DNA from: Phycisphaerales bacterium
Lineage (GTDB): Bacteria; Planctomycetota; Phycisphaerae; Phycisphaerales; SM1A02
Direction of reading: 5' to 3'
NCBI GenBank assembly: GCA_030748575.1
Contig: JASMLR010000014.1
Span: 1-42,406, forward strand
DNA: 42,406 nt
Part shown: positions 1 through 42,406 of the stretch, in pieces
Layout: the number at the start of each line of letters is the position of its first letter
How positions within the stretch are numbered: the stretch's first letter is position 1
The notes under the pieces: model-generated
Told to the model about the DNA's origin: nothing
What the model saw: the letters and a program-made list of their open reading frames with translations, nothing else
The model's database searches: none
Position numbers and translations under genes: made by a program

Positions 1-30
1 CCACGACGAACTCGTTCATCTGCTTTCACC

Positions 31-420
31 ATGGGCGCCTTAGAAACAGCACGGACACTCGACCAGAGCGGCTCCACAACCGCCGCATCGGTCATCGCCG
101 AAGGCTGCGCGTACACACGGCCCGACACCGTGATCACCGGGCGGGATGCCATTCTGGCCTCGTATCGTTCCGCCGACGAATGGGGTCAGTCCTCGTTGGA
201 TCAGGTGGTCTTTGAATCATCGGTACGTCCGCACGAGGACGGTCGCTTCGCCATCGAGTATCTGGATCTGCTCACGCGCCGTGGGCATCAGCATGAACAC
301 CGCTGCCGCCAGATTGTCACGGTGCAGGCCGGACTGATCACGCACATGGAGCACGTCGACCTTCCAGGCCAGCCGGAGGCGCTTCGAGCATGCTTTGAGC
401 AAGTCGGCGTACAACGCTGA
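31..420 (+). CDS. NTF2/SnoaL-like small protein
   Basis: A 129-residue soluble protein without signal peptide or membrane segment. Its layout fits the NTF2/SnoaL-like cone fold: an N-terminal helix, an ITGRDAILASYRSADEW helix typical of the first half of these domains, then alternating strands (RFAIEYLDLLTRRG, HRCRQIVTVQAGLITHMEHVDLPG) of the curved sheet. Such domains serve as small-molecule isomerases, dehydratases or plain ligand-binding modules, and the substrate cannot be read from sequence. The ATG at 31 is the first in frame; only 30 bases lie upstream in the window, so a longer N-terminus cannot be excluded, although the domain looks complete. No clear Shine-Dalgarno is seen. The next feature is a tRNA 50 bases downstream. 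Fold call is moderate, function unknown. Confidence 0.7.
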   Translation: MGALETARTLDQSGSTTAASVIAEGCAYTRPDTVITGRDAILASYRSADEWGQSSLDQVVFESSVRPHEDGRFAIEYLDLLTRRGHQHEHRCRQIVTVQAGLITHMEHVDLPGQPEALRACFEQVGVQR

Positions 421-455
421 CCGAACCGGCTCCAATGGTGGCGAGGCCGACGCGA

Positions 456-461
456 TACCAT
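456..461 (+). promoter_or_regulatory. Putative -10 box of the tRNA gene
   Basis: TACCAT preceded by GCGA, ending 10 nt before the first base of the tRNA, the distance expected for a -10 element. The same GATACCNT wording precedes several other genes in this window. No convincing -35 hexamer is visible. Confidence 0.4.
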
Positions 462-471
462 GAGGCCGTGC

Positions 472-544
472 GGGCTGGTAGCTCAGGGGTTAGAGCAAGC
501 GACTCATAATCGCCAGGTCGCAGGTTCGAATCCTGCCCAGCCTA
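472..544 (+). tRNA. tRNA with CAU anticodon (elongator Met or Ile2)
   Basis: A complete cloverleaf of 73 nt. The acceptor stem GGGCTGG pairs with CCAGCCT (537-543) with one G-U at the end, and A544 is the discriminator. The D arm is GCTC/GAGC, the anticodon loop CTCATAA has CAT at 505-507, and the T arm is GCAGG-TTCGAAT-CCTGC (520-536). CCA is not encoded. The first pair is not the C-A mismatch of initiator tRNA and the anticodon stem lacks the three G-C pairs, so it is an elongator type. The anticodon arm GCGACTCATAATCGC matches the one I know from the E. coli minor isoleucine tRNA (lysidine-modified CAU), but C4-G69 with U5-A68 is a mixed signal for the TilS recognition pairs, so Met and Ile2 both stay open. 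Confidence 0.93.
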
Positions 545-550
545 CTTGAA

Positions 551-722
551 GCGATGGTCGGAGCCTCCGGCTCCACCATCGCTTCTGCGCAGGCTGGTAC
601 TGCGGCCTCGGGCCGCAGCGGGCGGGCGAGACGCCCGCCCAGTCTTCTGGTTCTCGGCCGGCAAGCCGGCCTCCGACTTGGGGTCTGCGACCCCGGCGTC
701 ACATCCTGCCCGGCTCGTCATC
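551..722. repeat. Hairpin-chain repeat, copy 1 (172 bp)
   Basis: First of two tandem near-identical units. Nearly the whole unit is a string of five palindromes: 551-582 (GCGATGGT..GGAGCC pairing with GGCTCC..ACCATCGC, one bulged C), 600-618 (CTGCGGCC-TCG-GGCCGCAG), 620-640 (GGGCGGGCG-AGA-CGCCCGCCC), 656-671 (GGCCGGC-AA-GCCGGCC) and 680-694 (GGGGTC-TGC-GACCCC). The ORFs that run through it are by-products of the GC-rich palindromes. It starts 6 bases after the tRNA. Nothing coding is seen between 545 and 928. Confidence 0.9.
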
Positions 723-895
723 GCGATGGTCGGAGCCCCCAGCTCCACCATCGCTTCTGCGCAGGCTGGTGCTGCGGCCTCGGGCCGCAGCGGGCGGGCG
801 AGACGCCCGCCCAGTCCTCTGGTGCTCGGCCGGCAAAGCCGGCCTCCGACTTGGGGTCTGCGACCCCGGCGTCACATCCTGCCCGGCTGGTCATC
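723..895. repeat. Hairpin-chain repeat, copy 2 (173 bp)
   Basis: Second tandem unit, with one extra A in the fourth loop (GGC-AAA-GCC) and a few substitutions relative to copy 1. Most changes fall in loops or between stems: the fourth loop changes length, and the first hairpin has a CCCCA loop in place of the original TCC region while its GGAGC/GCTCC stem is retained. A third unit appears to begin at 896 (GCGATG) but breaks off at once, so the array ends here. The pattern suggests a mobile or amplified intergenic element of REP/BIME style. Confidence 0.9.
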
Positions 896-928
896 GCGAT
901 GCGGGCAGCGCCTCTGCCCACCCACTGG

Positions 929-2188
929 CTATCCGCACACACCCCAGTTGGTAAGCAGTCCCAGAAGGTCCTCCACATCGGCATCGTCATCGCGGGAGAC
1001 GTCCACCCGATCGTCTGCGGTGATCAGCGCACTTCCGTAGGCCGACAGGAAGAGCGCAATATCGCCCCCGTCCACGTCGCCGTCTTGGTCCACATCACCG
1101 GGGCAGCACCAGTCGCCGAGGTCATTGCCACCGCCGTCCGTGTAGGCCATCTCAATCTCACCCGACGACGGATGGTCGCAGAAGGTCGAATCGGCAACGC
1201 TCAGCGCGGCATCGGCATCTCCCGAAATCGCGTGCCAGGTGTCGTACCCCGATTCGGTCGCTTCATTCAGGCTGAATATGGAGTACGACACATCGACCGT
1301 GCCATCACTGCGAATGTACACCGCGCCCGATCGGGTCGCGACATTGTCCTCAACATCGCAACTGACCAACGTCAGGAGTCCCTTGGCGACTTGGGCAGCC
1401 GATCCGAACGAAGCATCATTCATCCTGAACTGGCTCGACGTCACCGTCACGTCCGACTCCACGTCGTACAACCTCATCGCGCCACCATTGGAGGCGATGT
1501 TGCCGGTGAAGATGCTGCCGGAGATGGTGGCCACCCCACTACGGACTTCCATGGCACCGCCATTGCTGGCCCAACCGTCTTCAAACGTGCAGTTTGAGAT
1601 GGTGCCCGATGCGTTGTCCACGAACATGCACCCGCCGTACGAGGTTGACGAACATCCAAACATGGTTGTATCAGCCAGGGAGAACGTGATTGGTTGACTA
1701 GACACCGCTGAGTCCAGACATATGGCCCCGCCCTTGCCGAACGACTGCTGATCGCTGCAATTCGTAAACGTGCACGACGAGATCGTGATGCTCTCGCCGG
1801 CGTTGCGCGCAAGCACACCTCCGCCATCTTGCGAGGTTGTGGCGCAGTCGACAAAGTCGATGCCCTCAATCACCACATCGCCGCTCCAGCATGCCAGGCC
1901 CTGTGCAGCGTCCTGCCCGTCGATCGTCACGCCCGGAGCCGTCGCCCGAATCGTCAGGTCCAGCGTGTTCGTCACACCAAGGGACACGACGACGCCATCT
2001 TCATCATCATCGATGTACGTTCCGGGGGCTATCTCGATCACATCGCCATCCGACGCGGCATCGACCGCATCCTGAATTGCCGTGTAGTCACCCCCGCCCG
2101 CCACATCCACCAGCCAGGTGACCGCTGCCGCGGGTGACGCGAGGCCAAGGACGGTAGCAATCAGGAGTGATGTGCGGGATTGCATCAT
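929..2188 (-). CDS. Secreted beta-helix protein with dockerin-type C-terminus
   Basis: A 419-residue exported protein. Residues 1-22 form a signal peptide (basic MMQSR, hydrophobic core, cleavage after PAAA). The middle is a right-handed parallel beta-helix of the polymorphic outer-membrane type: repeated turns such as ISSCTFTNCS, ISNCTFEDG, ISGSIFTGNIASNGGAM and VTSSQFRMNDASFGSA. It opens with DYTAIQDAVDAASDGDVIEIAPGTY, the usual start of these helices. The last 60 residues resemble a dockerin, with two calcium-loop-like segments, DVDQDGDVDGGD and DVSRDDDADVED, bounded by cysteines. The start at 2188 is preferred over the ORF's 33-codon extension because it gives a clean signal peptide and has GAGGAAAGG just upstream. 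Likely cell-surface or extracellular, possibly glycan binding. It lies 89 bases behind the pseudopilin-like gene and may share its transcript. Confidence 0.85.
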   Translation of the reverse strand: MMQSRTSLLIATVLGLASPAAAVTWLVDVAGGGDYTAIQDAVDAASDGDVIEIAPGTYIDDDEDGVVVSLGVTNTLDLTIRATAPGVTIDGQDAAQGLACWSGDVVIEGIDFVDCATTSQDGGGVLARNAGESITISSCTFTNCSDQQSFGKGGAICLDSAVSSQPITFSLADTTMFGCSSTSYGGCMFVDNASGTISNCTFEDGWASNGGAMEVRSGVATISGSIFTGNIASNGGAMRLYDVESDVTVTSSQFRMNDASFGSAAQVAKGLLTLVSCDVEDNVATRSGAVYIRSDGTVDVSYSIFSLNEATESGYDTWHAISGDADAALSVADSTFCDHPSSGEIEMAYTDGGGNDLGDWCCPGDVDQDGDVDGGDIALFLSAYGSALITADDRVDVSRDDDADVEDLLGLLTNWGVCG

Positions 2189-2277
2189 GAGCAGCCTTTC
2201 CTCAACCGAAACCTCGATGACCGATACGCCGCCACCGATGCCCCACCTTGAGGTACGTGTGACGGCTCGACGGCCAG

Positions 2278-3060
2278 TCAGTCCCACTGAAGCATCGGTC
2301 CGGAGCGGCCGATCGACCGAGTAAACCCCAAAATCGCATCCCCGTGGGCATCGTCGTCATCGATACGAAACACATGATCCTCGCCACCGGCTCCAGCCCG
2401 CCGAGCGGCATCGAGCCCCTGAACCAGCGACACGTGGCCGTCGCCGTAGGCGAAGTACCCCGCCCAGCGGCCGGTGTCCGGGTCGCAGGTCAGCGAATCC
2501 ACGCTCGGCACGCCGCCCTCGGGCCCGCGGTTGCCCAGCACGGGCATCGTCGAGTCCATCCGGCGGCTCGACCAGTGCGTTGCCCGGTCTCCGTACAGCA
2601 CGAGGTGGGCATAGGAAACATTGGAATACTCGTCGAGATCGGCCGAGAAACCGGCATCCCAGTACTCACCCTCGGCGGGGTTCCATGCATGCCAGTCGTA
2701 CTGGTCGTACGGCTCCACGTTGCCCCAGTCCATGTCAGAGATGAGCGCGTCGGGTGACACGATGCGCTGGGCAATCAGAAGGCTGTAGACGGCGGCCGTG
2801 ACGTCATCGCCTTCATCACCCGTCAGATCGCTCGGGCGAGGAAATGCCGGATCGCCGCCGATGCTGGACGAAATGAGCGACTGCATCAATTGCTGCGTCT
2901 GGAACATATCGGTCAGTCGGCCTGGCGAGGCCGGCACCGCGCGGCCTGCGTCATCGGTTCCTGACTTCAGGCCCGAAATGGATCCGTAGAACATGGCGTA
3001 CATCACAAGCAGGACCGCGACGACGACCAGCAGGCCAACGATGCTGAATCCGCGCCTCAC
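2278..3060 (-). CDS. Pseudopilin-like membrane protein with C-terminal DGH motif
   Basis: A 260-residue protein starting at GTG 3060, whose GTGA overlaps the stop of the preceding lipoprotein gene. The N-terminus MRRGFSIVGLLVVVAVLLVMYAMFY resembles a type IV prepilin: basic leader, G4-F5 cleavage site, then a hydrophobic helix. The glutamate expected at position +5 of the mature protein is glycine here. The rest is periplasmic, with no further membrane segment. The end, AGYFAYGDGHVSLVQGLDAARR, resembles the DGH motif near the C-terminus of many planctomycete prepilin-type proteins. A longer ATG/GTG-started reading frame up to 3180 exists but would overlap the upstream gene by 120 bases. Role unknown; a minor pseudopilin or a sensor using the same fold are both possible. 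Confidence 0.75.
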   Translation of the reverse strand: MRRGFSIVGLLVVVAVLLVMYAMFYGSISGLKSGTDDAGRAVPASPGRLTDMFQTQQLMQSLISSSIGGDPAFPRPSDLTGDEGDDVTAAVYSLLIAQRIVSPDALISDMDWGNVEPYDQYDWHAWNPAEGEYWDAGFSADLDEYSNVSYAHLVLYGDRATHWSSRRMDSTMPVLGNRGPEGGVPSVDSLTCDPDTGRWAGYFAYGDGHVSLVQGLDAARRAGAGGEDHVFRIDDDDAHGDAILGFTRSIGRSGPMLQWD

Positions 3061-3557
3061 GGACTGCTGCCCTGTTGTTCGGCGTGACGGCGCTTCACGA
3101 GCGCGTCGATGTCCGGCGTGGGCAGGAGGTCGAGATCCTGCTGCAGCCTCGCCTGGCCAGCGCGGTCCAGCAACGCCCATGCCTGCAGGACGCTTGGCGG
3201 ATCACCGGTGACCTCGAAGCGACGCCGCCCCTCGGCTGTCTTGACGACAATCTCCCACGTGTCGGTCCCGGGACCGGTCGCTGGCGGAGAGGCGACCCAC
3301 CCGGCCTCGCGGACCACACGGGACAGGGCCGCCCCCTGCGAGGCATCGATCGATCCGGTCCAAGACCAGATGCCATCCCGGGCGTCGTAGCCGCCTGCAA
3401 AGCGAAGCTGCCCCGCGGCCGACACGTCGTACCTGGCCATTCGTCCGTCTTCGGTCGACCGGAACATGTCAACGTCCGGCGCGATCGCCGGCCCCTTGGC
3501 CGCGCCCCCGCAGCCAACGAGCATCCCGCCTGCCAGAACCACGGCCATGCGGATCAT
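3057..3557 (-). CDS. Small lipoprotein of unknown function
   Basis: A 166-residue predicted lipoprotein. MIRMAVVLAGGMLVGC gives a signal peptide with lipobox LVGC and lipidated Cys16. The mature part has a DGRMARYDVSAAGQLRF strand region, a helix (SQGAALSRVVREAGWV) and a TWEIVVKTAEGRRRFEV hairpin. The same order occurs in the N-terminal domain of the larger lipoprotein encoded just upstream (GTLRYEA, REQMARVWDAAARLGL, VWLLAITGGGDRWMV), so the two may be distant paralogs. ATG 3557 overlaps the upstream stop as ATGA, and its own stop overlaps the next start as GTGA, so all three genes look translationally coupled. No known family recognised. Confidence 0.8.
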   Translation of the reverse strand: MIRMAVVLAGGMLVGCGGAAKGPAIAPDVDMFRSTEDGRMARYDVSAAGQLRFAGGYDARDGIWSWTGSIDASQGAALSRVVREAGWVASPPATGPGTDTWEIVVKTAEGRRRFEVTGDPPSVLQAWALLDRAGQARLQQDLDLLPTPDIDALVKRRHAEQQGSSP

Positions 3558-5212
3558 GATCCGCCACCCGTGGGCAGCGGCAGGAGACCCTGCGGCAGAC
3601 TTGATGACGCCCGGCCACCCGGCATCGGAACCTCCACAATGATCCACAGGTCGAAGGGGCCGCCGAAGACGGGGCCACGCTCCAGTCCCGCAGCGATCCG
3701 CGCACCGATCAGGCCCGTGTACTCGGTACAGCGAAGGACCGCGTCAAGCACCTGCGTCATGGCGGCCTGATCCACGAGCGCTCCGCCGGCCGCATTGATG
3801 GCCGAGATGGTGGTGCCGGCAGCCTTCTCGCGGGGCCGGTGCACCACCAGCCGCGTCCCCTGTCGCGACATGGGGATGATCTGCTGCTCGCATGGGCTCA
3901 GGGCCGGCAGATCAGCGTGCTCCACGCCCCAGACGACATGGATGCGGCGGACGTCGACAGGCCAGGCCGGCGGCTTGGGGGCCGGCGCCGCGGCCGCTGG
4001 ACTGGGCTGCGTGGGGGGTACCGCAGGGGGCACGAGTTGAGGCGCTGGCTTGGGCGCTGGCTTGGGCGCTGGCGCGGGCGCTGGCGCGGGCTTGGGCGTC
4101 GCGACCGTGGCTGGTGGTGGCGTCGGATCTGCCTTCGGCGCTGGCTTGGGCGCTGGCTTGGGCGCTGGCTTGGGCGCTGGCGCGGGCTTGGGCGTCGCGA
4201 CCGTGGCTGGTGGTGGCGTCGGATCTGGCTTCGGCGCTGGCTTGGGCGCTGGCGCGGGCTTGGGCGTCGCAACCGTGGCTGATGGTGGCGTCGGATCTGG
4301 CTTTGGCGATGGCTTCGGCGCTGGCGCCGGCACTGGCTTGGGCGCTGGCGCCGGCTTGGGCGTCGCGACCGTGGCGGGCGGCGCGGGTGGCGGCGGCGTG
4401 AGATCCGGCTTCGGCGCTGGCGCGGGCTTGGCCGTCGCGACCGTGGCGGGCGGCGCGGGTGGCGGCGGTGTGGGATCCGGCTTCGGCGCTGGCGCGGGTT
4501 TGGTCGTCGCAACCGCGGGTGGCGGCGGCGCCGGATCTGGCTTCGGCGCTGGCGCGGGCCTGGTCGCGGGTGGCCGCGTTGCGGCCGGGTCGACCATCCT
4601 GGGTGCCGATGCAACCAACGTCGGGCCGTCGCCGCCGCGATAGGCCTGCCATGGGTCCGGTCCATAGTTCCAGCGAAGCGGTTCGGCGGATGCCACGGAA
4701 CGGCGACGGTCCGGCGCCCACGCCAACGCGGCGAGTTCCCGCCCGAATTCCACCAGCGCCCCGTCGGGCTGCGAGGTGCCGTCGGTTCGGCGGGTCACCA
4801 TCCACCGATCTCCCCCACCCGTGATCGCCAGAAGCCACACGCTGCCACGGCGAGACGGGGGCAGCACGCGGCGAATGTCCGCCTCTGTATCGCCGGCCGA
4901 CGGGTCGGTCAGGCCGAGTCGAGCCGCGGCGTCCCATACCCGCGCCATCTGCTCGCGGTCGAGTCGACGCACCATCGGTGGCACGGTGTTCGGGCCCAGG
5001 CCACGCCGCGCCTCGTATCGCAGGGTGCCGTCCGGCTCAAGCAGCACCCGGCTCGTCCGCTCGTCCGCCCGATCTCCCTGGGGCCGCGCGAGAATCGTCA
5101 GGTCAACGGAGAAGTCGTCGGGAACGACGCCCAGCGGATCGGACCGCCGCGGGTTCGCCGCGCACGACACCATCACGAGCATCAGAACAGGAAGCACACG
5201 CCACATCGACAT
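3554..5212 (-). CDS. Lipoprotein with long Pro-Ala-Lys linker
   Basis: A 552-residue predicted lipoprotein: MSMWRVLPVLMLVMVSC ends in a lipobox (MVSC, Cys17). Three parts follow. An N-terminal domain of about 180 residues resembles the mature part of the neighbouring small lipoprotein. A linker of about 200 residues is made of PAPKP, ATVAT and TPPP units (six VAT-KPAPAPKP blocks). A C-terminal domain of about 120 residues starts at VDVRRIHVVWGVEHADLP. Such Pro/Lys linkers usually span the periplasm or cell wall, as in TonB, which would let a lipid-anchored protein reach across the envelope. No TonB-type C-terminus is recognised. ATG 5212 (or 5206) is chosen for the signal peptide; TACCAT at 5220-5225 ends 7 bases before it, suggesting a leaderless mRNA. 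First gene of the coupled group down to 2278. Function unknown. Confidence 0.8.
   Translation of the reverse strand: MSMWRVLPVLMLVMVSCAANPRRSDPLGVVPDDFSVDLTILARPQGDRADERTSRVLLEPDGTLRYEARRGLGPNTVPPMVRRLDREQMARVWDAAARLGLTDPSAGDTEADIRRVLPPSRRGSVWLLAITGGGDRWMVTRRTDGTSQPDGALVEFGRELAALAWAPDRRRSVASAEPLRWNYGPDPWQAYRGGDGPTLVASAPRMVDPAATRPPATRPAPAPKPDPAPPPPAVATTKPAPAPKPDPTPPPPAPPATVATAKPAPAPKPDLTPPPPAPPATVATPKPAPAPKPVPAPAPKPSPKPDPTPPSATVATPKPAPAPKPAPKPDPTPPPATVATPKPAPAPKPAPKPAPKPAPKADPTPPPATVATPKPAPAPAPAPKPAPKPAPQLVPPAVPPTQPSPAAAAPAPKPPAWPVDVRRIHVVWGVEHADLPALSPCEQQIIPMSRQGTRLVVHRPREKAAGTTISAINAAGGALVDQAAMTQVLDAVLRCTEYTGLIGARIAAGLERGPVFGGPFDLWIIVEVPMPGGRASSSLPQGLLPLPTGGGS
4035..4575. repeat. GC-rich tandem repeat encoding the PAPKP linker
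   Basis: An imperfect array of GGCGCTGGCTTGGGCGCTGG-type units (plus strand) interspersed with longer blocks carrying GCGTCGCGACCGTGGC. It encodes the Pro-Ala-Lys linker of the minus-strand lipoprotein. All frames are open here because of base composition, which explains the several long overlapping ORFs. Arrays like this vary in length by slippage. Confidence 0.85.
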
Positions 5213-5219
5213 GGTGGCA

Positions 5220-5225
5220 ATGGTA
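5220..5225 (-). promoter_or_regulatory. Putative -10 box of the lipoprotein operon
   Basis: TACCAT on the minus strand, ending 7 nt before ATG 5212; transcription would begin at or next to the start codon. It faces the pheT box at 5283, making this a compact divergent promoter region. Confidence 0.4.
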
Positions 5226-5282
5226 CGCGGTCCCCCCCGCGTGTGGTCCATGAGCCTTCAGCCGCCGAGCCGCCATCGCGGA

Positions 5283-5288
5283 TACCCT
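5283..5288 (+). promoter_or_regulatory. Putative -10 box of pheT
   Basis: GGATACCCT, with the hexamer TACCCT ending 6 nt before ATG 5295. No Shine-Dalgarno lies between, which fits a leaderless mRNA. No -35 match is seen. Confidence 0.4.
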
Positions 5289-5294
5289 GCGGCC

Positions 5295-7319
5295 ATGGAC
5301 ACTTCGGTCGCCTGGATCAATGATTATCTGGACAGCCCTGTCGACGCCGACATGCAGGCTGACCTGCTCACACACGCAGGATTCCCGCTGGAAGGCCGGA
5401 CCGACGTGGAGGGGGATGTGCGGCAGGACTTCGAAATGACGTCCAACCGCGGCGACTGCACGTGTCACGTCGGTCTGGCCCGCGAGATTGCGGCCCTGAG
5501 CGATCGCGAACTGCAGATTCCGGCGGCCACCCCCCCAACCGACGGCGCGGACGTCACAACGCTGGCTTCGCTGACCAACGAAGACCCCACGCACTGCCCG
5601 TGGTACACCGGCCGCGTGATCACCGGCATCACCGTCGGGCAGGCACCGCAGCACGTCCGGTCGCGGCTCCTGGCCCGTGGCGACATCCCCCGGTCCAATG
5701 TCGTAGACGCCACGAACTTCGTGCTCTTCGAAGCAGGCCAGCCCACGCATGTCTTTGATCTCGACACACTGTCCGGCCGGCACATCATCGTTCGTATGGC
5801 CCGGAAGGGCGAGCGGTTTCTGCCCATCGGCGAAGGCGCCGTGGAGATTGAACTCGACGGCACCGAACTGGTGATTGCGGACGAAGAGGGCCCGGTCGCC
5901 CTGGCCGGCGTCAAGGGCGGCGCTCGCACCGCCGTCACCGAAGCAACGACCAACATTCTGGTTGAAGCCGCGACGTTTGATCCCGTCATGGTGCGGCACT
6001 CAAGTAGGCTGCACAACATCTCAAGCGACTCTTCGTTCCGCTTTGAACGCGGCGTCTCGCCAGGACAAGTGGACGCTGCTGCGGAGCGATTGTGCTCGCT
6101 TATTCTTGAAACGGCCGGCGGCGAACTGGCCCCGGGCGTGCTTCGATCCGGCGCCGCCATGCCCGATCGAGTCACCGTGACCATGCGAACCGATCGCTGC
6201 AGAGATCTGCTCGGACTGGACATTCCAGACCAGCAGCAGGTGGACATGCTCACCGGACTGGACTTCGAGCCCGTTCTGGAGCAAGGCGTCATCACTGCTA
6301 CCGTCCCTTTCCACCGAGGCGACATACACCGCGAGGTCGATCTCATCGAGGAAGTCATGCGGATGCATGGCTTCGCCGACGTGCCGGTCGACGATGCCGT
6401 CACCATTCGGCCCGCCGCAGACCCGCCCGAACACGAGGCGAGAGCGTCCCTGACCGCAGCACTGGTCGACGACGGGTTCGTGGAGACGGTGACGCACTCC
6501 CTGATTGCAGATCGCCATATGGACCTCTGGCTTCGTGACGGATGCAGGACCCGGCGGGTCCACGAGGCGCGGGCCGCCGGCTTCCCCACCTTGCGGCCAT
6601 CGATCATTCCCAGCCTCACCAGCGTGCGAGCGAGAAACGCAGACCAAGGCGTGAGCGACCTGCGGCTGTTTGAACTCGGCAGTGTCTTTGAAGCGTCGGC
6701 GGACGGCGCGCACGCCGAGGACCTCGAACTCGGCCTGCTCATGGATCAGACAAACGAAGACGACGGCATTCGCCCCATACGCGGGGCGCTGGACCATGTG
6801 CTTGCTGCACTTGGCGCCGACGACATCCGCGTGGAGCCTTGTGAGCCACTGCCCTGGCTCAATCCTGCCGGGCGGGTCCTTGTCGACGGCGCGCCGATTG
6901 GATTCCTCGGGCGACTCAGCCCCGCGGCCGCCGAAGACGCCGGTCTGGAAGCGCCGCTGCCGCTCGCCGCGACGATCAGGCCCAAGGCGCTCATGCAGGC
7001 ACCGAGGCCGGACCGCGAGGCCTCGCCATTGCCGGAGTTTCCCGGCATCGAGCGGGACATCTCACTCATCGTTCCAGAAAGCATCACCTGGGCGGCTGTG
7101 AGCGGCGCGATCGCGTCGAGCGAACTGCCGCACCTGGACCGAACGGACTTCGTCACCACGTGGCGTGGCAAAGGCGTCCCTGAGGGTCACAAGTCGGTCA
7201 CGGCAAGGCTGCTGATGCGGGCACCTGACCGCACACTCACCCGTGAGGAAGTCGAGGCGCCCATTGCGTCGCTGCTGAACAGGCTGCGGAGCGAACTCGG
7301 CGCTGAGATCAGGACCTGA
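5295..7319 (+). CDS. pheT: Phenylalanine--tRNA ligase beta subunit, short form
   Basis: A 674-residue beta subunit of PheRS, which with PheS charges tRNA-Phe. The N-terminal B1 part (VAWINDYLDSPVDADMQADLLTHAGFPLEG) runs straight into EMTSNRGDCTCHVGLAREIAAL. The roughly 110-residue EMAP/OB-fold tRNA-binding insert found there in E. coli PheT (795 residues) is absent. The B3/B4 core (RSNVVDATNFVLFEAGQPTHVFD, SSDSSFRFERGV), the B5 domain, the catalytic-like core and the C-terminal anticodon-binding FDX-ACB domain (PEFPGIERDISLIVPE, to the end) are all present. Start ATG 5295 fits the family N-terminus; the 173-codon extension to 4776 covers the divergent gene and is spurious. pheS is not in this window. 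The downstream cyclodeaminase gene begins 2 bases after the stop. Confidence 0.95.
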   Translation: MDTSVAWINDYLDSPVDADMQADLLTHAGFPLEGRTDVEGDVRQDFEMTSNRGDCTCHVGLAREIAALSDRELQIPAATPPTDGADVTTLASLTNEDPTHCPWYTGRVITGITVGQAPQHVRSRLLARGDIPRSNVVDATNFVLFEAGQPTHVFDLDTLSGRHIIVRMARKGERFLPIGEGAVEIELDGTELVIADEEGPVALAGVKGGARTAVTEATTNILVEAATFDPVMVRHSSRLHNISSDSSFRFERGVSPGQVDAAAERLCSLILETAGGELAPGVLRSGAAMPDRVTVTMRTDRCRDLLGLDIPDQQQVDMLTGLDFEPVLEQGVITATVPFHRGDIHREVDLIEEVMRMHGFADVPVDDAVTIRPAADPPEHEARASLTAALVDDGFVETVTHSLIADRHMDLWLRDGCRTRRVHEARAAGFPTLRPSIIPSLTSVRARNADQGVSDLRLFELGSVFEASADGAHAEDLELGLLMDQTNEDDGIRPIRGALDHVLAALGADDIRVEPCEPLPWLNPAGRVLVDGAPIGFLGRLSPAAAEDAGLEAPLPLAATIRPKALMQAPRPDREASPLPEFPGIERDISLIVPESITWAAVSGAIASSELPHLDRTDFVTTWRGKGVPEGHKSVTARLLMRAPDRTLTREEVEAPIASLLNRLRSELGAEIRT

Positions 7320-7321
7320 GC

Positions 7322-7930
7322 ATGGAACTGCAGGAACTCAAGGTGGAGTCCCTCCTTCGCACCATCGGCGAGAAACAGCCCGTGCCGGGGGGCGGCGCAG
7401 CGGCGTGTGTCACGGCAGCCATCGGGCTCGCTGCCGGTCGAATGGTGCTGGCCTATTCGCTCGGCCGCGCGGATCTGGAATCGTTCGAGCAGGACAACAC
7501 GGCCGCCATTCAGGAACTGGAAGCGTGGCGCGACGAGTCCATGGCGCTCGCCGAAGCTGACGCGAAGGCGTTTGCCGTGCTCTCGTCGCTCTGGAAACTC
7601 CCCGCCGACGACCCGGAACGCGTCGCAGCGTGGCATCCCGCCGTGGTCGCCGCCATTGATGCCCCGCTGGCCATGTGCCGGTTGTGCCGCAATGCGTGCG
7701 AACTCCTCGCGAGCCTGCCCGGCCGCACCAACCCGATGCTCGCGAGCGATCTGGCCGTCGCGGCGATTCTGCTGCAAGCGGCGTGCGCCTCGGCGGCGTG
7801 GAACGTACGCATCAACCTGCCAAGTCTGGATTGTGATCTTGAGCGGGCGAGGCTGGCCGGCGAGGCCGAGGACGACGTGCAGCGATGCCGAGAGTTGTGC
7901 GCTGCCATTGAGCAGGCGTGCGATCAGTAG
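7322..7930 (+). CDS. Cyclodeaminase/cyclohydrolase family protein
   Basis: A 202-residue, mostly helical protein of the formiminotransferase-cyclodeaminase C-terminal (FchA-like) family. The signature TPGGGAAA-like segment appears as PVPGGGAAACVTAAIGLAAGRMV at residues 20-43. Family members act on 5-formimino-tetrahydrofolate or methenyl-tetrahydrofolate in one-carbon metabolism. The usual length is about 200 residues, so this is full length. It begins 2 bases after pheT and is probably translated from the same mRNA. Whether it is a true cyclodeaminase or a cyclohydrolase cannot be told from sequence alone. Confidence 0.85.
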   Translation: MELQELKVESLLRTIGEKQPVPGGGAAACVTAAIGLAAGRMVLAYSLGRADLESFEQDNTAAIQELEAWRDESMALAEADAKAFAVLSSLWKLPADDPERVAAWHPAVVAAIDAPLAMCRLCRNACELLASLPGRTNPMLASDLAVAAILLQAACASAAWNVRINLPSLDCDLERARLAGEAEDDVQRCRELCAAIEQACDQ

Positions 7931-7948
7931 CGGCCTGCTTGGAAGCGA

Positions 7949-9322
7949 TCAGTTCGGAGCGACGGTAAGCGACACCGCATCGCCTGCATCGGTCGACTCG
8001 ATGTGCAACTTCTGCCGGCGAAGTTCGGACCAGTCATCCACCTGCAGGTCCGGTGAGGCGTCCGTGTCGTGTACCGCCAGCAGGTCGTATCCGTTGTCCC
8101 GCTGGGCGGGCGTGAAGCCCGCGTCGCGAATGAGGTGGCACAGCACCGGTTCGCTGAGGCAGTATGTCGTCCCCGCGGCGCTGACGACATTCTCCTCCAT
8201 CATGACCGACCCCATGTCGTTGGCGCCAAATGACAGTGCAAGCTGCCCGACATGCGGACCCATGGTCACCCACGACGCGCCGATCGAATAGATGTTGTCG
8301 AGCATGAGGCGGCTGAGGGCCTGCGTCCGCAGATAGTCGCTCGCTCCGGACATGCGAACACGTCGCCCGAACTCCGGGTGCGCGGACTTGTCCCCTTCGC
8401 CATCGAGCCTGGCCACCACGTCGCCCGGAAACGGGCCCTCGACGGCGCGATCCCATTCCTTGACGCGGCCCAGAGGCGTGTTTTCCCGCTGGAACGGCCA
8501 TGAGATGAACGCCATGTATCGGCCGCCGCCGTCCTGCTCAAAGTCCTGCAGGGCGCGGTCCTGCCACTCACGGACCAGTGCCATGTGGTGAATCCGATCG
8601 GCCACGCCCTCGATGTGGCCGAACATCATCGTCGCGGATGTGTTCATGCCCAGTTCGTGCGCCACATTCATGACGGTCAGCCAGATCTCGGCATCACACT
8701 TTCCAAGACCTATCTTGCGACGCACCGCGGGCGCGAAAATCTCACCGCCCCCGCCGGGTATGGACTGCAGGCCCGCACGCTTCAGACGAGAGAGCACCCA
8801 ACGCACTTTGTCGCGAAACGTGGACCCGGGTGGATCAAAGAAATGCACGAACTCCACAACTTCAGGAGGGCTGAATGCGTGCACATGGACTTCTGGATGG
8901 GCCGCCTGAATGTCCGCCAACAGCGACTCGTACCACGCCAGGGGCAACTCTGGATTCATCCCGCCCTGCATGAGAATCTGCGTCCCGCCGATATCGGTCA
9001 GTTCGGCAATCTTCGAGAGAATCTCCGGCGTCGACAGGGTGTACGCATCGTCGGCGCCGAGGTCGCGCCGAAATGCGCAGAACGTACACTTGGCGGTGCA
9101 GACATTTGTGTAGTTGATGTTGCGGTCGATCACATACGTGCGGATGTGATCGCCGTGAATCGCGCGGCTCCGCGCGTCCGCCCAACGCCCGAGTTCGGGC
9201 AAAGGCATGTCATGAAACAGCGTCATCGCCTGCTCCGGGGAGAGGCGAACTTCGCCAACTGCGACGTCCGCAAGAAACGCGGCGTCGGTTGGATCCGCTG
9301 ATGGACGCATGGGGACGTTCAT
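7949..9322 (-). CDS. mqnC: Cyclic dehypoxanthinyl futalosine synthase
   Basis: A radical SAM enzyme of the futalosine route to menaquinone, converting dehypoxanthinyl futalosine to its cyclic form. The 4Fe-4S cluster ligands are C75xxxC79xxC82 in INYTNVCTAKCTFCAF. Other MqnC landmarks are GGTQILMQGG, FSPPEVVEF, LQSIPGGGGEIF, NTSATMMFGHIE, FISWPFQRENT and the closing LDNIYSIGASWVTMGP / LSFGANDMGS / EENVVSAAG. This wording separates it from MqnE. At 457 residues it is longer than typical (about 360-400), with an insert near VEGPFPGDVVARLDGEG and an extended C-terminus. ATG 9322 is chosen; ATG 9310 is a close alternative. TATCAT at 9333-9338 ends 10 nt upstream. It converges on the cyclodeaminase gene with 18 bases between. 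No other mqn gene is in the window. Confidence 0.94.
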   Translation of the reverse strand: MNVPMRPSADPTDAAFLADVAVGEVRLSPEQAMTLFHDMPLPELGRWADARSRAIHGDHIRTYVIDRNINYTNVCTAKCTFCAFRRDLGADDAYTLSTPEILSKIAELTDIGGTQILMQGGMNPELPLAWYESLLADIQAAHPEVHVHAFSPPEVVEFVHFFDPPGSTFRDKVRWVLSRLKRAGLQSIPGGGGEIFAPAVRRKIGLGKCDAEIWLTVMNVAHELGMNTSATMMFGHIEGVADRIHHMALVREWQDRALQDFEQDGGGRYMAFISWPFQRENTPLGRVKEWDRAVEGPFPGDVVARLDGEGDKSAHPEFGRRVRMSGASDYLRTQALSRLMLDNIYSIGASWVTMGPHVGQLALSFGANDMGSVMMEENVVSAAGTTYCLSEPVLCHLIRDAGFTPAQRDNGYDLLAVHDTDASPDLQVDDWSELRRQKLHIESTDAGDAVSLTVAPN

Positions 9323-9332
9323 GAAGATCGGG

Positions 9333-9338
9333 ATGATA
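9333..9338 (-). promoter_or_regulatory. Putative -10 box of mqnC
   Basis: TATCAT on the minus strand, 10 nt before ATG 9322, with no Shine-Dalgarno between. Confidence 0.4.
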
Positions 9339-9413
9339 CGGCAGGTTCCCCGTGATCGAGCAAAGCCCTTTCCTGAAGCATGTTTCACACGGACCGGGCA
9401 CCTCGGTTCCTGC

Positions 9414-9436
9414 TACGCTGTGCGGTCGAACAGGAG
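9414..9436 (+). promoter_or_regulatory. Extended -10 box and Shine-Dalgarno of ilvE
   Basis: TGCTACGCT gives an extended -10 element (TG-N-TACGCT, hexamer 9414-9419). AGGAG at 9432-9436 lies 6 nt before ATG 9443 and fixes that start over the longer ORF beginning at 9380. Confidence 0.5.
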
Positions 9437-9442
9437 TCCTTG

Positions 9443-10375
9443 ATGCCCGATCAGAGCACGCTGTCCACCCCGTCCTGCACGCCCCCGACCTCTCTGCCCA
9501 TCTCCGGGCAGGTCTGGCTCAACGGACGTCTCATGCCGATCGAGGACGCCTCGGTCAACGTGCTCGACCATGGGCTGCTGTACGGCGACGGGTGCTTCGA
9601 GGGCATTCGCGTCTATGACGGTCGAATCTTCAAGCTTCGGTCACACCTAGTTCGCATGAATGAGTCTGCCCGCCTGCTGCACATCGAACCGCCCTACGAC
9701 ATCGATGCGATTGAGCAGGCTGTCCGGGAAACCGTTGCGGCCAATGAGATCGACAATGGCTACATCAGGCTCGTGTACACGCGAGGCTGCGGAACGCTCG
9801 GCCTCAACCCGTTCACGTGCGGCACCCCTCAGGTCATCATCATCGCGGCAACCATCTCGCTCTACCCCGAGGAGATGTACGTCGAGGGCATGCCGATCAT
9901 CGTCGCGGAGCGACCACGCATTCCGATCCCCTGCCTGGATCCGCGCATCAAGAGCCTGAACTACCTCAACAACATCCTGGCGAAGGTGGAAGCCATCAAC
10001 GCGGGCGTGCTTGAGGCACTCATGCTGAATCAGGACGGACAAGTCGCTGAATGCACCGGCGACAACGTGTTCATCATCAAAGACGGCGTGATCTCCACCC
10101 CGCATACGGATGCCGGAATTCTGCACGGCATCACCCGCCGGTTTGTCATGACAGACGTCGCACCCTCCCTCGGCTACACCGTCCAAGAGCGGCAGGTCGA
10201 GCTGGATGAAGTGCTCTCCGCAGACGAAGTCTTCCTCACGGGCACGGCAGCCGAAATCATCGGCGTGAGCCGCATCGGGGATCAGGCCGTGGGCACGGGG
10301 CAGGTCGGCCCCATCACAACGGCGATGAATGAGGCTTTCCGCCGCATGGTCCGCACCGACGCGCCCGAAGACTGA
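9443..10375 (+). CDS. ilvE: Branched-chain amino acid aminotransferase
   Basis: A 310-residue fold-type IV PLP aminotransferase, catalysing the last step of Leu, Ile and Val synthesis with glutamate as donor. Landmarks: WLNGRLMPIEDASVNVLDHGLLYGDGCFEGIRVYDG at the N-terminal domain; PLP lysine K170 in DPRIKSLNYLNN; EAL-M-NQDGQVAECTGDNVFII around the PLP-phosphate and ring contacts; GITR and the C-terminal DEVFLTGTAAEIIGV. The last block is typical of IlvE rather than D-amino acid transaminase or PabC, although these relatives are hard to split by eye. ATG 9443 is supported by AGGAG 6 nt upstream. It is divergent from mqnC across a 120-base gap. Confidence 0.93.
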   Translation: MPDQSTLSTPSCTPPTSLPISGQVWLNGRLMPIEDASVNVLDHGLLYGDGCFEGIRVYDGRIFKLRSHLVRMNESARLLHIEPPYDIDAIEQAVRETVAANEIDNGYIRLVYTRGCGTLGLNPFTCGTPQVIIIAATISLYPEEMYVEGMPIIVAERPRIPIPCLDPRIKSLNYLNNILAKVEAINAGVLEALMLNQDGQVAECTGDNVFIIKDGVISTPHTDAGILHGITRRFVMTDVAPSLGYTVQERQVELDEVLSADEVFLTGTAAEIIGVSRIGDQAVGTGQVGPITTAMNEAFRRMVRTDAPED

Positions 10376-10416
10376 ATCGAAGCAGTCGCGGTCTCAGAGG
10401 GCGCGAGATTCGATCG

Positions 10417-10422
10417 TATACT
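10417..10422 (+). promoter_or_regulatory. Putative -10 box of the amidase gene
   Basis: TATACT in the 105-base gap after ilvE, about 58 nt before ATG 10481. No -35 hexamer of note. Confidence 0.35.
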
Positions 10423-10480
10423 TCAGGTGGCCGCCGCCACGTGCCGATGTACCGGACACGGCCCGCAGCCACAATTGCGC

Positions 10481-11170
10481 ATGAAAACGCCCCCAACGCC
10501 TCAGCCCGACGCCACGCGACGCCTCTTCCTGGGCGGCGCTCTGCTCCTGCTCGGCGGCTGCGCGACGCGGAGTCCCCAGCGGATAGCCGGGCTTCCCGGC
10601 CCCATCTGGGAGCCGCCGACGACGCCCGGGCCCGCACCAGCCCCTCGCCCGCCCGCGAGCGGCGGTGTGCTCGCCCGGTCTTCATGGGCCAGAGGTCGGC
10701 CCCTTCCAACCCGAATGGACCGAATGACCCCAATCAACCGCATCACCATCCACCACGATGGCATGGCGCCGTTCACCTCCACCGACCGGTCGGCGGCGAC
10801 CAGCCGGCTTGAGTCGATTCGCCGCGCCCACCTGCGGCGGCAACCCCAGCCCTTCGGGGACATCGGATACCACTACGCGATCGACCCCGCGGGCCGGGTG
10901 TGGGCCGGCCGGCCGATCTCCTGGCAGGGCGCCCACGTGCGGGCACAGAATCAGGGGAATCTGGGCATCGTCGTACTGGGCAACTACGACCAACAGGCCC
11001 TCAATTCCAGACAGAAGCGGGCCCTGGTGCGGTTCCTGCAGGATCAGATGAACACCTACGGAATCCGCTCGCACCGGGTGGCCACCCATCAGGAAATGGC
11101 CCCCACCGCCTGCCCCGGAAAGAGCCTTCAATCGTTCATGGTGACGGCCCGAAGCGGCCCGCTTTCCTGA
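10481..11170 (+). CDS. Lipoprotein N-acetylmuramoyl-L-alanine amidase
   Basis: A 229-residue amidase_2/PGRP-fold enzyme that would cut the bond between muramic acid and the peptide of peptidoglycan or its fragments. The N-terminus has a twin-arginine-like RRLFLGGALLLLGGC with a lipobox (LGGC, Cys27), so export through Tat and lipid anchoring are likely. The catalytic domain spans about residues 62-225. Expected zinc ligands are H91 or H92 (ITIHHDG), H203 (ATHQEM) and C211 (TACPGK), with Y130 in IGYHYAID. A short Pro-rich linker (45-60) separates anchor from domain. ATG 10481 follows the Phe-free upstream region; the ORF extends to 10427 without support. tatC lies downstream at 16068. Confidence 0.9.
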   Translation: MKTPPTPQPDATRRLFLGGALLLLGGCATRSPQRIAGLPGPIWEPPTTPGPAPAPRPPASGGVLARSSWARGRPLPTRMDRMTPINRITIHHDGMAPFTSTDRSAATSRLESIRRAHLRRQPQPFGDIGYHYAIDPAGRVWAGRPISWQGAHVRAQNQGNLGIVVLGNYDQQALNSRQKRALVRFLQDQMNTYGIRSHRVATHQEMAPTACPGKSLQSFMVTARSGPLS

Positions 11171-11208
11171 CGGGCGAAGTGCCTCCAAATCGACCTGAAA
11201 GTGGCCCC

Positions 11209-14370
<3,162 letters not shown>

Positions 14371-14374
<4 letters not shown>

Positions 14375-15060
14375 GGGCACGGCTCGGCGAGTGGGTCGAT
14401 GGCGCCTGCGGCCTTGAAGCCCTCAGCCCGCAGCACGCACGCGTCGCACACCCCACATGGGCCCTCCCGATCATCCGGGTCATAGCAACTGCTCGTCAGA
14501 CCGTAGTCGACCCCAAGATGCACACCAGCTCGGATGATCTCGCCCTTGGTCAGATGCAGAAGCGGCGCCACCACGCGAATGGGCCGTCCTTCCACGCCTG
14601 CCTTGGTCGCCAGCGAAGCCAGACGATCGAATGCCGCGATGTACTCCGGACGGCAGTCGGGATACCCGCTGTAGTCGACGGCGTTGGCGCCGATGTGAAT
14701 CTGCGAGGCCCCTTCACTCTCGGCCATGGCCAGCGCCATGGACAGGAAGATGGTGTTGCGCGCGGGGACGTACGTGGGCGGAATCTCCTCGCCGACTTCC
14801 CCCGGACCGGAGGGTCGCGGCACCTCGCCAGGGCCGCCGGTAAGCACCGATCCGGCCAGCGGCGCCGGGTCGATCGTCACCTCTCGATGATCACGCACGC
14901 CCGCCGCCTCACAGACCCGCCGGGCGCACTCCAGTTCCCCCCTGTGACGCTGTCCATAGTCGAAGCTGACGGCCATACACTCCAGACCCTGCTCCAATGC
15001 CATCGCCAGCACCGTCGCCGAGTCGAGCCCCCCTGAAACGAGCACAATTGCCTTGGCCAT
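14371..15060 (-). CDS. queC: 7-cyano-7-deazaguanine synthase
   Basis: A 229-residue ATP-dependent enzyme that turns 7-carboxy-7-deazaguanine and ammonia into preQ0, on the route to queuosine in tRNA. The N-terminus [20 protein letters not shown] holds the PP-loop [29 protein letters not shown] and [19 protein letters not shown] are family blocks. The zinc site is [17 protein letters not shown] near the C-terminus. The start at 15060 matches the family exactly; a longer reading frame to 15219 crosses the divergent dnaJ start. TACGCT at 15067-15072 ends 6 nt before the ATG, suggesting a leaderless mRNA. Confidence 0.95.
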
Positions 15061-15066
15061 GTCCGA

Positions 15067-15072
15067 AGCGTA
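15067..15072 (-). promoter_or_regulatory. Putative -10 box of queC
   Basis: TACGCT on the minus strand, 6 nt before ATG 15060. With the dnaJ box at 15106 it makes a 60-base divergent promoter region. Confidence 0.4.
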
Positions 15073-15105
15073 CCACGCGCTCCACGCTGGCTCCCCCCGG
15101 CCTGA

Positions 15106-15111
15106 TACCCT
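15106..15111 (+). promoter_or_regulatory. Putative -10 box of the dnaJ-tatC-tadA operon
   Basis: TGATACCCT, hexamer TACCCT, ends 9 nt before ATG 15121. No Shine-Dalgarno follows. Confidence 0.4.
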
Positions 15112-15120
15112 CCCGATCCG

Positions 15121-16071
15121 ATGGCCGCGCGTGATCCATACGAAGTGCTGGGTGTTTCCCGGTCGGCGACCGAAGACGAGATTCGCGCCGCCTATCGCAA
15201 ACTGGCCAGAACCCATCACCCGGATGTAAGCACGGAACCCGACGCCGACAAGAAGTTCGCAGAGGTTCAGGAGGCCTATGAAATCCTGTCCGATGCTGAG
15301 AAGCGCGCCGCCTACGACCGCTTTGGACGCGCGGGGGGTCCCGGCGCTTCCAGTGGACCGGGTGGCCCCGCGGGCGGATGGGGAGGACAGCAGGTCGACC
15401 CCTCACAGTTTGAGGACATCTTTGAGCAGATGTTTGGAGGTGGAGGCCGGACCGCGGGGCCGGGTGGATTCGGCGCGGGCGGGCCACGGGCCACCAGACA
15501 GGCGCCCCAACAGGGCGGCAACGTGTCCCACACCGTGTCGATCACATTTCAGACTGCCGCGCGCGGCGGCACCGAACACCTTGAGCTGCAGGATGGCTCA
15601 CAGGTCGATCTCCGCATCCCCGCAGGCATCGAAGACGGCGCCAAACTTCGAATTCGCGGCCGCGGCGGCATGGGCGCGCACGGAGGAGGTCGCGGGGATG
15701 TCATTGTCACCGTCAACGTGGGGCGGCATCCGTGGCTTACACGGCAAGGGCTCGATCTGAGCGTCGAGGTTCCGATCACCATCGCGGAGGCATCGCTCGG
15801 AACAACCGTGCGCGTGTCACTGCTCAAGGGGTCGGTTGATCTGCGTATCCCACCGGGAAGTTCATCCGGCACCAGGCTGCGGGTTCGCGGTCAGGGCCTC
15901 GCTCCGGAATCCGGAGATCCCGGGGACCTGTATGCAGTCGTCGCCATCGCGGCGCCGAAGGATCTCAGCGATGCGGACAAGGCACGTCTTGAGGACCTGT
16001 CCGCTCGGCTCCCCGATCCTCGGACCGATCACGCTGGCGTTGAATCGATTTCCTCGGGCGCAGACTCATGA
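15121..16071 (+). CDS. DnaJ/CbpA-type co-chaperone without zinc finger
   Basis: A 316-residue class B J-protein. The J domain (residues 1-68) has HPD in [14 protein letters not shown] Gly/Phe-rich stretch follows ([35 protein letters not shown]). Then come the two substrate-binding beta domains ([77 protein letters not shown]). The four CxxCxGxG zinc repeats of DnaJ are absent, as in CbpA. It would stimulate DnaK ATPase and deliver clients. First gene of a coupled trio: its stop overlaps the tatC start (ATGA). Coupling to a Tat translocase gene may reflect a need to fold substrates before export, which is inference. Confidence 0.93.
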
Positions 16072-17075
16072 GCGACCCACGCCCCCGCACGCACATGCCG
16101 GACGACCCGTCCGACTACACGATGAGCCTCGGTGACCACATCGACGAACTTCGCAAGCGTGTGATGCTCGGGCTGATCGTGCCCCTGCCGTTGTCGATCC
16201 TCCTGTTCTTCATTGCCAATGTTCTGGTCGAGTGGATCCTGCTTCCCCTGCAGCACGTGCAACTGGCCTGGGGATTCCCGCCCCAGGTGCAGGTGCTCAG
16301 CCCGCCCGAATTCCTGCTTCTGGAACTCAAGCTCTGCATTGTGCTGGCTCTGGTGCTGTCGCTTCCCTGGCTGCTCTATCAGACCTGGCGATTCGTCGGC
16401 CCGGGCCTCTATCCGCGGGAACGCCGGTTCGTCTACCTCCTGCTTCCCGGCAGCTTTGTGCTCACCATCATCGGCATCACGGTGATGTACTTCGTCATGC
16501 TTCCGCTGATGCTGCAAGTGCTCATGCTCATTACGCGGGGCGTTGACGTGCCCGCCCAAACGCTCCCGCTCGCTGCTGCTGCGCCCGACTCGGCCATCGT
16601 CCTTCCCATGATGGAGTCGCCGCCAACCGAAGCCGTGCCGGGACAGGCCTGGCTGGACGGAACCGGCACGACCCTCAGGGTCGCCGTACCAGCGGAAACG
16701 CCCGACGAAGTCCAGATTCTTCAGACCTCGCTGCACGGCCGGACCGCCGTCTCTCAGGTGTTCCAGTTGTCCTCATACGTCAACTTCGTGCTTGCGTTGC
16801 TTCTGGGTGTATCCATCGCGTTCCAACTGCCACTGGTCATGCTGCTGGGCGGGTGGCTGGGCCTCCTCGACGCGCCCAAGCTTCGAAGCAAGCGTCGGTG
16901 GGCGCTGCTCGCCTGCGGCATCGTGTCCGCGATCACCACCCCGGCCGACGTCTTCTCGATGCTCCTGATGCTGCTGCCGCTGTACGGCCTCTATGAATTC
17001 GGCATTCTGCTCGTGGCCTGGCTCCCCGCCCATCGAGTGGCCGGCCGCGCCAGCGACGCCGATGAGGCTGCATGA
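16068..17075 (+). CDS. tatC: Sec-independent translocase subunit TatC with extended periplasmic loop
   Basis: A 335-residue polytopic membrane protein, the receptor for twin-arginine signal peptides. Family marks are [14 protein letters not shown] at the cytoplasmic N-terminus, [42 protein letters not shown] for TM2 and the following loop, and the closing helices ([64 protein letters not shown]). Compared with about 258 residues in E. coli, there is an extra segment of roughly 65 residues (about 160-225, from [13 protein letters not shown] to [10 protein letters not shown]) in the periplasmic loop between TM3 and TM4. It overlaps dnaJ and tadA by ATGA at both ends. tatA/tatB are not in the window. 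Confidence 0.93.
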
Positions 17076-17548
17076 GCCCCCAGATGACAGTCGACCCGAC
17101 CGACCGAGACGTCGCGATGATGCGGCGGGCCCTGGCCTTGGCATCAGAAGCTGCAGGCCGAGGTGATATCCCCGTCGGCGCCGTCATCTACAAGGGCGAC
17201 GAAGTCGTCGGCGAAGGCGCCAATCGGCGGGAACTCGATGACGACCCCACCGGCCACGCCGAGATTGTCGCCATGCGTATGGCCGGGCAGCGACTGGGAA
17301 CGTGGCGACTCCACGGCTGCTCCATGGCGGTGACGCTCGAACCGTGCCCCATGTGCGCCGGCGCGATGGTCAACGCCCGGCTCGACCGCGTGGTCTGGGG
17401 TGCCAACGACCCGAAGGCCGGGGCATGCACCTCGCTCTACGAGATTCACGCCGATCCCAGACTCAATCACCGACTTGAAGGCACGGGCGGCGTCCTTCAA
17501 GACGAGTGTGTTGCCATCCTGCGCGACTTCTTCAAGTCCCGGAGATGA
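17072..17548 (+). CDS. tadA: tRNA-specific adenosine deaminase
   Basis: A 158-residue zinc-dependent deaminase that converts A34 to inosine in tRNA-Arg(ACG). The zinc site is H62AE64 (GHAEIVAM) plus PC92PMC95AGA, with E64 as proton shuttle. DIPVGAVIYKGDEVVGEGANRRE and VVWGANDPKAGA are typical of TadA rather than of cytidine or guanine deaminases. ATG 17072 overlaps the tatC stop (ATGA). Its 3' end overlaps truD on the opposite strand by 17 bases. Confidence 0.92.
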   Translation: MSPQMTVDPTDRDVAMMRRALALASEAAGRGDIPVGAVIYKGDEVVGEGANRRELDDDPTGHAEIVAMRMAGQRLGTWRLHGCSMAVTLEPCPMCAGAMVNARLDRVVWGANDPKAGACTSLYEIHADPRLNHRLEGTGGVLQDECVAILRDFFKSRR

Positions 17549-18692
17549 TGGCCTCGGCGACCGCCGTCGCATAGCCGCCCTTCGGCAGGACGAACCCGAG
17601 TTCGACAAACGGGCCGTGGTCATCGAATCCCGCGACACACCGTGGCGACACGACCGGTATGGCAAGGGGCCGCCGGGCGCCTTGCGGTGCCGAAGGCGCC
17701 GTCATCATCTCTTCGGTCAGCCCTGCCTTGCGGAGTGCCGCCAGTTCCAACGCGGCTGCCTCGCCGCCGGCCCGACGCATGCTGCGACCCCACATCGGGC
17801 CCGTGGGCACGGGCGGCGCCGTCGGCACCTCCATCGCCTCCAGAAACCGATCGTGGGACCAGGTGATGTCTCCGTCCATCGCGCCGCAGCCAGTTCTGGT
17901 TCGCAGCACCTCGTTGAAGATCGCGGACTGCGCCGCGTCGGTCCAGATGCGGCGGACCCGCCGATCCACCCGCGACAGCACGGCTTCCGGGTCGTCGCCG
18001 GCCTTCAGACTTGCCAGGGCCGCGCGTTCCGGCTTCCAGTTCCGCGGCCAGGCATCCAGCGCGGCGCCGAAGTCGCCGGCGTCAAAGTCCTCGCGGCGAC
18101 GCTGTTCGGCTTCCGGCCAGCACGCTCCAGCCGTCCCGAGCCAGACGGCCAGCGCCTGCGATGGCGATCGCCGAAGGACGTGCTCGCCAATCACTGCATT
18201 GACGCCGCGATACCCGAACCGCTGCGACATGAACCTGTTGGGGAGTCCCGACGACGCCAGCGTCGTCAAACGCCGATTCGCCTCAACCACAGCGGTGGGA
18301 TCCACCTGCCGCATTCGAATGGTGAAGCGATTGCCGGTCAAGTGCCCGAGACGCAGTCGGCGCGCATGCCGCTCCGCCGACACCACAGCGAGCGACTCGT
18401 GCCCGAGGTCCGGCACATCGGAGGCCTCGGTCTGAACGGTGACCCACTGCTGCGTCACGGCTTCCTTGTCCTTCATGCCCGCCCATCCGACCCGCCCGGG
18501 CGGCACCCGAAAGGCTCTGGCCAGATGCCGAACCATCGAAGCATGGTCGAGGCCACGCTTCTGCACCAGCAGCGCCAAGTGCTCGCCCTGGCCTGTCGGT
18601 TCGAATGCCGTCACTTCCTCGACGAGGAAGTCTTCTGGACGGGCGCGGATGACTGCGTCGGCGAGTGGGCCGTTGGTACTGGTCACGTCCAC
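17532..18692 (-). CDS. truD: tRNA pseudouridine synthase D
   Basis: A 386-residue enzyme making pseudouridine-13 in tRNA-Glu. The catalytic aspartate is D75 in [14 protein letters not shown], the signature of the TruD family. The N-terminal [40 protein letters not shown] and the [15 protein letters not shown] and [15 protein letters not shown] segments also fit. It starts with GTG 18692, overlapping the stop of the upstream bifunctional-nuclease gene by 10 bases, so translation is probably coupled. With queC, tadA and the CAU tRNA, it gives the window several tRNA-modification genes, although they are not one operon. Confidence 0.94.
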
Positions 18693-19150
18693 TCCGAGTC
18701 ATCATCGTCCAGAGGCTCGTCGCTCTCGGGCACCTCAAAGTCGGAGAGTCCGCCGTCGGCAGCAACCTCCATCAGGACGTGCTCGCTGACGAAGATGGGG
18801 ACATCGGCGCCAACCGCCAAAGCGATGGCATCCGACGGGCGGGCGTCAACCTGAACCTCCTCGGACCCCTGCTCAAGAACCAGCATGGCGTAGAACGTCC
18901 CGTCACACAGGTCGTGAATGACCACGCGGCTCAACCGCGCCCCAAGGCAGACGATGACCGACGACAGCAACTCGTGCGTGAGCGGCCGTGGTATCGGAAC
19001 ACCCTTGATGCGCCGCTCGATCGCAAAGGCCTCCGCGACGCCAACGACGATGGGAATCCGCCGCGATCCGTCCACCTCCGAAAGTTCGATGAACTGGGCG
19101 TCGCTCATCTCCCCGATGAGAATTCTCGAGAGCGTCATCTGGACATCCAT
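18683..19150 (-). CDS. Bifunctional nuclease family protein (DUF151)
   Basis: A 155-residue protein of the DUF151/BFN family. Marks are [77 protein letters not shown]. The segment [11 protein letters not shown] is the strongest signature. Relatives in plants and thermophiles were reported to have DNase/RNase activity, but the physiological role in bacteria is unclear. The C-terminus is acidic ([12 protein letters not shown]). ATG 19150 has GGAGG 8 nt upstream (19159-19163). First gene of a two-gene transcript with truD. Confidence 0.88.
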
Positions 19151-19170
19151 GGGTCAGGCCTCCACACACG

Positions 19171-19176
19171 ATTCTA
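19171..19176 (-). promoter_or_regulatory. Putative -10 box upstream of the DUF151 gene
   Basis: TAGAAT on the minus strand, 20 nt before ATG 19150 with GGAGG between. One base off the -10 consensus. Confidence 0.4.
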
Positions 19177-19214
19177 CGGACTGGTTCCGCCTCGGCGCCG
19201 AAGGGCCGCTGCGG

Positions 19215-19220
19215 TACCAT
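19215..19220 (+). promoter_or_regulatory. Putative -10 box of metK
   Basis: GGTACCAT, hexamer TACCAT, leaving a leader of roughly 50-55 nt before ATG 19280. The leader is too short and too unstructured for a SAM riboswitch. Confidence 0.35.
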
Positions 19221-19279
19221 GTGCTGATCGGGGATCGTCCCCCCGACCACACCCCAGCCCCCACCACTCTGGAGCCTCC

Positions 19280-20482
19280 ATGAGCAACAATTCATACGTC
19301 TTCACGTCGGAATCCGTGTCGATGGGACACCCGGACAAGATGGCCGATCAGATTTCAGACGCCATTCTCGACGCCATGCTGTCCGAGGACGCTACATCGC
19401 GGGTGGCTTGCGAGACGATGGTGACGACAGGGCTGGCAGTCATCGCAGGCGAAGTGACGTGCGACGGGTACGTAGACATCGCCGCGATCGTCCGAGACGT
19501 CATCCGCGACATCGGCTACACCGATTCCGCCATGGGATTCGACGCGGACTCGTGTGCCGTCATGGTGACGCTCGACAAGCAGTCGCCGGACATCGCCCAG
19601 GGCGTGGACACCGGACGTGGGCTGCACGCGGCACAGGGCGCCGGTGATCAGGGGCTCATGTTCGGATTCGCCTGCAGAGAGACCGAGTCGCTCATGCCGC
19701 TTCCGATCGACCTGAGTCATCGACTGATGGCACGCCACGCCGACGTTCGCAGCAAAGACATCATTCCCCACCTCCGGCCCGACGCCAAGGCGCAGGTGTC
19801 CGTCGAGTATGACGGACTCACGCCGACCCAGGTCAAGACCGTCGTGCTGAGCAGTCAGCACGGACCGGAGTGGACTGAGCGGCACGCGGACCTCACCTCA
19901 GAAACAGTCAGCCACATCATCAAGCCCGTGCTTGGTGACTGGTGGCACGACGACATTGACGTGCTCGTCAACCCGACCGGGAAGTTTGAGGTCGGCGGAC
20001 CACTGGGAGACTGCGGCCTGACGGGCCGAAAGATCATCGTCGACACATACGGTGGCCGGGGCAGGCACGGTGGCGGCGCCTTTTCGGGCAAGGACCCGAG
20101 CAAGGTCGACCGAAGCGCCGCCTATATGGCGAGGTATGTCGCGAAGAACGTCGTCGCCGCCGGGCTGGCAGACGCCTGCGAAGTACAACTCTCCTATGCG
20201 ATCGGCGTCGCCAAGCCGACCTCGGTACACGTCGACTGCCAGGGCACGGCCCATGTTCCGGAGTCGGCCATCCGCGATGCGATCGAACAGACCTTCGACA
20301 TGACTCCGGCGGGCATCATTACCTCTCTGGGACTCCTTCGCCCCATCTACAAGCCGACTGCCGCCCACGGACACTTCGGTCGAACGCCGGACGAGTGCGT
20401 GCCGGGCAGCTTCTCATGGGAGCGCACCGACAAGGCCGAAACGCTGAAGAAGGCAGCGGCCCTCGACACGGCCGGTGTCTGA
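19280..20482 (+). CDS. metK: S-adenosylmethionine synthase
   Basis: A 400-residue enzyme forming SAM from methionine and ATP. Family blocks run the length of the protein: [76 protein letters not shown], and [19 protein letters not shown] with the phosphate-binding lysines. The start at 19280 matches the family N-terminus and has GGAG at 19271-19274; the ORF extends 205 codons upstream over the divergent gene without support. The stop overlaps the start of the RsmB-like gene by 8 bases, which pairs the SAM producer with a SAM consumer. Confidence 0.96.
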
Positions 20483-21836
20483 GAGCCCCGCGACACGGCG
20501 GAGCCGGGTCTCGCCCGCTCGCGCCGCGGTGCTGCCCCATCTTGAGTCCAAGGCCAGACGGTTCCCGGAACTCTTCCCGGACCCGCTTGACACCTCCGGA
20601 CTGGAGCCGCGGGACGCAAGACTTGCAGAAGCGATCGACCGTGAGGTCACCGCACGCTGGTGGACGCTCCGCACCATCATCGAGCCCCTCCTGACCCAGC
20701 CCTGGCACCGCCAGCACCATGCCGTGATCGCGGCGTTGATGGGCGGCGCCGCTCAGGTGTTCTTCTTTGATCGCGTGCCGGATCACGCCGCCATTGACGA
20801 GTCCGTCGGGTGGTGCCGCACCACGGGGGCGAGCCGCGCAGCTGGCGTGGTCAATGCCGTGCTCCGCAAAGTCGTCGCCCTCCGGGGCGAACGCCGAGAG
20901 CGGGTAGACCTGACACAAGACGACCATCTGGTGCTGCCCGACGGGTCGGGCTGGAAGCTGAACGCGCCCGTCTTCGCAGGCGCGTGGCCGGAGCGGCTTG
21001 CCGAGCAGACCGGCTGCGGCGCCCACTTCCTCTCGCGGGTCCGGGCCTCCGATGGAGACGAAGAAGCCGCGCGGCTGGCCGCGCATGCCATGTGCCACGC
21101 GCCGGTCCTGCTCCACGGGCTCGACGGACACGAGCACACGACAGCCCACGACGAGCCTGGCTTTCACGTCCTCACCGGCGCCGGCCGGCTTCAGGAGGTG
21201 CTGCAGTCGTGCCCACAGGCCCTCGTGCAGGACCCCACGTCGGCAGCAGCGTGCCGGGCCACGGCGGCCATGGTTCCCGATCTGATCGTCGACTGGTGCG
21301 CCGGCCGGGGCACCAAGACGCGGCAACTGGCCATGATGCATCCCGACGCAACCATCATCGCCACCGACGCCTCGCAAGCGAGGCGAAGGGACCTGGCACC
21401 GCTCGCCGCCACGGCGGACCATGTGCAGGTTCGCCAGCCGGAGTCCTGCGCGGAGTTCGCGGGCCGAACCGACCTGCTGCTGCTGGATGTCCCCTGCTCC
21501 AACTCGGGTGTGCTGGCGCGGCGGCCCGAGGCCCGCCACCGCCAGGACCCTGCAACGAGGGATCGGCTCGTGGCCCTTCAGCGGCAGATCGCAGCCGATG
21601 CCCTGGCCCTGCTGGCACCCGGCGGCGCGCTGATCTGGGCGACGTGCAGCATCGACCCGGACGAAAACGAGCGGCAGATCGAGTGGCTGACCACCTGGCA
21701 TCCGCTCTCGGTCCAGACCATGCATCGGCAGACGGGGCGGGGCGGCCCGGGCGGGCCCCCGACCGCCTGGCGAGACGGCGGCTTCTTCGCGGTACTCCGC
21801 AGCGAGGCCCCTGCCAATCGCGAGGATTCGGCGTGA
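20475..21836 (+). CDS. RsmB-like rRNA cytosine-C5 methyltransferase
   Basis: A 453-residue protein: an N-terminal NusB-like helical domain (about 10-150, with [35 protein letters not shown]), then a class I SAM methyltransferase domain. SAM motif I is [17 protein letters not shown]; motif IV is [23 protein letters not shown]; motif VI is [20 protein letters not shown]. The two cysteines, in PCSNSG and TCS, are the pair used by m5C RNA methyltransferases. The N-terminal domain points to RsmB (16S C967) rather than RsmF. It starts at GTG 20475 within the end of metK. Confidence 0.88.
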
Positions 21837-21865
21837 CCTGAGGCCCGATCGGCCCCGGCGGTCGG

Positions 21866-21871
21866 TACACT
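21866..21871 (+). promoter_or_regulatory. Putative -10 box upstream of the PtsN-like gene
   Basis: GGTACACT, hexamer TACACT, 45 nt before ATG 21917 in the 80-base gap after the methyltransferase gene. Confidence 0.35.
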
Positions 21872-21916
21872 TCCCCGCTTCGCGCCTGTCAGGCAAGGTC
21901 ACTGGAGTTCGGTGCC

Positions 21917-22369
21917 ATGCAGATCGAAACACTCATCAGCCCAGACGTCATTCGGGTGCCCCTCCGCGCCAGCGACCGGCTCGGCGCGATCCGTGAGTTG
22001 ATTGATCTGCTCGCCGATCAGGGGCTCGTCACCGACGCCAGCGCCGCCTTTGAGACGGCCTGGGCGAGAGAGCAAGAGCGGACGACCGGCATCGGCGAGG
22101 GCCTCGCCGTCCCGCACGGCCGCTGCAACTGCATCGATCGGCTCGTCCTTGCTATCGGGCTTGCCGGCACACCGATCGACTTTCAGTCGTTCGATCAGAA
22201 GCCGGTCAAACTGGTCGTGCTCGTGCTCTCGCCTCCGGATGACACGGCCTCGCACATCCAGGTTCTTGGGGGAATCAGTCGCCTGCTGAGCGATCGGCTC
22301 ACGCGAGAAGCTGCGTACGCAAGCGACTCGGCAGAAGCGCTGGCCGCCGCGCTTCAGTCCGCAAGCTGA
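21917..22369 (+). CDS. PTS EIIA-type regulatory protein (PtsN-like)
   Basis: A 150-residue stand-alone PTS EIIA type-2 (fructose/nitrogen) domain. The phosphorylation site is H67 in RTTGIGEGLAVPHGR, the canonical context. Before it lies the helix LGAIRELIDLLADQGLV, and the C-terminal half holds HIQVLGGISRLLSDRLTREAA. Free-standing EIIA-Ntr proteins are regulators fed by PtsP/NPr and not sugar transporters. No EIIB or EIIC gene is nearby, which favours the regulatory reading. The last 16 bases overlap the convergent polyferredoxin gene. Confidence 0.88.
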   Translation: MQIETLISPDVIRVPLRASDRLGAIRELIDLLADQGLVTDASAAFETAWAREQERTTGIGEGLAVPHGRCNCIDRLVLAIGLAGTPIDFQSFDQKPVKLVVLVLSPPDDTASHIQVLGGISRLLSDRLTREAAYASDSAEALAAALQSAS

Positions 22370-24285
22370 CCGCGGCGGGCCTGATACGCAGCGAGTTCTC
22401 GATCAAGATCGGCACGGGCCTCCGCTGCGAGGTGCTCGCGGTTCGCCATCGCCGAGCCAACGGCTTCATCTGCCCCCGCCAGATCGCCCGTCTCCAGCAG
22501 CACCTGCGCAAGCGTCACCCACGCAAGCGCATCTCCCGGCGCGTGGGCCAGATACTCACGCATCGAGGCGATCGCCGCGCCGACTCGCCCCGCCTGCAAT
22601 TCGGCAAAGGCCTGGAACTTCCAGGTGTCCGGCTCACTGGCCATGGAGATGGCGGCCGGCAGATCACCGTGCATCAGCGCAATCTCGACGGCTGCACCTC
22701 GAAACCTGCCCCAGCGGGGATGGGCATCGAGCGTCTCCACGGCCCGGCCCTGCACCGCCGGCCACGGCGATTGCAATGCCGCAAGCATCAATCGCTCCAC
22801 CTCGACCTGCTGATTCGGCTTGGACAGCCTTGCCACCTCGTCGAGCAGCGCCTCCGCCCGGGCAACCTCGCCGAGCCCCGCCCGAAGCCGCGCCTCTGCC
22901 AGGAGGTGATTCGGGTCGGCGCCCAGCCCGACGCCGCCGCGCCAGATGGGACCGGCCAGGCGATACCAACCGATGGCCGCATGGGCTCGGGAGGCTTCGT
23001 CGCTCGTATAGATGCTGACACCCGGCCTGGGCGGCGCCGCAATCTCGTACTTGATCCCGTCGGACCACACGCCACCCCACACGCCGGCGAGCCGTGAAGC
23101 CCCCGCTTGCAGCGTCGCCACCGCCGCGACGATAGCCACGGCCATGAAGAGCACGCCTCGCCAGGTCACTGACCCCGACCGCTTGAGTTGAAACCGGTGG
23201 AACGAAGCATTGCGGTCCCGGAGCACTCGCCACGCCTTCCAGCACAACCACGTCACGATGGATGCAGCGCCAAGCGACATGAGCATGGGCACCACGCCAT
23301 AGGCCCCACGCCAGGCCAGAAACGAGCCAAGCATGACGAGGGCCAGCACGAAGTCCCCGCCCAGCCCGATGTCCCATCGCGACGCCGGCCTGGGCCGTCC
23401 CTCCCGCCGCTTCGGGAACACGGCCGGGGCACTCCACCGCATCGACAACGCATCATTCGGGCACGCTTCAATGCAGTCCGTCGTCTTCATGCACCCGACA
23501 TCGATCACCTTGCCCCAGGTGGCGACCTGCTCGTGCACGCGGACATTGGAGGTGCACGCCGCCGTGCAGTGCGCGCAGCCTTCGCACGCGTCACTCACGG
23601 TCACGCGTCGCAACGACAGGCGATCAATTGGCGCGAAGAACCCGCCGTACGGGCACGCATAGGTGCAGAACCCTTTCGCCCCAAGCACGTAGACCGTCAC
23701 AAAGCCGCACAGGAACAGAAACACCAGCCCCACCGCGACCCCGGGCATCGTCGCCCACAGGTCTCGCGTGAGCACTTCGATGCGCAGGCCCGGCCAGGGA
23801 AGATCCTGCTGCTCCCACCAGGGCGCCCAGATCAGCCTGTAGAAGAGCGGCCCGATGAACATGTAGACGGCCAGCGCAAACGGAGCCACATAGAGCAACC
23901 TGCTGCGAAACGCCCGAGGCCGGATCCCGCCCTTGCGAAGCAGCCGAAGGCACCAGTCCTGCAGCAGCACCACGTGGCATCCCCACCCGCAGAACCACCG
24001 CCCGAGGATCGCCGTCGAAAGCAGCGCCAGGGCGAAGAAGATGGCGCCCGCATTGACGATGCCGTCCGACACCGTTTCAATCGCTTCGGATGGTTCAACC
24101 GGGGAGAGCGTTTCCCATCCATAGGGAAGGCCCACCAGCCACACGAGAATGTGCAGCAGCATGGCGACCTGCACCGCGACCAGCGTCCACAGCCGCAGGG
24201 ACCACCGCCGCCCCCACCCGATGGCTGGGCGAGGTTGATCTGAGATCACCTGGAGCTTGACTGGGCTTTGAGGCGCGTCCTGCAC
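22354..24285 (-). CDS. NapH/CcoG-type polyferredoxin fused to a TPR domain
   Basis: A 643-residue membrane iron-sulfur protein. The N-terminal half is a NapH/NosR-like unit: several membrane helices, the paired CxxxC motifs C99GWGC103 and C207TYAC211P, then two ferredoxin clusters with C234xxC237xxC240xxxC244 and C265xxxxxC271xxxC275P. Two more hydrophobic segments follow (VLALVMLGSFLAW, GVLFMAVAIVAAVATLQA). The last about 200 residues are helical repeats of TPR style (HLLAEARLRAGLGEVARAEALLDEVA, ALAWVTLAQVLLETGDLAGADEAV). The family moves electrons across or along the membrane, from quinol to periplasmic reductases or in metal-centre assembly. The partner is not in the window. It starts at GTG 24285 with TAAAGT 6 nt upstream. 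Confidence 0.88.
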   Translation of the reverse strand: MQDAPQSPVKLQVISDQPRPAIGWGRRWSLRLWTLVAVQVAMLLHILVWLVGLPYGWETLSPVEPSEAIETVSDGIVNAGAIFFALALLSTAILGRWFCGWGCHVVLLQDWCLRLLRKGGIRPRAFRSRLLYVAPFALAVYMFIGPLFYRLIWAPWWEQQDLPWPGLRIEVLTRDLWATMPGVAVGLVFLFLCGFVTVYVLGAKGFCTYACPYGGFFAPIDRLSLRRVTVSDACEGCAHCTAACTSNVRVHEQVATWGKVIDVGCMKTTDCIEACPNDALSMRWSAPAVFPKRREGRPRPASRWDIGLGGDFVLALVMLGSFLAWRGAYGVVPMLMSLGAASIVTWLCWKAWRVLRDRNASFHRFQLKRSGSVTWRGVLFMAVAIVAAVATLQAGASRLAGVWGGVWSDGIKYEIAAPPRPGVSIYTSDEASRAHAAIGWYRLAGPIWRGGVGLGADPNHLLAEARLRAGLGEVARAEALLDEVARLSKPNQQVEVERLMLAALQSPWPAVQGRAVETLDAHPRWGRFRGAAVEIALMHGDLPAAISMASEPDTWKFQAFAELQAGRVGAAIASMREYLAHAPGDALAWVTLAQVLLETGDLAGADEAVGSAMANREHLAAEARADLDRELAAYQARRGQLAD

Positions 24286-24291
24286 CGCCCC

Positions 24292-24297
24292 ACTTTA
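24292..24297 (-). promoter_or_regulatory. Putative -10 box of the polyferredoxin gene
   Basis: TAAAGT on the minus strand, 6 nt before GTG 24285; suggests a leaderless mRNA. Confidence 0.4.
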
Positions 24298-24380
24298 CTC
24301 TCAACAGGCTGCCAGCCTCCCGGGCTCACGGTCCCCCGGCCCCGGTTTCCCAAGAGGTGCAGCCCCGCAGCGTGATGAGA

Positions 24381-25403
24381 TCAGCCAGCCTGCTCTCGCC
24401 AGGTGCTTCCGAACGTTGCCCGTTCGCCCGCCGGAAGTGACGACTCCTCAACCGCGAGCCGAAGCTTGCCCAGCGCCTTGTTCTGAATCTGACGCACGCG
24501 TTCCTTGGTCAGGCCGATCATCCGGCCGACCTGCGCAAGCGTTCTGGGCCGCTCATGCCGAAGGCCGGCCGCGTCCCCTGGGCCGATTCGGAAGCGGTGA
24601 TGAATGACCTCACGCTCCACATCGGTCAGCTCCGCCTGATTCTCAAGCACGAACTGTTTGACCTCTTCGGCGCTGTCGCGAATGTCCTCAGCCCGCCGCT
24701 CTTCCGGATAGTTCGATCGCTCGAACTCGGGATCGTACGTGGCACCGAACCGCTGCCGGTACCGAAGGTGCTTGCCTCCGTGTCGCGAGAAGCCTTTGAG
24801 AATGGCGCGACACGCGTAGGTCGAAAACTTGAACCCCCGTCCGATGTCAAACTTGTCGATGCTGCGAAGCAGCGCCATGTTGCCCTCGCTGATGAGGTCA
24901 CCAAACTCCATGTCACCCATTCGAATTCGCTTGGACATCGCCAGCACGAGGGCCAGGTTTGCTTCGGCGATTCGGTGCCGCAGTTGCTGGGCGATGTGGT
25001 ACCACCGCAGCAGTTCGGTCCGCTGCCGAATGCCGGGGCGGGCCGTCTTGATGCTGTCCTGCACGCTCCGGACGCGGAAGCGGGCATAGTTGTACTGAAG
25101 AAAGATGACCTGCTCCTCGGCGGCGGTCAGGACGATCGAGTCGCGATGTCTGGTCGGCGCTTTGGTGGACGTGCTGTTCGGATCCATCAGCGGGCGGTAC
25201 CAGCCCACATCGGCCCGGCGGACCTCCGGGGCGTCGTCGAAAATGCGGCGTTCTGCGCCCGGGCGGGTGAACTCGGGCGAGTCCACGTACTCCACGGGCG
25301 TGGCCAGAATCTCGATGATGGTCGGGTCGGTTGCCGATTCGCCGTTTCGGCTGAAAGTCTTGCTGTTCTTCGAACCCGGATTGCCTGCCGCACGTCGTGC
25401 CAT
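24381..25403 (-). CDS. Divergent sigma-70 family factor
   Basis: A 340-residue sigma factor. Region 2 is clear (HRIAEANLALVLAMSKRIRMGDMEFGDLISEGNMALLRSIDKFDIGRGFKFSTYACRAILKG), and region 4 ends in TLAQVGRMIGLTKERVRQIQNKALGKLR, a standard -35 recognition helix-turn-helix. Two things are odd. The aromatic WW of region 2.3 (FSTYATWWIRQ in RpoD) is replaced by CRAIL. Between region 2 and region 4 there are only about 55 residues with no recognisable region 3. The first 100 residues are unlike region 1.1. It is therefore an alternative factor, not the housekeeping one. ATG 25403 has GGAG 7 nt upstream; a 60-codon extension exists with no support. Confidence 0.88.
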   Translation of the reverse strand: MARRAAGNPGSKNSKTFSRNGESATDPTIIEILATPVEYVDSPEFTRPGAERRIFDDAPEVRRADVGWYRPLMDPNSTSTKAPTRHRDSIVLTAAEEQVIFLQYNYARFRVRSVQDSIKTARPGIRQRTELLRWYHIAQQLRHRIAEANLALVLAMSKRIRMGDMEFGDLISEGNMALLRSIDKFDIGRGFKFSTYACRAILKGFSRHGGKHLRYRQRFGATYDPEFERSNYPEERRAEDIRDSAEEVKQFVLENQAELTDVEREVIHHRFRIGPGDAAGLRHERPRTLAQVGRMIGLTKERVRQIQNKALGKLRLAVEESSLPAGERATFGSTWREQAG

Positions 25404-25490
25404 GATCAACTCCACGGGACCCTTCCTGCTCGACCCATGCGGTCCCGGCGCACAGACCCCTGACGAGTTCCCTACGCCGAGCGGCGGAGG

Positions 25491-25507
25491 GGGGTTCGCC
25501 CCTTTTT
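25491..25507 (+). terminator. Possible plus-strand terminator with UUCG loop
   Basis: GGGG-TTCG-CCCC followed by TTTTT, a short stem with the very stable UUCG tetraloop and a U tract. No plus-strand gene ends here, so if real it would stop transcription antisense to the sigma gene. Confidence 0.35.
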
Positions 25508-25545
25508 CAAATGCGTTTTTTCCGGCGGACGACCCGCAGAAATCC

Positions 25546-25612
25546 CTACCTGTGCCTCGGCCATCTGCATGCAACGTCTCCAACGCACCTATTGGGCGTT
25601 GCTTGCAGGTAG
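25546..25612. repeat. Nested inverted repeat upstream of the sigma gene
   Basis: Outer arms CTACCTG (25546-25552) and CAGGTAG (25606-25612). Inside, CGTTGC at 25597-25602 can pair either with GCAACG at 25571-25576 or, shifted by one as GCGTTG, with CAACGC at 25581-25586. The two inner hairpins exclude each other. Confidence 0.55.
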
Positions 25613-25669
25613 TTTCGGAATCGCCCCGCCATCAGCGTCCGGTTCTGCGGGCTGAGGGCTGCTCAGGGC

Positions 25670-26140
25670 TCACTCGGGCTGATCACCGCTGAGGTCGTAC
25701 ACCCAGCCCTCGGAGGCTCTGCCCCAGTCGAGCACCTCGCCCTCACCGAAGAAGAGCCCGAGTTCGTGGGCAGCGGCTTCCGGGCTGTCCGAGCCGTGGA
25801 TCAGGTTGAAGCTGTTGGACACGCCGAAATCGCCCCGAATGGTGCCCGGCTCGGCGTTGCTTCCGAAGGTGGCACCCATCATCTTGCGGCAGATGGCGAT
25901 CGCGCCCACGCCCCGCAGGGCCAGCACGAGGACGGGCGAGCTGGTCATGAAGGCGACCAGCCCGTCATAGAACGGCTTGCCCTGGTGCGATGCATAGTGC
26001 CTGGCCGCAAGGTCGCCCGAAATCTGCATGAACTTCGCGCCGACGACCTGAATGCCCTTGTCCTCAAAGCGGCTGATGATGCGGCCCATAAGGCCCCGCT
26101 GCACGGCGTCTGGCTTGAGGATGATGAGGGTGGTTTCCAT
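25670..26140 (-). CDS. ndk: Nucleoside diphosphate kinase
   Basis: A 156-residue NDK, transferring phosphate from ATP to other NDPs through phosphohistidine. METTLIILKPDAVQRGLMGRIISRFEDKG is the family N-terminus. The active histidine is H115 in NLIHGSDSPEAA, with K10 and Y50 also in place, and RGDFGVSNSFN before it. Slightly longer than the usual 140-150 by a C-terminal tail (DWGRASEGWVYDLSG). ATG 26140 has AGGAG 10 nt upstream and agrees with the family; the 55-codon extension is spurious. Divergent from top6B. Confidence 0.95.
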   Translation of the reverse strand: METTLIILKPDAVQRGLMGRIISRFEDKGIQVVGAKFMQISGDLAARHYASHQGKPFYDGLVAFMTSSPVLVLALRGVGAIAICRKMMGATFGSNAEPGTIRGDFGVSNSFNLIHGSDSPEAAAHELGLFFGEGEVLDWGRASEGWVYDLSGDQPE

Positions 26141-26224
26141 GGGTTGGTTGCTCCTGTGGGAAGCGGCGAATTGTAACGTGGCCGGCCCGCCGCGAGGCCC
26201 CCTCACCCGGGGCCGCGGGCGTGC

Positions 26225-26230
26225 TACCGT
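26225..26230 (+). promoter_or_regulatory. Putative -10 box of the top6B-top6A operon
   Basis: GTGCTACCGT, hexamer TACCGT, about 35 nt before ATG 26266, in the 125-base gap divergent from ndk. Confidence 0.35.
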
Positions 26231-26265
26231 ACGCCGCGAGGACGGAACCTCGAAGACCCCCTGGG

Positions 26266-28068
26266 ATGGAGCCCTGCGTGCCTGTGGCGACCAAGAAGAA
26301 ATCACGAAAGCGGGCCACGGCCGAGTCCATGGCGGCCGGCCAGCGAGAGATCTCGGTCAGCGAATTCTTCGCCAAGAACCGGCATCTGCTCGGCTTTGAC
26401 AATGCCCGAAAGGCCATGCTCACGACGGTCAAGGAGGCCGTCGACAACGCGCTGGATGCCTGCGAAGAAGCCGGCATCCTGCCAGCGCTGCGGATCCAGC
26501 TGCTGCAACTGGACGAGACCCGCTTCAAGATCACTGTGCAGGACAATGGCCCGGGCATCGTCCGCAAGCAGATCGAGAACATCTTCGGCAAGCTGCTCTA
26601 CGGATCCAAGTTTCACCGCATGAAGATGAGCCGGGGCCAGCAGGGCATCGGCATCTCTGCAGCCGGCATGTACGGCCTCATGACGACGGGCAAGCCGGTC
26701 AAGATCATTTCGAAGACCGGACCGAAGAAGCCCTCGCACGAAGTCGTCCTCAAAATCGACACCTCGAAGAACCGAGCCGAGGTCGTCAGCGACACCGAGC
26801 ACCCGGAGGACGACAGCCTCTTCCCCGAGGGTCGCGGCACCATTGTCGCGATCGAACTCGAAGGCAAGTATCAGAAGGGTCGCCAGAGCGTCGACGAGTA
26901 CCTCGAACAGACCGCGATCGCCAATCCGCATGCCACCATCACGTACATCACGCCCGCCAATGAGACCATCGAGTTTCCGCGAGCAATGGACGAACTCCCT
27001 GAAGAGGCCAAGGAGATCAAGCCCCACCCGAAGGGCATCGAACTGGGCACGCTCATTCAGATGCTGGAGCGGACCGAGGCGCGGCAACTGGGGGGATTCC
27101 TTCAGAAGGACTTCTGCCGGGTAGGCCAACAGAAAGCAAAGCAACTCGCCGAAGGCGCCGGCATGACTGCGAGAACGTGGGTCAAGAACGTTGGCCACGC
27201 CGAGGCCGAGAAGCTCTACAAGTCCATTCAGGACACGCGTATCACTTCGCCCCCGACCGACTGCCTCGTGCCGATCGGCTCGAAGGCGCTGCTCGCCGGC
27301 CTGCTCAAGGAAGTCAAGGCCGAGTTCTTCGCCGCCGCCACCCGGCCCCCCGCCGTCTACCGAGGCAACCCCTTCCAGATGGAAGTGGCCATTGCCTTCG
27401 GAGGGGAGCTCAAGACGGAAGAGACCGCCCGCATTCTGCGCTTCGCCAACCGCGTGCCGCTGCTGTATCAGCAGAGCGCGTGCAGTTCCTTCAAGGCCGT
27501 CGTCGAAACCGGCTGGAAGAACTACAGCCTTCAACAGCCCCGCGGCGCCCTTCCAACCGGCCCGCTGGTCATCATGATTCACATGGCGAGCGTCTGGGTG
27601 CCTTTCACGAGCGAGTCCAAGGAGGCCATCGCCGACTACGACGAGATTCGCAAGGAAATGCGGCTCGCCCTGCAGGAGTGCGGGCGCAAACTCGGCACCT
27701 ACCTCCGCCGCCGCCAGCGAATGAAGAAAGAGTCGGAGCGGCGAAGCATCTTTGAGCGATACATCGGCGAGATCGCCCAGGCGTGCAATGCCATCACTGG
27801 CGTCGACGCCAGGAAGCTGTACGCCGCACTGCAGAAGCAGGCGGCAAAGAAGACGGCCGAAGCCGACCAGATGCTGGACGATGAAGGCAAGGTCCTTGAT
27901 GGCGGCGGACGGCTGGCCAAGGACAGCGATGTCATCATCGTTGAGGACCTGCAGACTGGTGGGGACGATGCCCCGGATGAGGAAGACCTCTTCGGCGGTG
28001 TCACCTTGAAAGGTCGCCGCAAGAAGACCCGAAAGAAAGTGTCGCGAACGAAGAAGGGGAACCGCTGA
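26266..28068 (+). CDS. top6B: DNA topoisomerase VI subunit B
   Basis: A 600-residue GHKL ATPase subunit of type IIB topoisomerase VI, which relaxes and decatenates DNA. ATP-site motifs are E58AVDNALDA, QD93NGPGI and SRGQQGIGISAAGMYG. An H2TH-like part (DFCRVGQQKAKQLAEGAG) and a transducer domain (ENY-like NYSLQQPRGALPTGPLVIMIHMASVWVPFTSESKEAIADYDEI) follow, in the order of archaeal Top6B. Both ends are basic: ATKKKSRKR near the N-terminus and KGRRKKTRKKVSRTKKGNR at the end. The start could instead be GTG 26278, which has GGAG 6 nt upstream. The stop TGA shares one base with the top6A start. Topo VI is mainly archaeal and plant; bacterial copies are sporadic. Confidence 0.95.
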   Translation: MEPCVPVATKKKSRKRATAESMAAGQREISVSEFFAKNRHLLGFDNARKAMLTTVKEAVDNALDACEEAGILPALRIQLLQLDETRFKITVQDNGPGIVRKQIENIFGKLLYGSKFHRMKMSRGQQGIGISAAGMYGLMTTGKPVKIISKTGPKKPSHEVVLKIDTSKNRAEVVSDTEHPEDDSLFPEGRGTIVAIELEGKYQKGRQSVDEYLEQTAIANPHATITYITPANETIEFPRAMDELPEEAKEIKPHPKGIELGTLIQMLERTEARQLGGFLQKDFCRVGQQKAKQLAEGAGMTARTWVKNVGHAEAEKLYKSIQDTRITSPPTDCLVPIGSKALLAGLLKEVKAEFFAAATRPPAVYRGNPFQMEVAIAFGGELKTEETARILRFANRVPLLYQQSACSSFKAVVETGWKNYSLQQPRGALPTGPLVIMIHMASVWVPFTSESKEAIADYDEIRKEMRLALQECGRKLGTYLRRRQRMKKESERRSIFERYIGEIAQACNAITGVDARKLYAALQKQAAKKTAEADQMLDDEGKVLDGGGRLAKDSDVIIVEDLQTGGDDAPDEEDLFGGVTLKGRRKKTRKKVSRTKKGNR

Positions 28069-29279
28069 TGGCCAGGAAGACGACGGGCAAGAAGACCGCT
28101 TCCAAGAAGACGGCCAAGAAGGCGGCCAGGAAGAAGGCGAGTACGCGCAAGAAGGTGGCGACCAGGCGCGGCGGGGCCGTCTCGAAGGAACGCGACAAAG
28201 TCACGACCCGCGCCATCGAACTTCTCGCCGACGGCGTCGCCCGAGACGGGCTCAAGGGGCGGGAGCCGAGCGTCGAGATACCACTTCGAACGGTCTCCAA
28301 TATGAAGTGGAACAAGCGCAAGCGCATCCTTGAGATGGGTGACTCCACGCAGTCCAGAACCCTCTTCAACGTGGGACAGGCGCGGAAGTTCATGCAGACA
28401 CTTCTGCTGGCCAAGGGGAGCCGCGAACTCATCAAGGCCGAGAAGACGCTCAGCCTTCGTGGTATGTACTACATGTCCCTGCACACGATCGAAGGGACAA
28501 AGGAAAAGACGTTCAACGATCAGAGCGAGTCCGACACGGTGCTGGAGGACCTTGAAGTCTCACTCGGCGGCCTGCGTGAAGAACTGCATGTCTTTGCCAA
28601 GAAACGCGGCACCATGGTCGGCAACATCACCATCGAGGACAATGGCGACGAGATTGACTGCCGCCGCATGGGCACAGGCGGCTATGCCATTCCAAGCATC
28701 TGTGAGCCAAGTGTGATTCAGTTCAAGAAGTGCGACGCCAAGTTCGTTCTTCATGTCGAGAAGGACACGGTCTGGAGCCGCTTCAATGAAGACCGATTCT
28801 GGGAAACGCACAACTGCATCCTGACCGAAGGGTCGGGCCAGCCCCCACGGGGTGTACGGCGACTCCTGCACAGGCTCAACACCGAACTCGGCCTGCCCAT
28901 CTACTGCCTGCTTGATTGTGATCCGTGGGGGCACTACATCTACAGCGTCATCAAACAGGGCTCGATCAATCTCGCCTTCGAGAGTCAGCGAATGGCCATC
29001 CCGGATGCGAAGTTCATCGGCATCCGCGCCGATGACTACGACCGCTGCGACCTCTCCCCCGATGTCCGCATCGCGCTCAACGACCGCGACATCACCCGCG
29101 CCCAACAGATTGCCGACTACCCATGGTTCAAAGACAAGCGGCCATGGCAAAAGGAAATCAAGAAGCTGCTCGCCAATGGTTTCAAGATGGAAGTCGAGTC
29201 GCTCATCACCAAGGACATCTCCTACGTCACCGAGGAGTATGTCCCGGCAAGGCTCAAGGCGAAGGACTTTCTGGACTGA
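28068..29279 (+). CDS. top6A: DNA topoisomerase VI subunit A (Spo11-like)
   Basis: A 403-residue cleavage subunit of topoisomerase VI. The winged-helix (CAP-like) domain carries LRGMYYMSLHT with the tyrosine pair Y134-Y135; the family's catalytic tyrosine is the second. DQSESDTVLEDLEVSLGGLREELH and GGYAIPSICEP follow. The TOPRIM metal site is E231 (HVEKDTVW) and D283xD285 (LLDCDPWGHYIYSVIKQGSINLAFES). All needed residues are present, so it should be active with Top6B. Unlike archaeal Top6A, it begins with a 35-residue tail made almost only of Lys, Ala, Thr and Arg (KKTASKKTAKKAARKKAS), like a bacterial histone H1-type tail. ATG 28068 overlaps the top6B stop by one base (TGATG). Confidence 0.95.
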   Translation: MARKTTGKKTASKKTAKKAARKKASTRKKVATRRGGAVSKERDKVTTRAIELLADGVARDGLKGREPSVEIPLRTVSNMKWNKRKRILEMGDSTQSRTLFNVGQARKFMQTLLLAKGSRELIKAEKTLSLRGMYYMSLHTIEGTKEKTFNDQSESDTVLEDLEVSLGGLREELHVFAKKRGTMVGNITIEDNGDEIDCRRMGTGGYAIPSICEPSVIQFKKCDAKFVLHVEKDTVWSRFNEDRFWETHNCILTEGSGQPPRGVRRLLHRLNTELGLPIYCLLDCDPWGHYIYSVIKQGSINLAFESQRMAIPDAKFIGIRADDYDRCDLSPDVRIALNDRDITRAQQIADYPWFKDKRPWQKEIKKLLANGFKMEVESLITKDISYVTEEYVPARLKAKDFLD

Positions 29280-29350
29280 GCGAAGCCTGAGCGGTCCCAC
29301 ACCCCCTCATCGCCTCCAATCAAAGGCCAGGCGGGCGATCAAGTCCATCC

Positions 29351-29380
29351 TTGACAGCCCTGCTGCCCAATGGGCATACT
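29351..29380 (+). promoter_or_regulatory. Sigma-70-like promoter far upstream of the ANTAR gene
   Basis: A perfect TTGACA at 29351-29356 and CATACT at 29375-29380, 18 bases apart. It would start a transcript with a leader of about 210 nt, or a separate small RNA. It is the only clean -35 consensus noticed in the window. Confidence 0.5.
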
Positions 29381-29533
29381 CAAACTCGACGGGCAGTCGA
29401 CCATGCACGGGGCGTGGAAGCCCTGTCTGGGGGCCGTGTAACGACAAGGGCCACCTCCTGATCCCAAGAGCCTCTGGCACCCCACCCCGTCGCCAGTGGA
29501 GGCACGAATCAATCGGGATGGGAGTCCATACCG

Positions 29534-29558
29534 GCGATCCGATACCATGGCGGATCGC
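29534..29558 (+). promoter_or_regulatory. Palindrome enclosing a -10 box before the ANTAR regulator
   Basis: GCGATCCG (29534-29541), a 9-base spacer, CGGATCGC (29551-29558). The hexamer TACCAT (29543-29548) lies in the spacer, as in the gyrB promoter. Likely an operator or an alternative promoter with a 40-nt leader. Confidence 0.5.
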
Positions 29559-29597
29559 GCTGCCTTGCTTGCAGCACGGAAAGGGAGGTCGTCCTGG

Positions 29598-30212
29598 ATG
29601 ACGAACGAATCCGCACAGCCCATTCCCCCGCATCCGCAGCGGGTACTCGTCGCAGACGATGAGCACCTCGTGGCGACCGGGACCGTCGCGGCCCTGGAGG
29701 ACCTCGGATTTGAGGTCGTCGGCACGGCCGGGAACGGCGAGCAGGCCGTTGCGATGTGCCGCGACGAGCCGCCCGACATCGCCCTGCTCGACATTCGCAT
29801 GCCCGGTCTGGACGGCCTTGGCGCGGCCGAGACGATCTACAACGAGATGCAGGTGCCGGTGATCATGATCTCGGCGTACTCCGATCCGGAATACGTGTCG
29901 ACGAGCAACCGCGTTGGCGTCTTTGGCTATCTGCTCAAACCCGTCACGCGGGACCAACTGCGGGTCGGCATTGAAGTCGCCTGGTCACGCTTTCTCAAGC
30001 ACATTGAACTGTCCGATGAAGTTGGCTCTCTCCAACAACGGCTTGAGCAGCGGAAGATCATCGAGCAGGCCAAGTGGATCATTGTCAAGCAGAAGAGCGT
30101 CGAAGAACCAGAGGCGATGCGGATGCTGCAGAAGCAGGCTCGCAATGGCCGCAAGCCGCTCGTTGAGATAGCCCGAGCGGTTGTGGACAGCGAGACGCTG
30201 TTGGGCGACTGA
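29598..30212 (+). CDS. Response regulator with ANTAR RNA-binding output domain
   Basis: A 204-residue regulator. The receiver domain (about 14-128) has the acid pair D20-D21, phospho-acceptor D65 (ALLDIRMPGLDG) and K114 (LLKPV). A coiled segment (ELSDEVGSLQQRLEQRKIIEQAKWIIV) leads into an ANTAR domain (about 145-200) ending EAMRMLQKQARNGRKPLVEIARAVV. ANTAR proteins of the AmiR/NasR/EutV type bind paired hairpins in nascent RNA and prevent termination, so this is likely an RNA-level regulator. ATG 29598 has GGGAGG 9 nt upstream. A histidine kinase gene converges on it with 2 bases between, a plausible partner. Targets are not known. Confidence 0.92.
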   Translation: MTNESAQPIPPHPQRVLVADDEHLVATGTVAALEDLGFEVVGTAGNGEQAVAMCRDEPPDIALLDIRMPGLDGLGAAETIYNEMQVPVIMISAYSDPEYVSTSNRVGVFGYLLKPVTRDQLRVGIEVAWSRFLKHIELSDEVGSLQQRLEQRKIIEQAKWIIVKQKSVEEPEAMRMLQKQARNGRKPLVEIARAVVDSETLLGD

Positions 30213-30214
30213 CC

Positions 30215-31039
30215 TCAGGCCGCCGGCAGGGAGATGGTGAAAACCGTGCCTTTGCCGACTTCGGAATCGACAGTCAAGGTTCCACCATGCTCCTCGATGA
30301 TTCGCCGTGTGGTGGGAAGGCCCAGGCCCGTTCCGCCAGATCGCCCCGATACATAGGGATGAAAGATCTCTTCCAACTTGCCCGCCGCGATTCCCGGACC
30401 GGTGTCCGTGACCGTGATGCGAACCCCGCCGGCGTCTTCGGATGCCTGCACGAGCAACTCGCCCGCCTGGTCCTCGGGGCCGTCCTGTGACATGGCCTGC
30501 ACCGCATTGATCATGAGGTTCAGCAGGGCCTGCTTGATGAGCCCTTCATCGACCGCCATCTCGAGCGGGCTTTCCGGCACCTGCACCCGAAGCACCACCC
30601 CCGACTGATCGCACTGCGGGTGGTAGAAATCGCCGAGCTGCTCGATCAATCGGCCCAGGTCCCGCCTCTCGGCATGAATGTGCACGCGACCGGCAAACTG
30701 AAGAAAGTCGCTGAGGATGCCCCCGAGCCGCTCCACCTCCCGCTGCAGGGTCTCGACGCGGCGAACAAGCCTGTCCCGCTCATCCTGAGCGAGCGGCGCC
30801 TGCTGGAGGTCCTCAATGAGCAGTTGCGCATTGAGCCCCACCGTCGAGAGTGGATTCTTGATTTCGTGCGCAAGCCCGCCGGTCATAGCGCCCAGTTCTG
30901 CGAGTCGCTGACTGTGCCTCGCCTCGCCTTCTGCATCGCGAGCCCGACGCTCCGCACTTCGAAGCATGGCGAAAAAGATCGGTGCCAGCACGACCAGAGT
31001 CGCGCCGGCACCGATCAGAATCCAAAGTGCAGGGTGCAC
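30215..31039 (-). CDS. Sensor histidine kinase with one N-terminal membrane helix
   Basis: A 274-residue kinase. Residues 3-25 form a single membrane helix (ALWILIGAGATLVVLAPIFFAML) with almost no periplasmic part, so sensing is probably in the membrane or cytoplasm. The HisKA domain has the phospho-acceptor H58 (GGLAHEIKNPLSTVGLNAQLL). The HATPase domain has LINLMINAVQAM-like N box (LLNLMINAVQAMSQ), DTGPGIAAG, and GRSGGTGLGLPTTRRIIEEHGG. It ends next to the ANTAR regulator (tail to tail), suggesting a two-component pair, though partners in this arrangement are not certain. It starts at GTG 31039, 9 bases after the pnp stop on the same strand, so read-through from rpsO-pnp is possible. Confidence 0.9.
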   Translation of the reverse strand: MHPALWILIGAGATLVVLAPIFFAMLRSAERRARDAEGEARHSQRLAELGAMTGGLAHEIKNPLSTVGLNAQLLIEDLQQAPLAQDERDRLVRRVETLQREVERLGGILSDFLQFAGRVHIHAERRDLGRLIEQLGDFYHPQCDQSGVVLRVQVPESPLEMAVDEGLIKQALLNLMINAVQAMSQDGPEDQAGELLVQASEDAGGVRITVTDTGPGIAAGKLEEIFHPYVSGRSGGTGLGLPTTRRIIEEHGGTLTVDSEVGKGTVFTISLPAA

Positions 31040-31048
31040 GAAGATCGA

Positions 31049-33295
31049 TCAGGAAGCCGTCTCGACGGCGTCCTCGCTCTTCTTGCCGCGGCGGCGGCGA
31101 CGACGTCCGCCGCCCTCGCCGTCATCCTTGCCATCACCCTTGTCGTCGCCATCTGTCGGCTCAAGCAACGCCTTTCGCGAGAGCTTGATGCGACCGGTGT
31201 CGTCGACGTTGATGACCTTCACCTTGACGGTGTCACCCACCGACACAACATCCGAAACGCTCTTGACGAATCCGTTGTCGAGCTCGGAAATGTGGCACAT
31301 GCCATCCGTTCCGGGCACCAGTTCGATGAAGGCGCCGAAGTCTTTGGTCGAAACGACCGTGCCTTCGTAGATGGTGCCGACCTTGATCTCAGCGCCGAGC
31401 GCCTCGACTTCGGCCTTGGCTGCGTCGCCGGCCTTGCCGTCGGTGGACGCAATCGTGACGGTGCCGTCATCATCAACATCGACCGTCGCGCCAGTCCGCT
31501 CCTGGATACCACGGATGGTCTTGCCGCCGGGTCCGATCAGCTTGCCGATCTTCTCCGGGTCGATCATGACCTGCATGATGCGTGGGGCGTACTCGCTGAG
31601 TTCCTCACGCGGCTTGGCCAGCGCGGCTTCCATCTTCTCGATGATTTCGATTCGGCCAATGCGGGCCTGCTCGAAGGTCTCCTTGATCTCGTCGAACCAC
31701 AGTCCGCGAGCCTTGAGGTCGAGCTGTATGCCGGTGATGCCGGTTCGCGTGCCACAGACCTTGAAGTCCATGTCACCGAAGAAGTCCTCCTCACCAATGA
31801 TGTCGGTGACACGGACAACCGTGCCCGAGTCATTGCTGAAGCGGCCGACCGAGATGCCGGCGCAGGTGGCCTTGATCGGCACGCCCGCGTCCATCATGGC
31901 CATGCATCCGCCACAGACCGAGGCCATCGACGATGAGCCGTTGGATTCGGTGATGTCGCTGACGAGACGGACCGTGTAGGGGAAGTCCTCAACGTCAGGA
32001 AGAATGGCCAGCAGCGAACGCTCAGCGAGCGCGCCGTGGCCGATCTCGCGGCGACCGGGGCCCATGATGCGGCGAGCTTCGCCAACACAGAAGGGCGGGA
32101 AGTTGTAGTGCAGGTAGAACTTCTTGGCGTACTCCGGCATGAGGCCGTCGACAATCTGCTCGTCGCGGCCGGTACCGAGGGCACAGGTCAGCACGCCCTG
32201 CGTCTCGCCACGCTGAAAGATTGCCGAGCCGTGCGTTCGTGGGAACAGACCGCACTCGATATCGAGTTCCCGGATCTCGTTGAACGAACGGCCGTCCGCG
32301 CGAATGCCGTCCTCGACAATCAGCTTGCGAGTCGTCTTCTTCTCAAGCGTGCGGAATGCCTCGCGGGCCTGACCGAGCCGCTTCTCAGCCGCCCGATACT
32401 CGGTATAGGTGCCGTCCTCGGGGAGCGAGAAGTGCTCATCAAGCACCTTGGTGCGGAGCTCGTCAATGGCGTCGCCACGATCGTGCTTGCCCTTGATGCG
32501 GCGGCAGCGATCCATCTCTTCGCCGGCGGCCTGCTTGACGATGTCCATGACGTCAGCCGGCGGCAAGGCGCTCTCGCCGTCCCGCTTCTCGGTGCAACCG
32601 GCCTTCTCCATGAGCTCGATCTGCATTTCGAGGATCGGCTTGATGCCGTGCTCGTAGCCGAACTCGATCGCGGCAAGCACCGCGTCTTCCGGCACCTCTG
32701 CGGCGCCGACTTCGATCATGTTCACGCCGTCACAGTGGCCCGAGAGGACCATGTCCAGATCGGAATACTCCATCTGAGCGTGGGTGGGGTTGATGACGAA
32801 CTGCTCACCATCGTCGGTCAGGATGCGACCGACTCGCACGGTGGCGACCGGGCCCTGGAACGGGGCATCGGTCATGAGAAGGGCTGCCGAACCACCCGTG
32901 CAGGCAAGCACGTCGGTGTCGTTCTGGCCGTCGTGGCTCATCGTCCAGCACTGAATCTGGACCTCGTCGATGAAACCATCGGGAAAGAGCGGACGGATCG
33001 GTCGATCGATCATCCGCATCGTGAGGATTTCCTTCTCGTTCGGGGCGCCCTCACGCTTGCGGAAGCCACCCGGGAACCGACCGCCGGCACTCAGCCGCTC
33101 GCGGTAGTCGCACTGGAGTGGGAAGAAGTCAAGGCCGGGACGGGGGTTCGCTCGAACGGCCGCACACATGACGACCGAGTCGGCGTACTGCACCATCACG
33201 CAGCCGCTTGCGAGTTTCGCGATACGACCGGTCTCCATACGGAGGGTTCGACCGCCAATCTCGCGTTCAACGAAATGAACCGTGGCATCTGCCAT
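31049..33295 (-). CDS. pnp: Polyribonucleotide nucleotidyltransferase
   Basis: A 748-residue PNPase, the phosphorolytic 3'-5' exoribonuclease of the degradosome. Two RNase PH-like halves are seen (GGRTLRMETGRIAKLASG, then ADGRSFNEIRELDIECGLFPRTHGSAIFQRGETQ), with the catalytic-half MDFKVCGTRTGITGIQLDLK. A KH domain (IGKLIGPGGKTIRGIQERTG) and an S1 domain (GTIYEGTVVSTKDFGAFIELVPGTDGMCHISEL) follow. The tail is acidic then basic (DDKGDGKDDGEGGGRRRRRRGKK), maybe for RNA or protein contacts. ATG 33295 has AGGAG 9 nt upstream and agrees with the family; an 88-codon extension is spurious. rpsO lies upstream on the same strand, the common rpsO-pnp order. Confidence 0.96.
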   Translation of the reverse strand: MADATVHFVEREIGGRTLRMETGRIAKLASGCVMVQYADSVVMCAAVRANPRPGLDFFPLQCDYRERLSAGGRFPGGFRKREGAPNEKEILTMRMIDRPIRPLFPDGFIDEVQIQCWTMSHDGQNDTDVLACTGGSAALLMTDAPFQGPVATVRVGRILTDDGEQFVINPTHAQMEYSDLDMVLSGHCDGVNMIEVGAAEVPEDAVLAAIEFGYEHGIKPILEMQIELMEKAGCTEKRDGESALPPADVMDIVKQAAGEEMDRCRRIKGKHDRGDAIDELRTKVLDEHFSLPEDGTYTEYRAAEKRLGQAREAFRTLEKKTTRKLIVEDGIRADGRSFNEIRELDIECGLFPRTHGSAIFQRGETQGVLTCALGTGRDEQIVDGLMPEYAKKFYLHYNFPPFCVGEARRIMGPGRREIGHGALAERSLLAILPDVEDFPYTVRLVSDITESNGSSSMASVCGGCMAMMDAGVPIKATCAGISVGRFSNDSGTVVRVTDIIGEEDFFGDMDFKVCGTRTGITGIQLDLKARGLWFDEIKETFEQARIGRIEIIEKMEAALAKPREELSEYAPRIMQVMIDPEKIGKLIGPGGKTIRGIQERTGATVDVDDDGTVTIASTDGKAGDAAKAEVEALGAEIKVGTIYEGTVVSTKDFGAFIELVPGTDGMCHISELDNGFVKSVSDVVSVGDTVKVKVINVDDTGRIKLSRKALLEPTDGDDKGDGKDDGEGGGRRRRRRGKKSEDAVETAS

Positions 33296-33384
33296 TGTGA
33301 AAATCTCCTGTGGCCGAGGCGCACTGTCCGCGCCGAAATGCCACGTGTTTGGGATCGCGGTCCCCGAGGTCCCAGAAGGCAGAA

Positions 33385-33415
33385 GACAGGAGGCAGTACG
33401 AGACTGCCGCCTGTC
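33385..33415 (-). promoter_or_regulatory. Long hairpin between rpsO and pnp
   Basis: GACAGG-A-GGCAGT, loop ACGAG, ACTGCC-G-CCTGTC: 12 pairs with one mismatch, in the 169-base rpsO-pnp gap. No U tract follows on the minus strand, so it is less a terminator than a processing hairpin. In E. coli the pnp leader has an RNase III hairpin at the same place, used for autoregulation. Confidence 0.55.
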
Positions 33416-33464
33416 CACTGCCACCTGCTCGACGGCACCGGATCCTTCCTGTGGGGCGAGGCCC

Positions 33465-33734
33465 CTACTTCCGAAGGCCGAGTCTCTTGATGAGCTCGCG
33501 ATAGGCGGCGACGTTTGTCCGCGACAGATACTGGAGCAGACGGTTCCGCTTGCCGACAAGCTTGACCAGGCCGAGTCGTGCGGCGTGATCCTTCCTGTTG
33601 GACTGCAGGTGCTCGTTGATCTCCTGAATACGGGAGGTCAGCAGCGCGATCTGCACTTCGGGGGAACCGGTGTCAGCATCATCGCGGCGGTAGTCGCCAA
33701 TGATCTGAGTCTTTTGAGTGACTGTGAGGGCCAT
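33465..33734 (-). CDS. rpsO: 30S ribosomal protein S15
   Basis: An 89-residue S15, full length. It binds the central domain of 16S rRNA early in 30S assembly. The family signature is clear: DTGSPEVQIALLTSRIQEINEHLQSNRKDHAARLGLVKLVGKRNRLLQYL. ATG 33734 has AGGA 6 nt upstream. A short hairpin in the leader (33760-33774) may take part in S15 autoregulation, as known for E. coli rpsO, though the structures differ among phyla. Confidence 0.97.
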   Translation of the reverse strand: MALTVTQKTQIIGDYRRDDADTGSPEVQIALLTSRIQEINEHLQSNRKDHAARLGLVKLVGKRNRLLQYLSRTNVAAYRELIKRLGLRK

Positions 33735-33793
33735 GAATGGTCCTGTCGATGCATGTCCGCAGGCACCGCGCCTGTGGAGAATCGAGCAGTCTA
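33735..33793 (-). promoter_or_regulatory. rpsO leader: -10 box and hairpin
   Basis: TAGACT at 33788-33793 (minus) is a plausible -10 box. The resulting leader of about 50 nt has CAGGC-GCGGT-GCCTG (33760-33774) and the Shine-Dalgarno AGGA. A translational operator for S15 is possible. Confidence 0.4.
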
Positions 33794-33851
33794 GCGGGAT
33801 TCCGGCCCCGACGCCAGCAGGCTCCCGGCCCCTGAAGGTCCGATATCCGGC

Positions 33852-35072
33852 TCAGTGCAGGCCCTCGAGCCAGGCTGCGATCCGCCCGCATCCGGCCTCG
33901 ATTGCTGCTTCATCGAGCGCAAAGGACAATCTGACGTGATTGGGGCCGCACCCGAGGAAGTCGTCGCCCGGCACCACCGCCACGCCAGTCTCCTCCAGAA
34001 GCCCCTCGGCGAACGTCCCGGCGTCGGTGATGCTGGCGCCTCCCGGGCTGGTTCGCCCGAAGGCTGCCGAGATGTCCGGGAACACATAGAACGCCCCCAT
34101 CGGCGGCGGGCAGGTGACGCCAGGCCAGGCGGAAACGAGCGACTCCATGAGTGTGGCCCGAGCCTCAAAGGCGGTCCGCATGCGTTCGATGTCGTCGCTG
34201 CACTCCGTGAGCGCCGTCACGAGCGCTGGGAGCGTGAAACTGGTGACCGATGAAGTCATCTGGCTTTGCAACCTGGCCATGGCCTTCGCAATCGGTTGAG
34301 GAGCGCAGGTGTACCCGACCCGCCACCCCGTCGCGGCGAACGCCTTGCTCAGCCCGTTGATGGTGATGGTGCGGTCCCGCATGGATGGCAGGGATGCCGG
34401 CGAGAGGTGCGTGCGGCCTGCGTACACGAGCCGCTCATAGATCTCGTCGCTGATGAGCATGACGCGGTCATGTGGCGCGATCGCGTCGCAGATGCCGCGG
34501 ATGGCGTCCGGGTCGTACATCGTGCCGCAGGGATTGCTCGGGCTGTTGAGAATGACGGCGCGGGTGCGTGGTGTGATTGCGTCGGCATACTGCTGCGGTG
34601 TGGCCAGAAAGCCCGAATCGGCCGTGGTGGGGATCTCCACGAAGGTGCCACCGGCGAGTTCGACCATGGGCTTGTACGACACCCAGGCAGGCGTCGCCAT
34701 GACCACCTCGTCCCCCGGATCCAGCATCGCCTGCATGGCCAGATAGAGACTGAATTTCCCGCCGTTGGAGATCACAATCTGGTCGGGCGTGCAGGCAATG
34801 TCGTTGTCGTTCTGAAGCTTGGCTGCGACTGCTTCGCGGGCCTCCGGCGTACCGGGAACAGGTACGTACCGCGTCATGCCGGCTCGAATCGCGTCGATCG
34901 CTGCGTCTCGAACCCGATCCGGCGTTCCGAAGTCCGGCTCGCCAGCCCCAAAGCCAATGATGTCCCGGCCCTCCGCCTTGAGGGCCCGCACCCGCGCGGT
35001 GATCGCAAGCGTCGAGGACGGTTTGATGGCCAGAGCTCGGTTGGAAACGGTCGTGTTGGTCGTCATGGTCAT
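33852..35072 (-). CDS. Aspartate/aromatic aminotransferase, class I
   Basis: A 406-residue fold-type I PLP aminotransferase of the thermophile-type aspartate aminotransferase subgroup. Marks are IIGFGAGEPDFGTPDRVRDAAIDAI, TRYVPVPGTPEAREAVAAKL, SNPCGTMYD (NPCG), DEIYERLVYAG and the PLP lysine in NGLSKAFAATGWRVGY, with the distal RLSFALD arginine. Substrate is probably aspartate, with prephenate or other amino acids possible. ATG 35072 (or 35066) with GGAG 8 nt upstream; TAGGCT at 35093-35098 may be its -10 box. Divergent from prfB. Confidence 0.92.
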   Translation of the reverse strand: MTMTTNTTVSNRALAIKPSSTLAITARVRALKAEGRDIIGFGAGEPDFGTPDRVRDAAIDAIRAGMTRYVPVPGTPEAREAVAAKLQNDNDIACTPDQIVISNGGKFSLYLAMQAMLDPGDEVVMATPAWVSYKPMVELAGGTFVEIPTTADSGFLATPQQYADAITPRTRAVILNSPSNPCGTMYDPDAIRGICDAIAPHDRVMLISDEIYERLVYAGRTHLSPASLPSMRDRTITINGLSKAFAATGWRVGYTCAPQPIAKAMARLQSQMTSSVTSFTLPALVTALTECSDDIERMRTAFEARATLMESLVSAWPGVTCPPPMGAFYVFPDISAAFGRTSPGGASITDAGTFAEGLLEETGVAVVPGDDFLGCGPNHVRLSFALDEAAIEAGCGRIAAWLEGLH

Positions 35073-35177
35073 GGGTGCGCTCCGCTATGGGGAGCCTACA
35101 GATACGAGCGGAGATACGTCGGGTTCAACCGGGGGCTGATAAGGACCCCATCGCCCCATGCCGCTGCCCGCCGCCGC

Positions 35178-35183
35178 TATCCT
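35178..35183 (+). promoter_or_regulatory. Putative -10 box of prfB
   Basis: GCTATCCT, hexamer TATCCT, ending 6 nt before ATG 35190; no Shine-Dalgarno between. Confidence 0.4.
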
Positions 35184-35189
35184 CCTCCG

Positions 35190-36297
35190 ATGCACTACGA
35201 CGCCCACCAGCCGGTGATCGACGATCTCGAGGCGCGGATCTTGACCATCCGCGACTCCCTTTGACTACGACGCCAAAGTCCAGCGCCGGGACGACCTGCA
35301 GGCGCAGATGGGCGAAGCCGATTTCTGGAACAGTCAGGAAGCTGCCCAGAAGGTGATCGGCGAGTACCGCCGGCTCAAGGCCCAGACCGAAGGCCTCGAA
35401 GACATCATCGCGGTGTTTGAAGACGCCACGGTCGGGTACGAACTGGCCAAGGAGGCAGGCGACGCCGACCTCCTGACCGAAACCGACGAGACCCTGTACC
35501 AACTGACCGGGAAGATGGAGAAGGTCGAACTTCAGTCCCTGTTGAGCGGCCCCCATGACCACCGCGACTGCTTCGTGGCCATCCAGGCCGGAGACGGCGG
35601 CAACGACGCCGATGACTGGGCCTCCATGCTCGACCGCATGTACACGGCCTGGTGGGATCGCCAGGGCTGGAAGTACGAGCAGATCAGCCTCGTCCACGGC
35701 ACGGAAGTGGGCATCAGCGGCGTGTCCTATCTCGTCAAGGGCCCGCTTGCGTACGGCTATATGTCGTGTGAGCGTGGCACCCACCGCCTCGCGCGGGTGA
35801 GCCCGTTCAACTCGCAGGGCAAGCGACAGACGTCCTTCTGCACCGTGGATGTCACCCCGGAGTTTGAAGAGGAAGATGTCGAGATCGACGAGAACGACAT
35901 CGACCTCACCACCTATGCTCGATCGTCCGGACCCGGTGGCCAGAACGTCAACAAGGTCGCTTCCGCCGTTCGCATCGTGCACAAACCGACCGGCATCATG
36001 GTCGTGTCATCGACGCACAAAGCGCAGTTGCAGAATCGCAAGCAGTGCATGCGCATTCTCCAGGCGAAACTCGAACAGCTCGAAGAGGAGCGACGCCAGG
36101 CCGAACTTGACGCCGCAACAGGCGGCAAAGTCGATCGAGGGTGGGGCTCGCAGATCCGCTCGTACGTCATCTACGACAATCGCGTCAAGGACCACCGCAC
36201 CAACCACGAGGTGGGCAATCCTCAGGCCGTGCTTGACGGCAATCTCGACGAGTTCATCGACGCTGAGTTGAAGCGTCGCCGCGCTGCGAAGGGCTAG
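35190..36297 (+). CDS. prfB: Peptide chain release factor 2, with programmed +1 frameshift
   Basis: RF2, which terminates translation at UGA and UAA. The reading frame from ATG 35190 runs 24 codons ([24 protein letters not shown]) into TGA at 35262-35264. A +1 shift on CTT-TGA-C (35259-35265) continues in frame as [24 protein letters not shown], giving 368 residues (E. coli 365). SPF in [12 protein letters not shown] recognises the stop codon and GGQ ([18 protein letters not shown]) triggers peptide release. The usual Shine-Dalgarno stimulator 3 nt before CTT is missing: the bases there read CGCGACTCC. The gene should not be called from the downstream ATG at 35308, nor as a pseudogene. Confidence 0.95.
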
Positions 36298-36332
36298 CCG
36301 ACCTCCACGCCTGCGCGACCCGTTCGTGCCGC

Positions 36333-37274
36333 CTACGCAGAGGCTGCGGCGTTTCCTCCACTGAGAATCAGCCCAACACGATGTCCCGGAGGGATCGGGC
36401 AGTCGCCTCGCAGCACGGCTGCCAGCACCGTCGCGCTGCTTGGCTCCACCCAGAGCTTCGCCCGCTCAAGCAGAAGCGTCCTGGCGGCGAGCACTTCCTC
36501 ATCACGGACCGTCATGATGGAGTGAAGATGGTCACGGAGGATGCCGAACGTCCGCTCGCTGAGGCTCGTCAGCAGGCCGTCGCAAATGGTGTCGGGCGAC
36601 GTTTGAGGAATCAGCCTGCCCGCAGCCAGTGAGCGAGCGGCATCGTCGGCGCCCGCCGGCTCGACGCCAACCAGCATGGCAGCCGGCGCCAGCGCCCGCG
36701 CAGCGATGCAGGTGCCCGACATGAGTCCCCCACCACCCACCGGCGCCAGGACCGCATCCAACGGGCCCGCGTCCTCGATCAGTTCCTTCGCCGCCGTGCC
36801 CTGACCCGCGATGATGCGGTCGTCGTCATAGGGATGCACGAACATCGACCCGGTGTCGGCCAGTACCCGGGCGGCGGTGGTCTCCCTCGCTTCGAGGGTC
36901 GGCTCGCACGTGACAATGGTCGCGCCGTACCCCTCCACCGCGGCCCGCTTCACCTCGGGCGCGGTTCGTGGCATGACAATCCAGGCAGGAATGCCGCGTT
37001 CCTGAGCCGCCCGAGCGAGCGCCTGCGCATGGTTGCCGCTCGAATGCGTGCACACACCGCGCGCCGCCTCGTCATCCGAGAGGCCGCGGACCACATTGCT
37101 TGCGCCGCGAAACTTGAAAGCGCCCACCCGCTGGAACTGCTCGCACTTGAAGTAGAGGGATCGGCCGCTCATCCGGTCGAGCGTCTGGCAGGTCATGACC
37201 GGCGTCCTGTGAGCAGCGCCCCGAATACGCTCGTGCGCTGCACACACGTCGTCAAATGTCGGTCGGGACGTCAT
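36333..37274 (-). CDS. Threonine/serine dehydratase family enzyme
   Basis: A 313-residue fold-type II PLP enzyme. PLP lysine K54 lies in GAFKFRGASN; SSGNHAQALARAA is the substrate-binding loop; APVGGGGLMSG holds the phosphate-binding Gly loop; LSGGN closes the site. There is no C-terminal ACT-like regulatory domain, so it resembles catabolic threonine dehydratase (TdcB) or serine racemase rather than IlvA. Its ATG shares one base with the stop of the dehydrogenase gene (TGATG), so the two are coupled and may serve amino acid breakdown. Last gene of the run beginning at rpmI. Confidence 0.9.
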   Translation of the reverse strand: MTSRPTFDDVCAAHERIRGAAHRTPVMTCQTLDRMSGRSLYFKCEQFQRVGAFKFRGASNVVRGLSDDEAARGVCTHSSGNHAQALARAAQERGIPAWIVMPRTAPEVKRAAVEGYGATIVTCEPTLEARETTAARVLADTGSMFVHPYDDDRIIAGQGTAAKELIEDAGPLDAVLAPVGGGGLMSGTCIAARALAPAAMLVGVEPAGADDAARSLAAGRLIPQTSPDTICDGLLTSLSERTFGILRDHLHSIMTVRDEEVLAARTLLLERAKLWVEPSSATVLAAVLRGDCPIPPGHRVGLILSGGNAAASA

Positions 37275-38485
37275 CAGCCCGTGAAACTGAAGATCCGCCG
37301 AAGTGCCAGAAGCGCGCCGGCGTCAACGAGCGGCGCCTCGTGGAGATCGGCAATCGCCAGCATCTCGGTGACGTTCTCTGCAACCATCGACCGCGTGGCA
37401 TCCTTCGCCTCCTGCACCTTGGCAGCGGTTCGGGCGTTTTCCTCATCGGTCACGGTGGACGTCATCTCGACACTCGCCGCAATAGCGCCGCCCGGATTGG
37501 CGATGAAGTCGGGGACAACCGGGACGCCGCGATCATGCAGGGCGTGGCGAGCCGACATGGTGCAGGGGTTGTTGGCGCCCTCCACGACAACCGTCGCCCT
37601 GATGCGCGACTGATTGTCCGTGTCGATCACATCCTGGACGGCGCAGGGAATGAGCACATCGACGTCCTCCCAGAGCACATCGTCCATGGGCATCTGCTGG
37701 TGGCCTTCATTGACAAGATGCTCTCGCGTCGTGTGAAAGTCCATCTCGGTGATCGCGTCAAGGAGGGCACCCGAGAGGGGGCCGTGCAGCCGCCAGGCGC
37801 CGTCGATGCGTGGGTCGGCAATCGTCGTGACGCACCCACCAAGGTCAGTGAAGTAGCGGCACACGGCCGCGCCCATCGCGCCGATGCCCTGCACGGCCGC
37901 CGTCTTGCCAGCAGCCCCGCCGTCCGCCGCGTTCAGCCAGGTGGCCGCAGCGACCGAGACGCCCAGCCCCGCAACCCCTTCAACGTCGTAGTCGGTGCCC
38001 CCCTGCTCGACCGGCTTGCCGGTGAAGCACCGCGTGGTACCGAGTTGGTCGATGGCCCATTGGCAATGCCGCGGATCGCCACCGAGGTCGTAGCCCAGGC
38101 CGCCCCACAGGCCGCCGTTGTCGTAATGCGCGGGCCAGGCGAGTTCGACGAATCGGCGGTACTTCTTCTCGAAGTCATCGGCGTGCGGGTCGGAACGGAG
38201 CCCGGACTTGGCCCCGCCCGTTGCCAGTCCGGCGGCCGCGTTCTTGAGCGTTTGCGTGCGGGCGAGCCTGGCGATCTCATCCTTCGTCACGGTCGGCGTG
38301 ATCCGGGTGCCGCCCTTGCCGACGCGGCCGAGCGGTCCATCTTTCACGGCAAGCGTTGACCAGACGATGACGTGACCTTCCACTCCGAGTTCGGGATCTC
38401 GAATGGTCAACTCGCACTCGGGCTCGAGCGCGTCAAACGCTCGCTGCCGCTCGTGAAGTTCCTCCAGAAAGGTTGCATCGCTCAT
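37274..38485 (-). CDS. Glu/Leu/Phe/Val dehydrogenase family enzyme
   Basis: A 403-residue oxidative deaminase. The substrate domain has KNAAAGLATGGAKSGLRSDP (K81 and K93, the latter in the catalytic position), and the NAD domain has AAVQGIGAMGAAVCRYFTDLGG. C-terminal GANNPCTMSARHALHDRGVPVVPDFIANPGGAI matches the family. Glutamate is the likeliest substrate, with leucine or other amino acids possible. ATG 38485 has AGGAG 9 nt upstream; a 21-codon extension is unsupported. Only 4 bases separate it from the upstream methyltransferase gene. Confidence 0.9.
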   Translation of the reverse strand: MSDATFLEELHERQRAFDALEPECELTIRDPELGVEGHVIVWSTLAVKDGPLGRVGKGGTRITPTVTKDEIARLARTQTLKNAAAGLATGGAKSGLRSDPHADDFEKKYRRFVELAWPAHYDNGGLWGGLGYDLGGDPRHCQWAIDQLGTTRCFTGKPVEQGGTDYDVEGVAGLGVSVAAATWLNAADGGAAGKTAAVQGIGAMGAAVCRYFTDLGGCVTTIADPRIDGAWRLHGPLSGALLDAITEMDFHTTREHLVNEGHQQMPMDDVLWEDVDVLIPCAVQDVIDTDNQSRIRATVVVEGANNPCTMSARHALHDRGVPVVPDFIANPGGAIAASVEMTSTVTDEENARTAAKVQEAKDATRSMVAENVTEMLAIADLHEAPLVDAGALLALRRIFSFTG

Positions 38486-38489
38486 GCGG

Positions 38490-39113
38490 TCAGACTCCTT
38501 GGGAGCGGAGAAACACGGCCCAGGCGGGAAGGACGTTCCGAAGAACAAACCGTCGCTGCTGAGTCATCGTGCTTGAGAGATCGCGAAGGCTGGCGCGATG
38601 GGCCTTGGCGTCCACCTGCCAGGGTCCGGGAATGGCGCATCGAAGCGTTGGGAAGCCGGCGTACTCAAAGAACGCCAGCGTGCCGCCCGGCGCGAGCAGG
38701 TCGACCAACTGCTGCAGGATGCGGGACGCCACGCCCGGTGGAAACGAATTGAATGGAAGGCCACACACGATGGTGGAGTAGCCGGGCTCCAGAGGCGCAT
38801 CTTCGATGCATCCCTCGATCACGGTCGCCGACCGGTCGCTGGCTTGATCAGACCAGGGGCCAACCACTCGCTTTCGAAGTCGATCGCAGAACTTCGGATT
38901 CAACTCGACGATGTCGGCAGATCCGCCAGGACCGAGACGGTCGAGGATATGCCCGGTGAAGGCTCCGGTGCCCGCGCCAACCTCAAGCACACGCTGGGAG
39001 GACCGATCGTCACTGATCGGATCGGTCATCGCGCGTGCGAGGTACTTACTGGACGCAGCTACAGCCCCGACTTCCTTGCGTTTGCGAAGAGCTTCGATGA
39101 AGAACCGCGGCAT
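38490..39113 (-). CDS. SAM-dependent phospholipid methyltransferase-like protein
   Basis: A 207-residue class I methyltransferase. MPRFFIEALRKRKEVGAVAASSKYLARAMTDPI resembles the N-terminus of PmtA-type phosphatidylethanolamine N-methyltransferases, where a membrane-binding helix precedes the Rossmann fold. SAM motif I is VLEVGAGTGAFTGHIL; the acidic VELNPKFC follows; motif IV is IVCGLPFNSFPPGVASRIL. It could also belong to the rRNA-dimethylase-like relatives, but the VAASS segment favours the lipid group. It starts 10 bases after rplT, inside a compact run with rpmI-rplT and the dehydrogenase gene. Confidence 0.8.
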   Translation of the reverse strand: MPRFFIEALRKRKEVGAVAASSKYLARAMTDPISDDRSSQRVLEVGAGTGAFTGHILDRLGPGGSADIVELNPKFCDRLRKRVVGPWSDQASDRSATVIEGCIEDAPLEPGYSTIVCGLPFNSFPPGVASRILQQLVDLLAPGGTLAFFEYAGFPTLRCAIPGPWQVDAKAHRASLRDLSSTMTQQRRFVLRNVLPAWAVFLRSQGV

Positions 39114-39123
39114 TGGCGGCGAA

Positions 39124-39498
39124 TCAGGCCGAGGCCTTGCAGGCTGTCGTGGACGCCTCGGATCGCTCAACGAGCGTGTCAAAGGTGGCCGGGTCCTCAA
39201 TGGCGATCTGGCTGAGCATCTTTCGGTTCAGACCGATGCCTGCCTTGGAGAGGCCGTTCATGAACCTGCTGTATCGGGTGCCACGCATGCGGCACGCCGC
39301 CGAGATTCGGGTGATCCAGAGCCGGCGGAAGTCGCGGCGACGATTTCGACGATCGCGATATGCATACTGGCCGGCGCGAATCAGCGCGACCTTGGCCTGC
39401 TGCTTGTGACGGTGCTTGGTGCCCCAGTAGCCCCGGGCGGCGCGAAGAATGCGCTTCCGGGCCTTGACCGTGGCTGCTCCCTTTCGAACGCGTGGCAT
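39124..39498 (-). CDS. rplT: 50S ribosomal protein L20
   Basis: A 124-residue L20, needed for early 50S assembly through 23S rRNA domain I. MPRVRKGAATVKARKRILRAARGYWGTKHRHKQQAKVALIRAGQYAYRDRR is the basic N-terminal extension; WITRISAACRMRGTRYSRFMNGLSKAGIGLNRKMLSQIAIEDP is the globular part. AGGAG lies 7 nt before ATG 39498. It follows rpmI by 66 bases. infC, the common first gene of this operon, is not next to them. Confidence 0.97.
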   Translation of the reverse strand: MPRVRKGAATVKARKRILRAARGYWGTKHRHKQQAKVALIRAGQYAYRDRRNRRRDFRRLWITRISAACRMRGTRYSRFMNGLSKAGIGLNRKMLSQIAIEDPATFDTLVERSEASTTACKASA

Positions 39499-39564
39499 GA
39501 TCTCACTCCTTGCCGAGTCGGGGGGCCGGGGTATCCGACCGCTTCACCCGATCACGGATGCATC

Positions 39565-39822
39565 TCAGTTCTCGCCACCCTCGGTCGTCGCACTTTCGCT
39601 CGCAGCGCCGCCATCGGACGCGACGATGCGGCGATGCAGCATGCGTGCAGCTCGACTGACGTCTGCCGCATGGGCATACTTGGACCTGCGGTAGGACCGC
39701 ATGAGATCGCCGGACTTGTGGCTCCGAAGGTGGCGGCCAAAGGCGGGCTTGGACTTCACGCGACCGGACTTGGTGATCCGAATCCGCTTGAGGAGTCCTT
39801 TGTTGGGCTTGTTCTTTGGCAT
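39565..39822 (-). CDS. rpmI: 50S ribosomal protein L35
   Basis: An 85-residue L35. MPKNKPNKGLLKRIRITKSGRVKSKPAFGRHLRSHKSGDLMRSYRRSKYAHAADVSRAARML covers the family (about 65 residues). A 20-residue acidic tail (DGGAASESATTEGGEN) is extra. GGAGG lies 8 nt before ATG 39822, which fixes the start over a 28-codon extension. First gene of the run rpmI-rplT-methyltransferase-dehydrogenase-dehydratase. The 123-base gap upstream of it holds a GCCCCCC/GGGGGGC hairpin at 39907-39921. Confidence 0.95.
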   Translation of the reverse strand: MPKNKPNKGLLKRIRITKSGRVKSKPAFGRHLRSHKSGDLMRSYRRSKYAHAADVSRAARMLHRRIVASDGGAASESATTEGGEN

Positions 39823-39906
39823 GTCCTGCGCCTCCGTGAGGGTCCGACGCCCTGACGGGCGAGCCGCGGAGTGTAGCAGAAGGCCGATGCGGCTGGAAGG
39901 CCGCAC

Positions 39907-39921
39907 GCCCCCCTGGGGGGC
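39907..39921. terminator. GC hairpin downstream of the anti-sigma-like gene
   Basis: GCCCCCC-T-GGGGGGC, a 6-7 bp near-perfect palindrome 25 bases after the anti-sigma-like stop on the minus strand and 85 bases before rpmI. No U tract follows, so intrinsic termination is only possible, not shown. Confidence 0.35.
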
Positions 39922-39945
39922 AAGGAGCGGGGGCCCCGGAGCGGG

Positions 39946-40857
39946 TCAGTGGGCCAGAAACAGTTCGATCGGGGCCGGACCTTCCTCTGGCTCGACGCCC
40001 CAGATTCGGTCACCACCGACATGGGCAGCGGAGAGGTCCTCGGTGTGGCCATCCGAATAGAGCACGCTGGGCCGCTCGACCAGCCGGGGATGCCACCGGA
40101 TGTCCTCCATGGACGATTCATAGTCCTTGCCGGCGATCAGGCCGGCCAGCGCCGGGTTTCGGTCGCCCGCGAGAATGACCTGCCCATGGGCGAGATGGGG
40201 CTCGTGGCCCTCGGCAAGCACGGCAAAAGAGAACCCGCCACGGCCCGCTCCGGGCCGCCGCGGGTTTCGCATGCACCGCGGATCGCAGAAGTCCTGCGCC
40301 GCGACGATCTGGAGGTCGATCATCTTGGCCGGCCCACCGCTGAGCAACTGCTCGACGGACGCATCGGCGTCCTTGAGGGGCGTGTCGCCGGAGGAGTCCT
40401 GAAACGCGGACAGGCCGGCGTGCAGTTCGCCCAGGTTGCTGCGAGCCCCTGCCGACATGGCCCGGTCCCGCGCGGTGGTCCCGAACGACCAGATGGTTGC
40501 AGTCGCCATGGCGAGCACCGCCGCGACGGCCAGCGCCTCAGCAATTCGGAATCGGAGCCCTCTGCCCATCATGACCGGGTGGTTGTCCATCCGCATCCGA
40601 TCCCTGCGGTCATCCTCGGCGCGGCGAATGCGAGCCATCGTCGCGTCAACAAGCGTCTGTTGATCTTCGTCGCTCAGATCATCTGCCGGGTACTGATCGA
40701 GAAGCGAAAGCAGCGACGACGCCGCCTCTCCTCGCCGTTTCATGTCACCTTCAAGCTCACCTGCAATCGCCGGATCGAAGCCGTCGGTGGCAAGGTGGTC
40801 AAGGGCCGCGGCGTCTGCCGCGGACATCGTGACCGGAGTGTCCTGCTGATCGCTCAT
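39946..40857 (-). CDS. Anti-sigma-factor-like membrane protein with DGH C-terminus
   Basis: A 303-residue protein with one membrane helix (about residues 106-124, RIAEALAVAAVLAMATATIWSF). The cytoplasmic N-terminal 100 residues are acidic and helical, as in anti-sigma factors, but I see no zinc HxxxCxxC motif. The C-terminal part contains SNLGELHAGLSAFQDSSGDTP and ends with PSVLYSDGHTEDLSAAHVGG, resembling the body and DGH motif of planctomycete prepilin-type proteins. ATG 40857 overlaps the ECF sigma stop as ATGA, the strongest hint that it regulates that factor. The fusion of an anti-sigma-like front with a pseudopilin-like back is unusual. Confidence 0.75.
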   Translation of the reverse strand: MSDQQDTPVTMSAADAAALDHLATDGFDPAIAGELEGDMKRRGEAASSLLSLLDQYPADDLSDEDQQTLVDATMARIRRAEDDRRDRMRMDNHPVMMGRGLRFRIAEALAVAAVLAMATATIWSFGTTARDRAMSAGARSNLGELHAGLSAFQDSSGDTPLKDADASVEQLLSGGPAKMIDLQIVAAQDFCDPRCMRNPRRPGAGRGGFSFAVLAEGHEPHLAHGQVILAGDRNPALAGLIAGKDYESSMEDIRWHPRLVERPSVLYSDGHTEDLSAAHVGGDRIWGVEPEEGPAPIELFLAH

Positions 40858-41486
40858 TGGGGCGTGGTCTCTTCTTCGCCTTCGGCAGAGGCTTCCCAAC
40901 TGCGGGCAAACGTCCCCACAGCAGCATGCAGCCTGCTCTTGACGGTGCCGAGGGGAATCTGCAAGGTCTCGGCGATCTGGTTGTAACTCATCTTCTGGAA
41001 GTAACTCAGCAGAATGATTTCGCGGAGGTGGTGTGGCATGGCGTCGACGGCATCCCGCACGCGACCGGCCAATTCGGCCCGTTCCATGCCTTCGGTCGGC
41101 GGTGACGACTCACCCTCAAGCAGGTCGATCACCCCGCCCCCCTCTCCGTCCCGTCCGATTGGCGCATCCAGCGACATCGCCCTCCGTCGGGACTGGCGAC
41201 GGTGCCAGTCGCGGGCCTTGTTGACCGCGATCGTGTACAGCCAGGGCTTGAACCGTCTGGCCAGATCGAACGTGTGGGCCGACTGGTGCACCTGAAGGAA
41301 GGCCTCCTGGAAGATGTCGTCAGCGGTCGTCCGCGAGCCGGTCACGCGGGCCAGGTACGGCACCAGTTCGGCGGTGTACCGGCGAACGAGCGCGGGGAAT
41401 GCGTCAGCATCGCCGGCAAGGTGGGCCTCGAGGAGGGCCTCGTCACTCTGGGTGGACACCGATGGCACCGCTGCTGGGCACTCCAT
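40854..41486 (-). CDS. ECF sigma factor
   Basis: A 210-residue extracytoplasmic-function sigma factor. Region 2 is DEALLEAHLAGDADAFPALVRRYTAEL to DIFQEAFLQVHQSAHTFDLARRFKPWLYTIAVNKARDWHRR; region 4 is AVDAMPHHLREIILLSYFQKMSYNQIAETLQIPLGTVKSRLHAAV. A linker of about 45 residues (RRRAMSLDAPIGRDGEGGG) separates them. ATG 41486 gives the normal ECF length; the frame stays open to 41708 and starts at 41552 or 41651 are possible. The next gene overlaps it as ATGA and encodes its probable membrane anti-sigma factor. ECF factors usually activate their own operon. Confidence 0.88.
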   Translation of the reverse strand: MECPAAVPSVSTQSDEALLEAHLAGDADAFPALVRRYTAELVPYLARVTGSRTTADDIFQEAFLQVHQSAHTFDLARRFKPWLYTIAVNKARDWHRRQSRRRAMSLDAPIGRDGEGGGVIDLLEGESSPPTEGMERAELAGRVRDAVDAMPHHLREIILLSYFQKMSYNQIAETLQIPLGTVKSRLHAAVGTFARSWEASAEGEEETTPQ

Positions 41487-41547
41487 GACCGCGCGGTGCG
41501 GTCGACCTGTGAGCAGCGCCCGAGCCTCCTCAAACACCGCACGACCG

Positions 41548-41553
41548 ATCATA
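41548..41553 (-). promoter_or_regulatory. Putative -10 box before the ECF sigma gene
   Basis: TATGAT on the minus strand, one base off consensus, about 60 nt before ATG 41486. Its use would exclude the longer N-terminal forms. The matching -35 is weak. Confidence 0.3.
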
Positions 41554-41692
41554 GCCGGTGCGTCTGCGAGTGGACAGACCGACACCATGGGCTGCATCTC
41601 AAGTGCAAGCATCCCATCGATACATGCCTGCCGGGGGCCGAGTTCTGACATTTCCTGAAAAGGCTGCCAGATGGGCTCGCGGGCCACGGTGC

Positions 41693-41698
41693 TACCAT
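41693..41698 (+). promoter_or_regulatory. Putative -10 box of hpnH
   Basis: GTGCTACCAT, hexamer TACCAT, 8 nt before ATG 41707; no Shine-Dalgarno. Confidence 0.4.
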
Positions 41699-41706
41699 CC
41701 CACGCC

Positions 41707-42406
41707 ATGGGAGTACCGATCAGCCAGATGTGGACCGTGGCGAGTTATGTCCTCGGGCAGCGGCTCAGGGGGCGACGCCGCTATCCCCTGGTCCTGATGC
41801 TGGAGCCGCTGTACCGGTGCAACCTCGCGTGCGCGGGCTGCGGGAAGATTCAGTACCCCGCGCACATTCTTCGCAAGGACATGCCGCTCGAGGACGCCCT
41901 CAAGGCCGTCGACGACTGCGGCGCCCCGATGGTGTCAATCCCCGGCGGTGAGCCGCTGCTGTACGGGCACATCCGCGAGCTGGTTGACGAGCTGGTCAAG
42001 CGGAAGAAGTACATTTACCTCTGCACCAACGCGATCCTGCTGAAGGAGAAGTTGGAAGCCGGTTGGTTCAAACCCACCAAGTACCTGACCTTTTCGGTCC
42101 ACATGGACGGTCCGAAGGACGACCACGACTTCGCGGTCTGCCGCGACGGCACGTATGACAAGGCGATCGCCGGCATTCGAGCCGCCGTCAAGATGGGGTA
42201 TCGCGTAACCACCAACACGACGCTGTTTGATGGTGCCGACCCCAACGCCATCCGCCACTTCTTCGACGAGATGATGGATGCGGGCGTCGAGGGCATGATG
42301 CTCAGCCCCGGCTACGCGTACGAAGCAGCCGCCGATCAGTCCAACTTCCTTGGCCGCACAAACACCAACGCCCTCTTTGACATGCTGCTCTCCAACCGAA
42401 AGAAAC
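41707..42406 (+). CDS. hpnH: Adenosyl-hopene transferase HpnH (5' part)
   Basis: The first 233 codons of a radical SAM enzyme, cut by the window end. HpnH links a 5'-deoxyadenosyl group to diploptene, the first step to extended hopanoids. The cluster motif is C38xxxC42xxC45 in LYRCNLACAGCGKIQYP. Other family blocks are RRRYPLVLMLEPL, VDDCGAPMVSIPGGEPLLYGHI, KKYIYLCTNAILLKEKL, LTFSVHMDGPKDDHDFAVCRDGTYDKAIAGIRAA, TTLFDGADP and MLSPGYAYEAAADQSNFLGRT. These agree closely with known HpnH. The start is the ATG of a CCATGG shared with the far end of the open frame upstream of the divergent ECF gene. The organism is thus expected to make hopanoids. Confidence 0.94.
   Translation, partial: MGVPISQMWTVASYVLGQRLRGRRRYPLVLMLEPLYRCNLACAGCGKIQYPAHILRKDMPLEDALKAVDDCGAPMVSIPGGEPLLYGHIRELVDELVKRKKYIYLCTNAILLKEKLEAGWFKPTKYLTFSVHMDGPKDDHDFAVCRDGTYDKAIAGIRAAVKMGYRVTTNTTLFDGADPNAIRHFFDEMMDAGVEGMMLSPGYAYEAAADQSNFLGRTNTNALFDMLLSNRKK

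Follow-up and report, generated by a model that had tools for sequence, protein, structure and literature searches.

Topoisomerase VI and basic tails in described systems

The closest described relatives of the locus analyzed here are the DNA topoisomerase VI (topo VI) enzymes of the archaea Methanosarcina mazei and Saccharolobus shibatae (structures 2q2e, 9o0g and 2zbk), with which it shares domains, catalytic residues and fold. In vitro, M. mazei topo VI is described as slow and distributive, and the authors of that description seek a missing factor that would make it more processive or put it into its proper context on the chromosome (PMC5922973). Families of bacteria that lack topo IV but possess both gyrase and topo VI have already been published; five of them are planctomycete, judging by their names, and examples among the Planctomycetota are Lacipirellulaceae, Pirellulaceae and Anaerohalosphaeraceae (PMC11302465).

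Lysine-rich sequences comparable to those described below are reported for two other proteins. Streptomyces topo I likewise carries a lysine-rich addition, which raises its processivity, although this consists of C-terminal repeats on a type IA enzyme that is not homologous to topo VI (PMC7398561). The histone H1-like chlamydial Hc2 is also lysine-rich, variable in length and DNA-binding, but it is a free histone-like protein and not the tail of an enzyme (PMC2848022).

A complete topo VI gene pair

In the window, which is the whole stretch of 42,406 nucleotides of Phycisphaerales DNA that was analyzed, topo VI is encoded by two adjacent genes, each identified by profile, structure and alignment matches.

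26266..28068, + strand: top6B, DNA topoisomerase VI subunit B, 600 aa
28068..29279, + strand: top6A, DNA topoisomerase VI subunit A, 403 aa
28470..28472, + strand: Top6A Tyr135, by homology the catalytic tyrosine, without exception in 42 aligned rows

The genes share one base, in TGATG at 28066-28070, and the coordinates and family matches (Topo-VIb_trans, 4.5e-60; TOP6A-Spo11_Toprim, 1.2e-57; TP6A_N, 3.2e-15) agree with the initial annotation of a complete, adjacent and TGATG-coupled pair. There are equivalog-level NCBIfam matches, with M. mazei topo VI as the best structure; in the structure search, Top6B is 47-48% identical to the M. mazei and 31% to the S. shibatae subunit, and Top6A 30-31% and 34%, respectively. 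As is characteristic of topo VI (type IIB), Top6B comprises a GHKL ATPase and a Topo-VIb transducer, and Top6A a catalytic tyrosine domain and the TOPRIM acidic residues. The catalytic residues had been read as fully kept, including a tyrosine pair at 134-135. This holds for Y135, E231, D283 and D285 of Top6A (42 rows) and for the GHKL motifs of Top6B (E57, N61, D93-G97 and GQQGIG; 21 rows), all of which are invariant in the alignments, but not for Y134, which is absent from the invariant list. The topo VI of this planctomycete is archaeal-type, complete in sequence and probably active.

Topo VIII, in which the A and B subunits are fused, does not appear to fit the locus, where top6A and top6B are separate genes with ndk, sigma factor and PNPase genes as neighbours. 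Plasmids, free or integrated, are the reported location of topo VIII (PMC11302465); for the present topo VI a plasmid origin is without support, the three plasmid matches being haloarchaeal and 33-35% identical.

Topo VI as the probable decatenase

11234..13774, + strand: gyrB, the sole GyrB/ParE-type match (PF00986) in the genome

The initial annotation placed gyrase B in the same window and next to topo VI; it does lie in the window, but approximately 12.5 kb from top6B. Besides gyrase and topo VI, the genome has one topo I, a single gene matched as two pieces. A search of the 97% complete assembly for topo IV, that is, a second GyrA/GyrB-type pair (parC/parE), found none, PF00521 and PF00986 being matched once each. 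The C-terminal part of the sole GyrA/ParC-type gene contains TQGRGGKGRRDI (read by eye), which resembles the GyrA-type copies of the sister family f4 and differs from its ParC-type copies.

Across the phylum, Top6B was found in 191 of 392 Planctomycetota genomes, and, given also the gyrase/topo VI families already published, the view that topo VI alongside gyrase is a rarity fails. A second GyrA/ParC gene is present in 19/191 genomes with topo VI versus 106/201 without it (Fisher p 7e-21), counts that split genes in fragmented assemblies can inflate. At a completeness of at least 95% the figures are 1/51 versus 43/61, and by family majority, for families having a genome of at least 80% completeness, 4/52 versus 17/37 (p 4e-5). 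Family f4 has a topo VI match in 0/7 and two GyrA/ParC genes in 7/7 genomes. Strict exclusion is contradicted by the 19 genomes that carry topo VI together with a second GyrA/ParC copy. Some planctomycetes seem to be gyrase-only, because 95 of the 201 genomes without topo VI (18/61 at a completeness of at least 95%) have at most one GyrA/ParC.

Because no topo IV was found and there is mutual avoidance between topo VI and an additional GyrA/ParC gene, topo VI is probably the decatenase of this cell. A role as a Spo11/MksG-like nuclease in defence or recombination, as reported for Top6A-like proteins elsewhere (PMC13040014), is extremely unlikely here in view of the full ATPase-transducer subunit, the gene overlap, the intact motifs, the equivalog-level matches with M. 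mazei topo VI as the best structure, and this same avoidance across genomes. There is a good likelihood that a complete and probably active topo VI, with tails added to it, replaces topo IV as decatenase beside gyrase and topo I, and it may be essential to the host.

The basic tail of Top6A

28068..28184, + strand: Top6A Lys/Ala/Thr/Arg tail, residues 1-39; pLDDT below 50 over residues 1-37

Among 255 crude gene calls on 372,518 bases of the genome, the N-terminus of Top6A ranks second in basicity (+14 in the best 30 aa; mean 3.6, sd 2.6). It is Lys/Ala/Thr-rich, strongly basic and predicted to be disordered, as are histone H1-like sequences. Approximately 30 more residues precede the core than in the solved Top6A of two archaea, and two haloarchaeal plasmid copies have an acidic start, unlike the basic tail of the window; the initial annotation that archaeal relatives lack the tail therefore stands for the archaea examined, by length for the two solved species and by sequence for the two haloarchaeal copies. 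The tail is real and not the product of a wrong start, because an in-frame MA(K/R/T) precedes the core in 58 of the 61 named relatives with an upstream frame in the data.

Tails were compared within the Planctomycetota and with the archaeal proteins above; the planctomycete relatives were drawn from two sets that may overlap. The contig scan gave 65 loci, all titled as Planctomycetota lineages but for two that bear only the title 'uncultured bacterium'. Of its six peptide patterns one came from the tail itself, which favours tailed relatives. The genome set is free of this bias but hand-chosen, consisting of 80 regions among the matches listed: all order and class relatives with a match outside the locus set, plus a spread of families. 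Removal of the window copies (L001 and L092), 2 fragments and 11 startless sequences from 150 Top6A matches left 135, of which 94 start with MAK, MAR or MAT under a rule favouring MA(K/R/T...) and similar starts. For Top6B, 162 matches less the same two copies gave 160, with 149 usable ends; the 11 unused comprise 4 without Leu-Phe (LF) whose profile match ended early, 5 in which the final 60 aa lack LF, a protein of family f53 that has SLF together with a basic end, and one cut by a contig end.

The tail is net positive in 134 of the 135 called starts of the phylum, and its length varies from 14 to 97 aa inside the genome's own family and from 5 to 127 aa over all relatives. On a quick tree (54/139 inner branches well supported), its strong form undergoes at least 18-23 state changes, which is fewer than in any of 200 label shuffles. 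A basic Top6A tail is a habit of the phylum, yet a labile one, and the idea of lysine tails as a conserved novelty was not sustained. It is unlikely, however, that these tails are near-neutral, low-complexity expansions with no specific role: the length range in one family and the number of changes on the tree favour this, whereas the nearly uniform positive charge, the shuffles and the absence of a proteome-wide habit in the sample argue against it. A proteome-wide lysine habit is rejected for the sampled part of the genome (255 genes), and topo I and GyrA of this genome have no such tail. The basic tails may anchor the enzyme to DNA.

Two further relationships were considered. The tail does not appear to make up for a missing topo IV, because the most basic tails belong to genomes that carry a second GyrA/ParC copy (median net charge +26, n=12, family f63 supplying 5 of the 12, versus +5, n=62). 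A correlation between the Top6A and Top6B tail charges (Spearman 0.55, n=68; 0.26 over all 109) was not upheld in 6 independent pairs.

The ends of Top6B and a conserved Leu-Phe motif

26287..26313, + strand: Top6B N-terminal basic stretch ATKKKSRKR, residues 8-16; start at ATG 26266 or a nearby GTG
27928..27948, + strand: Top6B DVIIVED, residues 555-561, strand-like motif
27976..27999, + strand: Top6B DEEDLFGG, residues 571-578 (LF 575-576), short linear motif in a predicted disordered extension
28009..28065, + strand: Top6B C-terminal basic tract KGRRKKTRKKVSRTKKGNR, residues 582-600, predicted disordered

Top6B has basic stretches at both termini, as had been claimed. The N-terminal one is likely to be coding: a TAE-x-MA-like segment lies just downstream of it in 86 of 110 Top6B frames, which puts the start before the internal ATG at window residue 22, and a short start there is rejected by the homologous TAE-x-MA in the upstream frames. 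The C-terminal end differs from that of the M. mazei and S. shibatae enzymes and is predicted to be disordered.

This C-terminal extension contains an element overlooked by the initial annotation. LF occurs in 71 of 75 long Top6B extensions, versus a mean of 7 and a maximum of 15 in shuffles that ignore kinship, an effect lessened by the 40 representatives below 80% core identity, 37 of which keep it. It is the most over-represented dipeptide and changes 5 times on the tree, versus at least 33 times in shuffles; a VIIV-like motif is found in 59/75. In the last 45 aa, bare LF is present in 26 of the 255 sampled genes and the pattern fitted to the motif in one, Top6B itself. Judged from these alignments, LF is a strongly conserved tail element. 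It was not found in the last 60 aa of Top6B from Laterigemmans, Adhaeretor, Lacipirellula and one unclassified planctomycete, which were left out because the profile match ended early. Sampled Top6B outside the order of the window mostly have a short end without LF, and Top6A tail length varies there.

The motif has the form x-x-[G/T/S/D]-L-F and reads exactly QSDLF (L003) or QDSLF (L005 and L113) in some copies. It closes the protein in 20/71, after DGPx in 9 of those 20, and lies at least 7 residues from the C-terminus in 29/71 (range 0-43 residues). In a monomer model of the window Top6B, the LF region has pLDDT below 50, and the upstream strand 556-558 is of intermediate reliability.

Possible partners of the Leu-Phe motif

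The motif probably docks on a partner, for which the sliding clamp DnaN is the first guess. Clamp-binding motifs follow QL[S/D]LF or QxxLF, with xxxLF in DnaE3 (PMC12309361), and those reported in DnaE, PolC and transposases, many of them within segments that are flexible or terminal, carry Leu-Phe at positions 4-5 (PMC12309361, PMC4549789). Top6B shares the Leu-Phe at positions 4-5 and the predicted flexible segment, and DEEDLFGG resembles GQGQLFGG in one of the two DnaE-type genes of the genome, which by its position is, in our own reading, a candidate clamp site. However, Gln at position 1, which is important in QxxLF, occurs in 10/71 only and is E in the window protein, and binding is putative; no LF was seen in the C-terminal subunit ends of topo IV in family f4, and no title or abstract among the matches listed links topo VI or Top6B to the clamp. 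That Top6B rides with the replisome through DnaN and clears precatenanes behind the fork is a tentative and somewhat unlikely reading; a weak clamp-binding motif would place the decatenase on newly replicated DNA.

Docking of LF within the topo VI tetramer, on Top6A or on the Top6B core and with no outside partner, is unlikely. It would suit the upstream strand 556-558 and the occurrence of the fitted motif in Top6B alone among the sampled genes, but not the low pLDDT of the LF region in the monomer model or its variable distance from the C-terminus. SSB tails require a terminal Phe. Imitation of such a tail, in competition for SSB-binding partners, is very unlikely: the motif-final copies, those after DGPx and the genome's own SSB, which ends in SPDDIPF, point towards it, but the 29 copies with LF at least 7 residues from the end do not.

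Proposed mechanism and implications

ATP would close Top6B as in the archaeal topo VI core, Top6A would use Tyr135 to cleave one duplex, and another duplex would be passed through; the disordered tails would be additions to this folded core. The basic ends (Top6A N-terminal, Top6B N- and C-terminal) probably bind DNA non-specifically and, by analogy with the lysine repeats of Streptomyces topo I, probably raise affinity or residence time. Docking of the LF motif on its partner, guessed to be DnaN, would bring the enzyme to freshly replicated, intertwined sisters.

It is quite unlikely, though conceivable, that topo VI of the Phycisphaerales both replaced topo IV and gained a replisome tether, formed by an LF clamp motif and the lysine tract of the Top6B tail. 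If so, the clamp would carry a slow, archaeal-type decatenase directly behind the fork, and the tether would be the missing processivity or targeting factor postulated for topo VI. With its basic tails and conserved docking motif, planctomycete topo VI has built-in candidates for that factor, and the Planctomycetota, where topo VI and topo IV are for the most part mutually exclusive, offer a natural experiment.

Topoisomerase VI in the window and in the Planctomycetota

The window, contig 5 of its genome (2.38 Mb, 97% complete, 85 contigs), encodes both subunits of topoisomerase VI (topo VI) in intact genes that share a TGATG overlap, and the genes that come after top6A lie tail to tail.

26266-28068, top6B, Top6B subunit, 600 aa
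28068-29279, top6A, Top6A subunit, 403 aa
29496-30212 (+), ANTAR-domain response regulator
30215-31039 (-), histidine kinase

Both subunits match their Pfam families in profile searches, Top6A reaches one NCBIfam equivalog cut-off and Top6B two, and Methanosarcina mazei topo VI is the top PDB match in structure searches with the predicted models of both subunits (pLDDT 77.7 and 76.1). The closest tree row to the window Top6A, from a Phycisphaerae bacterium, is 92% identical across 360 columns. Alignments bear out the catalytic residues named in the initial annotation, except that in the tyrosine pair 134-135 it is Y135 that is invariant, and not Y134.

The Topo-VIb_trans profile was found in 191 of 392 Planctomycetota genomes, including all 10 of the window's family (its own genome counted), so that the supposed rarity of topo VI beside gyrase does not hold for this phylum. 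Five of the 17 bacterial families with recorded topo VI are ones that we take to be planctomycete. Those 17 families are reported by Allen and Maxwell (2024; PMC11302465), who place bacterial topo VI within archaeal clades through at least two transfers; according to a figure legend of that paper its five planctomycete families lack topo IV, and a term search of its main text finds none of 'lysine', 'tail' and 'planctomyc'. In families f6-f8 (loci L118-L127) the region fetched around Top6B shows no Top6A, which is located elsewhere in 10 of 10 of their genomes (26 of 28 of all genomes queried); the top6BA operon is therefore not general. One genome (G172, genus g11) gives no topo VI match, which three congeners have, through loss or an assembly gap.

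Topoisomerase complement

The window genome has one topo I gene, one gene of GyrB/ParE type, which is the gyrB of the window, and one of GyrA/ParC type. The last carries TQGRGGKGRRDI near its C-terminus, a feature that f4, the sister family in the same order, has in its GyrA-type copies but not in its ParC-type ones. No topo IV was found in this 97% complete genome. Across the 392 genomes, a second GyrA/ParC gene and topo VI show mutual avoidance: 19 of 191 genomes with topo VI carry such a second copy, compared with 106 of the 201 that lack topo VI (Fisher p 7e-21). Among genomes at least 95% complete the counts are 1 of 51 and 43 of 61, and by family majority they are 4 of 52 and 17 of 37 families (p 4e-5). 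Family f4 has a topo VI match in none of seven genomes and two GyrA/ParC genes in all seven. We read this pattern as the exchange of one decatenase for another, more than once within the Planctomycetota. Among the 201 genomes that lack topo VI, the other 95 carry no more than one GyrA/ParC (18 of 61 at 95% completeness or above), so the absence of topo IV does not by itself entail a need for topo VI. Most sampled genomes of families f29, f39 and f49 lack both topo VI and a second GyrA/ParC gene, and gyrase may be their sole type II topoisomerase.

The basic tail of Top6A

The aligned core is preceded by 16 residues in the solved Top6A of Saccharolobus shibatae and 19 in that of M. mazei, versus 48-49 in the window Top6A, whose residues 1-37 are disordered in the predicted model; for M. 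jannaschii the entry covers only a fragment and is uninformative on the N-terminus, and two haloarchaeal copies start with acidic ends. Starts were called for 135 Top6A proteins from planctomycetes; their median tail is 23 aa long with a net charge of +7. Only one of these tails has a charge of zero or below, whereas 60 carry +8 or more and 29 carry +15 or more. By this measure the window tail (42 aa, +17) ranks about 22nd to 24th. Tail length varies from 14 to 97 aa within the window's family (10 genomes); in family f63 the tails of the six scored members measure 82 to 127 aa and carry +29 to +60. A tree was built from 142 cores, of which 130 had a scored tail. It requires no fewer than 23 changes of the +8 state, where 200 shuffles gave a mean of 43 and a minimum of 31, and no fewer than 18 changes of the +15 state, for which the shuffles averaged 25 with a minimum of 21. 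The pattern is one of partial inheritance with frequent gain and loss.

Among the 255 crude gene calls made on 372,518 sampled bases of the window genome, a single one exceeds Top6A in the basicity of its N-terminal region. It is a 453-aa protein (L206:11793-13152, -) that has a lysine-rich stretch near residues 52-80 and whose start resembles, by eye, that of an inner-membrane protein of type II secretion. The topo I and GyrA of this genome have no comparable basic tail.

The C-terminal extension of Top6B

Of 149 usable Top6B proteins, 75 have a C-terminal extension of 80 aa or more, measured from ten residues ahead of the end of the core, and 74 have a shorter one. Leu-Phe (LF), the dipeptide most over-represented in the extensions, occurs in 71 of the 75 long ones (500 rounds of shuffled tails: average 7.0, maximum 15) and in 1 of the 74 short ones. 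Eleven proteins were excluded from the count; in four of them the profile match ends early and LF is absent, and a protein of family f53 carries SLF ahead of a basic end. LF is retained by 37 of 40 representatives below 80% core identity, 14 of 17 below 70%, 12 of 14 below 65% and 5 of 7 below 60%; 67 of 118 tree rows contain it, with 5 state changes, versus at least 33 in shuffles. As a background measure, 26 of the 255 sampled genes have a bare LF within their final 45 aa; a stricter pattern fitted to the Top6B motif is found among them in Top6B only. Acidic residues, Gly and Pro are frequent upstream of LF, and 0 to 43 residues separate LF from the C-terminus; lysine tracts precede or follow it in many tails, and a VIIV-like strand motif is present in 59 of the 75 long extensions. 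The window motif, DEEDLFGG (residues 571-578), lies within a stretch of pLDDT below 50 in the predicted model.

LF might bind the sliding clamp, whose bacterial motif is reported as QL[S/D]LF or QxxLF, with xxxLF in DnaE3 (PMC12309361, PMC4549789). GQGQLFGG is present in one of the window genome's two DnaE-type genes, and some relatives' Top6B carry the clamp-like QSDLF or QDSLF, but Gln is found in only 10 of the 71 LF motifs. Because of this scarcity we give clamp binding a fairly low probability, docking of LF within the topo VI enzyme a slightly lower one and an SSB-like tail a very low one, with the remainder assigned to none of the three.

In the Adhaeretor Top6B (L047:1447-3381) the transducer contains about 73 additional residues that resemble a second H2TH copy (a one-to-one BLAST gives E 2e-8 and 28% identity across 65 residues without gaps); L043, L050 and L052 have such an insert as well. 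A duplicated H2TH domain would give a second DNA-bend sensor. The transducer profile is matched in two pieces in f72, f53, f81, f98 and G300 of f94, perhaps because a similar insert is present or the gene is split.

Possible roles of the tails

Within the titles and abstract starts of the best-ranked open-access literature, no description of these lysine-rich tails or of the LF motif was found for topo VI. The M. mazei enzyme is reported to be a preferential decatenase (PMC8837201), and the core described here should work likewise. The M. mazei enzyme is also reported to be distributive and to trail type IIA enzymes in rate by about 50-100 fold, and its authors propose a missing stimulating factor (PMC5922973). 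Among prokaryotic DNA-binding proteins, topoisomerases included, lysine-rich low-complexity stretches are described as a known theme (PMC6821194). Two observations count against our own reading: the operon is not general, and the Top6A tails of highest basic charge belong to genomes with a second GyrA/ParC (median +26, n=12, versus +5, n=62), although five of the 12 come from one family. In Streptomyces topo I, lysine repeats are reported to make the enzyme more processive (PMC7398561); by this analogy the basic tails of topo VI would prolong its residence on DNA, and the LF motif would supply its targeting.
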